IMG/VR virus record: IMGVR_UViG_3300013120_000185
Coordinates: 1-40,961 of that record
DNA: 40,961 nucleotides
Reading direction: 5' to 3' (one strand)
Source: a virus
The notes under the pieces are model-generated. The model was given only the letters and a program-made list of their open reading frames with translations, was not told the origin of the DNA and ran no database searches. Both the position numbers and the translations under genes were made by a program. How positions within the stretch are numbered: the first letter of the stretch is position 1; every line of letters starts with the position of its first letter. Below are positions 1-40,961 of the stretch, one piece after another.

Positions 1-35
1 TCAGTCAAGCTGGTAATGAAAGGTGGTGAGGTAAA

Positions 36-170
36 ATGTTGATATGTATAGTGTGCAAGAAAGTGATTGCAAACGTTGACCCAAGCACTGTCAGATATGC
101 TGGTTGTGCAGACTGTAATTTGGAAGACGTTGCAAGAGAGATGGACAAACTGAAAGGGGAAACAAAATGA
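36..170 (+). CDS. Small Cys-pair protein, hypothetical
   Basis: A 44-residue ORF starting at the ATG that follows a GGTGAGG ribosome-binding site. It has an N-terminal CIVC pair and a CADC pair near residue 24, the pattern of a minimal zinc ribbon. The acidic/basic C-terminal half is probably helical. Its stop overlaps the next start in ATGA, so the two are translationally coupled. No family recognised; zinc binding is inferred from cysteine spacing only. Confidence 0.6.
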   Translation: MLICIVCKKVIANVDPSTVRYAGCADCNLEDVAREMDKLKGETK

Positions 171-313
171 ACAACAAGAAGGCTTTTGATATCTTGTTCA
201 TTGCTTTGATGGACTATTGTGAAACATCTCTGGGTAGTGACGAGGCGAAACGCAAGGAAGTGGAAAAGGCTTACAATCACCTGTATGCGGTGGTAAACAA
301 ACAAGGGGGATAG
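167..313 (+). CDS. Small hypothetical protein
   Basis: A 48-residue ORF that begins inside the stop codon of the preceding gene (ATGA). The product looks like a single amphipathic helical hairpin rich in Lys and Glu, with no cysteine pair and no membrane segment. It ends three bases before the next gene. Support is the tight spacing and coupling; function unknown. Confidence 0.55.
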
Positions 314-315
314 AG

Positions 316-705
316 ATGAAGTATGATGTGTATTGCGATGGCAATAAGGTAGAGGAAGTGGAACTGAGTGTGGAACTGGCTAACAATATAACACAGGCTC
401 TGGCAAAGGGAACGTCAACTGTCAAATTGATACCTGCGGACACCGAAAATGCACAGACGGGTCATTCGGCTAAGTGTGATGACTGCAAGAGGGAAATGCT
501 AACAGCAGATGGTTGTAGTGTAAGCAAAATGAGGTTCATAGACAAGCTATATGACCGAGTCAAGTACGGAGATGACGGCTGGGGCGAAGATGGTCAGAGG
601 TGTCACGACTGCGGTTGTAAGGTTGGACACTATCACCACGCAGGGTGCGATGTGGAAAGATGCCCAAAGTGTGGGCACCAGTTGATATCGTGTGACTGCG
701 AATAG
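316..705 (+). CDS. Cysteine-rich zinc-binding phage protein
   Basis: A 129-residue protein with several cysteine pairs: CDDC near residue 54, CHDCGC near 97, a GHYHHAGCD stretch, then CPKCGH and CDC at the end. The C-terminal half resembles small conserved phage proteins with a CxxC...GCDxExCPxCGxQ signature (family recollection). It probably binds two zinc ions; whether it binds nucleic acid or protein is unknown. It sits in the run of small early genes and directly follows the 48-residue ORF. Confidence 0.75.
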
Positions 706-718
706 ACAGGAGGATGTG

Positions 719-877
719 ATGAAGGATACAATAATCAGAATCAAGGAACACAAACTGTCAGACCTTGTACACGATGTGATGGCTTTGTGCGAAGATATGT
801 ACGATGAAGAGGATGCAAGAAGTGCTTATTTGAATGCGAAACAAATTGACCGCACGTTAGACAAAATAAAAGAATAG
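719..877 (+). CDS. Small acidic/basic helical protein, hypothetical
   Basis: The start at 719 is set by the AGGAGG at 709-713; the nearer ATG at 714 runs straight into TGA, and a longer reading from 692 would overlap the upstream gene without need. The 52-residue product is charged and helical with a DEEDAR stretch. No known domain. Confidence 0.6.
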   Translation: MKDTIIRIKEHKLSDLVHDVMALCEDMYDEEDARSAYLNAKQIDRTLDKIKE

Positions 878-886
878 GAGGATGTG

Positions 887-1054
887 ATGGGAGGCTTAAC
901 AAGCAAAGGTGACTTATATGTAGGACAACCTGTAATAGTATACGGAAAGTATCCTGCAATAGTCACTGCTATTGATGATGGTAGTTTTGAAGTATCTTTC
1001 AATCAATCAGAGTCAGAGTGGGTAGATGAGGCAGAAATAACAATAGGGAGGTGA
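887..1054 (+). CDS. Small beta-rich protein, hypothetical
   Basis: A 55-residue ORF after TAGGAGGATGTG; the first ATG at 882 is again followed by TGA, so 887 is the usable start. The pattern (VGQPVIVYGKYPAIVTAIDDGSFEV...) is a short SH3/KOW-like beta barrel of the sort seen in small phage proteins. The fold suggestion is inference from strand spacing. Confidence 0.55.
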   Translation: MGGLTSKGDLYVGQPVIVYGKYPAIVTAIDDGSFEVSFNQSESEWVDEAEITIGR

Positions 1055-1059
1055 TTACA

Positions 1060-1236
1060 ATGGCAGAACTAAAAGGTGAAGCAGGACAGTGTCCCAAATG
1101 TGGGGCAGACTTGGACTATGGTGATAGTGACCTACAAGATATGCAAATGGGATATGAATGCTGGTGTAGGGAATGCGACTGGTTTGGGACAGAGTGGCAC
1201 AGTTTAGTATTTGAATGTTTCACGGATGAAGAATAA
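1060..1236 (+). CDS. Zinc-ribbon protein, hypothetical
   Basis: A 58-residue protein with CPKC at residue 13 and CWCREC further on, a classic C-x2-C ... C-x2-C ribbon. The start is ATG 1060, eight bases after GGGAGG; a GTG four codons upstream is less well placed. The acidic tail ends in TDEE. Function unknown. Confidence 0.65.
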   Translation: MAELKGEAGQCPKCGADLDYGDSDLQDMQMGYECWCRECDWFGTEWHSLVFECFTDEE

Positions 1237-1247
1237 GGAGGTGTAAA

Positions 1248-1454
1248 ATGAAATATGATTTGGCACAATTTGGTTTGAACCTAAATGAATCAGAACACAG
1301 ACAACTGGAAGATGACGTCCAAGATTTGATAAGCAAATATATCGGCAGGGAATTTGTCTGCTCAGACGAGAAGAAGAAACATCAGACTCACTATTTCAAA
1401 ATCAGAAACAATATTGAGTACTTGATTAGTCAAATCAGAGGAGGCACAAAATGA
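1248..1454 (+). CDS. Small helical protein, hypothetical
   Basis: A 68-residue ORF preceded by AAGGAGGTGTAAA. It is helical and charged, with no recognised motif. Its stop overlaps the next start (ATGA at 1451), indicating coupled translation with the zinc-ribbon gene downstream. Confidence 0.6.
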   Translation: MKYDLAQFGLNLNESEHRQLEDDVQDLISKYIGREFVCSDEKKKHQTHYFKIRNNIEYLISQIRGGTK

Positions 1455-1594
1455 GCAGATATCTGATGGGTCACGGAACGTGCGAAAACTGTCGCAAGGT
1501 AGTGAACTTCTATGCTGATGATGACGGCTGGTGGTATTGTGAGGACTGTGACCATAGACAAACGGAGGGATATAAAGATGGATACAAAGTGTGA
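1451..1594 (+). CDS. Short zinc-ribbon protein, hypothetical
   Basis: A 47-residue ORF coupled to the upstream stop. CENC near residue 11 and CEDC near residue 30, separated by an aromatic/acidic loop (DDDGWWY), form a compact zinc ribbon. It overlaps the start of the next gene by 17 bases, which is common in this cluster. Confidence 0.55.
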   Translation: MSRYLMGHGTCENCRKVVNFYADDDGWWYCEDCDHRQTEGYKDGYKV

Positions 1595-1754
1595 ACATTG
1601 GCACTGGAAACTGGAAACAGTGAGTAAGATAGCCAGACGCAGGAACTTAGTCTCAGCACTTGAACTGAAACAAACTTATGAGAGGGTTAGGGGTAAGTGT
1701 GATACGTGTACGCATTTAGAAAGCTGTCAAGGAGGTGAGAAAAAATGGGCTTGA
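1578..1754 (+). CDS. Small Cys/His protein, hypothetical
   Basis: A 58-residue ORF starting at ATG 1578 after GGAGGGATATAAAG; a longer in-frame reading from 1512 has no ribosome-binding site and overlaps the upstream gene heavily. It contains C-x2-H-x-H near the N-terminus and CDTCTHLESC near the C-terminus, so probably metal-binding. It overlaps the next start by 10 bases. Confidence 0.55.
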   Translation: MDTKCEHWHWKLETVSKIARRRNLVSALELKQTYERVRGKCDTCTHLESCQGGEKKWA

Positions 1755-1945
1755 ATGAATCTTTCAGAGAGAAACAATATGAGACAGCAGACTATGAAAA
1801 GGTGATGAAATGTCCAAACTGTGGTTGGTATCAAGTGGATATCGGAGATGCTATGCCTGACAGGTATGACTGGATACACAAGACCGATGAAGACGGCATT
1901 GATTACATAGAGTGCTACTGTGGTTGTAAATTTATCGAAGAATAG
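1745..1945 (+). CDS. Zinc-ribbon protein, hypothetical
   Basis: A 66-residue protein with CPNCGWYQVD at residue 22 and CYCGC near the C-terminus, a zinc-ribbon pattern with an acidic loop between. GGAGGTGAG lies about six bases before the ATG. No specific function can be assigned. Confidence 0.65.
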   Translation: MGLNESFREKQYETADYEKVMKCPNCGWYQVDIGDAMPDRYDWIHKTDEDGIDYIECYCGCKFIEE

Positions 1946-1955
1946 GAGGTGCAAA

Positions 1956-2153
1956 ATGAAACAGTTGAAGAGAGTTAAAATGCTTGAAGAGTGGGTATGT
2001 ACTCTAACACCACTGCAGGTAATTGAGTTAGAGGAAATCATTCAAGGCAAGACGTATAAACGAATAGAGAATGAATTGGGAACTATGTCCACGAGTCAGT
2101 GGCGAAATTGCCTATTGCTTTCACTCAATAGGCTTATATTGAACTGGAACTAA
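1956..2153 (+). CDS. Possible HTH protein, hypothetical
   Basis: A 65-residue protein starting at ATG 1956 behind AATAGGAGGTGC. The central stretch LTPLQVIELEEIIQGKTYKR followed by a second basic helix has the rhythm of a sigma-region-4-like helix-turn-helix (LTPxQxxVL...G.Sy..IA). The match is weak and the second helix is atypical, so DNA binding is only a suggestion. Confidence 0.55.
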   Translation: MKQLKRVKMLEEWVCTLTPLQVIELEEIIQGKTYKRIENELGTMSTSQWRNCLLLSLNRLILNWN

Positions 2154-2166
2154 AAGGAGGTGTAAT

Positions 2167-2394
2167 ATGGATAAGAGTGTAGAAACTATGACGTTGTTTG
2201 AAGCATTTTTGGATTACTGCGATGAGGATAACCCAAAGCTTAAAGACGACATCAAGACTTGGTTAGCTGACTACTTTGATATCAGTCATAGAGTGGTCAA
2301 AATCTCAGAAGAGGAACTGGAATGGATAAAGAAAAATCTCCGTCCAGTGACACAATTAGAAATATTTGGAAAGGTGGTGATATCAAATGAGTGA
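2167..2394 (+). CDS. Acidic hypothetical protein
   Basis: A 75-residue ORF with a strong AAAGGAGGTGTAAT leader. Acidic and helical (DYCDEDNPKLKDD..., ISEEELEWIKKNL). It overlaps the next gene by eight bases. No family recognised. Confidence 0.6.
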   Translation: MDKSVETMTLFEAFLDYCDEDNPKLKDDIKTWLADYFDISHRVVKISEEELEWIKKNLRPVTQLEIFGKVVISNE

Positions 2395-2608
2395 AATCTA
2401 TGGAGGTAAATTACTGAAAGAGATTCACATAGTCTGGGGTGCCGAAGATGTAAAAAGTGTAGCCAAGGGTATGGGATATAAATTAACAAAGGCAGAAATT
2501 TCAAACGTACTCTACGAGATGGAACGAAAGCACGATGCTACCATTGGCATAACGTGGGAAACTATCGAGTTTTTCGTTGAGGAAATAGTAAGAGAGAGAA
2601 AGAAATAA
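2387..2608 (+). CDS. Hypothetical protein
   Basis: A 73-residue helical protein (VWGAEDVKSVAKGMGYKLTKAEISNVLYEMER), reminiscent of small phage proteins with a WGxEDV...LT..E...VL pattern. It is the last gene before the promoter-like element at 2613-2652 and so probably ends the first transcription unit. Function unknown. Confidence 0.6.
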   Translation: MSEIYGGKLLKEIHIVWGAEDVKSVAKGMGYKLTKAEISNVLYEMERKHDATIGITWETIEFFVEEIVRERKK

Positions 2609-2612
2609 AATT

Positions 2613-2652
2613 AAAAAAAGATTAGTAATTTTTTTAGTTTATGTAGTATAAT
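2613..2652 (+). promoter_or_regulatory. Class A phage promoter-like element
   Basis: An A-tract (2613-2619) is followed by GATTAG (2620-2625), a seven-T run (2629-2635), AG, then GTAG directly abutting TATAAT (2647-2652). The same string with identical spacing recurs at 4720-4758. No good TTGACA -35 sits 17 bp upstream of TATAAT, so it is either an A/T-tract-activated host promoter or one read by a modified polymerase. It would drive the gene at 2682. Confidence 0.7.
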
Positions 2653-2681
2653 TAGAGTAGGAATAAGAAAGGAGAACTGTT

Positions 2682-3017
2682 ATGGGCGACAGAGCACAGG
2701 TTTTGATAAAGGATGAAAACGTTTACCTATATACTCACTGGGGAGGAACGGCATTAGAGAACACAGTCAGAGATGCGTTAGCACTCCGAGAGAGATGGGA
2801 TGACTCAGAATATTTGGCAAGAATAATATTCTGTCATATGACAGACGGGTCACCAGTTAATGACACCACTGGATTTGGCATAGGTGGATATGAACACGGA
2901 GATATACACACGTTGATAACTGTGAATTGTGCAGACCAAGTAGTGACAGTGAGGAAGACCACTCAAACTGTTACATACAGTTTTAGTGAATTCATAGAAC
3001 AGGAGGTGCCGAGATGA
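2682..3017 (+). CDS. Conserved phage protein (GDRAQV-type)
   Basis: A 111-residue protein beginning MGDRAQVLIKDENVYLYTHW. This opening, the RWDDSEYLARIIF stretch and the TGFGIGGYEHGDIH segment match a family of short conserved phage/archaeal-virus proteins of unknown role. It is the first gene after the class A promoter, with AAAGGAGAACTGTT as its ribosome-binding site. No catalytic residues can be proposed. Confidence 0.75.
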   Translation: MGDRAQVLIKDENVYLYTHWGGTALENTVRDALALRERWDDSEYLARIIFCHMTDGSPVNDTTGFGIGGYEHGDIHTLITVNCADQVVTVRKTTQTVTYSFSEFIEQEVPR

Positions 3018-3235
3018 CAATCAAGAAGTATGAGTACATCGGCTATATCATCACTGAATATGAACATACAATTACAGTCACTACTCCAGACGGACTTCCT
3101 CTCAATGGCGAGATAGGTCAGCTGGAGCAAGCCAAAGATATGATAAGATTTCACTTGATAGAAACTGTCGGAACAGCAAACGCAGAAACTCTGGTAGATA
3201 AGGCTGAATTGAAAATCATAGGAGGTGCTCAATGA
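3014..3235 (+). CDS. Hypothetical protein
   Basis: A 73-residue ORF overlapping the upstream stop in ATGA. Its first half is a beta hairpin (YEYIGYIITEYEHTITVTTPDG) and its second half a helix. No recognisable family; coupling on both sides supports translation. Confidence 0.55.
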   Translation: MTIKKYEYIGYIITEYEHTITVTTPDGLPLNGEIGQLEQAKDMIRFHLIETVGTANAETLVDKAELKIIGGAQ

Positions 3236-3363
3236 AACAATATCAGTGTCCTTGTAATACGGCAACTAAATGTAAAATGGATGAACCTTGCCTTGGATGT
3301 GAAGAGTATGCTCAATGGTGTCTCCAAGAAGGAATAGAACAAGATGACGGAGGTGAGCTATGA
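3232..3363 (+). CDS. Tiny Cys-rich protein, hypothetical
   Basis: A 43-residue ORF coupled to the upstream stop (ATGA) after GGAGGTGCTCA. Six cysteines (CPC, C, CLGC, C) in the first 30 residues suggest metal binding. Its stop overlaps the next start. Confidence 0.55.
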   Translation: MKQYQCPCNTATKCKMDEPCLGCEEYAQWCLQEGIEQDDGGEL

Positions 3364-3578
3364 CCAAAGTCACAGTGTTCTTAGTCAAAGAGATAGACAT
3401 TGATTCACGAGATGTCAGAGCCGAGACAGTAAAAGAGGCAAGAGAGAAAGCATACCCACTTTTTGAAAAGATAGACGTCAACGATAGCAACACACGTATG
3501 GAAGTGAGGTGTGCAGAATGTAATGAACTGTTTGAAGATGGACAAATAGACTGCTGTGAGGAGGAGGAAGATGGGTAG
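3360..3578 (+). CDS. Hypothetical protein with CAEC/CC motif
   Basis: A 72-residue ORF coupled to the upstream gene. The N-terminus is a beta-alpha unit (VTVFLVKEIDIDSRDVRAETVKEA) like small DpnD/PcfM-type domains that place residues into a ...V.A.s..EA motif; the C-terminal CAECNELFEDGQIDCCEEEE looks metal-binding. The family is uncertain. Confidence 0.55.
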   Translation: MTKVTVFLVKEIDIDSRDVRAETVKEAREKAYPLFEKIDVNDSNTRMEVRCAECNELFEDGQIDCCEEEEDG

Positions 3579-3741
3579 ATATGTACCAGACGTTTTTCGT
3601 ATGAGAATTAAATTACAAAAAAAGAACAGAAAGTGTAAGCAGTGTGACAAGTTGCTCAGTAGATACAACCCAAATAAGTATTGCTGGGCTTGTAAGGAGA
3701 TGTTGGACTTAACCGAAATGGGCTTAGAGGAGGTGAGATAG
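3571..3741 (+). CDS. Basic zinc-finger-like small protein
   Basis: A 56-residue basic protein; ATG 3571 follows GAGGAGGAGGAAG and overlaps the upstream stop. CKQC near residue 24 and CWAC near residue 43 form a C-x2-C pair with a Lys/Arg-rich loop, suggesting a nucleic-acid-binding zinc ribbon (inference). Confidence 0.6.
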   Translation: MGRYVPDVFRMRIKLQKKNRKCKQCDKLLSRYNPNKYCWACKEMLDLTEMGLEEVR

Positions 3742-3746
3742 GTGCT

Positions 3747-3959
3747 ATGGATAATGAACGCAGGAATGGAACGGACAGACGAACAGATATCAAGAAAACT
3801 CTGGATAGTTTCAGTGATTTGGTAGTGGAAGACATTGACAACATCCTTGCGACCAATGAGGATATTAACAGTGTCTTAAAGACAGGTATAAATATAAACC
3901 TTAAAATAGATAGCGAGGGTACAACTATCTGGATAGGGGAACGAAAGGAGGCGAAATAA
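3747..3959 (+). CDS. Hypothetical protein
   Basis: A 70-residue ORF with GGAGGTGAG about ten bases upstream. The N-terminus is very basic (RRNGTDRRTD) and the rest a helix-plus-strand unit (NINLKIDSEGTTIWIGERKE). It abuts the DUF932 gene. No known family. Confidence 0.55.
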   Translation: MDNERRNGTDRRTDIKKTLDSFSDLVVEDIDNILATNEDINSVLKTGININLKIDSEGTTIWIGERKEAK

Positions 3960-3960
3960 T

Positions 3961-4731
3961 ATGGAAGTTTATGAATTCCCTGTGACGGAACAAGAACTCA
4001 AAACTACTGATGGACTATCTGTACCAAACAAGGCAATAGTAAGGACAGATACCAATAGGGTTTTGGGAGTATTAGGCAAGGACTATCGGTTAGTGAGGCA
4101 CAAAGATGTGTTGAACGATATGGAAAAGGCGATACCTACCGAGATGACCAATAGGAAGATTACGCTTTGCAAATCTGGTGCAGTTATGTTTGCTAAATAT
4201 GAGACACCACTCATCAAAGCTGTTGAAGTCAGGAAGGGGGACATAGTAAAATTTGGCATAGAAGTTTTCAATAGCTACGATGGTACATTACCGATAGGGT
4301 TTATGTTCGTGGCAATGAGACTGGTGTGTACTAATGGTATGACTATCCCTAAGAGCATAGCAAGGATATGCGTGAGACATATCGGCAACATAGACCTCAT
4401 CAATGCGAAGAGGGAGTTTAATAACCGACTGCCGTTGTATATGAAGACTTCCGATAGGTGGCAAGAGTGGGCAGAGACAACTCCGTCAGACTCCAACGTA
4501 GATGACTTCTTCAACCAGACGATGGGTAAGAGAACCAAAGACATATTTGAAACAGAATACAAGGCGACCAGCGATAAAAGTCTTTGGGGATTATTCAATG
4601 TCTTGACGTACCATAACACGCACAATATCCGAATGAAAAAGAATAACACGGAGAACAAAAGGCTTAGTCAAGTCAATTTTGAACGGAGTGTCTTAGATAA
4701 ATTTTACGACTTTGACTGGAAAAAAGATTAG
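3961..4731 (+). CDS. DUF932 family protein
   Basis: A 256-residue protein matching the DUF932 / phage-plasmid-like (TIGR03299) family: an N-terminal AIVRTDTNRVLGVLGKDYRLVRHKDVL segment, a central GDIVKFGIEVFNSYDG strand pair, and FVAMRLVCTNGMTIP. The family is common in phages and plasmids with no firmly established function. AAAGGAGGCG precedes the ATG. The final codons (Lys-Lys-Asp-stop) lie inside the second class A promoter element. Confidence 0.85.
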   Translation: MEVYEFPVTEQELKTTDGLSVPNKAIVRTDTNRVLGVLGKDYRLVRHKDVLNDMEKAIPTEMTNRKITLCKSGAVMFAKYETPLIKAVEVRKGDIVKFGIEVFNSYDGTLPIGFMFVAMRLVCTNGMTIPKSIARICVRHIGNIDLINAKREFNNRLPLYMKTSDRWQEWAETTPSDSNVDDFFNQTMGKRTKDIFETEYKATSDKSLWGLFNVLTYHNTHNIRMKKNNTENKRLSQVNFERSVLDKFYDFDWKKD

Positions 4732-4758
4732 AAGTTTTTTTAGAACTCGTAGTATAAT
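4720..4758 (+). promoter_or_regulatory. Class A phage promoter-like element, copy 2
   Basis: A-tract, GATTAG (4726-4731), seven T (4735-4741), AG, GTAG and TATAAT (4753-4758), with the same 27-base offset from GATTAG to TATAAT as at 2620/2647. It overlaps the last codons of the DUF932 gene and lies about 16 bases before the start of the next gene, so it should begin the transcript for 4775 onward, including ruvB. Confidence 0.7.
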
Positions 4759-4774
4759 AGAGAGGAGAAAGATA

Positions 4775-5005
4775 ATGGCAAGACCGAGAAAGAAAGAGTA
4801 TATTGATATAATCCTTGACGAGGGTAAGGATTATAAGGAATTAAAAAAGGGAAACTCCGTCAGGAAACGAAGAAACGGATTGCTCTTTTGTATCCGTTTA
4901 GGTAGCAAAGGCGAAACACCGAGAATGATAAAGCTACGCAAGAAAATGAAACGACTGAAGAGTCAATATAAGAGTGAGAAAAAGAGAATGTTGGCAGGAG
5001 TTTAA
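4775..5005 (+). CDS. Basic hypothetical protein
   Basis: A 76-residue, strongly basic protein (about one third Lys/Arg) starting at ATG 4775 behind GAGAGGAGAAAGATA; a longer reading from 4712 would start inside the upstream gene and in the promoter. It may bind nucleic acid because of its charge. First gene after the class A promoter and directly ahead of ruvB. Confidence 0.55.
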   Translation: MARPRKKEYIDIILDEGKDYKELKKGNSVRKRRNGLLFCIRLGSKGETPRMIKLRKKMKRLKSQYKSEKKRMLAGV

Positions 5006-5006
5006 A

Positions 5007-6011
5007 ATGGGATTTGGAGACTGGCTATTACAACCTGTGATTGATATTTATCAAGGCATAAAAAATGCCCCTCCTCTCCGACCTAAGTTGACCACGGCAA
5101 GAGGGAAAGTCAAGGTATTCCGACCTGAGACTTTTGACGAATACATAGGACAAGAGAAAGCGAAGGATATACTAAAATCCTATATCCGAGCAGTCAAAGA
5201 ACGCAACAAGACTTTCCCTCATATTTTGATACACGGCAAAGCTGGATGTGGCAAGACCACTCTGGCGAAGATAATAGCTAACGAACTGGGTGAGGAATTT
5301 GTAGAAACGATATCGTCAGAGATTTCTTCCTCCTACGACCTTGAATGGAAGATAGATGAAGTGGGGGAAGACGGCATTATATTTTTAGACGAGATACATT
5401 CTCTCAGTAGAGATACCTGCGAGAGTATGTACAGTATGATGGAAGACTTTACTTTGGACGGAGAGTCAATAGAACCATTTACTTTGATAGGAGCAACTAC
5501 AGAACTCGGTGAGATACTGAAAGACCGAAGACCATTCTACGATAGGTTCAAGATTATAATAGAGTTGGAAGACTACACAGAACTACAATTGTCTGCTATT
5601 GCTTACCAATTCAAACAAAACTCCTTTCCTGACGATGAAATAGCGAACTATATATATGACGAGATAGGTAAAAACTGTAGAGGAACGCCAAGAACAGCTA
5701 TCAGATTACTTGAGGCTACAATATATTTGAACGGAGATATCAACAGAGTGTTAAAGAACTTCAGTATTCTCAAAGACGGATACACCGAGAAAGATTTGAA
5801 GATACTGAAATATATTGCGAAGAGTAAAGGTGGGGTAGGATTACAGGGGTTGTCTGCTTATTTGGGAACGTCAGCTGAGAACTATACCTACGAGATAGAA
5901 CCATATTTACTGAAGCAAGGACTGATAATCCGTACACCACGAGGAAGAAAAATTGCAGAGGACGGACTTTCTAAAATTGAGGAACTGGACAATGAAAAAC
6001 AAAACTGTTAA
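5007..6011 (+). CDS. ruvB: RuvB-like Holliday-junction branch-migration ATPase
   Basis: A 334-residue AAA+ protein, the usual RuvB length. It has the RuvB opening RPETFDEYIGQEKAK, Walker A GKAGCGKTT (77-85), Walker B IIFLDEIH (124-131), sensor I IGATTE (161-166), a PFYDRF arginine-finger segment (R180), and a C-terminal winged helix ending LIIRTPRGR. RuvB hexamers pump DNA through Holliday junctions; in bacteria they need RuvA for loading. No RuvA homologue is seen here, though RuvC-like and Hjc-like nucleases are encoded further on. Start 5007 chosen because GGCAGGAG precedes it. The first 35 residues differ from bacterial RuvB and might carry a substitute contact (inference). Confidence 0.9.
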   Translation: MGFGDWLLQPVIDIYQGIKNAPPLRPKLTTARGKVKVFRPETFDEYIGQEKAKDILKSYIRAVKERNKTFPHILIHGKAGCGKTTLAKIIANELGEEFVETISSEISSSYDLEWKIDEVGEDGIIFLDEIHSLSRDTCESMYSMMEDFTLDGESIEPFTLIGATTELGEILKDRRPFYDRFKIIIELEDYTELQLSAIAYQFKQNSFPDDEIANYIYDEIGKNCRGTPRTAIRLLEATIYLNGDINRVLKNFSILKDGYTEKDLKILKYIAKSKGGVGLQGLSAYLGTSAENYTYEIEPYLLKQGLIIRTPRGRKIAEDGLSKIEELDNEKQNC

Positions 6012-6156
6012 GCTTGTTCAGAAAGAACTTTCCTGCTCCGTCTGTGGAACTATAATGCCGATACAAAGACGGAGAGGACATAACCGAGAACAAGGACACA
6101 CCAAGCATCTATGGTGTTATAAGTGTGAAGCACGAACTGCTCACAAGGAGATGTAA
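5992..6156 (+). CDS. Zinc-ribbon protein, hypothetical
   Basis: A 54-residue basic protein overlapping the end of ruvB by 20 bases; ATG 5992 follows TTGAGGAACTGGACA. CSVC near residue 14 and CYKC near residue 45 frame a His/Arg-rich loop (RRRGHNREQGHTKH), a likely zinc ribbon. Confidence 0.6.
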   Translation: MKNKTVKLVQKELSCSVCGTIMPIQRRRGHNREQGHTKHLWCYKCEARTAHKEM

Positions 6157-6323
6157 TGACCAAGAACGATATGAAAGCAAATCAATTGATAGGAAACCTA
6201 TTTACTTTATTGGCATTAGGTATGATGATAGGTGGACTGGTAGCAAAGTGGCAGTCTCCCAAAGTCTGTTTCTTTGCAGGCTTGTTAATCCTAATAGGTA
6301 GTGTAATAATAAGCGAGGTGTAA
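6156..6323 (+). CDS. Small two-helix membrane protein
   Basis: A 55-residue ORF overlapping the previous stop by one base (TAATG). Two hydrophobic segments (roughly residues 11-29 and 36-53) separated by a short WQSPK loop predict a hairpin in the membrane. No family recognised. Confidence 0.5.
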   Translation: MTKNDMKANQLIGNLFTLLALGMMIGGLVAKWQSPKVCFFAGLLILIGSVIISEV

Positions 6324-6324
6324 A

Positions 6325-6480
6325 ATGATTTTCGGAACTACATTTTGTAAAGAATGTGGAGCAGAAATGCAAGAGGGCGAGATATGTGATAGAACGGAGT
6401 GGGTATTTATCACATATTACTGTCCTGACTGCGAGAGAACTGTCAAAGCACAAATAGAGAAACCAAAGAGAACTGTATGA
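6325..6480 (+). CDS. Zinc-ribbon protein, hypothetical
   Basis: A 51-residue protein with CKECG at residue 8 and CPDC at residue 33. GCGAGGTG precedes the ATG. The stop overlaps the integrase-like gene start (ATGA), coupling the two. Confidence 0.6.
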   Translation: MIFGTTFCKECGAEMQEGEICDRTEWVFITYYCPDCERTVKAQIEKPKRTV

Positions 6481-7334
6481 TTGACCAATTCAAAAACCAT
6501 CTGATAGCTAACGACTACAGTGGTACATATTACTACAATATCAAACCTTTCTTTAAGTTTTGTACAGAACAAGGGATTGATTACTTCAAGATAACTTATA
6601 ACGATATCAATAAGTATGTAATCTCCTGCAAAGATAAAGGACACGGCAAAGGCTTTATAAATAATCTGCTAAAAGCTATGCGATGTTTCTATAAGTTTTT
6701 AGTACTTACTCACCAAGCCGACCAAGGCATTCTGGATATAGCTAGAAGTTTTAAACTCCTGCAAGAAGACCACAAGATTCACGATTTCCTAACCAAAAAA
6801 GAACTGGATAAGCTAATCAGCGAAGGTATGACCTATGGAGTAAAGCGAATGTCTCCGATAAAGCTGAAGGCTTTGTTGTACTTTCTGTTCTATACAGGCT
6901 TACGCAAAGGAGAACTCTTGAACCTAAAACGTATAGATATAGATTTGAAGAAGCACCAAGCGATAGTGCGTACACCAACCAAGAACAAGAGGGAACGCAT
7001 AGTCATATACACTCGGAAAGTTTCGGCTCTGATGAGAACTTATTTCAAGCTGGAAGCAGAGGAGAATAATGCGTTCAATATGACGACCAATAAAATTCAA
7101 GACCTGATTCAAGATTTGAGCCAATATATGCCTGCTGGAAAACGTCTCACAGTGCATACATTCCGTCATAGTTTTGCTAACCTATTGGCATCTAACGAGA
7201 TAAGTATAAGAGTAGCTCAAAAACTATTGGGACACCAAAACCTCAATAGTACTATGATATATTACGACCCTGACATCACTATGGTACAAGACCTTTATAA
7301 CAAACGACTGGAAACCAAGAAAGGAGGGCAGTAA
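6477..7334 (+). CDS. Tyrosine recombinase (XerC/D- or integrase-like)
   Basis: A 285-residue protein with an N-terminal SAM-like core-binding domain (about 1-90) and a C-terminal catalytic domain with the full active-site set: R143 (TGLRKGELL), K169 (TPTKNKRER), H227 and R230 (HTFRHSFA), H253 (LLGHQN) and the nucleophile Y262 or Y263 (STMIYY). These enzymes cut and rejoin DNA through a 3'-phosphotyrosine. In a replication gene cluster it may resolve genome multimers rather than integrate; no attachment site, excisionase or repressor is visible nearby. It may be an XerC/D-type dimer-resolution or recombination enzyme (inference). Confidence 0.9.
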   Translation: MIDQFKNHLIANDYSGTYYYNIKPFFKFCTEQGIDYFKITYNDINKYVISCKDKGHGKGFINNLLKAMRCFYKFLVLTHQADQGILDIARSFKLLQEDHKIHDFLTKKELDKLISEGMTYGVKRMSPIKLKALLYFLFYTGLRKGELLNLKRIDIDLKKHQAIVRTPTKNKRERIVIYTRKVSALMRTYFKLEAEENNAFNMTTNKIQDLIQDLSQYMPAGKRLTVHTFRHSFANLLASNEISIRVAQKLLGHQNLNSTMIYYDPDITMVQDLYNKRLETKKGGQ

Positions 7335-7359
7335 ATAAGACAAGGCTAACTATTAACGG

Positions 7360-7551
7360 ATGGAAGGGGAGGTCATGCCGTGGCAAGACGAGGATATAAG
7401 AGTCTTAGCCAACTTTGTTGAAAGGTGGGCGAAAGAGAGGAACATAACGTTTATAAGGATAACAATCAATATCCGTGAAGACGTTAAGCATATTGACATT
7501 AACCAAGGCTATATAAGGAGAGAGATTTTTAAAGATTTAGATACCGATTAG
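7360..7551 (+). CDS. Hypothetical protein, start uncertain
   Basis: An ORF of up to 63 residues. ATG 7360 lacks a ribosome-binding site; ATG 7375 follows AGGGGAGG but at only two bases, which is tight. The product has a beta-alpha pattern (NITFIRITINIREDVKHIDI). It lies between the recombinase and the stepped hairpin. Function unknown. Confidence 0.45.
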   Translation: MEGEVMPWQDEDIRVLANFVERWAKERNITFIRITINIREDVKHIDINQGYIRREIFKDLDTD

Positions 7552-7630
7552 ACGCTGGGTGAATGACACAGGCGTTGTTTGGAAGTTAAAGGGTAGCAGA
7601 GACTACCTACTTTTGAGCAACGCTTTTTTT
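7552..7630 (+). terminator. Long stepped hairpin with T-tract, possibly an attenuator
   Basis: GCGTTG (7572-7577) pairs with CAACGC (7618-7623), GGAAGT (7581-7586) with ACTTTT (7609-7614, using G-T pairs) and GGGTAG (7591-7596) with CTACCT (7603-7608) around the loop CAGAGA; seven T follow at 7624-7630. This is a Rho-independent terminator-like structure just upstream of the sigma-like gene. Upstream ACGC (7552-7555) could instead pair with GCGT (7572-7575), giving a competing hairpin, so it may act as an attenuator or be a short RNA gene. The terminator call is well supported, the switching is inference. Confidence 0.7.
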
Positions 7631-7649
7631 ATTAGAGAGGGGTATCTAA

Positions 7650-8150
7650 ATGGATTACCTACAAATTTATAAGAAAGTGGAACCAAAAGTACGAATATAC
7701 TTCAGCCAGTTCGAAGATTACTATCGTGCTAATGCTCTTGATTATAAAGATTTAAGACAAGAAGTTATGTTAATGATTTGGAAACTGATAGAGGATAATC
7801 CTGATAAGAACGAATTAGATATGATAAAGTTTGCTACAAAAGCGACCAGAAACCTGTTGCTTAATCTTAAACGCAAGTCCGTGAAGCATTTGAACAAAAT
7901 TCCTATTGATGAAGTGTATGAAGGTAATCAGAGTTTTACTATCTACAATAATCCTACTGTTGTATTAGATATGCTAAGGAATAGAATATCCGACAAAGAG
8001 TATGCTGTTTTGAGCGGGATACTTTTGGAAGGAAAAACTCAAAATGAGATAGCTAAAAGTATAGGGCTTTCAAAAGCCAGAGTCGGACAGATTTATGCAC
8101 GACTGCTAAAAAAAGTAGAAAAATTTATAAAAAAGTCCTTTACTTTATAG
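7650..8150 (+). CDS. RNA polymerase sigma factor-like protein
   Basis: A 166-residue protein with a region-2-like segment at about 31-76 (DYKDLRQEVMLMIWKLI ... NLLLNLKRK) and a region-4 helix-turn-helix at about 118-157 (LLEGKTQNEIAKSIGLSKAR, then VGQIYARLLKKV). It lacks regions 1 and 3, like ECF/phage sigma factors. It should redirect host RNA polymerase to phage promoters. It sits just after the hairpin/T-tract, and the class B promoter-like element starts inside its 3' end, suggesting a regulatory link (inference). GAGAGGGGTATCTAA precedes the ATG. Confidence 0.8.
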   Translation: MDYLQIYKKVEPKVRIYFSQFEDYYRANALDYKDLRQEVMLMIWKLIEDNPDKNELDMIKFATKATRNLLLNLKRKSVKHLNKIPIDEVYEGNQSFTIYNNPTVVLDMLRNRISDKEYAVLSGILLEGKTQNEIAKSIGLSKARVGQIYARLLKKVEKFIKKSFTL

Positions 8151-8173
8151 GGTCAAAAAGGTAGATATATAAT
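8129..8173 (+). promoter_or_regulatory. Class B phage promoter-like element
   Basis: A-tract (8129-8134), GTCCTTTACTTT, then GTAG (8161-8164) running into ATATATAAT with TATAAT at 8168-8173. A near-identical element with the same 27-base distance from A-tract to GTAG occurs at 15820-15865. There is no canonical -35. It overlaps the last codons of the sigma-like gene and would start a transcript across the AT-rich spacer into the sliding clamp gene. Confidence 0.7.
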
Positions 8174-8196
8174 GGTGGTCATCCGTTGGTACAATA

Positions 8197-8313
8197 TATG
8201 TTATAAAGAAATACACAACGAAGTTCATTATCATATTATTACATAACGTATTAACATTGATAATGGATAATATATAGATGTAATATGTTATAACGAATTA
8301 ACGTTATAACGAA
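8197..8313. repeat. Iteron-like repeats in AT-rich spacer
   Basis: The 11-mer GTTATAACGAA occurs at 8287-8297 and 8303-8313, and GTTATAAAGAA at 8200-8210. The first and third share a longer context (ATATGTTATAAnGAA at 8197-8210 and 8284-8297). GTTATAAC is itself palindromic. The repeats lie in a 179-bp noncoding, very AT-rich stretch (8151-8329) right before the clamp gene. They could be an origin, a DNA-unwinding region or an operator; the sequence alone does not decide. Confidence 0.6.
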
Positions 8314-8329
8314 ATATGGGAGGCAGGGA

Positions 8330-9046
8330 ATGAGCAAAATGAAGGTAAGGAAGCAAAAACTGACCAATTTGTTCAATTTGATAGCAATGAAAGGAGCAAT
8401 AGAAAATAAAGAAGCTCTTCTGTCAGTCAGTAAAACTGAAATAATTACCAGAGTAGTTTCAGAGAACAATATCGTAGCTTGTAGAGCAGTACTGAAGGGC
8501 GAATTTGACGATTGGGGGGAAGTAGGGATAGACGATTTGATATTACTGAAGAACTTTATCAACTCGTTGAACGTAGAGGAAGTCGATATGGAAAAGCTGG
8601 AGAACAAGATAAATATCAAATCTGATAAAATTAAATTCTCTTGCGTTCTCCGTAATCCCAAGTACATAGTCAACACGTTTCCAGAGGACAAATATACGAC
8701 TTGGAAAGAAAAGAGTACTGGGAACGAATTTGTTGTATCCCAGAAAACCGTGAAGGAGATAATACAACATTTCAACACAATCTCACCAAATGAGCTGACA
8801 CTCAACGGCTCAGAAAAAACAATCAAACTAAAATTAGAGAATAACCAGAACGAACTCGTAGTAGACATTAGCATAGACCAAGAAGTGAAACCATTCAAGG
8901 TAAAACTCGCTCCGTTGTTCATAGATTTCTTGTCTACTGTAGAGGGAGATTTGACCGTGTCTGTAAAAGATGAAGGGTCTCCAGTATATGCTAAGGTCAA
9001 ACACGAAGACTGTGAGGTGGAGTATATAATAGCTCCACTCAATTAG
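8330..9046 (+). CDS. DNA polymerase sliding clamp (PCNA/gp45-like)
   Basis: A 238-residue protein with the length and strand pattern of a two-domain PCNA/gp45-type clamp. The ending VYAKVKHEDCEVEYIIAPLN resembles the last strands of PCNA (...y.iAP). Such clamps form trimeric rings tethering polymerase and other factors to DNA. The immediate downstream genes include a clamp-loader ATPase, which strongly supports the call. ATG 8330 follows GGGAGGCAGGGA. No pairwise motif is decisive, so structure comparison would be the proper test. Confidence 0.75.
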   Translation: MSKMKVRKQKLTNLFNLIAMKGAIENKEALLSVSKTEIITRVVSENNIVACRAVLKGEFDDWGEVGIDDLILLKNFINSLNVEEVDMEKLENKINIKSDKIKFSCVLRNPKYIVNTFPEDKYTTWKEKSTGNEFVVSQKTVKEIIQHFNTISPNELTLNGSEKTIKLKLENNQNELVVDISIDQEVKPFKVKLAPLFIDFLSTVEGDLTVSVKDEGSPVYAKVKHEDCEVEYIIAPLN

Positions 9047-9054
9047 GAGGAGCA

Positions 9055-9156
9055 ATGACACCAATAACACCCTATGAAATAATAGCACTCGGTGGGTGTT
9101 TAATATTTGGATTTATCATCGGAGTACTAATAGGGAGGTGGAGTAAAGGGGATTGA
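9055..9156 (+). CDS. Single-span membrane peptide
   Basis: A 33-residue ORF after TTAGGAGGAGCA. One hydrophobic segment (about residues 8-27) is followed by a short basic tail, RWSKGD. Probably an inner-membrane peptide; no family recognised. Confidence 0.5.
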   Translation: MTPITPYEIIALGGCLIFGFIIGVLIGRWSKGD

Positions 9157-9157
9157 A

Positions 9158-9322
9158 ATGAACAAAAAGTGCAAACATTGCGAACACTTAGAATTTATGA
9201 AGGGAGATAAATATTCAATAGCTTATTATTGTCACAAATACAAAGAATTCTTACCTATATATGATAATGCTATATTAAGCAAGATAAAAGTTAGAAGGTT
9301 AAAGAAGTGTAAGGAGGATTAA
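9158..9322 (+). CDS. Small Cys/His protein, hypothetical
   Basis: A 54-residue ORF with CKHCEH at residue 5, CHKY at residue 25 and a late single Cys, a likely metal-binding knuckle followed by a basic helix. It lies one base after the previous stop and two bases ahead of the clamp-loader gene. Function unknown. Confidence 0.55.
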   Translation: MNKKCKHCEHLEFMKGDKYSIAYYCHKYKEFLPIYDNAILSKIKVRRLKKCKED

Positions 9323-9323
9323 T

Positions 9324-10235
9324 ATGACAGAGCTACAAGACCTGATATTCATAGAGAAATATCGTCCAGATAAATTTGAAGATTTGATTTTAGCGAATAA
9401 GTCGTTGATAGTAAAGTACTTAGATAAACCAAAGACTATGCCTTCCTTTATATTCTATTCAGCACGACCTGGCACTGGCAAGACTTCTACTGCTAAGATA
9501 ATTATCAAAGCTCTGGGCTGTGACGCATTATTGATTAACTCTTCTGATGAAAGGGGGATAGATACGATACGAGACAAGATAAAGCTGTTCTCTCGGTCTT
9601 TGTCAACCGATACCAATATCAAACGTTGCATCTTCCTTGATGAGGCAGACGGACTGACTAAACAAGCTCAAGATAGTTTAAGGAACTTAATGGAAGCTTA
9701 CTCCGATAACTGTTTCTTTATCTTCAGTTGTAACGATATCAATAAGATTATAGAACCATTACGGAGTAGGTGTAACGAAATAAACTTTGAGCATCCGAAC
9801 AAAGCAGACATAGTCGCAAGGCTTTGTCAGATAATAGATAACGAGAAATTAGAGGTAGAGGATTTAGAAGTGGAGAAGTTAGTAGACACGTTCTACCCAG
9901 ATATCCGAAGTATGATAGTTAGACTACAACAGTACTCCATAGACAAGACTCCTCTTAGCTTTGCGGAACAAGAGTTTGAAGAGTTTCTAACTTTAATGAA
10001 GAAGCACGATGTAAAAGCTGTCTATGAGAAGGTATATTCAGGAACATTTCCTGTTATGGAGTTCAACAAGTGGATGTTTGAGAGAGTCTTTGCTAACTAC
10101 GACAAAATAGGACTGGAAGAGGCTTCCAGAATAGTATTGAGATTGGCTGATACCGAGAAGTACTGGAATATGGGAGCAAATTTAGAAATAATTTTCATAG
10201 CTAACACTTTGGAAATTATGAAGGGACTAAAATGA
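9324..10235 (+). CDS. Clamp loader small subunit (RFC-small/gp44-like AAA+ ATPase)
   Basis: A 303-residue AAA+ protein with the loader opening EKYRPDKFEDLI, Walker A RPGTGKTS (48-55), a Walker B DEAD box (106-109) and the SRC arginine-finger motif (148-150, PLRSRCNEI). It uses ATP to open the sliding clamp and place it on primed DNA. It lies just downstream of the clamp. The residue before the P-loop is Ala (SARPGTGK) rather than the usual GPPGTGK, a small oddity. AAGGAGGATTAAT precedes the ATG. Confidence 0.9.
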   Translation: MTELQDLIFIEKYRPDKFEDLILANKSLIVKYLDKPKTMPSFIFYSARPGTGKTSTAKIIIKALGCDALLINSSDERGIDTIRDKIKLFSRSLSTDTNIKRCIFLDEADGLTKQAQDSLRNLMEAYSDNCFFIFSCNDINKIIEPLRSRCNEINFEHPNKADIVARLCQIIDNEKLEVEDLEVEKLVDTFYPDIRSMIVRLQQYSIDKTPLSFAEQEFEEFLTLMKKHDVKAVYEKVYSGTFPVMEFNKWMFERVFANYDKIGLEEASRIVLRLADTEKYWNMGANLEIIFIANTLEIMKGLK

Positions 10236-10783
10236 ACAAAATAATTATAGTAGTGGCTCATTTTGTAGCTGTAGTTTTGGTAGGTTGGATTTGCGGTTTG
10301 TTAGGAAGCTGGGCAGGAGCAGACGGAACAGATAAAAACTGGAGACGAATTTTGATTCCTGCAATATTGGCAGTGTTAGCGATAGTCTACGCAGGGTGGT
10401 GGGCTGTGACTGTAGGGCTTATAGGTTTTGTATTTGCAATAGGTTATGGAATTCCTGACGAGAATGACCCAGAAGGAAGCACACTAGGGGGGTTTGTCTA
10501 CCGACATATAGCAAATCAAGATATGTTTGCGTCTAATTTGATAACGAGAGGTATTATCGGTTTACTGGCAGGAGTAAGCTTACTTTCTATACCTCTTCTC
10601 ACGGGAAGTTGGATATTCTACACAGCTGAATGTCTTTTGATAATCGCTACTTATGTCATGTTCGGTGCGATAGTACACAATGAAGGTACGTTTGAGTTCA
10701 AAGGCAAAGAGCTACTTTGGGAAGAATATATGATATACTTTTGGGTAGGGTTTATATCAGCAAGTCTTATCTTTTTCAGCTAA
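10232..10783 (+). CDS. Multi-pass phage membrane protein
   Basis: A 183-residue protein with about five or six hydrophobic spans and a conserved-looking cytoplasmic/loop signature GYGIPDENDPEGSTLGGFVYR, which resembles a phage membrane-protein family of unknown role. Start overlaps the clamp-loader stop (ATGA). It sits between two replication genes, so a role in anchoring replication to the membrane is possible but unsupported. Confidence 0.7.
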   Translation: MNKIIIVVAHFVAVVLVGWICGLLGSWAGADGTDKNWRRILIPAILAVLAIVYAGWWAVTVGLIGFVFAIGYGIPDENDPEGSTLGGFVYRHIANQDMFASNLITRGIIGLLAGVSLLSIPLLTGSWIFYTAECLLIIATYVMFGAIVHNEGTFEFKGKELLWEEYMIYFWVGFISASLIFFS

Positions 10784-10797
10784 TATATGGAGAATAT

Positions 10798-11181
10798 ATG
10801 AATTTTTTCGACATTATAAAGACGATATATCAAAAAGACAGGCGAATATATGACCATACTATGCAACTGAACATCACTTTAAATAAATGGCTGGGTTTCG
10901 ACCCACATAATATCGCTATCATTAAAAACCTCATGCCGTATATGTTCTATATAGAAACTAAACACTATTACTATCTTCTTTATTTCGGCATACCCAAGAG
11001 GATGAAAGTACCTTTCTTCAAGAAGATACCGAAAGAGAAAGAGAAGGAGAGCAAGCTATTTGAGAAGTTGCGATACGTTTTAGGCTGGAGTAAGAGGGAA
11101 TTAGAGTTTCAACGTCCAATATTGGATGCTCTAATTTCGTCCAATGAAAAATATTGGAAAAAAGAATTGGGGGTAAAATGA
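10798..11181 (+). CDS. Possible clamp loader A subunit (gp62-like)
   Basis: A 127-residue protein; ATG 10798 follows TATATGGAGAATAT. The segment LNKWLGFDPHNIAIIKNLMP, then YMFYIETKHYYYLLYFGIPK and a Lys-rich PFFKKIPKEKEK, has the rhythm I recall for the short phage clamp-loader A (gp62-type) proteins: N-[RK]-[WY]-L-S ... yYlLl..iPK ... kkIkK. Its place just after the clamp and the loader ATPase, separated only by a membrane protein, fits. Sequence similarity in that family is low, so treat as tentative. Confidence 0.5.
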   Translation: MNFFDIIKTIYQKDRRIYDHTMQLNITLNKWLGFDPHNIAIIKNLMPYMFYIETKHYYYLLYFGIPKRMKVPFFKKIPKEKEKESKLFEKLRYVLGWSKRELEFQRPILDALISSNEKYWKKELGVK

Positions 11182-11504
11182 GTCTTGATAACTTTTTGAC
11201 TGACGAGCAGAAACTCGGAGATAACTACGAGAAGTTTTTGAAACTGAAGGCACAGTTTGAGAAAGAGGGAATCCCAGAGAATATAGCTACTTATAAGGCT
11301 TCTGCAGTACTCACTCCTAACACCTTGGAGAAGATAAAGCTGGCAGTAAAGAACGAAGAAGGGCTTAGATATGGGGTTACTTTTTTCTTTGATGATGAGG
11401 AAGACCTGAAGTTATTAGGAAAGTATTTCTATTATAACCCTCATATTAAACAAGTTAAAGATGGCAAGTTATTAATAGAACTGCTCAAACTGATGGAGAA
11501 ATAG
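11178..11504 (+). CDS. Hypothetical protein
   Basis: A 108-residue protein coupled to the previous gene (ATGA at 11178). Mainly helical at the N-terminus, with YGVTFFFDDEEDLKLLGKYF and a beta-alpha C-terminus. The tail resembles a small ferredoxin-like unit but no family is recognised. Location suggests a replication accessory. Confidence 0.6.
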   Translation: MSLDNFLTDEQKLGDNYEKFLKLKAQFEKEGIPENIATYKASAVLTPNTLEKIKLAVKNEEGLRYGVTFFFDDEEDLKLLGKYFYYNPHIKQVKDGKLLIELLKLMEK

Positions 11505-11630
11505 ATGAAAATAGAACACATTTGGGTAAGAGAGGATAACGAAATTATCTTCTTTTTCTGGTTGGAGTGTTGGGAAGACTTGGCGGTGTACGGGAATCCA
11601 AAAGAATATTTTAAAGGAAAAGGAAAATGA
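11505..11630 (+). CDS. Tiny hypothetical protein
   Basis: A 41-residue ORF starting directly after the previous stop, with a TGATGGAGAAATAG leader. Rich in aromatics (WVREDNEIIFFFWLECWEDL). Its stop overlaps the next start (ATGA). Confidence 0.5.
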   Translation: MKIEHIWVREDNEIIFFFWLECWEDLAVYGNPKEYFKGKGK

Positions 11631-11812
11631 AAATATCTGACGTAATTAAAGGAGTGATAAAAGATTTCTCTGGGCAAGGTTCACCAGGAGTGATGCCTCT
11701 GAATTATAAGGAAGCTCTTGAAGAGATGACAAAAATAGTTGAACAATATAAAAAAGGAGCATATAAGAAAGGTTATCACGATGCTCTTAATGGTAGACCT
11801 TACAAAATATAG
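11627..11812 (+). CDS. Hypothetical protein
   Basis: A 61-residue ORF with AAAGGAAAAGGAAA ahead of the ATG and coupling to the upstream stop. The C-terminal YKKGAYKKGYHDALNG stretch is typical of short helical phage proteins. No function. Confidence 0.55.
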   Translation: MKISDVIKGVIKDFSGQGSPGVMPLNYKEALEEMTKIVEQYKKGAYKKGYHDALNGRPYKI

Positions 11813-11820
11813 GAGGAGAG

Positions 11821-11967
11821 ATGAATAATTTATGGGAAGGAATCGGAATAGCTCTCACAATATTAGCTCTGGCATTTTTTATGAGAAGTTGCGTAGCTGG
11901 AATCGAAGAAAGACCTTTGTTTGGGAAGGATGGAGCAATCATTAACGCAGGGGAGGTGGCTAAATGA
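11821..11967 (+). CDS. Single-span membrane protein, hypothetical
   Basis: A 48-residue ORF after ATAGGAGGAGAG. A hydrophobic segment at about residues 7-22 precedes a short polar tail; the Cys at 24 does not form a convincing lipobox. Its stop overlaps the methyltransferase-like start. Confidence 0.5.
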   Translation: MNNLWEGIGIALTILALAFFMRSCVAGIEERPLFGKDGAIINAGEVAK

Positions 11968-12587
11968 GAGAAATAATATGCACCAATGCGATACGTTGGC
12001 TAGAGGAACAACCAGATAACAGTTTGCCTTCCGCAGTTACAGGCATACCTGATACGCACACGATACAAAAAGATATGACTACAGCAGAGTATATGCAATT
12101 TATCCGAATTGCTTCTAGTCTTATTATGAAAAAAGTAAGACCCGACCAATACTGTATCTTTATACTGACCGACAGAAAAGGAGACGGAATCTGGATAGAT
12201 AAAGGACATCAGATTATTGATATGGCTTTAAGTCTTGATATGAAACAGTTATGGCATAAAATAATAGTCAACAAACAGTCCGTGAATTTTATTATGGCAA
12301 GCTATTCTCATTTCTTATGTTTTTCTAAGGCAGGAACTCCTGGCAAACCTACTCCTGACGTAATGGAGAGGGGAGATATCGTATATAGATATGCGACAGG
12401 ACAAATTCCTACAAGAATAGCTATTGAATTTTTAGCGGGAAAAACTGATACAGTTCTAGACCCGTTTGTTGGACAAGGAACTGTAGTAGCTATGGCTAAC
12501 GCTTACGGCATGAAAGGGATAGGTATAGATATAGACCCTGAACAATGCGAGAAAGCAAAATTACTGAAACTGGAGAAACCGATATGA
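11964..12587 (+). CDS. SAM-dependent methyltransferase-like protein (beta-class order)
   Basis: A 207-residue protein. The C-terminus carries an AdoMet-binding motif, VLDPFVGQGTVV (164-175) followed by GIGIDIDPEQC, as in N4/N6 amino-methyltransferases of permuted (beta) order. The N-terminal catalytic-loop position reads AVTGIPD (24-30) instead of the usual [DNS]PP[YF]. That resembles a TSLPD-type variant in poorly studied bacterial methyltransferase-like proteins (recollection). The substrate could be DNA, RNA or a small molecule. It overlaps the radical SAM gene by four bases, and GGGGAGGTGG precedes its start. Confidence 0.75.
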   Translation: MREIICTNAIRWLEEQPDNSLPSAVTGIPDTHTIQKDMTTAEYMQFIRIASSLIMKKVRPDQYCIFILTDRKGDGIWIDKGHQIIDMALSLDMKQLWHKIIVNKQSVNFIMASYSHFLCFSKAGTPGKPTPDVMERGDIVYRYATGQIPTRIAIEFLAGKTDTVLDPFVGQGTVVAMANAYGMKGIGIDIDPEQCEKAKLLKLEKPI

Positions 12588-13906
12588 AAAGTTACGGAAG
12601 TCCCAGAATAAGTAGCGAATTTAAGGATTGTAGTTTACCTCTAACCTTTGACCAGTACAGTAGATGCACGTTTGGTTGTCAATATTGTTTCGGTGTCCAG
12701 TTTAAGAAATGTAATCCTGCTGTAATTAAGTCCCCCGATTTGGGAGCAGTAAATGCTAAGTTTCTTAACGGAGTACTTAGAGGAGATAAACCAGACAACC
12801 CCTATTACAAGAACTTCTATAAGAATAGATTTGTTTTTCACTGGGGCGGACTAACCGAACCATTTTGTCATTTAGAAAAGAAGCTAGGTGTTGGATTAGA
12901 GGTAATGAAAACCTTGGCGGACTTGAAATATCCGACTCTCTTTTCTACCAAAGGAGTTTCTATGTTCCTTGATATGAAGGAATATAGAGACATGTTTGAG
13001 AAATGTAGGGAAAAGAAGACATTGGCTTTCCAGATATCTATCATAGTTTATGATGACCAGAAATCTCTGGAGATAGAACCGAATACTCCTAAAACTTCAG
13101 AACGATTAAAGGCGATGAAGACCTTATCAGATATGGGCTTTTACACTATCCTCAGATTGAGACCCTTTATTATAGGGCTTACAGACGTAGGCTTAGAACA
13201 GCTACTTATAGAATCAAAAAACGCTGGAGCGAAGGCTGTTTCTATGGAGTTTTTTGCTTTAGACGAGAGGGTAGTGCCTCAACTGACGAACCGCTTAAAA
13301 ACGATAAGTGAGTTGACTAATTTGGACATACAACCTTTCTATAAGAAGCTTTCCCCTAATGAAAGAGGAACGTATATGCGGTTGAGCCGAGACGTTAAGG
13401 AACATTTTATGAAAAGACTATATGTTAAGTGTAGAGAGCTAGGTTTGGTCATCAGTATATCCGACCCAGATTTTAAGGAACTAAATGATACAGGCTGTTG
13501 TTGCGGTTTACCAGAAGAATATCCCGCTAACCCAGAATTCACAAATTGGAGCAAAGGACAGCTAACGCACCATTTGAAAGAACTGCGAAAGAGATATTGG
13601 AATTCTAATGGAGACGACAAACTCCTGTATTTTGAGGATGTTAGAGCTGACGTTGCTAATAAGTGGATGGACGAATACGAATATTCTAGCGACAGTATCA
13701 AGTTTTGGCAAGCCGATTATAGCCGACTGAATACTGGTCATATCAGAGAATTTATCACTTCTTGGAACAGTCTCCGCAGTCCCGATAACCCGTATAATTA
13801 CTTCCATGGCAAACTCAAGCCTGTAGACGTGAAGAACAACAAAATAGTCTTTGAATATGTACCAAGCCCGTATGAATATCGCTGGAGAAAGGAAGGCATA
13901 TTGTGA
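12584..13906 (+). CDS. Spore-photoproduct-lyase-like radical SAM enzyme
   Basis: A 440-residue protein with a radical SAM cluster C28-x3-C32-x2-C35 (RCTFGCQYCF) and an overall layout like SplB-type proteins, with FHWGGLTEPF and FSTKG barrel segments. A CCCG cluster at about residue 305 could bind a second metal. The enzyme should cleave AdoMet to a deoxyadenosyl radical. SplB repairs spore photoproduct in DNA, but phage SPL-like proteins are mostly uncharacterised. It is translationally coupled to both the methyltransferase-like and thymidylate-synthase-like genes, which points to one pathway (inference). Confidence 0.8.
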   Translation: MKSYGSPRISSEFKDCSLPLTFDQYSRCTFGCQYCFGVQFKKCNPAVIKSPDLGAVNAKFLNGVLRGDKPDNPYYKNFYKNRFVFHWGGLTEPFCHLEKKLGVGLEVMKTLADLKYPTLFSTKGVSMFLDMKEYRDMFEKCREKKTLAFQISIIVYDDQKSLEIEPNTPKTSERLKAMKTLSDMGFYTILRLRPFIIGLTDVGLEQLLIESKNAGAKAVSMEFFALDERVVPQLTNRLKTISELTNLDIQPFYKKLSPNERGTYMRLSRDVKEHFMKRLYVKCRELGLVISISDPDFKELNDTGCCCGLPEEYPANPEFTNWSKGQLTHHLKELRKRYWNSNGDDKLLYFEDVRADVANKWMDEYEYSSDSIKFWQADYSRLNTGHIREFITSWNSLRSPDNPYNYFHGKLKPVDVKNNKIVFEYVPSPYEYRWRKEGIL

Positions 13907-15315
13907 GAACAATACAAGGGTGTATAGAATATAACACTCCTAATGACATGTACTTAGGAGTTTTGCAGGACTTTCTGGATAATGCGAAGGCAATATCTCG
14001 TAAAGGCAGATTATATCTGAGCTTCAAGCCTTACGTGTTCAGAGTTAAGAACTGCAGTGATACTATGATTACCTTACCTGGCTCAAACTATCACGACCCG
14101 ATTCCTTGGTTTTTCTGCGAGTTATTTGATTGGTTACATGGAGCAAGAGTAGCTGGCGGTAGGTCTGTAAGGTTTGATAAACACAGAAGAACAGTATATC
14201 CCAGAGCTAATGGGGAAGACGACTGGTCATATAAAACTGCTTTTGGAGCTACTGGTCAAGGTCAATTAGGTTGGGCTATGCGACATTTGAAACAGGACAG
14301 CACTTCTCGTAGGTGCGTAATATCTCCTTGGCAATGGGAACGAGATTTGGTACGATTTACAGCACGAATGGAAGAAGGACTCAATAGAGGCGAAGAATAT
14401 CAGAGATTACCTTGTATTGTGGGAATCCAATATTCAGCAGACGATACTCTGGAAGAAGGTAAAAAAGGTTTGAATACTATGATGATGCAAAGGGCTTTAG
14501 ACTTCACTGGAGCTGTCCATACTGACTTTTTCAGGGTAGCAGAATCAGCACATTGGCTCGCAACCCACAGTTACACTGGAGGTTACGCTGGACACTTCAC
14601 TTGTTTGGCTAACACTTGCGTAATAGAAAGCTATGGGGCACAAAGATTTAACGAATTTAAAAAGCTTATGGAATGGTGGAACAGTGATGAGCTTTCTAGG
14701 TCTATACTAAAGTATTATATTAAGACTAACCAGAGCCTCGACTCCCCCCAAACTGAGGGAGCACCTTCTCGTAAGGCTTACGAATGGTACGATACCCAGT
14801 GGAAAAATACTGAGCTGTGCATAAATAATGCAATCAAAAACCAGTGGAGACTCTTCTCAGAGCGGTTAGCCCAAGTAGAGTATCGTTACAACAGAGATTT
14901 CGCAAATCTGATGGCGTTATTCGAGTTCTTGCTGCTGGAAGAATTAGCTCCAGAGATTATTAAATACCACTGGGATGCTGAGCAGTGTGCTGAAGCGAGG
15001 AATCTTGAGCAAACGTTGGGTGAATATCCTCCGTTCTATTTCCTCAAACAGATACAAAATTGGATGCAATATTATGCAGGAGCAGAACTTACGAGAATAT
15101 TTGTCAAACGAAGAGATTGGCACAAGCTGGAAGAATTGTTCAATTTGACTGAAAATACCAAAAAACTGCAGAATTATATGCTTATGGACGCCAGCCGACT
15201 GCTTTCAAAGAAAGAAATGAGACAGATGAAGGGTATGAAACCTTTCCAAAGTTTTTATGTGATTTGGGAACAGATTTTCGATGCTGACAAAGTGACTAAA
15301 GGAGGATTAGTATGA
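13903..15315 (+). CDS. Thymidylate synthase superfamily protein, extended
   Basis: A 470-residue protein. Its first ~260 residues follow the thymidylate synthase order: FFCELFDWLHG, the paired phosphate-binding arginines in DSTSRRCVISPWQWERDL (136-137), and a probable nucleophile C171 in RLPCIVG (usual PPCH), followed by MMMQRALDFTGAVHTDFF (usual QRS.D..LG.P.N). The canonical H-x-Y near the end is not seen, and a ~200-residue C-terminal extension is unusual; TS is normally 260-320 residues. Members methylate or hydroxymethylate C5 of dUMP/dCMP. A hydroxymethylating or divergent function is plausible, supported by the coupled P-loop kinase downstream. Confidence 0.75.
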   Translation: MRTIQGCIEYNTPNDMYLGVLQDFLDNAKAISRKGRLYLSFKPYVFRVKNCSDTMITLPGSNYHDPIPWFFCELFDWLHGARVAGGRSVRFDKHRRTVYPRANGEDDWSYKTAFGATGQGQLGWAMRHLKQDSTSRRCVISPWQWERDLVRFTARMEEGLNRGEEYQRLPCIVGIQYSADDTLEEGKKGLNTMMMQRALDFTGAVHTDFFRVAESAHWLATHSYTGGYAGHFTCLANTCVIESYGAQRFNEFKKLMEWWNSDELSRSILKYYIKTNQSLDSPQTEGAPSRKAYEWYDTQWKNTELCINNAIKNQWRLFSERLAQVEYRYNRDFANLMALFEFLLLEELAPEIIKYHWDAEQCAEARNLEQTLGEYPPFYFLKQIQNWMQYYAGAELTRIFVKRRDWHKLEELFNLTENTKKLQNYMLMDASRLLSKKEMRQMKGMKPFQSFYVIWEQIFDADKVTKGGLV

Positions 15316-15821
15316 AAATTGTAATCGTAATAGGTCAAAGTGCTTCTGGTAAGTCTACTTATGTTAAACAATATTACTTCAAGGAAGGTTCAAGATTGGA
15401 GTATGAACCTATTAAACACACGATATGTGGAGCTATTTGTCTTTTAGGAGATTATTTAGAAGACAGAAGGTGCGTAGGTACTGATACTCTATCTTACAGT
15501 ATCATAGATACTCTCATACAATTCGTTAAAGACAGTAAAGACAGGTTTGAATTTATAGTAGCTGAAGGAGATAGAATTAACAACAAGAAATTCTTTGATG
15601 CGGTCAAAGAAATGGACGTACCTGTAGAGGTTTATGTTTTCAGTTGTTCCCTAAATGAGAGCATGCAGAGGTTGCGTGACCAAGAGTCTACGATAGGTGA
15701 AACTTTCGTGAAAACTACCAAGAGTAAGGCTTCTAATATGAAGCAATATGCTAAAAGATTGGGCTTTACCGTGCACGAAATCAACACAGGAAAAGAGGAA
15801 TCCAGCCTCTTAAATTTTTAA
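15312..15821 (+). CDS. P-loop kinase
   Basis: A 169-residue protein with Walker A GQSASGKST (8-16), a hydrophobic strand FIVAEGDRINN acting as Walker B-like, and VYVFSCSLNESMQRLRDQ as a lid region. It fits small (deoxy)nucleotide or polynucleotide kinases of phages. Coupled to the TS homologue (ATGA at 15312), it could phosphorylate the modified nucleotide or, as in thymidine-hypermodifying phages, a hydroxymethyluracil base in DNA. The substrate is not determinable here. Confidence 0.8.
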   Translation: MKIVIVIGQSASGKSTYVKQYYFKEGSRLEYEPIKHTICGAICLLGDYLEDRRCVGTDTLSYSIIDTLIQFVKDSKDRFEFIVAEGDRINNKKFFDAVKEMDVPVEVYVFSCSLNESMQRLRDQESTIGETFVKTTKSKASNMKQYAKRLGFTVHEINTGKEESSLLNF

Positions 15822-15865
15822 AAAAAGTACTTTACTTTCAGACCCCAAAAGGGTAGATATATAAC
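15820..15865 (+). promoter_or_regulatory. Class B phage promoter-like element, copy 2
   Basis: A-tract (15820-15826), GTACTTTACTTT, CAG, then GGGTAG (GTAG at 15853-15856) and ATATATAAC with TATAAC at 15860-15865. The spacing equals that of the copy at 8129-8173. It begins at the stop of the P-loop kinase gene and lies 14 bases before the next start, so it probably opens the transcript for 15879 onward. Confidence 0.7.
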
Positions 15866-15878
15866 AGGGGAGTAGTAA

Positions 15879-16412
15879 ATGGACAAGTTTAATGAGCTAG
15901 TTGAAGACCAATTTCAATATGGCGGTAAGAAATACGCTCATGATGAAGCAAGAGAATCTACTGATATTTTGTTTGAAAAATACGGCAAGAATTGGTTACT
16001 GGGAACAATAGATAAATACACTTTTCGGTTTGGTAATCTTCATAGAGAACGAGATGTTTTAAAGATAGCTTGTTACATGTATATCCTCTGGCTCAAAAGA
16101 GGATTCCACGTAATGCGAGGGGGCATCAACGACCCTCCAATAGATACGACAGTTGAGATGAAAGCGAAATATTTCCCAATCTTTTTGGAAAGATTTCAAG
16201 AGCACAAGGAAGCTATGACAGAGGTAGTTGAGGCAGTAATACCTTTAGCCGATGTATCAGATACCTTGGGAGCTATGAGCGAATGCAAATGGTCAGATAT
16301 TCCAGAATACTATTTATTTGATATCTATTATTGGTCTTGGTTAGAATGGAATAATTTCTTTAAGGAGACCGAAATACACGATACGGATACTAACAATGAG
16401 CAACGAAAGTAA
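15879..16412 (+). CDS. Conserved phage protein, DUF3310-like N-terminus
   Basis: A 177-residue protein. The N-terminal region (FQYGGKKYAHDEARESTDIL, then GTIDKYTFRFGNL and ACYMYILWLKRG) follows the pattern of small phage domains such as DUF3310 (H/D...N...KY..R...K..D..K...Y), loosely linked to nucleotide metabolism. The rest is helical with several Trp-rich segments. GGGGAGTAGTAA precedes the ATG; it is the first gene after class B element 2. Confidence 0.6.
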   Translation: MDKFNELVEDQFQYGGKKYAHDEARESTDILFEKYGKNWLLGTIDKYTFRFGNLHRERDVLKIACYMYILWLKRGFHVMRGGINDPPIDTTVEMKAKYFPIFLERFQEHKEAMTEVVEAVIPLADVSDTLGAMSECKWSDIPEYYLFDIYYWSWLEWNNFFKETEIHDTDTNNEQRK

Positions 16413-16566
16413 CGAAGAAGACAAAGAGACGTTAGGATATTGTAGTTACTGCAAGACTCATGTTTACAGTGACGAGGAGTATGTAAAGAAGAACGGGGCT
16501 GTCCTTCACTTGGAGTGTTGGAAGCAGAGACATAACGTAGAAGAAGAATTAAATTTTGATGAATAA
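16396..16566 (+). CDS. Small zinc-ribbon-like protein
   Basis: A 56-residue acidic protein overlapping the previous gene by 17 bases. CSYCK at residue 16 and a later H-x3-C-W pair (HLECW) resemble the half zinc finger of phage proteins with CxxC...H..C. Function unknown. Confidence 0.55.
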   Translation: MSNESNEEDKETLGYCSYCKTHVYSDEEYVKKNGAVLHLECWKQRHNVEEELNFDE

Positions 16567-17389
16567 AATTGTATTTTTGGATTGGGGAGTTTTCGTTCAT
16601 AGAGCTATATTCTCTTGGCGAAATAATCGAGCAGTTCCACCTACCTACACAGCTCAGTCCATGATAATTGCTTGTCTGAAGAGAATAGAGTTGACCCCCG
16701 AAGACTTGATAGTAATAGCTGTCGATAGTCCTAAAGGAAGTTGGCGAAGAGATGTTGATAGAAAATATAAAGCTGACCGCAAAGAAAAGAGAGAGTCGTT
16801 TGAAGATATCAACTGGTCACAACAGTTTTATTATTTTGATAGACTGTTAAACAACCTAGAGCAATCTACTCCTTTTCATGCAATAGAAATAGATAAACTT
16901 GAAGCAGATGATATAATAGGATATGGCGTGAGATATTACAAAGATAACGAATGTGTTATAATATCCAGTGATAGTGATTATGAACAGCTGGCTGTCTATG
17001 AGAACGTTAAACTGTTCTCTCCTTTGACTAAGAAATATAAAATCATTAAGAATCCTCAAAGGATACTAGCTTCTAAGATTAATCGTGAAGCTGGAGATAA
17101 TTTAGTCACACCAATACTTAACAAACAAGACTACGAAAAGAGACGCAAAATAGTTTGCCTTACGGAACTACCTCCCGAAGTGGAGAGTAAGGTCAAAGAA
17201 CGTCTATCTAATATTAATTGTAATAAAGAGTATAGCTTAGAGCGATTGCGTTCCAAGAATATCCGAGCAAGATTTATGGACATATACAATAATGATAAAG
17301 TAATAACGGAAGCAGATACTCTAAAAAGTATAAAGAAAAAGAAGGCTAAGAGCAAAGCTAAAAAACATGCTCAAACAAAATTATTATGA
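16559..17389 (+). CDS. 5'-3' exonuclease / flap nuclease (FEN/T4 RNase H-like)
   Basis: A 276-residue protein with the 5'-nuclease acidic set: D8 (FLDWG), D55 with SWRRDVDRKYKADRK (arch and R63), E115/D117/D118 (LEADDIIG) and D138/D140 (SSDSD). These bind two metals and cleave 5' flaps or RNA primers. The helix-3-turn-helix region is short. The C-terminus is Lys-rich and ends AQTKLL, which could be a sliding-clamp-binding peptide. ATG 16559 chosen; a TTG one codon earlier is unlikely. Confidence 0.85.
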   Translation: MNKIVFLDWGVFVHRAIFSWRNNRAVPPTYTAQSMIIACLKRIELTPEDLIVIAVDSPKGSWRRDVDRKYKADRKEKRESFEDINWSQQFYYFDRLLNNLEQSTPFHAIEIDKLEADDIIGYGVRYYKDNECVIISSDSDYEQLAVYENVKLFSPLTKKYKIIKNPQRILASKINREAGDNLVTPILNKQDYEKRRKIVCLTELPPEVESKVKERLSNINCNKEYSLERLRSKNIRARFMDIYNNDKVITEADTLKSIKKKKAKSKAKKHAQTKLL

Positions 17390-17403
17390 AAGGAGGAAAG
17401 TCA

Positions 17404-17688
17404 ATGACTATTAATGAACTTCTAGTTATGATGAAAGCTGTAAGGGAAAGATTAAATGGTTTGAAGTCTCTCCGCACTCAAGTCTCTGTCGAGGAAAGAA
17501 CAATCTTCGGCACGGCTGACAGGGAGAAGATTACAACTCCAAAGTACGACCCTAAAGTTGTCGATACAAAGATTACCCAGCTGGAAATCTGGTTATACAA
17601 GGCTGATGCTGCGGTTAAGCAATCAAATGCGAAGACCGAAGTTGAGGTTACTGGTAACTTAGATGAACTCTTAGCTCCTTTGTCATAG
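17404..17688 (+). CDS. Coiled helical protein, possibly DIP1984/septicolysin-like
   Basis: A 94-residue protein starting at ATG 17404 behind AAAGGAGG. It is a two-helix unit (ELLVMMKAVRERLNGLKSLR and DTKITQLEIWLYKADAAVKQ, followed by SNAKTEVEV). The NAKTEVEV ending recalls the small DIP1984-like family, but similarity is weak. It ends just before the noncoding stretch. Confidence 0.6.
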   Translation: MTINELLVMMKAVRERLNGLKSLRTQVSVEERTIFGTADREKITTPKYDPKVVDTKITQLEIWLYKADAAVKQSNAKTEVEVTGNLDELLAPLS

Positions 17689-17718
17689 GTTTCTCTAGTC
17701 ACCCAGAAGTGAAAGCAG

Positions 17719-17747
17719 TTGGCGTTCTTAGGTGATTTATATATAAC
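17719..17747 (+). promoter_or_regulatory. Sigma70-type promoter-like site
   Basis: TTGGCG (17719-17724) and TATAAC (17742-17747) are separated by exactly 17 bases. Unlike the class A and B elements, this has the spacing of a host housekeeping promoter. The predicted start is at about 17753-17756, at the head of the first hairpin, rather than near any gene start. Confidence 0.55.
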
Positions 17748-17749
17748 GG

Positions 17750-17847
17750 ATGCGGATACCCAATCTGCGTAGCGGGGAGGGGAAAAGGAGAGACAATAGA
17801 CCGCTTAGATTTTCTAAGCTCAGACAATTACTTAATTGATAGCGGGT
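17750..17847 (+). ncRNA. Candidate structured noncoding RNA
   Basis: Starting about where the promoter would initiate: ATGCGGAT (17750-17757) pairs with ATCTGCGT (17763-17770) around ACCCA; GCTTAGA (17803-17809) pairs with TCTAAGC (17813-17819) around TTT; CAATT (17825-17829) pairs with AATTG (17834-17838). ACCGCT (17800-17805) could close the whole with AGCGGGT (17841-17847), one bulge, competing with the second hairpin. A purine-rich segment (17771-17795) is unpaired. No ORF with a ribosome-binding site covers it. No known RNA family recognised; the 3' end is not defined. Confidence 0.45.
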
Positions 17848-18001
17848 GTTGAAAGGCGAATTAAAACCTACAAAAAACAAGATTGTTGTGTATTGTATGT
17901 TGATGCCTGTAAATTCCCACATGGCAGTAAATGCCTTGTAGTTAATTGTTGCCTTGTCTATTTCTTTCTCTTCCGTATCCATCCAAAAAGTGAGGTAAGA
18001 T

Positions 18002-18307
18002 ATGAATGATATCTACTGTACCAATTGTAAATATTATCATCGTAAGTACTATCCCAAATGGGGAGGTAGTACACCAGAGTTGTGTTTCATAAAACCTGTA
18101 ATATGGAGAACTCATAAAGCACCAGAAGAGTTTATCAGATGGGAGTCTCCTGCAGAGAGAAACAAAGATAATAACTGCGAGCTGTTTGAAGAGAAACCTG
18201 CCCCCACAAAACTATCTGATAATGTCTGGGTTTGGGTGATTGGTTGTTTTTTTCTGTGGGCATTGGCTTTTATATTGGGTAAACTTACTGGCAAATTGTT
18301 AATGTAG
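18002..18307 (+). CDS. Cys-rich protein with C-terminal membrane anchor
   Basis: A 101-residue protein. CTNCKYYH near the N-terminus and later Cys residues (C28, C59) form a possible metal site of the YxCxNCxxYxR phage type, while residues 77-95 are hydrophobic (VIGCFFLWALAFILG), anchoring it to the membrane. GTGAGGTAAGAT precedes the ATG. Function unknown. Confidence 0.6.
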   Translation: MNDIYCTNCKYYHRKYYPKWGGSTPELCFIKPVIWRTHKAPEEFIRWESPAERNKDNNCELFEEKPAPTKLSDNVWVWVIGCFFLWALAFILGKLTGKLLM

Positions 18308-18317
18308 GAGGTAAAGT

Positions 18318-18722
18318 ATGAAAGATTTCAGTAAGCAATTGGAAAAGGAACTGATAGAGTTACTTCAAAAAAGCAAGGTCGGAATAATAAAGGGCATAGG
18401 GAAAGCACAAGAAGTAGCTCCAGAGTTAATCGCAGATATCTTTAGGTGGGAAGTGATAAAGAGGTCTATGTGGGTATTTGGTCATATGCTTGGCTTAGGT
18501 ACTGCGATATTAGTTTTTGCTAAAATTGGGATTTGGGTATCTGGGCTGGAAGAACAATACACCAGAGATACTATCGTTTGTATAGTTCGAGTCCTGTCTG
18601 GGGTAGGAATTGTAGCTTTCTTTTTCGGGCTAGTAGATGCAATTTGGTGGTTGTTAAAACCTTTACTTTGCCCGAAATTATTTTTGCTAGAATATATCTC
18701 TAACAAAAGTTGGAGAGATTAA
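18318..18722 (+). CDS. Two-span membrane protein
   Basis: A 134-residue protein: an N-terminal soluble helical part (KQLEKELIELLQKSK), then hydrophobic spans at about 53-74 and 88-110. It follows AGGAGGTAAAGT. It groups with the neighbouring membrane protein and lipoprotein. A lysis (holin-like) role is conceivable but holins are usually shorter and next to an endolysin, which is not seen. Confidence 0.6.
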   Translation: MKDFSKQLEKELIELLQKSKVGIIKGIGKAQEVAPELIADIFRWEVIKRSMWVFGHMLGLGTAILVFAKIGIWVSGLEEQYTRDTIVCIVRVLSGVGIVAFFFGLVDAIWWLLKPLLCPKLFLLEYISNKSWRD

Positions 18723-18735
18723 GAAAGGAGGAGAA

Positions 18736-18879
18736 ATGAAGAAAATTATTTTTGGTTGTTTGATAGTTGCTTTCATAGTAGTAGGATGTGCAAGAAGCGA
18801 GAAAGTAGATACTGAAGCAAACGCAAGAGAAGCTTTGAAAGCAGCAGAAATTGAATACGGAGTAGAAACACCAGATTAG
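18736..18879 (+). CDS. Small lipoprotein
   Basis: A 47-residue ORF after AAAGGAGGAGAA. Signal peptide: KK, a hydrophobic stretch, and a lipobox VVGC with the lipidated Cys at residue 18. The mature part is about 30 polar residues (SEKVDTEANAREALKAAEIE) forming one helix. It would be tethered to the membrane outer face. Role unknown; such peptides can be spanin-like or superinfection-exclusion proteins, neither shown here. Confidence 0.6.
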   Translation: MKKIIFGCLIVAFIVVGCARSEKVDTEANAREALKAAEIEYGVETPD

Positions 18880-18919
18880 GTTGTAGTAAACGAAACAAAA
18901 CTAAGAGGAGAAGAGAGAA

Positions 18920-19231
18920 ATGGAATTAAAAGTAAAAATGAAGCTCAACTCCATGACGGAGATTGAAGCTGTGTTTGACGGTGCTGATTTGCAGGACGTA
19001 GTGAGGAACGCAGGAGTGTTCCTTAGTTTTGATGGGAAGTGCGGGATGTGCGACAAGGCTGATGTAACACTACAAACTAGGATTACCAAAGAAAAGGGTT
19101 ACAAGTATACCGAGTTTGTTTGTAGGGACTGCGGAGCAACGAGGCAGTTCGGTAAGTATCAAGATGGTTCAGGTTTCTTCTTGAAAGACTGGGAAGAAAA
19201 ATGGGAAGGAGACAAGGATAAAAAGGAATAG
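18920..19231 (+). CDS. Zinc-ribbon phage protein
   Basis: A 103-residue protein. CGMC near 41-44 and CRDC near 69-72 flank a hairpin with R-x-TKEKGYKYTEF, followed by GATRQFGKYQDGSGFFLKDW. This matches a recurrent phage protein pattern (C..C...r...g..Y.e..C..C.a...fGq.kdG.g.F.K) often found near recombination or replication genes; role unknown. GAGGAGAAGAGAGAA precedes the ATG. Confidence 0.7.
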   Translation: MELKVKMKLNSMTEIEAVFDGADLQDVVRNAGVFLSFDGKCGMCDKADVTLQTRITKEKGYKYTEFVCRDCGATRQFGKYQDGSGFFLKDWEEKWEGDKDKKE

Positions 19232-19240
19232 AGGTACGAT

Positions 19241-19696
19241 ATGAAATTACTCAAGAAGAATCCAAATGGTAAGATGCTCAATATCGGTGAAGATGAGAAG
19301 ACCTCTAGCTGGTACAAAATAACTGATGATAAGTTGCAAGCTATTGCTGATAAGCTGAATAAAGGAGATGATATTTCCTTTAAGTTTGAGACTAGAGGGG
19401 GGAGAAGGATAATCACGTTCTTGGCTGGGGGAGAAGTAGAAGTACCTAAAGACCCACCACCCAAAACAGAACCTGCTACACCTGAACCTGAAAAGACAGA
19501 TGTTCCTCCTGTTAAAACTGAACAACACGATAAGTTGGTAGTACATAAAAAAGCTTGTGACGATACGGAAGTAGAACACACTTGTATGCAGGCTACGGGT
19601 AGAATAATGATATCTATGCAAGGCAGAGTAGATGAGAAGAATGTTTACGAGTTGTCACAAAAAATATACGAGCATTTAATTACCTTAATGAAATGA
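19241..19696 (+). CDS. Replication-associated protein, possible OB-like domain
   Basis: A 151-residue protein in three parts: an N-terminal beta-rich unit (about 1-62: SSWYKITDDKL...GDDISFKFETRGGRRIITFLAG) of the size of a nucleic-acid-binding OB/SH3 domain; a Pro-rich linker (PKDPPPKTEPATPEPEKTD); and a C-terminal helical unit. Its stop overlaps the primase-helicase start (ATGA). An accessory role beside the primase is suggested by position only. Confidence 0.55.
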   Translation: MKLLKKNPNGKMLNIGEDEKTSSWYKITDDKLQAIADKLNKGDDISFKFETRGGRRIITFLAGGEVEVPKDPPPKTEPATPEPEKTDVPPVKTEQHDKLVVHKKACDDTEVEHTCMQATGRIMISMQGRVDEKNVYELSQKIYEHLITLMK

Positions 19697-21516
19697 GACA
19701 GATTTACGAGAAATCTTTAGACTATTTGTCGGGACGGATAAAGGACTTTAAGACCTCTAAGCGAGGTAAACTTATGTTCTTTATCTGTCCTTTTTGTTTA
19801 AAGTACAACTGTAACTTTATCCCTTATTCTTTCGAAGCTTACTGTGAAGATTGTAGAAAGTCTGTAGGAACAGTAGTGGAGTGGGTAAAACATCTTGAAG
19901 AGGATAAGAAAGAGTGGTCGGATAATCAAGTTCTTCAGTATCTTGCAGATATGTTTAAGATTCAGTATCAAAACGAGAATGAACGGGCTGATATTTTAGC
20001 TTACTACAAACAACAAGGCTTCGATTTAGTCCCTATTCAACGAGATGGGAAGATACCTATGGAGAAGGAGTGGACTGTTAAGAGTCATAAAGACGTTAGC
20101 GAATGGCAAGACTGGTTAGATACTGGTATGAACGTAGGGGTTAAAACTGGAAGATGTAGTAATATCACTATAATAGATTTGGATACTAAAGACGTGCCTG
20201 AAGTTCTAAAAGACTATAAAGGTACTCTACAAGAAAGTACTAAAGGATATCATTATTTCTTCCAGTACGAGAAGGAGTTGCCTAAAACGAGGATTGACGA
20301 ACTCAAGATAGATATTGAGAACGATGGCGGTCAGGTTGTAGTTAGTCCTTCTGCTGTAGGAGGAGTACCTCGAAAGTATCTTCAGAGGAACGGAATCCCC
20401 AAGATGAGCGATGTAATCAAGCTTTATCTGATGAGCAAGGTGAGAACGTTTAATATTGAGAGGGAATCTCTGCCAGAAGATACTAAAGCTGTAGACCTGA
20501 ATTTAGACTTTGTAGGTGAAGGGAATAGAACAAACTTCTTGATGAAATTTGGTGGCGTAATGCGACGGGAACTTAATTTGGAGCAAACGAGATACGTTGT
20601 AGATATCGTCAACAACAATTTCCTCAAGCCATCTTTACCGAAGAACGAAGTCTATAATGTTATCAAAAGTTTAGATAAATACATAAAGTTCGACCAGAAA
20701 GACCTTGCTGCAAAAATCCTGAAATATCTGCGTATGGTAGAAGAAGCTACGGAACGAGATATCAAAGAGATTACGGGAGAGAAGTTGGAGATGGTGAAAA
20801 GGTCTTTAACGTATTTAGTTAGAGAAGGGTATCTGATAAAACACTGGAAGACCTATCATATCATAAAGAAAGCTGATTGGAAAGACACCTTTATGAATAT
20901 GGCTAAACCGATAGACTTTAAACTCCCTTATTTTGACCACGTGGCTCATTTAAACTGGGGAGATATGGTTTTGTTAGGAAGTAGGTCTAAATGGGGCAAA
21001 ACTACTATCAGTATGAACTTTGTATACTCTTTTGTTAAACAAGGTATCAAACCTTACTATATCTGTTTAGAAACGGGCAGTAGATTTACTAAAACAGCCC
21101 AAAAGTTAGGAATATTGGAAGGAGAGTTCTTCTGGGATTTTCAAGCCGACCCTACGAAGATAGAGCTGGAGAAGAATGCAGTGACTATATTAGATTGGTT
21201 ATTAATAGCAGATAAGGCTCAGACCGACGTAGTACTGAAACATTTCGTTGAACAATTGTATAAGACCAACGGATTTTTGATAATATTTATGCAATTGAAG
21301 AAGAGTGGAGACTGGTTTGCTCCTAATATGGTAGACCAGTTTCCTGCTTTAGGTGCTAGATATATCTACGAAGATGAGAGCGACGGAACGAAGGGCAACT
21401 GGATAGTAGACCCTATCCGAGAGCCTAAACAGAAGTACAAAAGAGTTAGCGTACCTTGTGTGTATAACTTTGACAGCCGAAGACTAGAAATGGTAACTGG
21501 AGAAGAAGGTTTATAA
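19693..21516 (+). CDS. Primase-polymerase/helicase fusion
   Basis: A 607-residue protein. Domains: zinc ribbon with C32, C35, C51, C54; archaeo-eukaryotic-type prim-pol domain (about 105-245; metal motif IIDLD 160-164, GYHYFF near 185-190, DIENDGGQVVVSPSA at 207-221); a PriCT-like helical region (about 270-335); a winged-helix segment (about 340-392); and a RecA/DnaB-like P-loop ATPase starting at Walker A GSRSKWGKT (429-437). It should prime and unwind DNA at the fork, like plasmid and phage prim-pol helicases. It is unusual to pair such a protein with a family B polymerase, clamp and RFC-type loader. The C-terminal ATPase is short for a full DnaB domain. Confidence 0.85.
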   Translation: MRQIYEKSLDYLSGRIKDFKTSKRGKLMFFICPFCLKYNCNFIPYSFEAYCEDCRKSVGTVVEWVKHLEEDKKEWSDNQVLQYLADMFKIQYQNENERADILAYYKQQGFDLVPIQRDGKIPMEKEWTVKSHKDVSEWQDWLDTGMNVGVKTGRCSNITIIDLDTKDVPEVLKDYKGTLQESTKGYHYFFQYEKELPKTRIDELKIDIENDGGQVVVSPSAVGGVPRKYLQRNGIPKMSDVIKLYLMSKVRTFNIERESLPEDTKAVDLNLDFVGEGNRTNFLMKFGGVMRRELNLEQTRYVVDIVNNNFLKPSLPKNEVYNVIKSLDKYIKFDQKDLAAKILKYLRMVEEATERDIKEITGEKLEMVKRSLTYLVREGYLIKHWKTYHIIKKADWKDTFMNMAKPIDFKLPYFDHVAHLNWGDMVLLGSRSKWGKTTISMNFVYSFVKQGIKPYYICLETGSRFTKTAQKLGILEGEFFWDFQADPTKIELEKNAVTILDWLLIADKAQTDVVLKHFVEQLYKTNGFLIIFMQLKKSGDWFAPNMVDQFPALGARYIYEDESDGTKGNWIVDPIREPKQKYKRVSVPCVYNFDSRRLEMVTGEEGL

Positions 21517-21544
21517 AAGTCTTTAAAAAGTATTTAAACCCAAC

Positions 21545-21562
21545 ACCCCCTCGGCAGGGGGT
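21545..21562 (+). other. GC-rich hairpin upstream of deoxyribosyltransferase gene
   Basis: ACCCCCT (21545-21551) pairs with AGGGGGT (21556-21562) around CGGC; AACAC (21542-21546) and GTGTT (21567-21571) offer a competing outer pairing. A weak T-rich stretch (TGTTTT) follows 5 bases later. It may be an imperfect terminator after the primase gene or an RNA-processing or stability element; not decidable. Confidence 0.5.
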
Positions 21563-21601
21563 ACACGTGTTTTGAAATAAACGCAGAAAATGGGGTTCAA
21601 A

Positions 21602-22078
21602 ATGAAAGTATATTTAGCTGGTTATATTCAAGGAACTAAGCTAGACGAATGTTTGGCTTGGAGAAGGAAGATTAGAGAACACTTTGACCACAACACCAAA
21701 TGGCAGGGAGAGATATCGTTCTTAGACCCTCTTAATGGCAAGAACTTTGGTAGTATTACTCCTGATGGATTGAAATCTGACATCCCTGGAAAAGCTCTGG
21801 TGCATAGAGACCACAAGCACGTTATGGAGAGCGACCTACTGATAGCTAATATGAGCACCTTTGGAGAGACAAGTCGTCCTATCACTGGAACTATCTACGA
21901 ATTAGCTTGGGCTTGGCAAGCAGAGAAACCTACTATCGTTATAACGGAAGAAGATAACTACAAATGTCATCCGTTCATTATAGATACAGCATCTATAATA
22001 GTATCTTCAGTAGAGGAGTTGTTAGAGAAGAAATATATTAACTATTTCTACAAAGGAGGAGTCAGTGCCGTATATTAA
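21602..22078 (+). CDS. Nucleoside 2-deoxyribosyltransferase-like protein
   Basis: A 158-residue protein of the PF05014 type: MKVYLAGYIQG opening, SDLLIANMSTFG with D78, and GTIYELAWAWQAEKPTI with the probable nucleophile E100. These enzymes move deoxyribose between bases, or hydrolyse nucleotides in the DNPH1 branch. ATG 21602 is used because it aligns with the family N-terminus; an in-frame ATG at 21590 has no better leader. It fits the nucleotide-salvage or modified-nucleotide theme of the window. Confidence 0.75.
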   Translation: MKVYLAGYIQGTKLDECLAWRRKIREHFDHNTKWQGEISFLDPLNGKNFGSITPDGLKSDIPGKALVHRDHKHVMESDLLIANMSTFGETSRPITGTIYELAWAWQAEKPTIVITEEDNYKCHPFIIDTASIIVSSVEELLEKKYINYFYKGGVSAVY

Positions 22079-22313
22079 AGATGAGAATGGTAAGAGGGAA
22101 GACCCTTCTCTTGAGACTCCAGGCGAATTAAATTACATCATCTGTAAGATATGTCTTGAGTATGAGGAACATCACATGAAAGAGGGGAAAGAGTCGTACA
22201 AGCTTCATAATGAGATAATGGGTGTACTGGAGTGTGCGAAGCTGGAATGGTATCGCAGAAAAGTAGCTCCATATGAAGACAAAAAAATTGAGGAGAACGG
22301 TGATATATTTTAA
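22065..22313 (+). CDS. Conserved phage protein (MPYIK...GVLECAKLEWYRR type)
   Basis: An 82-residue protein starting at GTG 22065, eight bases after AAAGGAGG. The sequence follows a highly conserved small phage family: PGELNY near residue 20 and NEIMGVLECAKLEWYRRKVAPYEDKKIEENGD at the C-terminus. Common in T4-like and other large phages, function unknown. Overlaps the previous gene by 14 bases. Confidence 0.75.
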   Translation: MPYIKDENGKREDPSLETPGELNYIICKICLEYEEHHMKEGKESYKLHNEIMGVLECAKLEWYRRKVAPYEDKKIEENGDIF

Positions 22314-22399
22314 TGGAAGCAGTATTTCTGCTTGGTTTTATGGCAGGTCTATTTATAGGAATAATACTATCCGCTATGGTGTATAGGAAAAAGAGATGA
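22313..22399 (+). CDS. Single-span membrane peptide
   Basis: A 28-residue ORF overlapping the previous stop by one base (TAATG). Nearly all hydrophobic (residues 3-24), then YRKKR. Its stop overlaps the next start, ATGA at 22396. Translation is supported only by the coupling and charge pattern. Confidence 0.4.
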   Translation: MEAVFLLGFMAGLFIGIILSAMVYRKKR

Positions 22400-22482
22400 C
22401 CTTCATATTAGCTATCATAGGTTGGTTTATAGAGCCAGAGTTGTGGTGGCTGTGGTTATTATTTATATTTTTGGGGGATTAA
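22396..22482 (+). CDS. Single-span membrane peptide
   Basis: A 28-residue ORF coupled to the previous one (ATGA). Hydrophobic with five Trp residues (GWFIEPELWWLWLLFIFLGD). It lies one base before the next gene's start. Might be a small membrane peptide; support is weak. Confidence 0.35.
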   Translation: MTFILAIIGWFIEPELWWLWLLFIFLGD

Positions 22483-22483
22483 A

Positions 22484-22711
22484 ATGATACGATATCCAGA
22501 AAGATTTTTAGAACTACCTGAAAAGGATAAATTCCAAAGAATCTATGCCTTTGATATGATTCTTCGTCATTTACATAAGAACAAGAACGACCCAAGAAAG
22601 AGAGAACGAGAAAGAACTAAAGTAGCATTGAAAAGAATCAATAAATGGATTGCGTTAGCAAGGAAAGAATATGCAAAACTTAGTGAAGAAGGCTTTACAG
22701 AAGGAAATTAA
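22484..22711 (+). CDS. Basic helical protein, hypothetical
   Basis: A 75-residue protein with a Lys/Arg-rich centre (KNKNDPRKRERERTK). GGGGGATTAAA precedes the ATG. It overlaps the acyl carrier protein gene by 41 bases in another frame, a longer overlap than elsewhere. No family recognised. Confidence 0.5.
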   Translation: MIRYPERFLELPEKDKFQRIYAFDMILRHLHKNKNDPRKRERERTKVALKRINKWIALARKEYAKLSEEGFTEGN

Positions 22712-22907
22712 GGAGAGATATGACCAAGATGTTACTGTTAAAGATACTGATAATCTTGAGCTTGACTTGGGGCTTGATTCTCTTGATAGGGTAGAGATAT
22801 GGTTAGGGTTAGAGGAAAGATTCAAGATAAACATTCCCGAAGACGAAGCTAAGAAGATGCTTACTGTTAAGGACTGTATTAGATTGGTTGAAAAATATAA
22901 GAAATGA
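22671..22907 (+). CDS. acpP: Acyl carrier protein
   Basis: A 78-residue acidic four-helix protein with the phosphopantetheine attachment motif GLDSLDRVE (S37) and the typical ending TVKDCIRLVEKYKK. Length is that of bacterial AcpP. The holo form would carry acyl groups on a thioester. A free ACP in a phage is uncommon; it might donate an acyl group to a modification pathway or mimic host ACP. No ACP synthase or acyltransferase is seen nearby. The ATG lies within the end of the previous gene, with GAAAGAAT ahead, a modest ribosome-binding site. Confidence 0.85.
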   Translation: MQNLVKKALQKEIKERYDQDVTVKDTDNLELDLGLDSLDRVEIWLGLEERFKINIPEDEAKKMLTVKDCIRLVEKYKK

Positions 22908-23194
22908 AGGAGATAATAAAGTTATTCTGCTTAATCTTGGTTACAGTTTTTCTGTTTGTTCAATTGGGGAGAGGAGAAACTATGAAAGTACAGTACTACG
23001 AATGTGATATGTGTGGTAACAAAAGTGCAAGCGTTAGAGTATTGATGGCTACAAAGCTGGAGACGCACGGGATGGGGCAGAATCTCGATACCTCAGATTT
23101 CCACACAGAGGTATGTGGTCGGTGTTTTACAGCGGTCAAGATTGTGGTAGAGGCTATGTGCAGAAAACAAGAGAATGCAAATGAGAATAAGTAA
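22904..23194 (+). CDS. Zinc-ribbon protein with two possible starts
   Basis: The full ORF is 96 residues: ATG 22904 is coupled to the ACP stop (ATGA) and gives a hydrophobic N-terminus (residues 5-21) that could be a signal anchor. An in-frame ATG at 22982 has a much stronger site (GGGGAGAGGAGAAACT) and gives a 70-residue soluble zinc ribbon with CDMC and CGRC. Either two forms are made or the real gene is the shorter one. Function unknown. Confidence 0.6.
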   Translation: MKEIIKLFCLILVTVFLFVQLGRGETMKVQYYECDMCGNKSASVRVLMATKLETHGMGQNLDTSDFHTEVCGRCFTAVKIVVEAMCRKQENANENK

Positions 23195-23336
23195 AGACCT
23201 AAATACAAACATGACAATAGCTGTTTGGGAGACCAAGAAAGCTAAACATATCATAGTAGAGATATCCCCTACCCACGTAGTCAAGGTAAGGATAGACAAA
23301 AGGAAAGACGATGGAAAAAGTAAGACAAAGGGGTAA
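23181..23336 (+). CDS. Small basic protein, hypothetical
   Basis: A 51-residue ORF overlapping the previous gene by 14 bases; a beta-rich core (IAVWETKKAKHIIVEISPTH) and a basic tail (KRKDDGKSKTKG). The ribosome-binding site is weak. No family recognised. Confidence 0.45.
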   Translation: MRISKDLNTNMTIAVWETKKAKHIIVEISPTHVVKVRIDKRKDDGKSKTKG

Positions 23337-23544
23337 AAGGTTACACGGTGGTTGTAGTGATAGGAAGAAGGCTAACTATGCTGCTCATCCAGCGATACAA
23401 GAGAAGCATAAGAAGGATAAGATGAAGCGTATATGTCGAAGACTGGAAAAAGCCAGCAAGAAAAAAGGTCGTAATTATAAGTATAAAATAGCGACTGTGC
23501 GACCTAAAGGGATTGAAATATTTAACATCGTGAGGGCATCTTGA
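23311..23544 (+). CDS. Basic hypothetical protein
   Basis: A 77-residue, very basic protein (KKDKMKRICRRLEKASKKKGRNYKYK) likely to bind nucleic acid by charge. ATG 23311 overlaps the previous gene by 26 bases; AGGAAAGACG is just ahead. Its stop overlaps the TTG start of the metallophosphoesterase. Confidence 0.55.
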   Translation: MEKVRQRGKRLHGGCSDRKKANYAAHPAIQEKHKKDKMKRICRRLEKASKKKGRNYKYKIATVRPKGIEIFNIVRAS

Positions 23545-24104
23545 AAACTTGGTTCACTGGCGATAGACACTTTGGTCATGCTAATATCATATCTTATTGC
23601 GAAAGACCTTTCAAGGATGTTAATGATATGAACAAAACTATGATTAGAAAACATAATGAAAGAGTCAAAGCTGAAGATACTGTTTTTGATTTGGGAGACT
23701 TCTGTTTCCGTAATAGTAGAGGGGGCAAAGTAGGGGAGGGAACTACCCACAAAGCTGACTATTATGAGAAACAACTTAATGGATATCGGGTCAAGATAAA
23801 AGGAAATCACGATAAGAATAATACTGTTAAGACTCATATAGAGAAAGTGATAATCAAATACGGGGGGAAACAAATCGTTTTAGTTCATAATCCAATACAT
23901 GCGGATAGTAATTATGAGCTGAATTTCGTAGGACATGTTCATGAGAAGTGGAAGTTCAGAACGTTAGGACAATCTTCTTATATGATTAATGTGGGAGTAG
24001 ATGTATGGGACTTCAGACCAGTGAGTTTTGAGGAGATTATGAAGGAGTTCACTCGGTGGAAGAAAGGAATCAACGAAGCACAGGAGCGAAACAGTGGACC
24101 CTAA
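23541..24104 (+). CDS. Calcineurin-like metallophosphoesterase
   Basis: A 187-residue protein with the five phosphoesterase motifs: D8-x-H10 (GDRHFGH), LGDF (D53), GNHD (N89, H90), LVHNP (H116) and GHVHEKW (H132, H134). The compact form and C-terminal NVGVDVWDFRPVSFEE resemble small phage/bacterial YfcE-like or 2',3'-phosphodiesterases of the GNHD/GHxH class. TTG 23541 is used as start because the family begins right there and it overlaps the upstream TGA. Substrate unknown (cyclic or nucleotide phosphate). Confidence 0.85.
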   Translation: MKTWFTGDRHFGHANIISYCERPFKDVNDMNKTMIRKHNERVKAEDTVFDLGDFCFRNSRGGKVGEGTTHKADYYEKQLNGYRVKIKGNHDKNNTVKTHIEKVIIKYGGKQIVLVHNPIHADSNYELNFVGHVHEKWKFRTLGQSSYMINVGVDVWDFRPVSFEEIMKEFTRWKKGINEAQERNSGP

Positions 24105-24129
24105 AGACAAATTAAAAGGTGAAACTAAG

Positions 24130-24384
24130 ATGAAAACTTCTGCCAAAGAGAGGCGGAAGAAATTGGACAGAGCTTTTGATAAGAATATGTACAGAAAATC
24201 AGGGAAAAAACGGTGGAAGTTTTATCAATCAGGTGTAGGGGAACGGAAACCCCTTATATGCGAAGGTTGCAAGGAACGGATATATAAAGCCAGAGTTATA
24301 GATAGCAAAGATTGGTGCGACAAATGTCTGGCTGAAGGGAAACATGAAAATCCACAAGAGCATAATCAAGAAAGCGTTCAATAA
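24130..24384 (+). CDS. Basic zinc-ribbon protein, hypothetical
   Basis: An 84-residue protein starting at ATG 24130 after AAAAGGTGAAACTAAG; a GTG at 24094 is less well supported. N-terminal half very basic (KERRKKLDRAFDKN, KSGKKRWK), then CEGC and CDKC forming a zinc ribbon. It overlaps the resolvase gene by 41 bases. Confidence 0.6.
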   Translation: MKTSAKERRKKLDRAFDKNMYRKSGKKRWKFYQSGVGERKPLICEGCKERIYKARVIDSKDWCDKCLAEGKHENPQEHNQESVQ

Positions 24385-24871
24385 GAAAATAGTACCTTTG
24401 ACACGCTGTATAGGTCTTGATATTGCTAGCAGAACAGGGTGGTGCAGAATAACGACGGGATTTAATTCAGCTTCGCATCTCAAAATAGATTATGGATTTA
24501 TAGATGTTCAAACAACTGATAAATATTTTAAATACAACCGCTATATCGAAGCATTTACTAATTTGATATTTGTAGGAGACAAAGTAATCATAGAGGAATC
24601 TTTCTACGGCAGAAATGTTAAGGGATTTCAGATGTTGTCAAGGTTGGGAGGGTTTGCTTATAGTTTGTCTCATTTGAAAGGAATCAAAGAGAAGTCCTTT
24701 ATCTTGGCAACCACAGCCAGAAAGAACTTAGGTTTCAAAGGTAACGTTAAGAAACAAGAAGTACATAAACAATTCAAGGATAGAACTGGAATAGATTTAA
24801 AAGATGAAGACGTTATAGATGCCTTCATTCTAGCTCTAAACGGAATATTGGAGACTAATACCTTACAATGA
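24344..24871 (+). CDS. RuvC-like Holliday-junction resolvase
   Basis: A 175-residue RNase-H-fold protein with GLDIASRTGW (D26), IIEESFYGRN (E84/E85) and DEDVIDAFILAL (D156, D159), the acidic tetrad of RuvC. These enzymes cut four-way DNA junctions symmetrically. It overlaps recA by four bases. Together with RuvB it makes an incomplete RuvABC set with no RuvA. Confidence 0.8.
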   Translation: MKIHKSIIKKAFNKKIVPLTRCIGLDIASRTGWCRITTGFNSASHLKIDYGFIDVQTTDKYFKYNRYIEAFTNLIFVGDKVIIEESFYGRNVKGFQMLSRLGGFAYSLSHLKGIKEKSFILATTARKNLGFKGNVKKQEVHKQFKDRTGIDLKDEDVIDAFILALNGILETNTLQ

Positions 24872-25815
24872 AGAAATTAGAACAACTACAAAAAGAACTA
24901 GCGAAGGAAGGTTATATAGTTAAGAAAGCTTCAGAGTTGCAGAGCGGTGAGAAAATTAGAACTGGGATATTCTCTTTGGACTACGTGCTAGGAGGCGGTA
25001 TCAGCACCGACGAGGGAGGTCATAGGATAGAGTTCTTTGGAGCAGAATCCTCTGGGAAAACTACATTTGCTCTTTATGTCATAAAGAAATATCAACAGTT
25101 AGGTAAAGCTTGTGCGTTTATGGATGCAGAGATGGCTTACGATAAAGATTGGGGAGAACAAATAGGAGTAGATAATCAAAACCTTTTGATAATTCAGCCT
25201 GACTCTCTGGAAGAAGCGGGAGATTTATTTGTAAAGATTATACCTCAAGTAGATTTGTTAGTAATAGACAGTATAGTCGGCTTGATACCTGCTGGGGAAG
25301 CAGAAAGAGAAACAGAGAAAGTTCAAGTAGCATTAGGGGCAAGAATAAACTCCCTTATTACTAGAAAAATCTATCACGCTGTCGCCAGTAAACCTATTAC
25401 TCTTATATTTATCAATCAACTTAGAGAGAAGGTAGGGGTTATGTATGGAAACCCTTATACTACTGCTGGAGGTCACGCTTTGAAGCATATGTACAATACC
25501 CGTATAGAGTTCAGGGCTGGGAAACCTATCAAAGAGAAAGAGGAGAAGATAGGGATAGAGATTAATATGAATTGCGTTAAGAATAAGAAAGGGAAACCTT
25601 TCCATAAAGCTCAAGTGGACTTCTATTTAAACAGCCACTTAGACAATAAGAAATCTCTTTTCTATGCTGGTATTAGATTTGGAGTTATAGAACGTAGCGG
25701 AAATACTTACAGTTTCAAAGATGCCAAGGTCGTAGGACAAGAGGCTTTTATGGAAGAAATTAAAGCTGAAACCTGGGATAAAATAGAAGGTGAAATATGG
25801 GAGCGAATGAAGTAG
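24868..25815 (+). CDS. recA: RecA-family recombinase
   Basis: A 315-residue protein with Walker A GAESSGKT (58-65), a VDLLVIDSI Walker B, the FINQLREKVGVMYGNP loop L2 region and TTAGGHALKHMYNTRIEFR, all typical of bacterial RecA. The N-terminal domain is shorter than in bacterial RecA and the acidic C-terminal tail is reduced. It forms a nucleoprotein filament for strand exchange. The gene sits between the RuvC-like resolvase and a possible accessory protein, forming a recombination block. Confidence 0.92.
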   Translation: MKKLEQLQKELAKEGYIVKKASELQSGEKIRTGIFSLDYVLGGGISTDEGGHRIEFFGAESSGKTTFALYVIKKYQQLGKACAFMDAEMAYDKDWGEQIGVDNQNLLIIQPDSLEEAGDLFVKIIPQVDLLVIDSIVGLIPAGEAERETEKVQVALGARINSLITRKIYHAVASKPITLIFINQLREKVGVMYGNPYTTAGGHALKHMYNTRIEFRAGKPIKEKEEKIGIEINMNCVKNKKGKPFHKAQVDFYLNSHLDNKKSLFYAGIRFGVIERSGNTYSFKDAKVVGQEAFMEEIKAETWDKIEGEIWERMK

Positions 25816-26141
25816 GGATGAAAGTATTGACATACGACCCAAGGAAGAATAAACTTGTATTCGCAGGCTATACTAAGGGAGATACCTTTGTTAAGGAAGT
25901 TACTGCGAAACATTTTATGAAAGTAGAACAAGGTTATGGTATTCAAGAGGATGTAATTCAAAAGCTGATGAAAATAGAGTGCAAAACTATAAGGATAGAA
26001 ACTCCCGCAGGAGCATATGAGACAGCCTTCTCAGATTGGCTAGGAATATCTCCCAAAGATTACGGAAACGGGATGCAAAGATTCAAAGCTCTGAAGACGA
26101 TGTGGAAGGTCGGGAAATCTAAACAGAATAAATTATTGTGA
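25797..26141 (+). CDS. RecA-linked hypothetical protein
   Basis: A 114-residue protein overlapping recA by 19 bases; ATG 25797 follows AGAAGGTGAAAT, though ATG 25818 is possible. A beta-rich N-terminus (KVLTYDPRKNKLVFAGYTKGDTF) and a basic C-terminus ending KQNKLL, like the last residues of the 5' nuclease. It may interact with the clamp or RecA (inference). No family recognised. Confidence 0.6.
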   Translation: MGANEVGMKVLTYDPRKNKLVFAGYTKGDTFVKEVTAKHFMKVEQGYGIQEDVIQKLMKIECKTIRIETPAGAYETAFSDWLGISPKDYGNGMQRFKALKTMWKVGKSKQNKLL

Positions 26142-26148
26142 GGGAGAA

Positions 26149-26598
26149 ATGGACTTTAAGGAAATAGAAAAAATGTTTGAAAACGAAGAACAACTAGGCA
26201 AATTGTTGCAGAGTTATTCAGAGGTATTCGACAAAATAGATTACTATCAAGACTTGTTTCAAAACGGAGCGATAGATACGCCAGGCGAAACTGATAAGAT
26301 TATGAAAGAACTGACGGGCATTTTCATGAGTATCTCTATCATAGCTACTATTGCTGATAGCGAGAAGACTAATAGAGAGAGTAGAAAATACAACACGTTA
26401 AGAATGGAAGCTTCAAATCGGGGAGAAAAACCTGTTGTTGCTCAATTAGATAGAGAAGCTAGTGCGTTTGTAGCTCCTTATCGTAAGATTAGAAATATAT
26501 TTCAAGCGTACAGAGACGTATGCGACAGAGCTATCTCGGTGTGTCAGAGTAGTTTACGCTTCATGGACAAAGAAAAAAGAAGTTCAGGGAACGCATGA
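26149..26598 (+). CDS. Possible recombination mediator-type protein
   Basis: A 149-residue helical protein (YNTLRMEASNRG...AFVAPYRKIRNIFQAYRDVCDRAISVCQSSLRFMDKE). The pattern of a central R-x-E segment followed by long C-terminal helices ending in Q-S-x-L-[RK] recalls UvsY-like and other phage recombination accessory proteins, and it lies between recA and the DNA polymerase. The similarity is only structural, so the call stays tentative. GTGAGGGAGAA precedes the ATG. Confidence 0.5.
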   Translation: MDFKEIEKMFENEEQLGKLLQSYSEVFDKIDYYQDLFQNGAIDTPGETDKIMKELTGIFMSISIIATIADSEKTNRESRKYNTLRMEASNRGEKPVVAQLDREASAFVAPYRKIRNIFQAYRDVCDRAISVCQSSLRFMDKEKRSSGNA

Positions 26599-28718
26599 GA
26601 TTACAGAATATCCATAATCAGAAAAGAAAAGTTTATTTGTTTGAGAGACGTGAGGACGGAGAGTTGGATATCACGGAAGATACTTCTTTCTACCCTTATT
26701 TTTACGCTAGAAGCTCTGAAGGAGAGTTTGATACCTATGACGGATATAAAGCTAAGAAAATGTTGTGTGCCGAACCTAGAGAAGTGGCTCAAAAACGAGG
26801 GTCGGATAGTTACGAGGCTGACGTGCTGTATACCAAGAGATTCATCATAGATAACGTGGAAGATATCCAAAGGAGCGATACTAAATATATCTTCTTTGAT
26901 ATAGAGATTCAAGCAACCGATATGCCTAACCCTGAAGAAGCTAAAGACCCTGTGTCTTGTATCACTACATATAACTCTTACACCAAGGAATATAAGACCT
27001 GGTTTCTACCCGAATGGGAGTCTGAATACAAAATGGTAGAAAGTTTCATTAGCTATATAGGTATAGAACAGCCTGACCTATTACTGGCGTGGAATGTCGC
27101 TTTTGATTACACTTATTTGTATACCAGAAACCCAGACTTCGCCAAGAAGATTAGCCCAGTACATCAGACTCGCTTTGGAGTGGTGGATAAAGTTTACTAT
27201 CCTGCGGGCATAAGTATACTGGATTATCTAGCGTTGTTCAAGAAGATATACATGAGAGAACAATCCTACACCTTAGATAAAGTAGCTCAAAAACATTTGG
27301 ACGAAGAAGCTTGGAAAGAAACAAAGTTTGGAGAACTGACCGAGACAGTTAAGAGGAAGAATATAAATGACGTTAAGCGAATGGTAAAACTGGAGACCAA
27401 ATATAGAATGCTGGAGTATTATGATGAGATTAGGAGATTCTCTAGATGTCTTTGGGAAGACCTAACAGCTAACTCTAAGATATTAGATATGATAGTGTTA
27501 AGAGAAGCAAGGAATAGAAAATTAGTTTTGCCTAACAAAAGTAAGGAGCGTACAGATAAAGATTTACAAGGAGCGTACAGAAGAGCTGATACAGGAGTCT
27601 ATTATGATGTGTACAAAGCTGACGTGGCAAGTATGTATCCTAACCAGTTAATAAACTTTTGCCTAGACGCTACGAATATAAAGAAAGGGGCTGAAGTTAA
27701 TACTATCAATATAAACAACGTGTGGGTAAAACAGAATCCAGATGCCCTATTACCTCATCTTTCTAAGAGCTTAATCAATCAAAAGAATGAGATTAAGAAC
27801 CAAATGAGTACTGCTAGCAAAGAAGATTATGATAGAATCAAAAGCCGATACGACGCTATAAAAGGCTTGGTCAACTCTCTATATGGAGTTATGGCTTTCC
27901 CTACATTCCGTTTGTATAACTTTGAGATAGCCTCTACTATAACTTATCTATCCAGAACTCTGTTGATGTATGTAGAAGAAGCTTTGAAGAATATGAATTT
28001 TCTGGTACACTATACGGATACTGATGCCTTAATGTACGAGGCTGAAGAGGACGAAACCGAGCTATTGAATAAACTCGTAACCGACTGGGCGATAGAGAGT
28101 TACGGAAAAGAAGAGATAGATATTACCTTTGAGAGCGAAGGCATGTTTACTAAGATATTGATACTGGGGAAGTGTCACTATTATGGTATCTTGAAGACCA
28201 CCAAAGGTGAGAAGAAAGAGATTAAAGGTATGGAGATAAAGAGAAGTTCTAGCAGTAAGTATGAAGCTTACTTCCAAGAAGAACTTATTAAAAGAATTTT
28301 AAATAAAGACGATAAAGAGGTAATCATAAAGTGGGTGAAGAGCGAGACAGACCGACTGAAAACATTGCCTCTGTTTGATATCTCGTTTCCTTGTAAGATT
28401 TCTAATCGGGTATACAAGAACGAGCCTATCTTTGTACGAGCTTACAACAACACCAGGCAGTTTGTAAAAGAATTTAAACTTAGCAAGGGAGAGTTGTTTC
28501 GTTACATTTACGTTAATAGAATGGGGAGAGATAAGAACGGCAAACCCATTAACGTTCTAGCTATAAGTGAGAAACACTCTGTCAATATAAATAGAGATGA
28601 TGTTGATTGGGATGAAATGATACGAAGAAATATCGTATCAAAGTCCAATACTATCTTTGACGTACTCAATTGGGGAAGTATAGAGCTTATGTTAAGTAAC
28701 CAAACTACTTTATTTTAG
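26595..28718 (+). CDS. Family B DNA polymerase
   Basis: A 707-residue polymerase with proofreading motifs Exo I FDIEI (101-105) and Exo II NVAFDY (167-172, D171), and palm motifs A DVASMYPN (343-350), B KGLVNSLYG (423-431) and C YTDTDAL (473-479). Exo III should read Y-x3-D; here it appears as K-x3-D (K255, D259), so proofreading may be altered. The last residues, NQTTLF, resemble a sliding-clamp-binding peptide. No TPR protein-priming insert is obvious, which fits clamp-dependent replication. Start overlaps the previous gene (ATGA). Confidence 0.92.
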   Translation: MRLQNIHNQKRKVYLFERREDGELDITEDTSFYPYFYARSSEGEFDTYDGYKAKKMLCAEPREVAQKRGSDSYEADVLYTKRFIIDNVEDIQRSDTKYIFFDIEIQATDMPNPEEAKDPVSCITTYNSYTKEYKTWFLPEWESEYKMVESFISYIGIEQPDLLLAWNVAFDYTYLYTRNPDFAKKISPVHQTRFGVVDKVYYPAGISILDYLALFKKIYMREQSYTLDKVAQKHLDEEAWKETKFGELTETVKRKNINDVKRMVKLETKYRMLEYYDEIRRFSRCLWEDLTANSKILDMIVLREARNRKLVLPNKSKERTDKDLQGAYRRADTGVYYDVYKADVASMYPNQLINFCLDATNIKKGAEVNTININNVWVKQNPDALLPHLSKSLINQKNEIKNQMSTASKEDYDRIKSRYDAIKGLVNSLYGVMAFPTFRLYNFEIASTITYLSRTLLMYVEEALKNMNFLVHYTDTDALMYEAEEDETELLNKLVTDWAIESYGKEEIDITFESEGMFTKILILGKCHYYGILKTTKGEKKEIKGMEIKRSSSSKYEAYFQEELIKRILNKDDKEVIIKWVKSETDRLKTLPLFDISFPCKISNRVYKNEPIFVRAYNNTRQFVKEFKLSKGELFRYIYVNRMGRDKNGKPINVLAISEKHSVNINRDDVDWDEMIRRNIVSKSNTIFDVLNWGSIELMLSNQTTLF

Positions 28719-28730
28719 AAAGGGGGGAGA

Positions 28731-28940
28731 ATGTATTACGTTACTATCGTGCATAAAGAAACACAGTCCGTGGATATAGTTGAAGTAGAAAAGAAGCAAG
28801 ATATTTCTAATTTATTGATGCACGTAGATGACCAGTATGAGGTATTGAAGGTTGAAAAGGTTACGATGACGATAGAAAAAGATTATAAGCAGTACTGTAA
28901 AAAGAATATAAATTTGGAAACAGGTTTAAAGGAGGAATAA
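28731..28940 (+). CDS. Small acidic protein, hypothetical
   Basis: A 69-residue ORF behind AAAGGGGGGAGA. A beta-alpha-beta layout (YYVTIVHKETQSVDIVEVEKK ... YEVLKVEKVTMTIEKDY), with no known family. It directly follows the DNA polymerase gene. Confidence 0.6.
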   Translation: MYYVTIVHKETQSVDIVEVEKKQDISNLLMHVDDQYEVLKVEKVTMTIEKDYKQYCKKNINLETGLKEE

Positions 28941-29174
28941 ATGATTAGCACAGTAGATTTATATAAAGAGATTAAGATTATGGAAGATGCGGTTAAGAAG
29001 GAAAAGGATGATTTCAAGAAGGCATCACTGAAAGCTCAAATCCTTAATTTGAAGCTTCTCCACAACATTAGGACAAACACAGTTAAAGTTATGGAACACT
29101 TCCAGATAGAAAAGGTTAAACCGAAGAAGACGGAAGATGTTGCCAATGAAGCCCCAGCGACAGCAAAGGAATAA
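28941..29174 (+). CDS. Coiled-coil protein, hypothetical
   Basis: A 77-residue protein beginning directly after the previous stop, with AAAGGAGGAATAA as its site. A long helix (IKIMEDAVKKEKDDFKKASLKAQILNLKLL) is followed by a Lys-Pro and Ala-rich tail. Overlaps the nuclease gene by 29 bases. Confidence 0.6.
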   Translation: MISTVDLYKEIKIMEDAVKKEKDDFKKASLKAQILNLKLLHNIRTNTVKVMEHFQIEKVKPKKTEDVANEAPATAKE

Positions 29175-29451
29175 CCAGAGAAAAGGAAAGAAGTTTGAAG
29201 ATAAAGTTCAGAAGACAATAGGTTCAGGTAAGGTATGGTTTTCACCCCTTGATTTACGCTATGATAAGTACTGCATAGAAGCTAAGTTCACAGATAAGAA
29301 AGGATATCGTATAAGTAGAGAATTGTTGGATAAGATATGGGATAGTGCGTTAAGTATGAACAAAGAACCATTTTTGATAATAGGGATAAAGCGGAATGAC
29401 AATCAAAATTTTGTCTTGCATTGTCATATAAATATAGAAAGAAGAGAGTGA
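29146..29451 (+). CDS. Hjc-like/PD-(D/E)XK endonuclease
   Basis: A 101-residue protein with a basic N-terminus (RQQRNNQRKGKKFEDKV, E in FED), a metal-binding D and E-x-K core (RYDKYCIEAKFTDKKG) and a following helix (ISRELLDKIWDSAL). This is the layout of archaeal Hjc-type Holliday-junction resolvases and related small restriction-like nucleases. Start 29146 is one of two closely placed choices (TTG 29137). Its presence beside a RuvC-like gene means two different resolvase folds in one phage. Confidence 0.7.
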   Translation: MKPQRQQRNNQRKGKKFEDKVQKTIGSGKVWFSPLDLRYDKYCIEAKFTDKKGYRISRELLDKIWDSALSMNKEPFLIIGIKRNDNQNFVLHCHINIERRE

Positions 29452-29455
29452 CACA

Positions 29456-30955
29456 ATGGCTTTGAGCAAAAATGCGAAAGAACTCTTGAAGATAAGATAC
29501 TGCCAAAATGAAGAGACACCAAAAGATGTCTACAACAGAGTTGCTTCTGCTTTATCTCTTGGAGATACTAAGTTCGAAAAGAAACTGAAACGAGCTATGA
29601 TAGACGGATTGTTTTTACCTAATTCTCCTTGTTTAAGAAACGCAGGCAACAAGAAGGGTATGCTTCATGCATGTTTCGTCCTACCAATCGGTGACGACAT
29701 GGAAAGTATTACAGAAGCTATAAAAAATATGATGATGATATTTAAGAATGGCGGTGGAGTAGGAATCAATTTCAGTAAGCTAAGACCGAAAGATTCAGCT
29801 TTATCAGGAGGAGGAACATCCAGCGGAGTCGTATCCTTTATGGGTCTATTCGATACAGCTACTGAAGTTGTTAAGCAAGGAGGATTCCGACGGGGAGCTT
29901 TGATGGGAGTTTTGAACTTCGAACACGCAGAAATAATGGAATTCATTAGGAGTAAACTGTCAAACAAATTAACCAATTTTAACATTTCAGTTCTTGTTAG
30001 CGATAAGTTTATGAAACAAGTAGAAGAAGGGACTACAATAGAACTAAAGAACCCTACAAACGAGGAAGTGTGGAACACTATAAACGCCAAGACTATTTTT
30101 GATGTGATATGTTTCAGTGCTTGGAATAGTGGAGACCCTGGTTTCTTATTCTACAACAGACTAAACAAAGACAACACGTTATTTCCGAAAGTCAAAATTA
30201 AGACTACCAATCCTTGCGGAGAAGTACCTTTACCAGACTACGGGGCTTGTTGTTTGGGGTCTATTAATATCTCTAAGTTAATTAGATACAATAAGTTCGA
30301 TACTGAGGGGTTTGCGAAGGCTTTAGAGTTGGCGGTCAGAGCATTAAGGAATAACAACGCAGTATCGTGGTATCCTTTACCTGAAATCACTAAGGTGATG
30401 AAAGAGTTAGACCCTATCGGTGTAGGAATAATGGGATTTGCAGATGCTTTGATTAAGTTGGGAATCCTTTATGACTCAAAAGAATGTTTAGATTTCATAG
30501 ACGAGATAGGTAAAACGTACAAAGAAGTAACCGATAAACTAGCGGAAAAATGTTTTTGGAAAAGAATCATAGCACCTACTGGCAGTCTAAGTATATTAGC
30601 TGATTGCAGTAGCGGGATAGAACCTGTCTTCGAGACAGCTTTTGAACGACACTTAACAGTAGGAGTAATGCAAGAAACTAGGGAGATATATAAATCGAAA
30701 TATGTCAGAACGGCTCATCAAATATCTCCAGAGTGGCATTTAAAAATACAAGCACAATGGCAAAAATGGTTGGATGGAAGTATCTCTAAGACAATCAATT
30801 TGCCTAACAGTTCTTCGGTAGATGATATCAAAAAGATATATATAGACGCTTGGAAGATGGGTTGCAAAGGTATTACAGTATTCAGAGATGGTTGTAAAAC
30901 AGGAGTCTTTAGAAAAACATCAAGTAAATGCGATGGGAACTCTTGTCATTTATAG
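29456..30955 (+). CDS. nrdJ: Ribonucleotide reductase, class II-like (AdoCbl-dependent)
   Basis: A 499-residue protein with LPNSPCLRNAG, HACFVLP (C73), GGGVGINFSKLRP, SFMGLFDTATEVVKQGG, the active-site N252-x-C254-x-E256 (TNPCGEVPLP), C265/C266 in ACCLGSIN, and APTGSLSILADCSSGIEPVF. This matches class II reductases (NrdJ), which use adenosylcobalamin, work with or without oxygen and need no separate small subunit; no NrdB gene is seen. It is shorter than most family members and lacks an N-terminal ATP cone. A C-terminal C-x4-C (C492, C497) could be the redox pair. It supplies dNTPs for replication. Confidence 0.88.
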   Translation: MALSKNAKELLKIRYCQNEETPKDVYNRVASALSLGDTKFEKKLKRAMIDGLFLPNSPCLRNAGNKKGMLHACFVLPIGDDMESITEAIKNMMMIFKNGGGVGINFSKLRPKDSALSGGGTSSGVVSFMGLFDTATEVVKQGGFRRGALMGVLNFEHAEIMEFIRSKLSNKLTNFNISVLVSDKFMKQVEEGTTIELKNPTNEEVWNTINAKTIFDVICFSAWNSGDPGFLFYNRLNKDNTLFPKVKIKTTNPCGEVPLPDYGACCLGSINISKLIRYNKFDTEGFAKALELAVRALRNNNAVSWYPLPEITKVMKELDPIGVGIMGFADALIKLGILYDSKECLDFIDEIGKTYKEVTDKLAEKCFWKRIIAPTGSLSILADCSSGIEPVFETAFERHLTVGVMQETREIYKSKYVRTAHQISPEWHLKIQAQWQKWLDGSISKTINLPNSSSVDDIKKIYIDAWKMGCKGITVFRDGCKTGVFRKTSSKCDGNSCHL

Positions 30956-30967
30956 AGAGGAGTTTTT

Positions 30968-31762
30968 ATGAAACTATATGTAGTGATTAGCGATGTCCAT
31001 GACAGACATCCAGCTAATGCTTCTCCTTTTGGGAGGTTATGTAGAAAGGTGTACCATCCAGCTTACAGATGTGTAGAAGAAGTAATAAAAGCTTATCAAC
31101 CTCAAGGTATAATCAACATAGGCGATATGACTGATATGGATAGTTTGTGTAGGTTTAATCTAGACAAACGAAAGAAAATGGAGAACAAAAGATACTGGAA
31201 AGATATAGACAGTTTGAATCATCTGTTAGATAGACAATGTAAGTTATCTCCCAAAGCAGAGAAGATTTATATTATGGGTAATCACGAAGATTGGGTTAAT
31301 CAGTATCTAGAGTATCACCCCGAAATGTCTGCAGACAGCGAGTCAGGACACGGAGGGATAGATTTTGTTAGAGATACACAGTTAATGGAGAGAGGGTATG
31401 AGGTGATACCTCTCAATGGAACGAAAAGACTAGGTAAAGCTTTGTTTATGCACGGGTTATATACTAATTTACATCACGCTTATAAAACTAGTCAAGTTTA
31501 TCCTAAAACTATATTCTATGGTCATTCTCACGACGTACAAACACACTCGTTTACTTCACCAATAGACCAAAAAGATGTGAGAGTAGCTGAATGTATGGGT
31601 TGTCTTTGTGACCTAAACCCTAGTTGGATGAGAAATAAACCGAACAAATGGGTGCATGCTTTCGGTATGTTTTGGTTAAAAGATAACGGAGAATTTCAGA
31701 TGGACAGAAAAATAGTAATTAAAGGCGAGGCTATTGTTAATGGTAAAATTTTCAGAGGATAA
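30968..31762 (+). CDS. Calcineurin-like metallophosphoesterase
   Basis: A 264-residue protein with D9-x-H11 (SDVHDRH), GDMTD (D53), GNHED (N105, H106), MHG and GHSHDVQ. The large insert between motifs II and III (about 60-100) differs from the smaller phosphoesterase at 23541. A conserved-type phage protein; substrate unknown, either nucleic acid or small phosphodiester. AGAGAGGAGTTTTT precedes the ATG. It is the second of three such enzymes in the window. Confidence 0.82.
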   Translation: MKLYVVISDVHDRHPANASPFGRLCRKVYHPAYRCVEEVIKAYQPQGIINIGDMTDMDSLCRFNLDKRKKMENKRYWKDIDSLNHLLDRQCKLSPKAEKIYIMGNHEDWVNQYLEYHPEMSADSESGHGGIDFVRDTQLMERGYEVIPLNGTKRLGKALFMHGLYTNLHHAYKTSQVYPKTIFYGHSHDVQTHSFTSPIDQKDVRVAECMGCLCDLNPSWMRNKPNKWVHAFGMFWLKDNGEFQMDRKIVIKGEAIVNGKIFRG

Positions 31763-31778
31763 ACGAGGAGTATTAAAC

Positions 31779-32081
31779 ATGGACACAATTCAAAGGCTCT
31801 GTCATCAGATTGCTAAAGAGAAAGGATTTTGGGATAAGGATAGAAATGATGGCGAGTTGATAGCACTAATGCATTCTGAATTGTCTGAAGCGTTAGAATG
31901 GTTACGAGATGCTAGGATATCAGACAAAGAAAGAAAAGCGAGAGTGGTTGAGGAGTTCGCAGATTGTGTGATAAGGATTTGCGACTATTGCGAAAGACAC
32001 GAACTGAATCTCACACATGCTATATGGGAAAAGATTGATATAAACAAAAAACGTCCGTACAAACACGGAAAGAGGTTCTAA
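31779..32081 (+). CDS. MazG-like nucleotide pyrophosphohydrolase
   Basis: A 100-residue protein with the MazG/all-alpha NTP-PPase metal motif: HSELSEALEW and VVEEFADCVIRI (E-x2-E ... E-x2-D). ATG 31779 follows ACGAGGAGTATTAAAC; a longer form from 31734 would overlap the previous gene. It should convert dNTPs or unusual NTPs to monophosphates and could remove a canonical dNTP when a modified base replaces it (inference). Confidence 0.8.
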   Translation: MDTIQRLCHQIAKEKGFWDKDRNDGELIALMHSELSEALEWLRDARISDKERKARVVEEFADCVIRICDYCERHELNLTHAIWEKIDINKKRPYKHGKRF

Positions 32082-32971
32082 TGAAGTACACTAACAAATA
32101 TGGTTTACCTCAAAGTTTAGTCGATGTGATAATCGGAGGGAACTACGATTTATCCAAGACTGACCTTGATAGGATAGGTATAACTACTTTGATAGACCCA
32201 CCCCGACCATACCTTCTTAAAGTTAGACATTGGAACGAGTTAGAAGAAGACGTATCGAATCATATCTGGAGAATAGGAGGTAGTGCATACCACTATATCC
32301 TAGCTAAGACCAGTCAAGAGGACAGATTGATAGAAACGAAATTGGAAGAAGTGGTTGACGGGATTACAATCGTAGGTAAGCTAGATTTGTATGATAAGAT
32401 TCTTAAATCTATTGAAGATTATAAACTTACTTCTATTTGGGCGGTGAAGTTTGGGAATCCAGAAGACTATGAACCTCAATTAAACAGCTACTCTTGGTTA
32501 TTAAGAAAGAAAGGATATCCTACGGAGAAAGCTTTCATTAATGCTTTGTTAAAAGACTGGAGACGGGGAGAGTCTTTGAAGTATGATGACTATCCTCCGA
32601 TACCTTTCAAAAGAATAGAAGTGAAGTTGTGGATGATAGAAGAACAAGAACAATACGTTAAAGACAGAGTAGTTGGGTACAAAAAAGCGAGAGAACTAAC
32701 CGATGAAGAGCTACCTCTCTGCACTCCTGAAGAACGTTGGGCTAAACCCGACACGTTTGCTATCATGAAGAATCAAAACAAATCAGCTACGAGAGTGTTG
32801 GAGACTTCTAAAGAAGCAGATAGTTATCTCAAATATATCACTAGTAAAGATAAAAGAAATAGCTACCGCATAGAAAAAAGAGAAGGCGGAGATGATAAAT
32901 GTAAAGGTTATTGTTTAGCGTGTACAGTTTGTGGCTATTGGAAAGCAAACTATGAACGGAAGAAAAGCTAA
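32081..32971 (+). CDS. PD-(D/E)XK nuclease, Cas4/RecB-like, with Cys cluster
   Basis: A 296-residue protein. Nuclease core: H71 (GGSAYHYIL), D102 (VGKLDLYD), E112 and K115 (SIEDYKLTS), and the QLNSYSWLL (about 133-141) following helix with Q-x3-Y. The C-terminus has four cysteines, C274, C278, C281, C284 (CKGYCLACTVC), the spacing of a 4Fe-4S cluster as in Cas4/AddB-type nucleases, though all four are C-terminal here. It could process DNA ends for recombination with RecA. One-base overlap with the MazG-like gene. A CRISPR array is not seen. Confidence 0.8.
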   Translation: MKYTNKYGLPQSLVDVIIGGNYDLSKTDLDRIGITTLIDPPRPYLLKVRHWNELEEDVSNHIWRIGGSAYHYILAKTSQEDRLIETKLEEVVDGITIVGKLDLYDKILKSIEDYKLTSIWAVKFGNPEDYEPQLNSYSWLLRKKGYPTEKAFINALLKDWRRGESLKYDDYPPIPFKRIEVKLWMIEEQEQYVKDRVVGYKKARELTDEELPLCTPEERWAKPDTFAIMKNQNKSATRVLETSKEADSYLKYITSKDKRNSYRIEKREGGDDKCKGYCLACTVCGYWKANYERKKS

Positions 32972-33161
32972 ACATATCAGAAAGAAAGTCTATGGCAAGG
33001 AAGATTTTAGAGAAAGGAAAGAGAAACAGATAAAGGTGAAGAGCTGGTTGATGCCCGATAAAAGTATCTTTGATGTATATACTACAGTTTCAGATTTCAG
33101 AAGAACAACTTACCAGAGACTGAAACGGATGGCATTACATGTGCCAATCAAAGAAATCTAG
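32952..33161 (+). CDS. Basic hypothetical protein
   Basis: A 69-residue basic protein starting at ATG 32952 inside the end of the nuclease gene, with TTGGAAAGC ahead. Contains KHIRKKVYGKEDFRERKEKQ, probably helical. Family not recognised. Confidence 0.5.
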   Translation: MNGRKAKHIRKKVYGKEDFRERKEKQIKVKSWLMPDKSIFDVYTTVSDFRRTTYQRLKRMALHVPIKEI

Positions 33162-33363
33162 AAAGATATCCTACCACTGTAAAAAGTGTGGGATAGGGTT
33201 TATTAACTATGACAAAACAAGGGCTTGCCCTCATTGTCACGAACTTAGTTACGACCAATTGGTAATAGAATATGACGAAGAAACAGAGAGTTATAGTAGT
33301 TGGTGGAGGAGACTCGATAAGAAAGGGAATCCAAAAAGGCTTATGGGAAAAGATAAAAGGTGA
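33139..33363 (+). CDS. Zinc-ribbon protein, hypothetical
   Basis: A 74-residue protein with CKKCGIGF and CPHCHELS, a clear C-x2-C ... C-x2-C ribbon, followed by an acidic and then basic tail. It overlaps both neighbours, including 92 bases with the next gene, an unusually long overlap in another frame; only the N-terminal ribbon is clearly meaningful. Confidence 0.55.
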   Translation: MCQSKKSRKISYHCKKCGIGFINYDKTRACPHCHELSYDQLVIEYDEETESYSSWWRRLDKKGNPKRLMGKDKR

Positions 33364-33934
33364 AGAGATATGGTCATGTAACTATGCGTTCATGTCCATG
33401 CCATATTTACCTCAAAAGGAGATATGGGTTGATGTAAAGTTCTGGAAAGACAACTGTGATAAGCTACAAGAGTTGTTTAAACAAGGAGTAGAGATGGTAT
33501 CCAGAGTTCACAATACTTGGAAAACTGTAGAAGGGATAGACACCTATCTTTCTACTAGAGAAGCTTCACATGCCAATGAGAACACTATCTTTTATGGACG
33601 AATGGGACTATCAGGAGCTTTTGCTCTAGGTAAAGCAGTCAAAGACAAGTGGGCTGAGATTTATATATTAGGTTTTGATTTCGGTTCAGCCTCTCTTGAA
33701 GAAAAACAGACACATTATTACCAAGGTATACTGAACGTTCAATCTACAGGTATGGGTAGACCAGAAGTATATCGTATGCCAGACAATAGATTGAAACGAG
33801 AGGTAGAGGACTTCAAAGAGTATTTAGTTGAAGGAGTCAAAATAATTAATGTTTCTCCTCAATCCAACATACCTTATTTTGAAAAAATAGACTATGACGA
33901 ATTTTTCAGGAGGCTACTATGCCAGAATGGATGA
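33272..33934 (+). CDS. Rossmann-like phage protein (MptE/DUF115-like)
   Basis: A 220-residue protein with a nucleotide-binding style opening (VIVVGGGDSIRKGI), then IWSCNYAFMSMPYLP, WVDVKFW, and a C-terminal GLSGAFALGKAV ... IYILGFDFG unit. This resembles MptE-like/DUF115 proteins and phage sugar-related enzymes of the same fold. Starting inside the previous gene, it opens the sugar/modification block. The exact reaction is unknown. Confidence 0.6.
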   Translation: MTKKQRVIVVGGGDSIRKGIQKGLWEKIKGEEIWSCNYAFMSMPYLPQKEIWVDVKFWKDNCDKLQELFKQGVEMVSRVHNTWKTVEGIDTYLSTREASHANENTIFYGRMGLSGAFALGKAVKDKWAEIYILGFDFGSASLEEKQTHYYQGILNVQSTGMGRPEVYRMPDNRLKREVEDFKEYLVEGVKIINVSPQSNIPYFEKIDYDEFFRRLLCQNG

Positions 33935-34086
33935 AGACCTCTGGATTAATAGTTATCTTAATGATATGTTGGGATATAGCTCGTTTGTTTTTACAAGCTT
34001 ATGTTACTAAAAGATTTATGAAAGAAGAGTTTGACGAAATAGACCAAGCCTTAGATGATGTAGAAAAAGCAGTAGAAGAAGAGTGA
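33919..34086 (+). CDS. Single-span membrane protein, hypothetical
   Basis: A 55-residue ORF after CAGGAGGCTACT. Hydrophobic segment at about residues 8-28 and a highly acidic helix (EEFDEIDQALDDVEKAVEEE) behind. It overlaps the GTG-started gene after it by four bases. Function unknown. Confidence 0.5.
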   Translation: MPEWMKTSGLIVILMICWDIARLFLQAYVTKRFMKEEFDEIDQALDDVEKAVEEE

Positions 34087-34259
34087 GCTTCAAGATATAT
34101 GTTATATGCCCCAAATGTATACATTCGATATGGGGGGAATCAGTGAGTGATTGCAAAAGTAAATTGAAAATACATCTAGAGAGTTGCGAAGAACGTATAA
34201 AGAAATGCAAAATGGTAGACGAGATATGTAGGAGAGTGAGAAATGTACAACCCCTTTAA
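34083..34259 (+). CDS. GTG-started Cys/His protein, hypothetical
   Basis: A 58-residue ORF starting at GTG 34083, coupled to the previous stop (GTGA). CPKC at residue 9 and KIHLESC (H31, C35) suggest a C-x2-C ... H-x3-C zinc site. Its 17-base overlap with the next gene and the weak start leave it uncertain. Confidence 0.45.
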   Translation: MSFKIYVICPKCIHSIWGESVSDCKSKLKIHLESCEERIKKCKMVDEICRRVRNVQPL

Positions 34260-34455
34260 CCCTTTAAACAAAGCCGAGAAAGAATGGTTCATGAATATTA
34301 ACTTCCAAGGTTTGGATGCTGTAGAAAAGTTGTGTCAAGAACCATACGAGAACTTAAAGAAAAAAGATTTACTAACTTTTGAAGTGTCTGATATAGCTAT
34401 TGTGAACAAACGTCCAGTAGTATATTTTAGGCTAAAGAAACTGAGAAAAAAATGA
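34243..34455 (+). CDS. Hypothetical protein
   Basis: A 70-residue protein preceded by GTAGGAGAGTGAGAA. N-terminal helix (LNKAEKEWFMNINFQGLDAVEKL) and a C-terminal hairpin (FEVSDIAIVNKRPVVYFRLKKL). No family recognised; its stop overlaps the glycosyltransferase start. Confidence 0.55.
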   Translation: MYNPFNPLNKAEKEWFMNINFQGLDAVEKLCQEPYENLKKKDLLTFEVSDIAIVNKRPVVYFRLKKLRKK

Positions 34456-35069
34456 ATAATTTTTATATCTCTACTTTCTATACAAAGGACTCTCCTTATA
34501 GTGAGGCAGTATTAGAATATCTACAAATGTCTTTACTCCATCTACCTTGTGCTATACATTTGATTAACAACGAGATAGAAGATTTAGGGAGTTGGTATAG
34601 GAACGTAGCTGAGAAACCTAGAGTAGTACTACAAATGTTGGAAGAGAATCCGAAGGAATGCTTAGTGTTCTTAGACGCTGATTGTACAGTTAATAAGTAT
34701 CCATATCTCTTCCATGAGATACCTGATGAATATGATTTAGCTTTTCATACTCTCAATTGGAATACTTGGTACGGATATACAGCTCTTAATCCAGTAACGG
34801 AACTTCTTACAGGTACTATGTTTTTCCGACCTAATGACAAAGTCAAACAATTATGTGTAGATTGGTATGAAGAAGCTAAAAGAACTAGTGAGTGGGAACA
34901 AAAAGTATTGGAACGAGTAATCAAACATCACGACGTAAAGGTATATCCTTTACCGATAGAATACTGTTACATGGCTACGAGACCAAGAGGAGAAGCTCCT
35001 TTAGTGAAATGTGACCCTGTAATCACGCATTATCAGGTAAGCAGGACAGAGAAAAGGAGGAAGAGATGA
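34452..35069 (+). CDS. GT-A-fold glycosyltransferase-like protein
   Basis: A 205-residue protein with a nucleotide-sugar transferase layout: an N-terminal beta strand (FYISTFYTKDSP), then VVLQMLEENPKECLVFLDADCTV containing the D-x-D metal motif (FLDADC), and LLTGTMFFRP near the acceptor side. Similar to putative nucleotide-diphospho-sugar transferases in phages. It would use an activated sugar; acceptor unknown (DNA base, host glycan or phage structure). Confidence 0.65.
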   Translation: MNNFYISTFYTKDSPYSEAVLEYLQMSLLHLPCAIHLINNEIEDLGSWYRNVAEKPRVVLQMLEENPKECLVFLDADCTVNKYPYLFHEIPDEYDLAFHTLNWNTWYGYTALNPVTELLTGTMFFRPNDKVKQLCVDWYEEAKRTSEWEQKVLERVIKHHDVKVYPLPIEYCYMATRPRGEAPLVKCDPVITHYQVSRTEKRRKR

Positions 35070-35305
35070 TTAACTGGTGGAAAGGATTTGTATTAATATT
35101 TGTAGGATTTTGTCTAGCTATGATTTGTACCGCAATTCATGGGTGTATTGAATTAAAACAACTAGAGGTACAAATACATGAGGACACACAAGATGCTGAT
35201 ATCGAATGGAATAAAGTAAACATGGAAGAACTTAGAAAAGATATGGATACGTCAGGTAAATTGTTATTATATTTGCTCGAACAAGAGGAAAGGATAGGGG
35301 TGTGA
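35066..35305 (+). CDS. Membrane-anchored acidic protein, hypothetical
   Basis: A 79-residue protein with a signal-anchor-like segment (residues 6-26) and a helical acidic remainder (HEDTQDADIEWNKVNMEELRKD). Coupled to both neighbours (ATGA at 35066, GTGA at 35302). Function unknown. Confidence 0.55.
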   Translation: MINWWKGFVLIFVGFCLAMICTAIHGCIELKQLEVQIHEDTQDADIEWNKVNMEELRKDMDTSGKLLLYLLEQEERIGV

Positions 35306-35979
35306 GGACTTTAGTTATAGGTGATATACACGGAGGATTCAAAGCTCTGTTGCAATGTATAGAAAGGTCAAAGTTTGACTTTGAAAAAGATAGATTGATA
35401 CATCTTGGAGATGTTTGTGACGGATGGACAGAAACCAAAGAGTGTATTGAATATCTGATGACGATTCCTAATCTTATAAATATTATAGGGAATCACGATA
35501 AATGGACATTAGAGTGGATGACAGAGCCTCAAAGGATAGAGTGGGTGACTCAAGGGGGTCATAATACTGTATCTTCTTATATTCCGAAGTCTCACGTAGA
35601 GTTTTTGAAGAACTCTCATCTGTGGTATTTGGAAGAGAAGACTAACCAATTATTCGTTCACGGGGGTATAGACCCTAACAAGAAGATGGAGAAACAAGAT
35701 TTAAACACTTGTTTATGGGACAGAGACCTTCTGTTTAACGCCAGAGCCAAACACAACCAGAAGCCCAACTACCAGTACGGAGGGTTTGCCGATATCTTTG
35801 TAGGACATACATCTACCAAACTGTTTAAGACAGAAGAACCCACCCACTACTGTAATGTATGGGATTTAGATACAGGAGGAGGTTGGGCTGGAGTTTTAAC
35901 TATAATGGATATAGAAACTAAACAGTGGTGGCAGTCTGACCCTGTGTATACTCTCTATCCAGATGTGAGGGGAAGATGA
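35302..35979 (+). CDS. Lambda-type protein phosphatase-like metalloenzyme
   Basis: A 225-residue protein with D8-x-H10-G (GDIHGG), GDVCDGW (D37), GNHDKW (N64, H65), LFVHGG and GHTSTKLF. This is the PPP-family order of bacteriophage lambda phosphatase (Ser/Thr/Tyr phosphatase) or symmetrical diadenosine tetraphosphatase. GTG start at 35302, overlapping the previous stop. In this phage it may reverse phosphorylation of proteins or of a pathway intermediate (inference). Third metallophosphatase of the window. Confidence 0.82.
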   Translation: MRTLVIGDIHGGFKALLQCIERSKFDFEKDRLIHLGDVCDGWTETKECIEYLMTIPNLINIIGNHDKWTLEWMTEPQRIEWVTQGGHNTVSSYIPKSHVEFLKNSHLWYLEEKTNQLFVHGGIDPNKKMEKQDLNTCLWDRDLLFNARAKHNQKPNYQYGGFADIFVGHTSTKLFKTEEPTHYCNVWDLDTGGGWAGVLTIMDIETKQWWQSDPVYTLYPDVRGR

Positions 35980-36770
35980 TAAACGGACTTACAACAGTAA
36001 ACATAGAGCTGACTAGCATGTGTAATAAGTCTTGCCACATGTGCGGTAGAAGGAAGATAGACCGAGATTATCCAGAGATAAAGCTCAAGTACGGTCATAT
36101 GGATTTAAAATTGGCACTACGGATTAAGAAACAAATACCGAAAGGTATAGTTATCCAATATCATAACAACGGAGAACCTTTGTTATATCCTCATTTAAGA
36201 GAGGTGTTAGAGTATAGAAACGATGACCACGTCAATTGTATGGACACTAACGGAAAGCTACTCGTACAAAAAGCCGATGAGATTATAGGTAATTTAGATA
36301 CTCTTACTGTCTCTGTTATAGAGAGAGACCCAGAAGGTGAAGAGCAATATCAGATAGTTAAGCAATTCCTTGCAAAGAAAGGTAACAGAAAACCAGGAAT
36401 GATTTATAGAGTATTAGGTGAAGTTGAAGATGTGAAACGCTGGGAAGCTTTTCCAGGAATTATAGCTAAACGAATGTTACATAGTCCTATGGGGAGTTTC
36501 AATTATAAGAAAGAACCTGTAGTGCCAGAGATAGGGATATGTTTAGACTTTCTCAACCATTTAGTCATTAGACACGACGGGAAAGTAAGTTGTTGCGTAA
36601 GATTCGACCCGAAAGACGAAGGGATAATAGGAGATGTAAATAAAGAAACGTTAGAACAAATATGGAATGGTAGGAAAAGAAATCGTCGCTTCTTGTTTCA
36701 TCTTGCAGGACATAGAGAACAGTTGCCGTTATGCGACAAATGCGAATTTTGGGGGATACCTAAAGGATAG
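35976..36770 (+). CDS. Radical SAM/SPASM-domain protein
   Basis: A 264-residue protein with an N-terminal radical SAM cluster C16-x3-C20-x2-C23 (CNKSCHMC), barrel segments VIQYHNNGEPLLYP and NCMDTNGKLL, and a C-terminal SPASM-like region (ICLDFLNHLVIRHDGKVSCC, ... LPLCDKCEFWG). Such enzymes modify peptides, sugars or cofactors using AdoMet radicals and an auxiliary iron-sulfur cluster. Coupled to the phosphatase upstream. The substrate is not clear; no obvious precursor peptide is seen next to it. Confidence 0.8.
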   Translation: MINGLTTVNIELTSMCNKSCHMCGRRKIDRDYPEIKLKYGHMDLKLALRIKKQIPKGIVIQYHNNGEPLLYPHLREVLEYRNDDHVNCMDTNGKLLVQKADEIIGNLDTLTVSVIERDPEGEEQYQIVKQFLAKKGNRKPGMIYRVLGEVEDVKRWEAFPGIIAKRMLHSPMGSFNYKKEPVVPEIGICLDFLNHLVIRHDGKVSCCVRFDPKDEGIIGDVNKETLEQIWNGRKRNRRFLFHLAGHREQLPLCDKCEFWGIPKG

Positions 36771-36779
36771 GAGATAGAG

Positions 36780-36920
36780 ATGGAGAAGTTTTACAGGAAG
36801 ATAAAGTTTCAAGGTAAAGATAAGTATGTAGGAGTAACAACCAAAGAACTCCTAGTAGCTGTTTGTGAACTTATTGAAGACTTGGAATGGAGAGTAGAAA
36901 GACTGGAGGAGGAAGTATGA
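36780..36920 (+). CDS. Tiny hypothetical protein
   Basis: A 46-residue ORF preceded by ATAGGAGATAGAG. Basic N-terminus and a coiled-coil-like C-terminus (LIEDLEWRVERLEEEV). Its stop overlaps the next start (ATGA at 36917). Confidence 0.5.
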   Translation: MEKFYRKIKFQGKDKYVGVTTKELLVAVCELIEDLEWRVERLEEEV

Positions 36921-37171
36921 AAAGGAAGAAAACAAAGAAAAAAGTAGTAAACAACGCTCCGCATGATATATCTATATGTAACAATACATTTACAGGAGTA
37001 CATTGGGATAAAGCTACACTTGAAATAGTAGATAAAGTGGCTTCTGGATTATTAGCACTAGCAAAACTATTCCAAGCTCAAGATGTGAGAGTAGGTTCGA
37101 TGTTAAAAATAGGAAGTGGACAAGAAGGTATAAAAATGGGAGGGTGTTGTGAAGACGATTCCAATTTATGA
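36917..37171 (+). CDS. Hypothetical protein with basic N-terminus
   Basis: An 84-residue protein; ATG 36917 follows GGAGGAGGAAGT. It begins KRKKTKKKVV, then has a helical centre and ends GGCCEDDSNL. No family recognised; a short motif such as ...NNTFTGVHWDKAT resembles small phage proteins. Confidence 0.55.
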   Translation: MKRKKTKKKVVNNAPHDISICNNTFTGVHWDKATLEIVDKVASGLLALAKLFQAQDVRVGSMLKIGSGQEGIKMGGCCEDDSNL

Positions 37172-37322
37172 AAGCAGATGTAGTCAGAAACAGATAGGAA
37201 CTATCCAAGTAGAAGATGATTATACTATTCTGTTCAACGATTTGTTGGAAGGTAAAATAGGAGGAACTGTGCAAATGCAACCTTTGTTAGATGGAGTAGT
37301 CTTTGACTTAATAGGAGATTAA
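37149..37322 (+). CDS. GTG-started hypothetical protein
   Basis: A 57-residue ORF starting at GTG 37149, five bases after GGGAGG; an ATG-only search misses it because the internal ATG at 37168 is in another frame. The product is beta-rich (QIGTIQVEDDYTILFNDLLEGK). It fills an otherwise empty gap. Confidence 0.5.
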   Translation: MKTIPIYESRCSQKQIGTIQVEDDYTILFNDLLEGKIGGTVQMQPLLDGVVFDLIGD

Positions 37323-37323
37323 A

Positions 37324-37506
37324 ATGGGAAGACAAATACCTAGAAGCCAAGCCATAGGGAGGCATAGGTCTCCCAAAACTCTGAAAACTATTACTTGTCC
37401 TAGCTGTGACGGAGCAGGAAAGGATTTAGAAACCAAAGAAGTGTGTCCTGACTGTCGTGGCAAAGGTAAACTGGAGAATGTAACTGTGAGAGAGGTAGGA
37501 CAATGA
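37324..37506 (+). CDS. DnaJ-type zinc-finger protein
   Basis: A 60-residue protein with two CxxCxGxG-like units: CPSCDGAGK and CPDCRGKGK, the pattern of the DnaJ central zinc domain in shortened form. ATG 37324 follows TTAATAGGAGATTAAA. It could bind unfolded protein or act as a metal-binding adaptor. Its stop overlaps the glycosyltransferase start. Confidence 0.6.
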   Translation: MGRQIPRSQAIGRHRSPKTLKTITCPSCDGAGKDLETKEVCPDCRGKGKLENVTVREVGQ

Positions 37507-38354
37507 GCGATATTCAAGTAAGTTTAGTAGCAAGTGCCAATAGACCCTTAGTACAAGGTAATTTCAGTAATTGGGTAAGATTTTATAACTCTCTCTTAGG
37601 TAATAGAATCAAATGGGAAGTAATTTTTGTAGGAGATACTCCTGCTCCATATACGTTTGCTCCTAGAAACTTTACTTGGATTAAAGCTACAGTTAAACCA
37701 GCCCAGTGCTACGAGATAGGATTCAGAGCAGCAAAGGGAGAACTTATCCACTGGACAGCAGACGATGCAGACTATCACCACCCTACTAGAAATTGTCCTA
37801 ATGCTATAGGTATAGCTTACGAACATTGGAAGAAGATGGAAGCTATGTACGGCAATAAGAAAGACTCCGTAGTAGCTATGAGACCCATAGAAGACGGGGG
37901 AGATGTGTGGAGTTTCCACCACTATTTCGGGGGGTGGGAACATACTCCTGTAATGGCTCCATTTGGATTGGTACACAGAGAGAAGTTTGCCGAGCTTGGG
38001 GGATATGATAGCAGATTTGTAAGTGGGCAGAGTGAGAACGACGTAGTAATGAGATTCTTAGAGATAGGGGGGCATGTAGAGGTCTGTATGGAAGCTTTCT
38101 TATATGTACACCACAGACAAGTACATCCGAGAACTCCTGATGGTAGGAAAGAAGTTAATTTGTTTAGGGAGTGGTACAACACTGACCGTATGGTTTTAGA
38201 AAACCTCTGGATACCTGCAGGATACGGGAACTACGAAAAGGATAATAAGAACGTGGAGATATCTAAGACTAGGTTATCTCCAGTGCAACGCTTTGAAGAC
38301 AGAGACGATATCTGTACAGTAACTCAAGGAGAATATAAAGGGAGATGGGGATAA
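37503..38354 (+). CDS. Family 2-like glycosyltransferase
   Basis: A 283-residue protein with GT-A fold: IQVSLVASANRP opening, KGELIHWTADDADY with the metal-binding D-D-x-D, FGLVHREKFAELGGYDSRF, and SENDVVMRF (acidic catalytic region). It should transfer a sugar from a nucleotide donor. Second sugar-transferase-like gene in this block. Acceptor unknown. Overlaps the next gene by 10 bases. Confidence 0.8.
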   Translation: MSDIQVSLVASANRPLVQGNFSNWVRFYNSLLGNRIKWEVIFVGDTPAPYTFAPRNFTWIKATVKPAQCYEIGFRAAKGELIHWTADDADYHHPTRNCPNAIGIAYEHWKKMEAMYGNKKDSVVAMRPIEDGGDVWSFHHYFGGWEHTPVMAPFGLVHREKFAELGGYDSRFVSGQSENDVVMRFLEIGGHVEVCMEAFLYVHHRQVHPRTPDGRKEVNLFREWYNTDRMVLENLWIPAGYGNYEKDNKNVEISKTRLSPVQRFEDRDDICTVTQGEYKGRWG

Positions 38355-38632
38355 GAAAGAAGTGCCCAAACTATCCGTGTCATTCGCCTGCATTTGCATT
38401 AGAGGACTGTACCTTTTGTTACTGTCCTTTATATCCGTGTAAGGATACTACGTTAGGCAATTGGAGCTACAACATAAATGGTAAGGGAAGACTAAAAAAA
38501 CGAGTATGGGATTGTTCAGGTTGTGATGTAGTTCATGGTCAAACGTTTGTAAAAATGGTGAAGGAGATGGTCAATGAAATCAAAAATCATCCTAAAAAAA
38601 CTAGAAAAGTACGAAGCAAGAGGCATGCATAG
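38345..38632 (+). CDS. Cysteine-rich small domain protein
   Basis: A 95-residue protein with CPNYPCH, LEDCTFCYCPLYPC and VWDCSGCDVVH, matching the Cys-rich small domain family (PF04071 type), probably metal-binding, known in archaea and bacteria beside cobalamin- or sugar-related genes but of unknown function. A basic tail (KKTRKVRSKRH) overlaps the aminotransferase start by 59 bases. Confidence 0.75.
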   Translation: MGIRKKCPNYPCHSPAFALEDCTFCYCPLYPCKDTTLGNWSYNINGKGRLKKRVWDCSGCDVVHGQTFVKMVKEMVNEIKNHPKKTRKVRSKRHA

Positions 38633-39779
38633 GCAATTGCCTGTGGTATGGAAATCAGCACATGGTAGTCAAGTACTTGATGTAGATAATAAGATGTATA
38701 TTGATTTCACTAGTGGTATCTTTGTAACTAACGTGGGGCATGGCTTAACTAGAGAAGCTGTGAAAGACCAAGCCGACCAGCTGATGTATACTTATACTTT
38801 CCCTACTCTTATACGAGCATTATTAGTTGAGACGTTAGTTCAAATGACTCCTCCGTTTTGTGAGAAAGTATTCTTACTGTCTTCAGGTTCAGAAGCGGTA
38901 GAGTGTGCTGGTAAGTTAATGAGAATGAACGCACGTAATCGTTATCGAGACGTGATAGTTTCAATCAAAGGAGCTATGCATGGGAAGACTATGTTTGCCG
39001 AAAAACTGGCGGGAGATAAGGGGGATAATAGCTGGGCTGGGACTGGCGACCCTAGTATTTATCATCTACCTTTTCCTGACGGTAGCAGTACCTTTGAAGA
39101 AGATATGGCACTTATTCTTCAGAAGAGGGGAGCACAAGACATAGCAGGATTTCTATTAGAAAGCTATCAAGGTTGGAGCGGAAGGTTTATGAACAAGAAA
39201 TATATACAACGGTTAGCTAAATTTGCTCACAAACACGCTATCCCGTTATGTTTTGATGAGGTACAAGGAGGGTTTGGTAGGACTGGATATCTATTCGCTT
39301 ATGAACGCTACGAAGTAGAACCCGATTTGATAGTCGTAGGAAAAGGACTGGGAAATGGTATGCCTATCTCTGCTGTTCTGGGCAGAAAATCTCTTCTTGA
39401 TATCCCCTACGACCTATCCTCAACCTACTCTGGTAATCCTATGTCATGCATGGCAGCATTAGAAACTCTAACTATTTTAGAACAAGACTCTTTAGTAAAA
39501 AATGCCTATAAACTCCACAAGGTTATGCAGAAACGGGTAAAACAAATAGCAGATAAGAGTAAACATATCACCGAGATAAATATAGCTGGGTTGTTAGCGG
39601 GAATACTTTTTACCGATAGGAAGAAAGCTACCAAAGTTTGTGATTTAGCCAGACGTATGGGGCTTCTTTTAGTCTTTACAGATAGAGAATCCGTAAAGCT
39701 TGGACCACCGTTGTGTATAACTAAGCAAGAGTTACTCCAAGGGCTAGATATATTAGAAAGGGCGGTGAGAAAGATATGA
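38574..39779 (+). CDS. Class III PLP aminotransferase
   Basis: A 401-residue protein with the acetylornithine/GABA-aminotransferase layout: SSGSEAVECAGKLMR near 103-117, HGKTM near 136, the PLP-pairing D228 (LCFDEVQGGFGRTG) and the Schiff-base lysine K257 (IVVGKGLGNGMP), then TYSGNPMSCMAALETL. It moves an amino group, probably between an omega-amino or keto compound and glutamate/alpha-ketoglutarate. Rare in phages; with glycosyltransferases and radical SAM enzymes nearby it may make an amino sugar or an amine attached to a base. AAGGAGATGGTCA precedes the ATG. Confidence 0.88.
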   Translation: MKSKIILKKLEKYEARGMHRQLPVVWKSAHGSQVLDVDNKMYIDFTSGIFVTNVGHGLTREAVKDQADQLMYTYTFPTLIRALLVETLVQMTPPFCEKVFLLSSGSEAVECAGKLMRMNARNRYRDVIVSIKGAMHGKTMFAEKLAGDKGDNSWAGTGDPSIYHLPFPDGSSTFEEDMALILQKRGAQDIAGFLLESYQGWSGRFMNKKYIQRLAKFAHKHAIPLCFDEVQGGFGRTGYLFAYERYEVEPDLIVVGKGLGNGMPISAVLGRKSLLDIPYDLSSTYSGNPMSCMAALETLTILEQDSLVKNAYKLHKVMQKRVKQIADKSKHITEINIAGLLAGILFTDRKKATKVCDLARRMGLLLVFTDRESVKLGPPLCITKQELLQGLDILERAVRKI

Positions 39780-40156
39780 CCAAAAAGAATGTCAAACTGT
39801 TGAAGGGGAAATACCCTAAGATTCTAAAAAGCATTAAACATATGGACGTAGGAGATGGTTGGTACTGGCTGATTGATATGTTGTGTCTTAGTATCAAACA
39901 ACAGTTACAAGGTCTGAAACAGGGTGTGTTCAAAATGATTCAAATTAAGCAGAAGTTTGGAGGGCTTCGATTCTATTACGAGCCATACGAAGAACACATT
40001 ACTGCTATGGTGAGACTCGCAGAACATATGAGCTATACTATCTGTGAGGAATGCGGAACTACCAAGGACGTTAAACAGACAGTTGGTGGATATATAGCCC
40101 CATATTGTCCAGAGTGTATGGAAAAGTATGGGAGAAAGGCAGAGTTCGATGACTAA
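39776..40156 (+). CDS. Conserved phage protein with GDGW and zinc site
   Basis: A 126-residue protein: MDVGDGWYWLIDMLC, QIKQKFGGLRFYYEP and CEECGTTKDV ... CPEC. This order occurs in a conserved phage family of unknown function; the C-terminal part is a zinc ribbon. Coupled to the aminotransferase stop (ATGA). Confidence 0.7.
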   Translation: MTKKNVKLLKGKYPKILKSIKHMDVGDGWYWLIDMLCLSIKQQLQGLKQGVFKMIQIKQKFGGLRFYYEPYEEHITAMVRLAEHMSYTICEECGTTKDVKQTVGGYIAPYCPECMEKYGRKAEFDD

Positions 40157-40601
40157 TCAAGAACAGATAGATTATACAGAAATAAGAGATGAAAAGTTAA
40201 GGAGTAAGATTTGCGAGTTAATGAGTGAAATGTTAGACAACCCAGATAGATATGGCATTTATCCTACATCGAGATTTATGTGGAAAATGGAAACCTATAT
40301 ACTTGATTTGATGAAGTCATTGGAAGATGAAAAGAAGTTGTTAGAGAAAACTGTCAAATGGTGTAATGAAAACACTTACTACGAGGGAGTGTTGTTAAAA
40401 GATGCTGTAAAAGACCAAGTTGAGGCAGAGGAAGAAGCGAAAGAGTATATTGACCTTATCTTGCATGTGGAACACATTTGTGTTCGTTGTGGCGAGAAGG
40501 GATTTAAGAAAGATATGATTTTAGAATCACAAGCTACGATAGGGGTAAGTGGATTAAGCGACCACAAGTGGTATCATAAGAAATGTTATGAGGAGAAGTG
40601 A
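40149..40601 (+). CDS. Hypothetical protein with C-terminal zinc site
   Basis: A 150-residue protein; ATG 40149 is used because 40128 gives no better leader. N-terminal helices (KICELMSEMLDN...TYILDLMKSLED) and a C-terminal HICVRCGEKGF ... WYHKKCYEE, a possible C-x2-C ... H-x3-C metal site. Function unknown. Confidence 0.6.
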   Translation: MTNQEQIDYTEIRDEKLRSKICELMSEMLDNPDRYGIYPTSRFMWKMETYILDLMKSLEDEKKLLEKTVKWCNENTYYEGVLLKDAVKDQVEAEEEAKEYIDLILHVEHICVRCGEKGFKKDMILESQATIGVSGLSDHKWYHKKCYEEK

Positions 40602-40789
40602 TGAATAAGACTGTTGAGAAGATATTAAAAGTGTTGATTCAAGAACTACCAGCTAACTTTGACGGAACTGCTCCAGAGTCTTACAAGATACAGAGGGATA
40701 TTGCTCATCTCATCCATAGCAAAGTAATTGTAGAAGAGAAACGTAAGTCTTATAAAGAAGGGTTTGAGGAAGGTAGGAAAATAAGATGA
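40601..40789 (+). CDS. Small helical protein, hypothetical
   Basis: A 62-residue ORF with GAGGAGAAGTG before ATG 40601. Helical (EKILKVLIQELP ... KSYKEGFEEGRKIR). Its stop overlaps the start of the VOC gene (ATGA). Confidence 0.55.
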   Translation: MNKTVEKILKVLIQELPANFDGTAPESYKIQRDIAHLIHSKVIVEEKRKSYKEGFEEGRKIR

Positions 40790-40961
40790 TTAAGAACATA
40801 AGACATAGCGGTATAGTTGTCAAGAGCATAGGCAAAGCTCTTCATTTCTATGTAGATTTGTTAGGATTTGAAGTAGTTAAAAACCAAATAGTAGAACAAC
40901 ATTTCGGAGAGAGAATACTAGATATTCCTAAGACTAAATTGGTCTACATAAAACTAGCTAT
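40786..40961 (+). CDS. VOC/glyoxalase-fold protein, partial
   Basis: Only the first 58 residues are inside the window. The opening IRHSGIVVKSIGKALHFYVDLLGFEVVKNQ is the hallmark first half of the vicinal-oxygen-chelate fold (glyoxalase I, methylmalonyl-CoA epimerase, dioxygenases), with the first metal ligand probably H7. Reaction and length are not determinable; the 3' end lies past the window. Coupled to the previous gene. Confidence 0.75.
   Translation, partial: MIKNIRHSGIVVKSIGKALHFYVDLLGFEVVKNQIVEQHFGERILDIPKTKLVYIKLA

Follow-up and report, generated by a model that had tools for sequence, protein, structure and literature searches.

The DNA analyzed here (hereafter, the window) is a 40,961-nt viral record, IMG/VR IMGVR_UViG_3300013120_000185, which has no end repeats and is a fragment; because of this, genes absent from the window may lie elsewhere in the phage genome. 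A block of four plus-strand genes at 11,964–15,821 had been singled out in an original prediction made from the sequence alone, and both its coordinates and its junctions were verified: successive ORFs share exactly 4 nt (ATGA, GTGA and ATGA). The genes code for an amino-methyltransferase-like protein (P0001, 207 aa, 11,964–12,587), a PA0069-like radical SAM enzyme (P0002, 440 aa, 12,584–13,906), a thymidylate-synthase-like protein with a GTG start (TSL or P0003, 470 aa, 13,903–15,315) and a P-loop kinase (P0004, 169 aa, 15,312–15,821). The start of the methyltransferase-like gene also overlaps, by an ATGA, a plus-strand ORF whose translation is a 48-aa membrane peptide (11,821–11,967). Because of this 4-nt overlap, the coupled unit may begin before position 11,964, with the membrane-peptide ORF as its possible first gene. 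A terminator-like stem-loop lies close to the 3′ end of the kinase gene (15,793–15,811, plus strand), which is weak evidence when taken alone, as four such stems were found in the region versus 2.9 expected. The promoter-like element TTTACTTTCAGACCCCAAAAGGGTAGATATATAAC lies downstream of both the block and the stem (15,831–15,865, plus strand) and has a second copy at 8139–8173; two copies versus 0.04 expected (19-mer, no more than 3 mismatches) agree with the promoter element that had been predicted to close the block.

A second viral contig carries an identical block. DNA-level searches of isolate phages gave no match to it, and no isolate phage with the same gene order was found; the search for this order in other phages, which the original prediction had proposed, returned one phage only, represented by the two contigs. 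Single-protein scans of viral contigs with TSL and the radical SAM enzyme also returned only the identical contig, and distant relatives were found with custom degenerate motifs in viral contigs.

Radical SAM enzyme, kinase and methyltransferase-like protein

P0002 possesses the cluster motif CTFGCQYC (Cys28, Cys32 and Cys35), which places it in the radical SAM superfamily. CxxxCxxC was present in 79 of 81 P0002 homologs, and six Cys residues (Cys16, 28, 32, 35, 306 and 307) were conserved in nearly all relatives examined. The enzyme had been described as SPL-like, which holds at the superfamily level only: the closest models were rSAM_PA0069/Rv2578c (3.7e-16), and the Pfam SPL family (PF20903) did not match P0002 and gave weak matches in two relatives only (0.0014 at best), arguing against membership in the SPL family. 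Structure prediction, suggested as a check of the SPL-like assignment, yielded a medium-quality model (pLDDT 66) with a partial barrel; radical SAM enzymes were among its top fold matches, but these were only generic radical SAM enzymes together with other barrels. Profile comparison with gp53 of Pseudomonas phage M6 gave hhalign 96% and an E value of 3e-9. P0002 was also considered as the M6 gp53 ortholog and rejected: the proteins are related, yet one viral contig, L149, carries both types as separate genes.

P0004 matched PF18751 (Ploopntkinase3) with 2.4e-8 and 34.2 bits, above the cutoff of 27, which identifies it as a member of this family and confirms the predicted P-loop kinase. It contains GxY...GTD and EGDR motifs, of which G-x-Y, G-x-D and EG are common to HMUDK, and belongs to phrog_800, the same PHROG as the M6 kinase gp54. 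Assignment as a true HMUDK (5-hmdU DNA kinase, PF18748) was rejected, since P0004 had no match to this family and HMUDKs formed a separate clade (support 100/100). A sister kinase with GTDxxSY and EGDR motifs was observed in ∼72 pelagiphage-type loci (L024–L102; the Melnitz locus is L007:7557–8090) that lacked radical SAM genes and ADDT, the amino acid:DNA transferase of thymidine hypermodification. Because a C5-cytosine methyltransferase was nearby in 39 of these 72 loci, the sister kinase may act on modified cytosine.

The methyltransferase-like description of P0001 was supported in part. Its match to PF01555 (N6_N4_Mtase) was well above the cutoff (4.5e-11, 43.6 bits versus 26.7) and covered residues 154–199 only, and motif I of N4/N6 amino-methyltransferases was found as DPFVGQGT at the C-terminal end. 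However, the catalytic motif IV, [DNS]PP[YFW], was absent, with TGIPD at that position. A full-length homolog, gp12 of halovirus HCTV-2 (31% identity over 99%), has SLPD at the same place. The HCTV-2 homolog is located directly 3′ of a ParB/methyltransferase fusion gene (L006:3554–5782).

TSL and the ADDT position

TSL matched the PHROG thymidylate synthase (TS) family with 7e-8 and Pfam Thymidylat_synt (PF00303) with 4e-4 and 20.1 bits, the latter below the curated cutoff of 24.3. Comparison with a profile of seven phage TSs gave hhalign 86% (E 5e-6), versus 0.2% for the ADDT control and 0.3% for the HMUDK_hel control, values that ruled out TSL as a distant member of either control family. 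By these sequence comparisons, TSL is a remote TS homolog. Standalone TSLs of the window type were found in one phage (two contigs), along with five fusion homologs; a relaxed TSL motif search and a scan of genome contigs added only unrelated matches.

Active-site residues were read from a joint alignment of five TSLs and the seven phage TSs, which is less certain near positions 58, 169–177 and H-x-Y than in the Cys and Arg columns. The equivalents of the catalytic Cys146 and of Arg166 (Cys171 and Arg197 in the window TSL) were kept in all five TSLs, and all five have Asp in place of Asn177 (Asp208 in the window TSL). Glu58 was missing in the four TSLs covering this position; in the window TSL, a Glu lies one column off, and its absence from position 58 therefore depends on the alignment. 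Equivalents of H207-x-Y209 were absent from all five TSLs, as the original prediction had noticed; it had added that the reaction may be new, and the reaction is indeed probably not the usual TS one. The Arg-Arg pair of the nucleotide-phosphate site was lost in the fusion TSLs and kept in the window TSL, for which a mononucleotide substrate is therefore possible. Asp at position 177 is known to redirect TS to cytosine and is overrepresented in contigs of modified DNA (PMC8670742), so that a nucleotide-level, cytosine-directed role is possible for the window TSL. The tail of ∼200 aa aligned weakly to the same region in other TSLs and matched no known domain; the AlphaFold model of TSL had a pLDDT of 37.7, too low to use.

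Comparison of gene neighborhoods placed TSL at a position otherwise held by ADDT. Contig G001 (L049) shares with the window, in the same order, a clamp loader, two small genes, the radical SAM enzyme (50% identity) and the kinase; the stretch separating the latter two genes encodes an FkbM methyltransferase and ADDT (PF18724, 1.7e-15) and also holds two small ORFs. In L149, where the radical SAM enzyme is 60% identical to P0002 and the upstream genes are as in the window, ADDT is directly 5′ of the kinase (a weaker PF18724 match, 5e-5). ADDT was present in six records with the cassette kinase, and no PF18724 match was found in the window or in two TSL-fusion records. The window being a fragment, an ADDT or a true hydroxymethylase elsewhere in the genome is possible, which, like the restriction of standalone TSLs to one phage, weighs against the preferred explanation.

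A similar exchange was observed in fusion proteins. In Bacillus phages Goe26 and SBSphiC and in IMG/VR phages, TSL was fused to an SPL-like domain without CxxxCxxC, and in Lysinibacillus phage LysYB1, ADDT was fused to the same cluster-less domain (44% identity). All inspected fusion genes had HMUDK and HMUDK_hel as neighbors, and a separate canonical Asn177 TS was found near the fusion genes wherever the record covers the region. The cluster-less SPL-like domain is probably a DNA-binding module and, because it is fused to either TSL or ADDT, TSL is suggested to work on DNA. Judged by gene order and fusions, TSL occupies the ADDT position in the window, and the same exchange took place independently in SPO1-like phages. 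Given this position, the loss of Glu58 and H-x-Y and the coexistence with a canonical TS in SPO1-like phages, the most likely role of TSL is in the transfer step on DNA and not that of a hydroxymethyl-nucleotide synthase.

Distribution of the radical SAM/kinase cassette

Relatives of P0002 were encoded in 260 stretches of the scanned viral contigs, of which the best 80 were examined. TAGT glycosyltransferase was detected in 22 of these 80 loci, ADDT in 19 and a kinase in 18, counts that include related contigs, and so are not independent events, and that come mostly from fragmentary records. TAGT was located within 60 nt of the radical SAM gene in 11 loci and was confirmed by Pfam in three. 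In contrast, neither TAGT nor ADDT was found in 72 background loci chosen by the kinase motif alone. Approximately 35 of the 80 loci had no TAGT, kinase, ADDT or TSL nearby, which counts against our preferred explanation. The radical SAM/kinase pair is part of a widespread, apparently undescribed cassette, often with ADDT.

Several other genes were observed around these loci. Among the same best 80 of 260 stretches, ParB-like genes were near the radical SAM gene in 38 and SPASM radical SAM genes in ∼21. The window also has a second radical SAM gene, of the SPASM type (35,976–36,770; SPASM, 4.5e-11), and class III aminotransferase and glycosyltransferase-like genes (38,574–39,779, 34,452–35,069 and 37,503–38,354, the last assigned by reading the sequence), which may belong to a sugar pathway serving to decorate DNA or a surface. 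A nucleoside 2-deoxyribosyltransferase-like protein, just under the Pfam cutoff, is encoded at 21,590–22,078. In L149, the M6 gp53-type radical SAM gene (7296–9098) holds an intein (Intein_splicing, 7e-13), and the window-type gene of L178 (4779–7227) seems to be split as well, possibly again by an intein.

L149 carries the window-type radical SAM enzyme along with an M6 gp53 homolog (1.9e-85), a gp52-like PLP enzyme, ADDT and the kinase; its gene set resembles that of M6, lacks TS and has the window-type enzyme in addition. ThyA was absent from all 21 records with the window-type radical SAM enzyme (17 records and G001–G004). ThyX was absent from the L149 record and from G001–G004 and present in 7 of the 17 records, where it is a possible alternative source of the hydroxymethyl group and counts against the radical SAM enzyme as the opening step. 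One of these phages, G004 (L141/L142), is complete, as judged by a 127-bp terminal repeat, with a genome of 35.7 kb. Its cassette has the order ParB-kinase-ADDT-GNAT-radical SAM and adjoins the terminase genes; no ThyA, ThyX or Tet/JBP was detected in this phage, the Tet/JBP search having no positive-control match. In the opposite direction, the window-type radical SAM enzyme was missing from eight records of other phages of the hypermodification type, three of which gave only weak matches, to M6 gp53-type paralogs. This complementary pattern, with no ThyA beside this radical SAM enzyme and none of the enzyme in other hypermodifiers, suggests, without proving, that the enzyme supplies a reactive handle on thymine itself.

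Proposed pathway, alternatives and known systems

The original prediction that the block makes or installs a modified pyrimidine is very probably correct, because the radical SAM enzyme and the kinase recur with ADDT, a defining hypermodification enzyme, in several phages, some of them in synteny with the window. Thymine hypermodification is very likely the role of the block. That it is a cassette for hypermodifying thymine in DNA with TSL in the transfer step is the reading toward which we lean, if modestly; its exact steps are inferred as follows. The radical SAM enzyme would functionalize the C5-methyl group of thymine in DNA without oxygen, producing a hydroxymethyl or equivalent handle; SPL chemistry runs via a thymine C5-methylene radical. 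This opening step is plausible, if slightly more doubtful than not, the alternative being a later rearrangement by the enzyme, as is held for gp53 of M6. The kinase, to judge from its homology, would then quite probably phosphorylate the handle. TSL could next carry out the transfer: its Cys would attack C6, the phosphate would leave and a nucleophile would add to the exocyclic methylene. This step, which might equally well hold or fail, would be thymidylate-synthase chemistry turned on DNA, as TS chemistry and the ADDT position suggest. Finally, P0001 might tailor or target the product, possibly by methyl transfer, although we consider this role doubtful. More generally, and only tentatively, the window-type radical SAM enzyme could be an oxygen-independent opener that replaces TS-type hydroxymethylases or Tet/JBP, its handle being used by TAGT, by kinase and ADDT or, in the window, by kinase and a TS fold turned DNA-base transferase.

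The original prediction, drawing on phages in which a TS homolog makes hydroxymethyl-dUMP, had pointed to TSL as the source of the hydroxymethyl nucleotide. As a hydroxymethylase, TSL would make 5-hydroxymethyl-dUMP (or, with Asp177, 5-hydroxymethyl-dCMP), which would be polymerized before phosphorylation and further conversion by the radical SAM enzyme. TS homology with retention of the catalytic Cys, Arg-Arg and Arg197 would fit such an activity, as would the lack of another TS in the window fragment and the association of Asp177, a mark of cytosine-acting TS homologs, with modified DNA (PMC8670742). We nevertheless regard it as unlikely: a separate Asn177 TS adjoins TSL in SPO1-like phages, Glu58 and H-x-Y are missing (as is Arg-Arg in the fusions), syntenic relatives have the cassette and no ThyA was found in them, and TSL occupies the ADDT position. 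Asp177 also bears on the possibility that the cassette modifies cytosine, in which case TSL would target cytosine and the kinase 5-hydroxymethylcytosine; the pelagiphage sisters of the kinase, often located near a C5-methyltransferase, may do the same. Modification of cytosine is quite improbable, as C5-methyltransferase genes were detected in a single one of the 80 radical SAM loci (best 80 of 260) and not in the window block, and ADDT partners are known for thymidine.

A further alternative competes with the opening step only and leaves the TSL step as it is: the radical SAM enzyme would act late, as in M6, rearranging an amino acid attached to thymine, with the hydroxymethyl group coming from a ThyX, TS or dioxygenase outside the fragment. 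In the thymidine-hypermodifying phages on which the original prediction drew, the radical SAM step is likewise a later one. Profile similarity to gp53 and ThyX in 7 of 17 records argue for this order, which is, on balance, rather unlikely because L149 has both a gp53 homolog and the window-type enzyme, probably with different jobs, because in 22 loci (best 80 of 260) the latter has TAGT nearby and no detected ADDT, and because neither ThyA nor ThyX was detected in the complete G004, nor, in a search without a positive-control match, Tet/JBP. A later position is thus not necessary, and the unusual gene order that had been pointed out was borne out by the lack of isolate matches. Finally, the genes could be salvage or repair genes adjacent by chance, with no DNA-modification cassette; the broad radical SAM group does include the DNA repair enzyme SPL, and the window has the deoxyribosyltransferase-like gene elsewhere, but the 4-nt overlaps and the repeated occurrence, on many contigs, together with ADDT, kinase or TAGT make this very improbable.

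If, as we prefer, TSL replaces ADDT, the TS fold has switched its substrate from nucleotide precursors to the DNA polymer, with exocyclic-methylene chemistry attaching new groups to bases. Should the pathway start with the radical SAM enzyme, thymine in phage DNA would be oxidized without oxygen, a reaction that, to our knowledge, has so far been credited to dioxygenases or precursor synthesis. Given the 260 viral stretches with P0002 relatives, such a type of DNA modification, so far undescribed, could be common.

Among known systems, the M6 cluster (gp51–gp58) is similar to the window in having a phrog_800 kinase, an SPL-superfamily radical SAM enzyme and a base-transfer step, and ADDT, gp52- and gp53-type genes of the M6 type are located at the window's locus in L149. 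In M6, gp53 is held to act late, rearranging the amino acid on thymine. M6 differs in having ADDT, a canonical hydroxymethylase-type TS and HMUDK_hel, whereas the window has TSL for ADDT and a radical SAM enzyme of another clade. SplB, the spore photoproduct lyase (SPL), which acts on a thymine lesion in DNA, belongs to the same broad radical SAM group as P0002 and differs in its Pfam family. TAGT systems (PF20691, TET-associated glycosyltransferase) resemble the cassette in that TAGT is often near this radical SAM enzyme, but TAGT is missing from the window block. The closest isolate-phage homolog of TSL (E 2e-8) is that of Goe26/SBSphiC, beside a 5-hmdU DNA kinase; there, TSL is fused to the cluster-less domain, the kinase is HMUDK and not of the PF18751 type, and a canonical TS is separate. 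LysYB1 has the C-terminal SPL-like domain and neighbors of Goe26, with ADDT in the place taken by TSL in Goe26 and the window. The cassette of Rhodococcus phage Tonitrus consists of ParB, a Tet/JBP-like protein, aGPT-Pplase2 and a 5-hmU DNA kinase (PMC11955845). Its ParB, transferase and kinase resemble the G004 cassette; oxidation is by the Tet/JBP-like protein in Tonitrus, whereas G004 has the radical SAM enzyme, a parallel to this enzyme as the opener.
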